In this document: piece after piece, positions 1 to 7,214 of the stretch
Numbering within the stretch: position 1 is the first letter of the stretch
Layout: the number at the start of each line of letters is the position of its first letter
Origin: a bacterium
GTDB taxonomy: Bacteria; UBP15; UBA6099; JAJRTR01
Length of the DNA stretch: 7,214 bases
NCBI GenBank assembly: GCA_024278215.1
Contig: JAJRTR010000151.1
Span: 1-7,214, forward strand
Reading direction: 5' to 3'
The notes under the pieces: model-generated
Seen by the model: only the letters and a program-made list of their open reading frames with translations
Told to the model about the DNA's origin: nothing
Database searches by the model: none
Position numbers and translations under genes: made by a program

Positions 1-583
1 AGAGCATTTCGTTCGCGGCGGGAAGCAGGAATGTTCCATTATTGAGAGTAATCGGCCTGTTGCGGAGTGCGTATCCCTTTTTACTTATAAGAGTTTTCTC
101 ATCGGACCATGCGAGACCGCCGCTGTCGGAGAATCTGTAGTGAATCCGGCAGTCGTCCCATGTATCACCGTACATAACAAGATAGAAGAACCACACACGG
201 CCACGCGGGTCGGTGTACAGAACCGGATTACCTTCCGAGAGGCCGGGCGCGTCGTTCAGGATCGCCGGCGTCGACCACTTCCCGCTTCCCGCCTGCAAGC
301 GCGACGAAAGTATCGCTACGTCCTTCGCTTTTTCATGCGCGCCCGCGAACCACGCCGCCATCAGGTCGCCCCCCGGCAGTTCCGTGATTGTCGACGCATG
401 GCATTGAGGCCGACCCGGAATCTCATCAAATATAAGTTGCTCCCGGTAAAACGGACTGTCCTGATGCTTCTCCACGGCTTCAGCCGGAGCGTGCGGCATC
501 ATGATCAGGCATAAGATTGCTATAAAGATACGTATTGGGATTTGTACTTTTATGTTCACCAATGTGCTGTTTGTCATTCTCAT
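1..583 (-). CDS. Secreted sialidase-like (BNR/Asp-box) protein, 5' part only
   Basis: The - strand is open from an ATG at 583 to the left edge: 194 codons with no stop, C-terminus outside the window. An AGGGG Shine-Dalgarno (594-590) lies 6 nt before the ATG. A second in-frame ATG is at 577. Residues 1-36 look like a signal peptide: basic/polar start to R18, hydrophobic stretch about 19-29, likely cleavage near APAEA (32-36); I see no lipobox. The mature part resembles BNR_2/exo-alpha-sialidase family proteins: CHASTITELPGGDLMAAWFAG (split over about residues 62-82), a GNPVLY...GRVWFFY strand pair, a degenerate Asp-box SDSGGLAW at 152-159 (the usual third-position Asp is Ser), and RPITLNNGTFLLPAANE near the edge. 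These are beta-propeller signatures. A role in cutting or binding exported glycans is inferred; true sialidase specificity cannot be judged, since the later catalytic residues are missing. It is transcribed away from the redox operon, so a shared function is not implied. Confidence 0.85.
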   Translation of the reverse strand, partial: MRMTNSTLVNIKVQIPIRIFIAILCLIMMPHAPAEAVEKHQDSPFYREQLIFDEIPGRPQCHASTITELPGGDLMAAWFAGAHEKAKDVAILSSRLQAGSGKWSTPAILNDAPGLSEGNPVLYTDPRGRVWFFYLVMYGDTWDDCRIHYRFSDSGGLAWSDEKTLISKKGYALRNRPITLNNGTFLLPAANEML

Positions 584-683
584 TTTATACCCCTGGGGCC
601 TGCGAAAAACAAGTCGGCATTGTGTGCATTGCGCGGCACCTCATACGGGCGCAGGGCCCGGACGAGGCGTAGTACCTTCTCTT

Positions 684-711
684 ATTATATTACTGAACTG
701 CGCGTTATTAA
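684..711 (-). promoter_or_regulatory. Candidate sigma70-type promoter for the sialidase-like gene
   Basis: Read on the - strand: TTAATA (711-706, 4 of 6 to TTGACA), a 16-nt spacer, then a perfect TATAAT (689-684). A start near 677 would give a leader of about 94 nt to the ATG at 583. The -35 is weak and the region is AT-rich, so this is a moderate call. The spacer contains GCAGTTCAG, the reverse complement of the repeated word CTGAACTGC. Confidence 0.4.
693..701 (+). repeat. CTGAACTGC word, copy 1
   Basis: First of three exact copies of a 9-base word found by eye only in non-coding parts of the window (others at 1071 and 6601). This copy lies inside the spacer of the candidate - strand promoter. 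Function unknown. Confidence 0.3.
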
Positions 712-747
712 ATATGTACACTTATCACAGAGCGCATTCCTCTATGA

Positions 748-779
748 AAATGGATTTCCGCACATGCGGGAATCCATTT
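748..779. repeat. Palindromic hairpin, 14-bp stem, REP/MITE-like
   Basis: AAATGGATTTCCGC (748-761) faces GCGGGAATCCATTT (766-779) across the 4-nt loop ACAT. All 14 pairs match except one T-G wobble (757 with 770). It sits between two diverging genes, where a terminator is not expected, and neither side is followed directly by a T-run. The GGATTCCCGC / GCGGGAATCC core is similar to dispersed palindromic elements seen in many bacterial genomes; that it is dispersed here is inference, as only one copy is in the window. It could also be a protein-binding site between the two promoters. Confidence 0.7.
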
Positions 780-861
780 CAGGGCTTCATCGTTTTTCCA
801 TAAAAAACACATGTTTTCAAAAGAGCTCACAAGTTCAAATTGCTGCGACGAGACAAGCAGA

Positions 862-890
862 TTGATTCATTGTGCATTTACTGATATAAT
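862..890 (+). promoter_or_regulatory. Sigma70-type promoter for the kor-hdr operon
   Basis: TTGATT (862-867, 4 of 6 to TTGACA), a 17-nt spacer, and a perfect TATAAT (885-890) preceded by TG at 882-883, giving the extended -10 form TGaTATAAT. A transcription start near 897 would leave about 204 nt before the korD ATG. It is the best promoter-like match I found in the region upstream of the operon and points the right way. Confidence 0.65.
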
Positions 891-1070
891 TCTGGATTGA
901 AATAACGGTAGTCGAAAATATACATCAGCAGAGTTGATTGCAAAGTTATGTTCGTGATGCTGCCGGCGGACACTTGCCGGGAGCGATGGAATCAGAATTT
1001 TTCAATCTGCTCACTTAATAAGCAAAACAGAATGCGTTTGTAGATTTGATGTGTTCCAGGCCGGTTAATC

Positions 1071-1079
1071 CTGAACTGC
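1071..1079 (+). repeat. CTGAACTGC word, copy 2, upstream of korD
   Basis: Exact 9-base copy beginning 30 nt before the korD ATG, just upstream of its GAGGA Shine-Dalgarno (1092-1096). The third copy sits 28 nt before the hdrC start, so the placement relative to the start codon is nearly the same. Function unknown. Confidence 0.3.
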
Positions 1080-1100
1080 AATATTGGATTTGAGGACAAG

Positions 1101-1439
1101 ATGAGCTTCTGGCGAATGCCGCTTGATGCGGAAGAACAGGGTGTTACAGTAGGCGAGGTGCATATAATTGCCTACAGATGCAAAGGTTGTCGTTACTGCA
1201 TCGAGTTTTGTCCGAATAATGTTCTTGCCGAATCTGAAGAATTCAACGAGAAAGGCTATCACCCACCTTACGCGGCAAAGGACGGCAAGTGCGTGAACTG
1301 CAATTTTTGTGAGACGATTTGTCCTGAATTCGCGATTTTCGTTACAGAAGGTAAGCCAGGTAATTTGCAGCCTGCCGACGTGTTGCATGATGTGAAACCC
1401 GGCCGGAGACTACAGAGGAAACGGCGTTATGGAGAATAG
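1101..1439 (+). CDS. korD: 2-oxoacid:ferredoxin oxidoreductase, delta (ferredoxin-like) subunit
   Basis: A 112-residue protein with two complete 4Fe-4S motifs: CKGCRYCIEFCP (C27, C30, C33, C37) and CVNCNFCETICP (C64, C67, C70, C74). This is the 2[4Fe-4S] small subunit that carries electrons from the catalytic KorAB core to soluble ferredoxin in the cytoplasm. The stretch NNVLAESEEFNEKGYHPPY between the clusters is typical of KorD/PorD-like subunits. The ATG has GAGGA 4 nt upstream. The gene is the first of the operon and overlaps korA by 11 nt, so translation is probably coupled. The last 14 residues (99-112) are strongly basic, KPGRRLQRKRRYGE; part of that run is encoded by the purine-rich sequence that also serves as the korA ribosome binding site (AGAGGA, 1414-1419), which may explain it. 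Identity as this subunit is firm; the exact 2-oxoacid is not. Confidence 0.9.
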   Translation: MSFWRMPLDAEEQGVTVGEVHIIAYRCKGCRYCIEFCPNNVLAESEEFNEKGYHPPYAAKDGKCVNCNFCETICPEFAIFVTEGKPGNLQPADVLHDVKPGRRLQRKRRYGE

Positions 1440-2586
1440 GGCGGTGCTGACGGGCACCCATTTCATCAACGGAGACATAGCGTGCGCCGAGGGCGGCCTG
1501 GCGGCGGGTTGCCGTTTTTTCGCAGGTTATCCCATAACGCCCGCGACAGAGGTGGCCGAACGTATGGCCAGGCGGCTGCCGCAGGTGGGCGGCATATACA
1601 TACAGATGGAAGACGAGCTTGCGTCTATGGCGGCGATATGCGGCGCGTCATGCTCGGGAGCGCGTCCGATGACGTCGACTTCAGGCCCGGGCTTTTCGCT
1701 TATGATGGAGAACATCGGGCTGGCGGCAATGCTGGAAACTCCCTGCGTGATAGCGAACATCCAGCGGGCAGGCCCCTCTACCGGGCTTCCCACGCTGGTC
1801 GGGCAGCAGGATGTGATGCAGGCGCGCTGGGGCTCGCATGGCGATTATGAGATTATCGCCCTGTCGCCCGAGTCGCCGCAAGAAGCTTTTGAACTTACCA
1901 TCGACGCTTTCAACCTCGCCGAGAAGTACCGTGTCCCCGTCATTCTCCTGAGCGATGAAATAATCGGCCACATGACTGAAAAGGTTGTCATACCGCACCC
2001 GGACGAGATCGAGATCGTTAAGCGGCGCAGTCCGAACATCGGACCGAAAGATTACGCTCCTTATTATCCGGACGAAGATGATATTCCGCCGATGTCCACT
2101 GCCGGAGACGGCTACCATATTCACGCAACCGGGCTGACGCATAACGAACACGGCTATCCCGATATTTCCGCCGATGCGCAGGAGCGGCTGGTGCAGAGGC
2201 TGGTACGTAAGATAAGGAGCAATGCCGACAGAATAGTACGCACCGAAAACTTATATCTGGATGACGCGGAAGTCGTGATGGTGTCCTACGGCTGCTCGGG
2301 GCGTACAACCCGAGAAGTTGTAGAAACCGCAAGGGCGGACGGAATGAAGGTCGGCATGGTGCGCCTGATTACAGTGTGGCCGTTCGCGGAACAACTGATA
2401 CGGGAACTTGCGGAGCAGAGCAGCGTAGGTGCTTTTGTCGTGGTCGAGATAAATAGCGGACAGATAGCTCTCGAGGTGGAACGCTGCGCCGGCGGTAATG
2501 CCGAAACTGTGCTCGCGGGACTCATGGGTGGCCGCATGTTTGCTCCGGATGAATTATACAAAGTGGTGAAGGAGGCCGTTTTGTGA
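1429..2586 (+). CDS. korA: 2-oxoacid (probably 2-oxoglutarate):ferredoxin oxidoreductase, alpha subunit
   Basis: 385 residues, full length for a KorA. It provides the pyrimidine-side thiamine diphosphate domain of the enzyme that converts 2-oxoacid, CoA and oxidised ferredoxin into acyl-CoA, CO2 and reduced ferredoxin. Visible motifs: GYPITPATEVAE (33-44), the QMEDELASMAA segment with the acidic residues expected near the cofactor (59-69), TSTSGPGFSLM (82-92), QRAGPSTGLPT (112-122) and WGSHGD soon after. The C-terminal half carries the domain II pattern (VSYGCSGRTTREV, then MVRLITVWPF). The EDE and QRxGPSTGLPT forms fit KorA of four-subunit KorDABC enzymes better than pyruvate enzymes, but substrate choice (2-oxoglutarate versus branched-chain 2-oxoacids) is inferred from overall resemblance. 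The ATG at 1429 has AGAGGA 9 nt upstream and lies inside korD. Its TGA stop overlaps the korB start by 4 nt. Confidence 0.88.
   Translation: MENRAVLTGTHFINGDIACAEGGLAAGCRFFAGYPITPATEVAERMARRLPQVGGIYIQMEDELASMAAICGASCSGARPMTSTSGPGFSLMMENIGLAAMLETPCVIANIQRAGPSTGLPTLVGQQDVMQARWGSHGDYEIIALSPESPQEAFELTIDAFNLAEKYRVPVILLSDEIIGHMTEKVVIPHPDEIEIVKRRSPNIGPKDYAPYYPDEDDIPPMSTAGDGYHIHATGLTHNEHGYPDISADAQERLVQRLVRKIRSNADRIVRTENLYLDDAEVVMVSYGCSGRTTREVVETARADGMKVGMVRLITVWPFAEQLIRELAEQSSVGAFVVVEINSGQIALEVERCAGGNAETVLAGLMGGRMFAPDELYKVVKEAVL
2569..2575 (+). promoter_or_regulatory. Ribosome binding site that fixes the korB GTG start
   Basis: AAGGAGG lies 7 nt before GTG 2583, a near-perfect Shine-Dalgarno inside the end of korA. 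It supports the GTG start and the 4-nt GTGA overlap rather than a later ATG. Confidence 0.85.
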
Positions 2587-3503
2587 AAAATATATTTATC
2601 GACGCACCTCCATTAACTCCGGATCAGGCAAAACTCGGCAGAAGCAAAGGCTATGGCGACCATCCCCTGGACAAGTACCTTAAGGAAGGCAGAATCCCGC
2701 ATATATGGTGTTCCGGCTGCGGGATCGGCATAGTGCTCACGGCATTTATCAAGGCGCTGGAAAAAAGCGGGGCCGACCCCGATAAAACCGTTGTGGTGTC
2801 CGGCATCGGCTGCTCGGCTCGTTCAGCCGGATACCTCAATCTCGACACATATCACACGACACACGGCCGCGCGATTCCTTTCGCCACAGGCGTGAAACTC
2901 GCCAACCCGGAATTGAACGTAGTGGTTATCAGCGGTGACGGCGACCTGTTCGCTATCGGAGGCAATCACATCATACACGCCGCTCGGCGCAATATCGACC
3001 TGTCAATTATATGCGTCAACAACTTCACTTACGGCATGACAGGAGGGCAGGGCGGCCCTACAACACCAGTCGGCGCAATATCAACAACAACGCCCTACGG
3101 CGCTTCCGAGTACCCGTTCAATCTCGTATATATGGCAGCGGCAGCCGGGGCGTCCTATGTAGCGCGCTGGACGGTGCTTCATACACGCGAGCTTCGCGAT
3201 GCGATGATCGACTCTATGAGCAAACCCGGTTTCAGCTTTATCGAAGCGATTTCCCCATGTCCGACAGCACATGCGCGGCGCAATAAACTCGGCTCCGGAC
3301 TCGATATCATGCGTTATTATAAAGAAAAGTCATACCTTGCCGACGAACTCGACCGTGACGAAACGGCACTTGGGCTGGCGGATAAAATCGCCATCGGCAA
3401 ATTTGTCGATGTCGAAAAGCCTACATACCTCGACATGTACAACAGCCATGTTGCTGACCGTGCTGCGCAAGCTGCGAAAAAGAAAAAAAAGAAAAAGAAA
3501 TAA
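2583..3503 (+). CDS. korB: 2-oxoacid (probably 2-oxoglutarate):ferredoxin oxidoreductase, beta subunit
   Basis: 306 residues. This subunit binds the diphosphate end of thiamine diphosphate with Mg2+ and the proximal 4Fe-4S cluster. Four cysteines match the family pattern: WCSGCG (C43, C46), GIGCS (C77) and SPCPT (C226). THGRAIPFATG, SGDGDLFAIGGNH and NNFTYGMTGGQ form the cofactor pocket, and GGPTTP follows. It starts at GTG 2583, overlapping korA. The odd part is the C-terminus: eight consecutive lysines (299-306) after AQAA, from a 24-nt tract (3477-3500) of 21 A and 3 G. Such a tail is not part of the conserved fold. korC is in the same reading frame 18 nt downstream with no further stop codon between, so read-through of the TAA would yield a KorB-KorC fusion; I see no specific signal for that. 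The upstream Shine-Dalgarno makes the start secure. Confidence 0.88.
   Translation: MKNIFIDAPPLTPDQAKLGRSKGYGDHPLDKYLKEGRIPHIWCSGCGIGIVLTAFIKALEKSGADPDKTVVVSGIGCSARSAGYLNLDTYHTTHGRAIPFATGVKLANPELNVVVISGDGDLFAIGGNHIIHAARRNIDLSIICVNNFTYGMTGGQGGPTTPVGAISTTTPYGASEYPFNLVYMAAAAGASYVARWTVLHTRELRDAMIDSMSKPGFSFIEAISPCPTAHARRNKLGSGLDIMRYYKEKSYLADELDRDETALGLADKIAIGKFVDVEKPTYLDMYNSHVADRAAQAAKKKKKKKK
3477..3500 (+). repeat. A-rich poly-lysine tract at the 3' end of korB
   Basis: Eight lysine codons in a row (AAA or AAG). The run includes eight consecutive A (3483-3490) followed by G, so it contains the heptamer A AAA AAG in the zero frame (3485-3491), the type of slippery site used by bacterial dnaX. A -1 shift there would end at TGA 3527-3529, just past the korC ATG. 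No stimulatory Shine-Dalgarno or hairpin is evident. It may also be a site of replication slippage. Confidence 0.6.
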
Positions 3504-3521
3504 CAATTAAGAGCAACAAAT

Positions 3522-4100
3522 ATGAGTGAAGAAGCTACTTTAAAAACCGGCAGGAAGCAAATAAGGCTCGCGGGGTTCGGCGGACAGGGTATCGTGCTGT
3601 CCGGGATGATTCTCGGCAAAGCTATAACGATTTTCGAGGACGGCAACGCGGTCATGACGCAGAGCTACGGGCCGGAGGCACGCGGTGGCGCGTGCAGCGC
3701 GGATGTTGTGATATCCGACGAAAGGATAAATTACCCGCGTGTCACCGTGCCCGATGTTCTGGTCGTAATGGCAGAGGAAGCGGCGCGCACTTATGGCCCG
3801 AATACCGCGGACGATGCGATTGTCCTCGTCAATGAGCGTCTTGTAAAAACGATTCCCGACAAACCCGGCCTTACCGTCTATACGATACCGGCCACAGACA
3901 TAGCGGAAGAGCTGGGGCGCGCCATCGTCGCCAATATAGTAATGCTCGGGTTCATCACAGCCACCGCCGATGTCGTCAGCTACGAAGCTATGAAGCAGGC
4001 GATACTCGACAGCATTCCGGCGGGCACCGAGGAACTGAATCTGGCGGCCTTCCAGGCTGGTTTCGACCACGGCGCTATCGAGTTGATGAACGAAGAGTGA
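3522..4100 (+). CDS. korC: 2-oxoacid:ferredoxin oxidoreductase, gamma subunit
   Basis: 192 residues, normal for a gamma subunit (POR gamma family). It begins with a short polar leader and then IRLAGFGGQGIVLSG (14-28), the glycine-rich motif typical of the family, followed by TQSYGPEARGGACSADVVIS and a stretch (TVPDVLVVMAEEAARTYG) also typical. It completes the four-subunit KorDABC enzyme and helps bind the CoA substrate, from family knowledge. The ATG at 3522 has only a weak upstream site (AAGAG, 3509-3513), so its translation may depend on ribosomes leaving korB 18 nt upstream. The stop TGA at 4098-4100 is 7 nt before the hdrA GTG. No unusual residues seen. Confidence 0.88.
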   Translation: MSEEATLKTGRKQIRLAGFGGQGIVLSGMILGKAITIFEDGNAVMTQSYGPEARGGACSADVVISDERINYPRVTVPDVLVVMAEEAARTYGPNTADDAIVLVNERLVKTIPDKPGLTVYTIPATDIAEELGRAIVANIVMLGFITATADVVSYEAMKQAILDSIPAGTEELNLAAFQAGFDHGAIELMNEE

Positions 4101-4107
4101 TGACAGG

Positions 4108-6585
4108 GTGAATGAGAAATTGAAAAAAACAGAAGAAAACGACAACGCAGCCGCCGTAAATGAAGAGCCGCGAATCGGTGTTTATGTATGCCATTGCGGT
4201 TTGAATATCGGCGGTTCGGTGGATTGCGAGGCGGTCGCGCTGAGCGCGGCAAAACTGGATAATGTGGTTATAGCCGACCACCAGCTTTACACTTGTTCCG
4301 AGCCCGGCCAGGAACGAATCAAACAGGATATCGCCGAGCATGGCCTGAACAGAATAGTGGTAGCCGCGTGTTCGCCGCGAATGCACGAGCCGACGTTCAG
4401 ATCATGTGTGCAGGACGCCGGGCTGAACAAATATATGCTCGAGATGGCCAACATCCGCGAACACTGTTCATGGGTGCATCTTCACGATAAGGCGGCAGGC
4501 ACGGAGAAGTCGAAAGACCTTGTAAGGATGGCGGTCGCGCGTGCGCGCTACCTCGAACCGCAGGAAGAGATCGATGTGCCCGTAATCAAGAAGGCGCTGG
4601 TCATCGGCGGCGGTGTGGCGGGCATACAGGCTGCGCTCGATCTCGCGGATTCGGGCTACGAGGTGGTTCTGGTCGAGAAAGAGCCCAGTATCGGCGGTCG
4701 CATGGCCCAGATAGACAAGACATTCCCTACTATGGACTGCTCGATCTGCATTCTCGCGCCGAAGATGGCAGAGGTCGGCAGACACCCGAATATCACTCTC
4801 ATGTCGCTTACCGAGGTTACTAATATCGGCGGTTATATCGGGAATTTCTCGGTGACTCTCAGGCATAAAGCGAAATATGTGAATGAAGATTGCAGCGCGT
4901 GTTCGGATTGCATGAAAGCGTGTCCGCAACATGCGCCTAACGAGTTCGACGTGGGGCTGGCGACAAGAAAGGCAATATATATCCCGTTCGCGCAGGCGGT
5001 GCCGTCTCAATATGTGATAGACATGGACCTGTGCCTTAATAAAAATGGAGTGCGGGTATGTGAAAAATGTGTCGAAGCCTGTGAAAGAAAGTGTATAAAT
5101 TTCGAAGACCACGACCGGGAAGAAACATTCGATGTCGGCACGATTATCGTCTGCACCGGTGTCGATGTGTTCGATGCGGCGCAAATACCGCAGTACCAGT
5201 ATAAAAAAGCGCCGAATGTCATCACCAGCCTCGAGTTCGAGAGGCTCATAAACGCGGGCGGGCCGACTCACGGCCAGCTGATACGTCCTTCGGACCACAG
5301 GATACCGAAATCTGTCGCTTTTGTGCAGTGTGTCGGTTCGAGGTCCAGAAAAACGAATCCCTATTGCAGCAATGTCTGCTGCATGAACACGATAAAAGAC
5401 GCTCTGCTTATAAAAGAGCACTGGCCGGAAACGGAAATAAAAGTTTTTTACATAGACATAAGAGCGTTCGGCAAAGGATTCGAGGACCTTTTTCAACGCT
5501 CGAAGATGGAAGGTGTTCAGTTTATACAGGGGCTGCCCGGAGAGATAGTGCAGCGCAAAAACGGCAACCTGCGTATGATCGGCGAGTTGATGATGCTGCA
5601 CGAACTGTACGACATAGAAGTCGAGATGGTGATCCTGTCTGTCGGCCTGAAACCGAGCATCGGAAGCGATGTGGTGCGCAAATACCTGACCCTGTCGCGC
5701 ACGAGCGGCGGTTTTTTCATGGTAGCTCATCCAAAGTTGAGGCCGGTAGACACGGCAACACGCGGCGTATTCCTCGCTGGATGCTCCGAGGGTCCGAAAG
5801 ATATAAAGGAAGCTGTAACGCAGGCGAGCGCAGCGGCGGCGAGGGCGAATATAATCATGCACCGGGGCATGGTGACAGTCGAGGCGATCACGGCGCGCGT
5901 GGATGAGAGCATGTGCACCGGCTGCGGGCTCTGCGCGAAAGTATGCCCCTACCAGGCGATACAGATAAACGACAGGAAGAAGGCTGTCGTCATCGACGCC
6001 GCATGCAGCGGATGCGGCACATGCAGTGCGGAATGTAAATTCGACGCTATTACCATGCGCCATTTCACAGACAGGCAGATTCTGGCGCAGATCGACGCGT
6101 TTACGGAATTCGAGCCGGAGAAAAAAATACTCGCATTCTGCTGCAACTGGTGCTCGTATGCAGGGGCGGACTTCGCGGGCATCAGCCGGATGCAGTATGC
6201 ACCGCAGGTGCGCATAATACGAACAATGTGCTCGGGCAGAGTCGCACAGAACTTCATCGAACACGCATTCGCGCGCGGGGTCGGCGTCGTGTTGCTTTCC
6301 GGCTGCCATATCGGTGATTGCCACTACATCGACGCTAATACATTCGCGGAGAAACGGTATAAAAGAATGCGCAGGCTGATGAAGCAGAACGGGCTGGATA
6401 ATAACAGGATGCAGCTCGTGTGGGTGAGCGCGGCGGAAGGACAGAAGTTCCAGGAAAAGATCAACAGCCTGGTGGAAAAGCTGAAGACGGTCACTCCTGA
6501 AGAAATTAAAAACAGTATGAGGTTTTTCAGCGAACGCGAAAAACAGAGAAAAGAGAAAAAACAGAAAACGCGCGCCGGAAAATAG
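4108..6585 (+). CDS. hdrA: Heterodisulfide-reductase-like HdrA fused to an MvhD domain
   Basis: 825 residues, the FAD subunit of an Hdr-type complex. Domains in order: HdrA N-terminal domain (RIGVYVCHCGLNIGG at about 22-36, then AACSPRMHEPTF); a thioredoxin-reductase-like FAD domain with VIGGGVAG (165-172), EKEPSIGGRM and FPTMDCSIC (C211, C214); an inserted ferredoxin domain (C262, C265, C268, C272; second set C309, C318, C321, C325, C329); CVGSR and CSNVCC (C408, C420, C424, C425) with YIDIRAFGKGFEDLF; a C-terminal 2[4Fe-4S] domain (C603, C606, C609, C613; C633, C636, C639, C643); then an MvhD/FlpD domain from about 669 to 785 with CCNWC (678-682), CSGR (C708) and GCHIGDCHY (C733, C738). Such fusions are known as HdrA2-type in some methanogens and sulfate reducers. 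Start GTG 4108 is supported by GAAGAG 10 nt upstream; nearby ATGs at 4100 and 4112 hit stops at once. The last 18 residues are highly basic. HdrA is the site of flavin-based electron bifurcation in characterised relatives; activity here is inferred. Confidence 0.92.
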   Translation: MNEKLKKTEENDNAAAVNEEPRIGVYVCHCGLNIGGSVDCEAVALSAAKLDNVVIADHQLYTCSEPGQERIKQDIAEHGLNRIVVAACSPRMHEPTFRSCVQDAGLNKYMLEMANIREHCSWVHLHDKAAGTEKSKDLVRMAVARARYLEPQEEIDVPVIKKALVIGGGVAGIQAALDLADSGYEVVLVEKEPSIGGRMAQIDKTFPTMDCSICILAPKMAEVGRHPNITLMSLTEVTNIGGYIGNFSVTLRHKAKYVNEDCSACSDCMKACPQHAPNEFDVGLATRKAIYIPFAQAVPSQYVIDMDLCLNKNGVRVCEKCVEACERKCINFEDHDREETFDVGTIIVCTGVDVFDAAQIPQYQYKKAPNVITSLEFERLINAGGPTHGQLIRPSDHRIPKSVAFVQCVGSRSRKTNPYCSNVCCMNTIKDALLIKEHWPETEIKVFYIDIRAFGKGFEDLFQRSKMEGVQFIQGLPGEIVQRKNGNLRMIGELMMLHELYDIEVEMVILSVGLKPSIGSDVVRKYLTLSRTSGGFFMVAHPKLRPVDTATRGVFLAGCSEGPKDIKEAVTQASAAAARANIIMHRGMVTVEAITARVDESMCTGCGLCAKVCPYQAIQINDRKKAVVIDAACSGCGTCSAECKFDAITMRHFTDRQILAQIDAFTEFEPEKKILAFCCNWCSYAGADFAGISRMQYAPQVRIIRTMCSGRVAQNFIEHAFARGVGVVLLSGCHIGDCHYIDANTFAEKRYKRMRRLMKQNGLDNNRMQLVWVSAAEGQKFQEKINSLVEKLKTVTPEEIKNSMRFFSEREKQRKEKKQKTRAGK

Positions 6586-6600
6586 ACTTTGCATAATATG

Positions 6601-6609
6601 CTGAACTGC
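6601..6609 (+). repeat. CTGAACTGC word, copy 3, upstream of hdrC
   Basis: Exact 9-base copy in the 43-nt gap between hdrA and hdrC, beginning 28 nt before the hdrC TTG and just ahead of its Shine-Dalgarno. It directly follows the small palindrome GCATAATATGC (6591-6601), sharing one base with it. Function unknown; no terminator is seen in this gap. Confidence 0.3.
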
Positions 6610-6614
6610 GGGAC

Positions 6615-6620
6615 AGGAGA
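6615..6620 (+). promoter_or_regulatory. Ribosome binding site that fixes the hdrC TTG start
   Basis: AGGAGA ends 8 nt before TTG 6629. There is no in-frame ATG nearby that would keep the conserved N-terminus; the ATG at 6598 is in another frame and stops at 6634-6636. This makes the rare TTG start the best choice. Confidence 0.8.
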
Positions 6621-6628
6621 AATTATAG

Positions 6629-7096
6629 TTGGGTAAAGCGCTGGACCTATATGACGAGCAGGAATTCAATGCGTGCCTGCAATGCGCCATCTGCACGGGG
6701 AGTTGTCCGACCGCGCGTGTGATCGAGGGCTACAATCCGCGTGAAATCATACTCAGATACATCATGTACGGTGAGCAGGAGGAAGTGCTGAATAGCACCA
6801 TGATATGGCATTGCACGACATGTCACACCTGCCAGGAGCGCTGCCCGCACAGTATACGTATATGCGGGCTGCTCACACACATAATGAACCTCGCCGCAAA
6901 GCGCGGCAATGTGCCGGAAACTCTAAAGTCCGGAATAAAGTTGATGATAGAAACAGGCTGGTCCATTCAGGCCACACAGCGGTCAGACAGAATAAGAGAG
7001 GAACTTGGACTCAACCGTCTCGAAAAGCCGAATACTGATGAGATTCGACGGATATTCAGCGAAGCGGGACTCGATACCATACTGGAACTGGAATGA
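6629..7096 (+). CDS. hdrC: Heterodisulfide-reductase-like subunit HdrC
   Basis: 155 residues with two classical 4Fe-4S motifs, CLQCAICTGSCP (C16, C19, C22, C26) and CTTCHTCQERCP (C62, C65, C68, C72). The segment between them (GYNPREIILRYIMYG) and TTCHTCQERCPHSI are typical of HdrC, which passes electrons from HdrA to HdrB in the cytoplasm. No membrane helices are seen, so it is the soluble HdrC type and not the HdrE/DsrM-linked membrane form. The C-terminal part is helical and charged. The length is slightly shorter than the roughly 185 residues of methanogen HdrC. It starts at TTG with a good Shine-Dalgarno and its stop overlaps hdrB by 4 nt (ATGA), implying coupled translation of the HdrBC pair. 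Confidence 0.9.
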   Translation: MGKALDLYDEQEFNACLQCAICTGSCPTARVIEGYNPREIILRYIMYGEQEEVLNSTMIWHCTTCHTCQERCPHSIRICGLLTHIMNLAAKRGNVPETLKSGIKLMIETGWSIQATQRSDRIREELGLNRLEKPNTDEIRRIFSEAGLDTILELE

Positions 7097-7214
7097 AAAT
7101 ATCGCTTTTTACAGGTTGCGTTATTCCGATAAAGTATCCCGGCATTGAAGTTGCCATGCGACACCTTGCCGAAATACTCGATATCGAGATGGTGGATGTT
7201 AACTTCGGCTGTTG
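7093..7214 (+). CDS. hdrB: Heterodisulfide-reductase-like subunit HdrB, 5' end only
   Basis: Only 40 codons and 2 bases are in the window. The N-terminus, MKISLFTGCVIPIKYPGIE followed by VAMRHLAEILDIEMVDVNFGC, is the characteristic first CCG-domain segment of HdrB: TGCVI with C9, YPGIE, and FGC- with C40 and a following codon beginning TG (Cys fits). HdrB carries the two non-cubane iron-sulfur clusters at which disulfide substrates are reduced in characterised Hdr enzymes. The real substrate here (CoM-S-S-CoB is unlikely in a bacterium without evidence of methanogenesis) is unknown. The ATG overlaps the hdrC TGA as ATGA; a GGAACTGGA stretch upstream is only a weak ribosome binding site, consistent with coupling. 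Confidence 0.88.
   Translation, partial: MKISLFTGCVIPIKYPGIEVAMRHLAEILDIEMVDVNFGC

What the first reader, a model, noticed from the sequence alone, without database searches (positions are those of the whole stretch)
1101..7214. kor operon continuous with an HdrA-MvhD/HdrC/HdrB complex and no hydrogenase
Seven tightly packed genes join a complete four-subunit 2-oxoacid:ferredoxin oxidoreductase to a soluble Hdr-type complex. Seen directly: gene order, overlaps and motifs. Known: HdrA with fused MvhD occurs in electron-bifurcating complexes that pair with hydrogenase, formate dehydrogenase or F420-dependent partners. Inferred: here the low-potential ferredoxin may be supplied or consumed by Kor itself, making a 2-oxoacid-linked confurcating or bifurcating module. 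The MvhD port then needs a partner that is absent from the window, or electrons enter it directly from KorD or a free ferredoxin.
Basis: partly seen in the sequence, partly recalled or inferred. Interest (0 to 1): 0.6.

Follow-up and report, generated by a model that had tools for sequence, protein, structure and literature searches.

The report
2-oxoacid enzyme joined to Hdr complex
This operon joins an enzyme that breaks down 2-oxoacids (most likely 2-oxoglutarate) to an electron-sharing Hdr complex that elsewhere works with a hydrogenase or formate dehydrogenase, and the same pairing recurs in many bacterial and archaeal phyla, so Kor looks like a standing but little-noticed electron partner of Hdr.

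Summary
Window 1101-7214 carries korDABC, hdrA (with fused MvhD), hdrC and the first 40 codons of hdrB; junctions are overlaps or gaps of at most 43 bp. The contig ends there; contig C72 carries the rest of hdrB, and a same-order relative shows the seven-gene operon standing alone. The genome (95% complete) has no detectable NiFe or FeFe hydrogenase, FrhB/FdhB or F420 CofD; it looks like a sulfate reducer with intact DsrC. The pairing is no chance neighbourhood: about 50 loci under 12 phylum labels in both domains, with KorA and HdrA distances correlated (Mantel r 0.73). Among 80 HdrA loci, kor and the usual partners never co-occurred. Hdr-linked KorD carries an N-terminal WRxPLD arm (38 of 46 scorable; 3 of 42 unlinked by rule, all three within 5 kb of hdrA), a candidate docking peptide. 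The end module varies: HdrB, an HdrC-HdrB-type fusion, or HdrC fused to an NAD(P)H-type flavoprotein. Best reading: a Kor-Hdr complex passing 2-oxoglutarate electrons through HdrA to a disulfide (DsrC here); bifurcation is possible but untested. Precedent: kor interspersed with flx-hdr in tubeworm symbionts; this Flx-free form is a new variant.

The parts
1101..1439 (+). korD: delta subunit, two 4Fe-4S clusters (CKGCRYCIEFCP, CVNCNFCETICP)
   Evidence: best NCBIfam OGOR_delta, below cut-off; closest solved OGOR homologue is H. pylori OorD 8ys5_D
1110..1127 (+). WRMPLD N-terminal arm of KorD, candidate docking peptide for HdrA
   Evidence: in 38 of 46 scorable hdr-linked KorD; in 3 of 42 unlinked by rule, all three with hdrA within 5 kb; coil ahead of the ferredoxin fold, block mean pLDDT 78-89
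1429..2586 (+). korA: alpha subunit
   Evidence: NF006412 549.5 bits, cut-off 411; PDB 1yd7, 8ys5_A, 6n2n
2583..3503 (+). korB: beta subunit (ThDP-binding), ending in eight lysines
   Evidence: PF02775; best PDB match 8ys5_C, 2-oxoglutarate ferredoxin oxidoreductase beta
3522..4100 (+). korC: gamma subunit
   Evidence: PF01558; NF006323 221 bits, just under its cut-off of 235
4108..6585 (+). hdrA of the HdrA2 type, GTG start
   Evidence: NF040770 HdrA2 1232.7 bits over cut-off 1100; 5odc_A 783 bits over residues 19-664, N-terminal Cys and DCSICILAPKM kept
6127..6489 (+). fused MvhD/FlpD domain at the C-terminus of HdrA
   Evidence: PF02662 E 2.4e-45, residues 674-794; 5odc_D
6629..7096 (+). 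hdrC, TTG start, two 4Fe-4S motifs
   Evidence: TIGR03290 110 bits, below cut-off 160
7093..7214 (+). hdrB, first 40 codons; the contig ends here, remainder on contig C72
   Evidence: TIGR03288 weak on the stub; C72:1-867 is a 288-aa CCG protein matching 5odc_B

Best explanation
The operon encodes one functional unit, a Kor-Hdr complex. KorABC oxidises a 2-oxoacid, most likely 2-oxoglutarate, to its acyl-CoA and CO2. The low-potential electrons leave through KorD, which docks on the HdrA-MvhD flavoprotein, probably by its WRxPLD arm, in the place where other Hdr complexes hold a hydrogenase or formate dehydrogenase. HdrA passes them through FAD and its clusters to HdrC and then to HdrB, which reduces a disulfide; in this sulfate reducer DsrC is the likeliest acceptor. 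Shown here: the genes, their order, its wide conservation, correlated divergence of KorA and HdrA, absence of other known partners, and the motif-linkage association. Inferred: physical docking, the direction, the acceptor, the substrate. Whether HdrA also bifurcates to a free ferredoxin is open. I put functional coupling of Kor and Hdr at about 0.8; the confidence given is for the whole statement.
For: Order conserved in about 50 loci under 12 phylum labels. KorA/HdrA distance correlation r 0.73, p 0.001, 35 loci. Kor and hydrogenase/FrhB/FdhA partners mutually exclusive around HdrA: 29, 19, both 0 of 80, p 6e-5. WRxPLD in 38 of 46 scorable linked KorD and 3 of 42 unlinked by rule, the three having hdrA within 5 kb; in independent pairs on the KorA tree the motif changes with linkage in about 3 of 4 and never against it. 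No hydrogenase or FrhB in the genome. DsrC with both C-terminal cysteines, beside dsrAB-like genes. HdrA and HdrB close to solved HdrABC. Kor closest to OorDABC/OGOR among solved structures. An unlinked relative of this Kor clade sits in a TCA-type operon by sequence resemblance (L182).
Against: No biochemical or co-purification data exist here. Gene adjacency does not prove a complex. Linked KorA form mostly one clade, so motif and linkage share ancestry; the pair test has too few changes to reach significance (p 0.25). Eight linked KorD lack the strict motif (three archaeal H.PLD or similar, two altered, three of other Hdr types or arrangements). The C127-C72 join is not exact. DsrC as acceptor rests on this host and on FlxABCD-HdrABC precedent only; many other carriers end in a different module.
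Confidence: 0.5

Rival explanations
1. Kor and an HdrA2B2C2-type enzyme are co-expressed but separate: Kor reduces soluble ferredoxin, and HdrA2B2C2 oxidises that ferredoxin to reduce a disulfide. No direct contact.
For: HdrA2B2C2 of M. acetivorans does ferredoxin-dependent disulfide reduction without any partner (PMC5296606); this HdrA is over the HdrA2 cut-off.
Against: Does not explain the KorD arm that goes with hdrA linkage, nor why Kor and other partners exclude each other around hdrA.
Confidence: 0.25
2. The unit runs in reverse: HdrA bifurcates electrons from a mid-potential donor acting in trans (for example NADH through a NuoF-like protein at the MvhD domain) to a disulfide and to Kor, which carboxylates succinyl-CoA, as proposed for rTCA-cycle tubeworm symbionts.
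For: Published proposal for flx-hdr-kor clusters (PMC6315080, PMC11636981); four NuoF-family matches exist in this genome.
Against: No flx or NuoF-like gene seen in or next to the operon, in C72 or in the relative G001; rTCA key genes were not tested; an unlinked relative sits in a TCA-type operon.
Confidence: 0.15
3. Chance neighbourhood of two common anaerobic redox operons.
For: Both modules are common in anaerobes, and flanking genes differ between genomes.
Against: Repeated contiguity across 12 phylum labels, correlated distances and a shared order.
Confidence: 0.03

Closest known systems
HdrA2B2C2 of Methanosarcina acetivorans (PMC5296606)
   Same: HdrA with fused MvhD, plus HdrB and HdrC; no hydrogenase partner; NCBIfam HdrA2 cut-off passed
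   Different: joined here to korDABC; host shows no F420 CofD over cut-off; disulfide acceptor probably not CoM-S-S-CoB
flxABCD-hdrABC with interspersed korABCD in rTCA clusters of Escarpia and Riftia symbionts and Thioflavicoccus (PMC6315080, PMC11636981)
   Same: Kor genes interspersed with Hdr genes; a direct complex was proposed there
   Different: those clusters carry FlxABCD and rTCA genes; here no Flx, MvhD is fused to HdrA, and the operon stands alone
FlxABCD-HdrABC of Desulfovibrio (as cited in PMC10553843)
   Same: Hdr complex of sulfate reducers, linked there to DsrC
   Different: NADH-linked Flx module replaced by a 2-oxoacid oxidoreductase
MvhADG-HdrABC and FdhAB-HdrABC of methanogens
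   Same: HdrA, HdrB and HdrC folds; MvhD domain
   Different: hydrogenase or formate dehydrogenase input absent from the operon; hydrogenases and FrhB/FdhB absent from the genome
OorDABC of Helicobacter pylori (8ys5)
   Same: subunit set D, A, B, C and close solved alpha/beta/delta homologues by sequence or fold
   Different: window KorD adds the WRxPLD arm and the operon continues into hdr genes

Membership tests
HdrA2B2C2-type heterodisulfide reductase | HdrA with fused MvhD over the HdrA2 family cut-off | tested here: met
   NF040770 1232.7 bits versus 1100
HdrA2B2C2-type heterodisulfide reductase | HdrB with two CCG domains and an HdrC ferredoxin subunit | tested here: met
   window has hdrC and an hdrB stub; CCG x2 on C72; join inferred; intact in the relative G001
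HdrA2B2C2-type heterodisulfide reductase | F420H2 as bifurcated donor | tested here: not met
   F420 CofD only 21.7 bits, cut-off 257; one marker in a 95% complete genome
HdrA2B2C2-type heterodisulfide reductase | CoM-S-S-CoB reduction and electron bifurcation | not testable with these tools
   needs enzyme assays
Mvh-Hdr or Fdh-Hdr bifurcating complex | hydrogenase or FrhB/FdhB-type partner | tested here: not met
   no PF00374, PF02906 or PF04432 in the genome
FlxABCD-HdrABC | flxABCD genes with hdrABC | tested here: not met
   none seen in the window, C72 or G001 locus; flx elsewhere in the genome not searched as such
2-oxoglutarate:ferredoxin oxidoreductase (OorDABC/KorDABC) | four subunits with ThDP and 4Fe-4S motifs | tested here: met
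2-oxoglutarate:ferredoxin oxidoreductase (OorDABC/KorDABC) | substrate is 2-oxoglutarate rather than another 2-oxoacid | tested here: inconclusive
   solved OGORs are among the best homologues, but NCBIfam OGOR models are below their cut-offs; neighbourhood of a relative suggests TCA

The most novel reading that the evidence does not exclude
Kor-Hdr is a distinct, old class of HdrA complex in which a 2-oxoacid oxidoreductase, docked by a dedicated KorD arm, is the built-in low-potential partner and the end module is exchangeable between disulfide and NAD(P)H chemistry, coupling 2-oxoacid oxidation to flavin-based bifurcation or confurcation in many uncultured phyla.
Probability: 0.35. Interest if true: 0.75.

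Novelty: new variant of a known kind. Interest (0 to 1): 0.55.

Why it matters
The KorD arm gives a sequence handle to predict such complexes and a direct target for mutation.

Tried and rejected
Hydrogenase or F420 partner elsewhere in the genome: not found. Natural Kor-Hdr gene fusions as Rosetta-stone evidence: only a KorB-KorC fusion turned up in L079, none joining Kor to Hdr; KorD-KorA fusions occur in L181 and probably L185. Exact overlap of the window with C72: none. Papers describing a Flx-free kor-hdr operon: none seen in ten searches of the open library; the Appel 2021 Hdr review was not read. Palindrome at 750-777 as a repeat family: single copy. The conserved W, R, P, D columns in alignment A1 are not evidence, as its rows were picked by that motif.

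Full report
Observation. The window is all of contig C127 of a 4.55-Mb, 207-contig genome (completeness 95.22%). It holds korD, korA, korB, korC, hdrA, hdrC and a 40-codon start of hdrB on the + strand with overlaps or gaps of at most 43 bp. Pfam and NCBIfam confirm each. HdrA carries a C-terminal FlpD/MvhD domain and passes the HdrA2 cut-off. Compared with the solved HdrA 5odc it keeps the N-terminal CHCG region, the FAD region, DCSICILAPKM and the ferredoxin cysteines (read from the alignment).

Continuation. Contig C72 begins at about residue 11 of hdrB and gives a 288-aa protein with two CCG stretches that matches HdrB 5odc_B. The ends of C127 and C72 share about 92 bp with several mismatches, so they are probably joined but may come from slightly different strains (inferred). 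After hdrB come a 716-aa protein without Pfam match and a response-regulator-like gene. In relative G001, same order, the complete seven-gene operon lies in a 177-kb contig between unrelated genes.

Genome setting. No NiFe hydrogenase, FeFe hydrogenase or FrhB/FdhB-family protein was found, while positive controls rang. CofD of F420 synthesis is far below its cut-off. DsrC is present with its two C-terminal cysteines. By sequence resemblance the genome has dsrA/B-like genes next to DsrC, ATP-sulfurylase/AprA-like/Qmo-like genes on C62, and DsrMKJOP-like genes next to a second korDABC on C78 (Pfam support partial); I read this as a sulfate reducer. Four NuoF-family matches exist elsewhere.

Survey from HdrA. 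One scan of 84,980 species genomes gave 80 loci. Kor genes stand beside hdrA in many of them. Clustering of neighbours found FrhB/FdhB-like, molybdopterin (FdhA-like) and NiFe hydrogenase groups. Of 80 loci, 29 have a KorA, 19 have one of these partners, none has both (Fisher p 6e-5). The loci are not independent and HdrA subtypes differ between the groups, so the p-value is only a guide; one FrhB-like group member scored below the Pfam cut-off (L068).

Survey from KorA. A search of 386 genomes supplied 80 further regions. Inspection showed L160 and L162 to be linked to divergent HdrA, while L169 and L172 are limited by contig ends or incomplete surroundings. With both sets pooled and linkage scored by rule: linked with motif 38, linked without 8, unlinked without 39, unlinked with 3, the rest unresolved. 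Those three are L165 and the two KorA copies of L183, which have hdrA 4.3 and 1.9 kb away on the same strand; for the tree I counted L165 and L183 as linked, a choice made after seeing the data. The pooled counts include the HdrA-baited loci, so only the KorA-baited set is free of that bias.

Tree. In a 111-row KorA tree (quick method) the hdr-linked rows fall, with one exception (L196), in a clade at SH-aLRT 99 that also holds some unlinked rows. Starred branches force at least four changes of linkage. In four independent pairs the motif changed the same way as linkage in 2.7 on average over pairings and never the other way; the sign test gives p 0.25 and cannot reach 0.05 with so few pairs. 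In the 35 linked loci with full HdrA, HdrA and KorA distances correlate, Mantel r 0.73, p 0.001. Shared species history alone could give part of this.

Architecture types (names by phmmer to my queries). I: kor, HdrA-MvhD, HdrC, HdrB, as in the window, G001, L011, L014, L023. II: HdrC fused to Pyr_redox_2 next to HdrA-MvhD and kor, in Bathyarchaeota and Bacteroidota labels (L013 checked by Pfam). III: larger clusters with a second HdrA-like or NfnB-like flavoprotein, free MvhD and an HdrC-CCG fusion (L034). Twelve phylum labels appear, nine bacterial and three archaeal; labels are those of the public records.

Mechanism. I take Kor as the electron source at HdrA in place of hydrogenase, KorD as the link and HdrB as the exit to a disulfide. 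The swap of HdrB for a pyridine-nucleotide flavoprotein in type II fits electrons leaving through HdrC. DsrC is the natural candidate here by analogy with FlxABCD-HdrABC (PMC10553843, citing Ferreira 2023). The AlphaFold2 model of KorD puts residues 1-14 as a coil ahead of the first strand; this neither proves nor excludes docking.

Known relatives. HdrA2B2C2 (PMC5296606) shows that an HdrA-MvhD fusion can act without a hydrogenase. Rubin-Blum 2019 (PMC6315080) noted korABCD interspersed with flxABCD-hdrABC and proposed a complex; the Riftia study (PMC11636981) places KorABCD between HdrA and HdrBC. The present form lacks Flx. I found no paper on it in ten searches of the open library, which misses most subscription journals.

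Noticed in passing
L028, L037, L042, L059 (hdrA genes): In-frame TGA exactly at the Cys of DCSI-C-ILGPKM in HdrA of kor-linked loci, suggesting selenocysteine; the window has Cys there. SECIS and Sec machinery not checked.
   Followed up: partly
window 5-583, - strand: Truncated BNR-repeat (sialidase-like) gene upstream, running off the contig.
   Followed up: no
window 750-777: Near-perfect palindrome ATGGATTTCCGCACATGCGGGAATCCAT between the BNR gene and korD; single copy in the genome at up to 3 mismatches.
   Followed up: yes
window 3477-3500: KorB ends in eight consecutive lysines encoded by an A-rich run.
   Followed up: no
G000 C78 (L106): A second korDABC without hdr genes lies next to DsrMKJOP-like genes; its KorD lacks WRxPLD.
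   Followed up: partly
G000 C152 (L103): HdrB, a 1526-aa HdrA-like protein, MvhD and a methylene-tetrahydrofolate reductase C-terminal (PF12225) gene in a row, resembling MetVF-Hdr clusters.
   Followed up: partly
L181 and L185: KorD-KorA fusion (L181; L185 similar in length) followed by KorB, KorC and an HdrA with separate MvhD, then HdrC and HdrB; no WRxPLD arm.
   Followed up: partly
L034, L037, L056, L059: Kor operons followed by a roughly 1000-aa flavoprotein with NfnB/GltD-like domains (Fer4_20 and Pyr_redox_2 shown for L034) ahead of HdrA-MvhD.
   Followed up: partly
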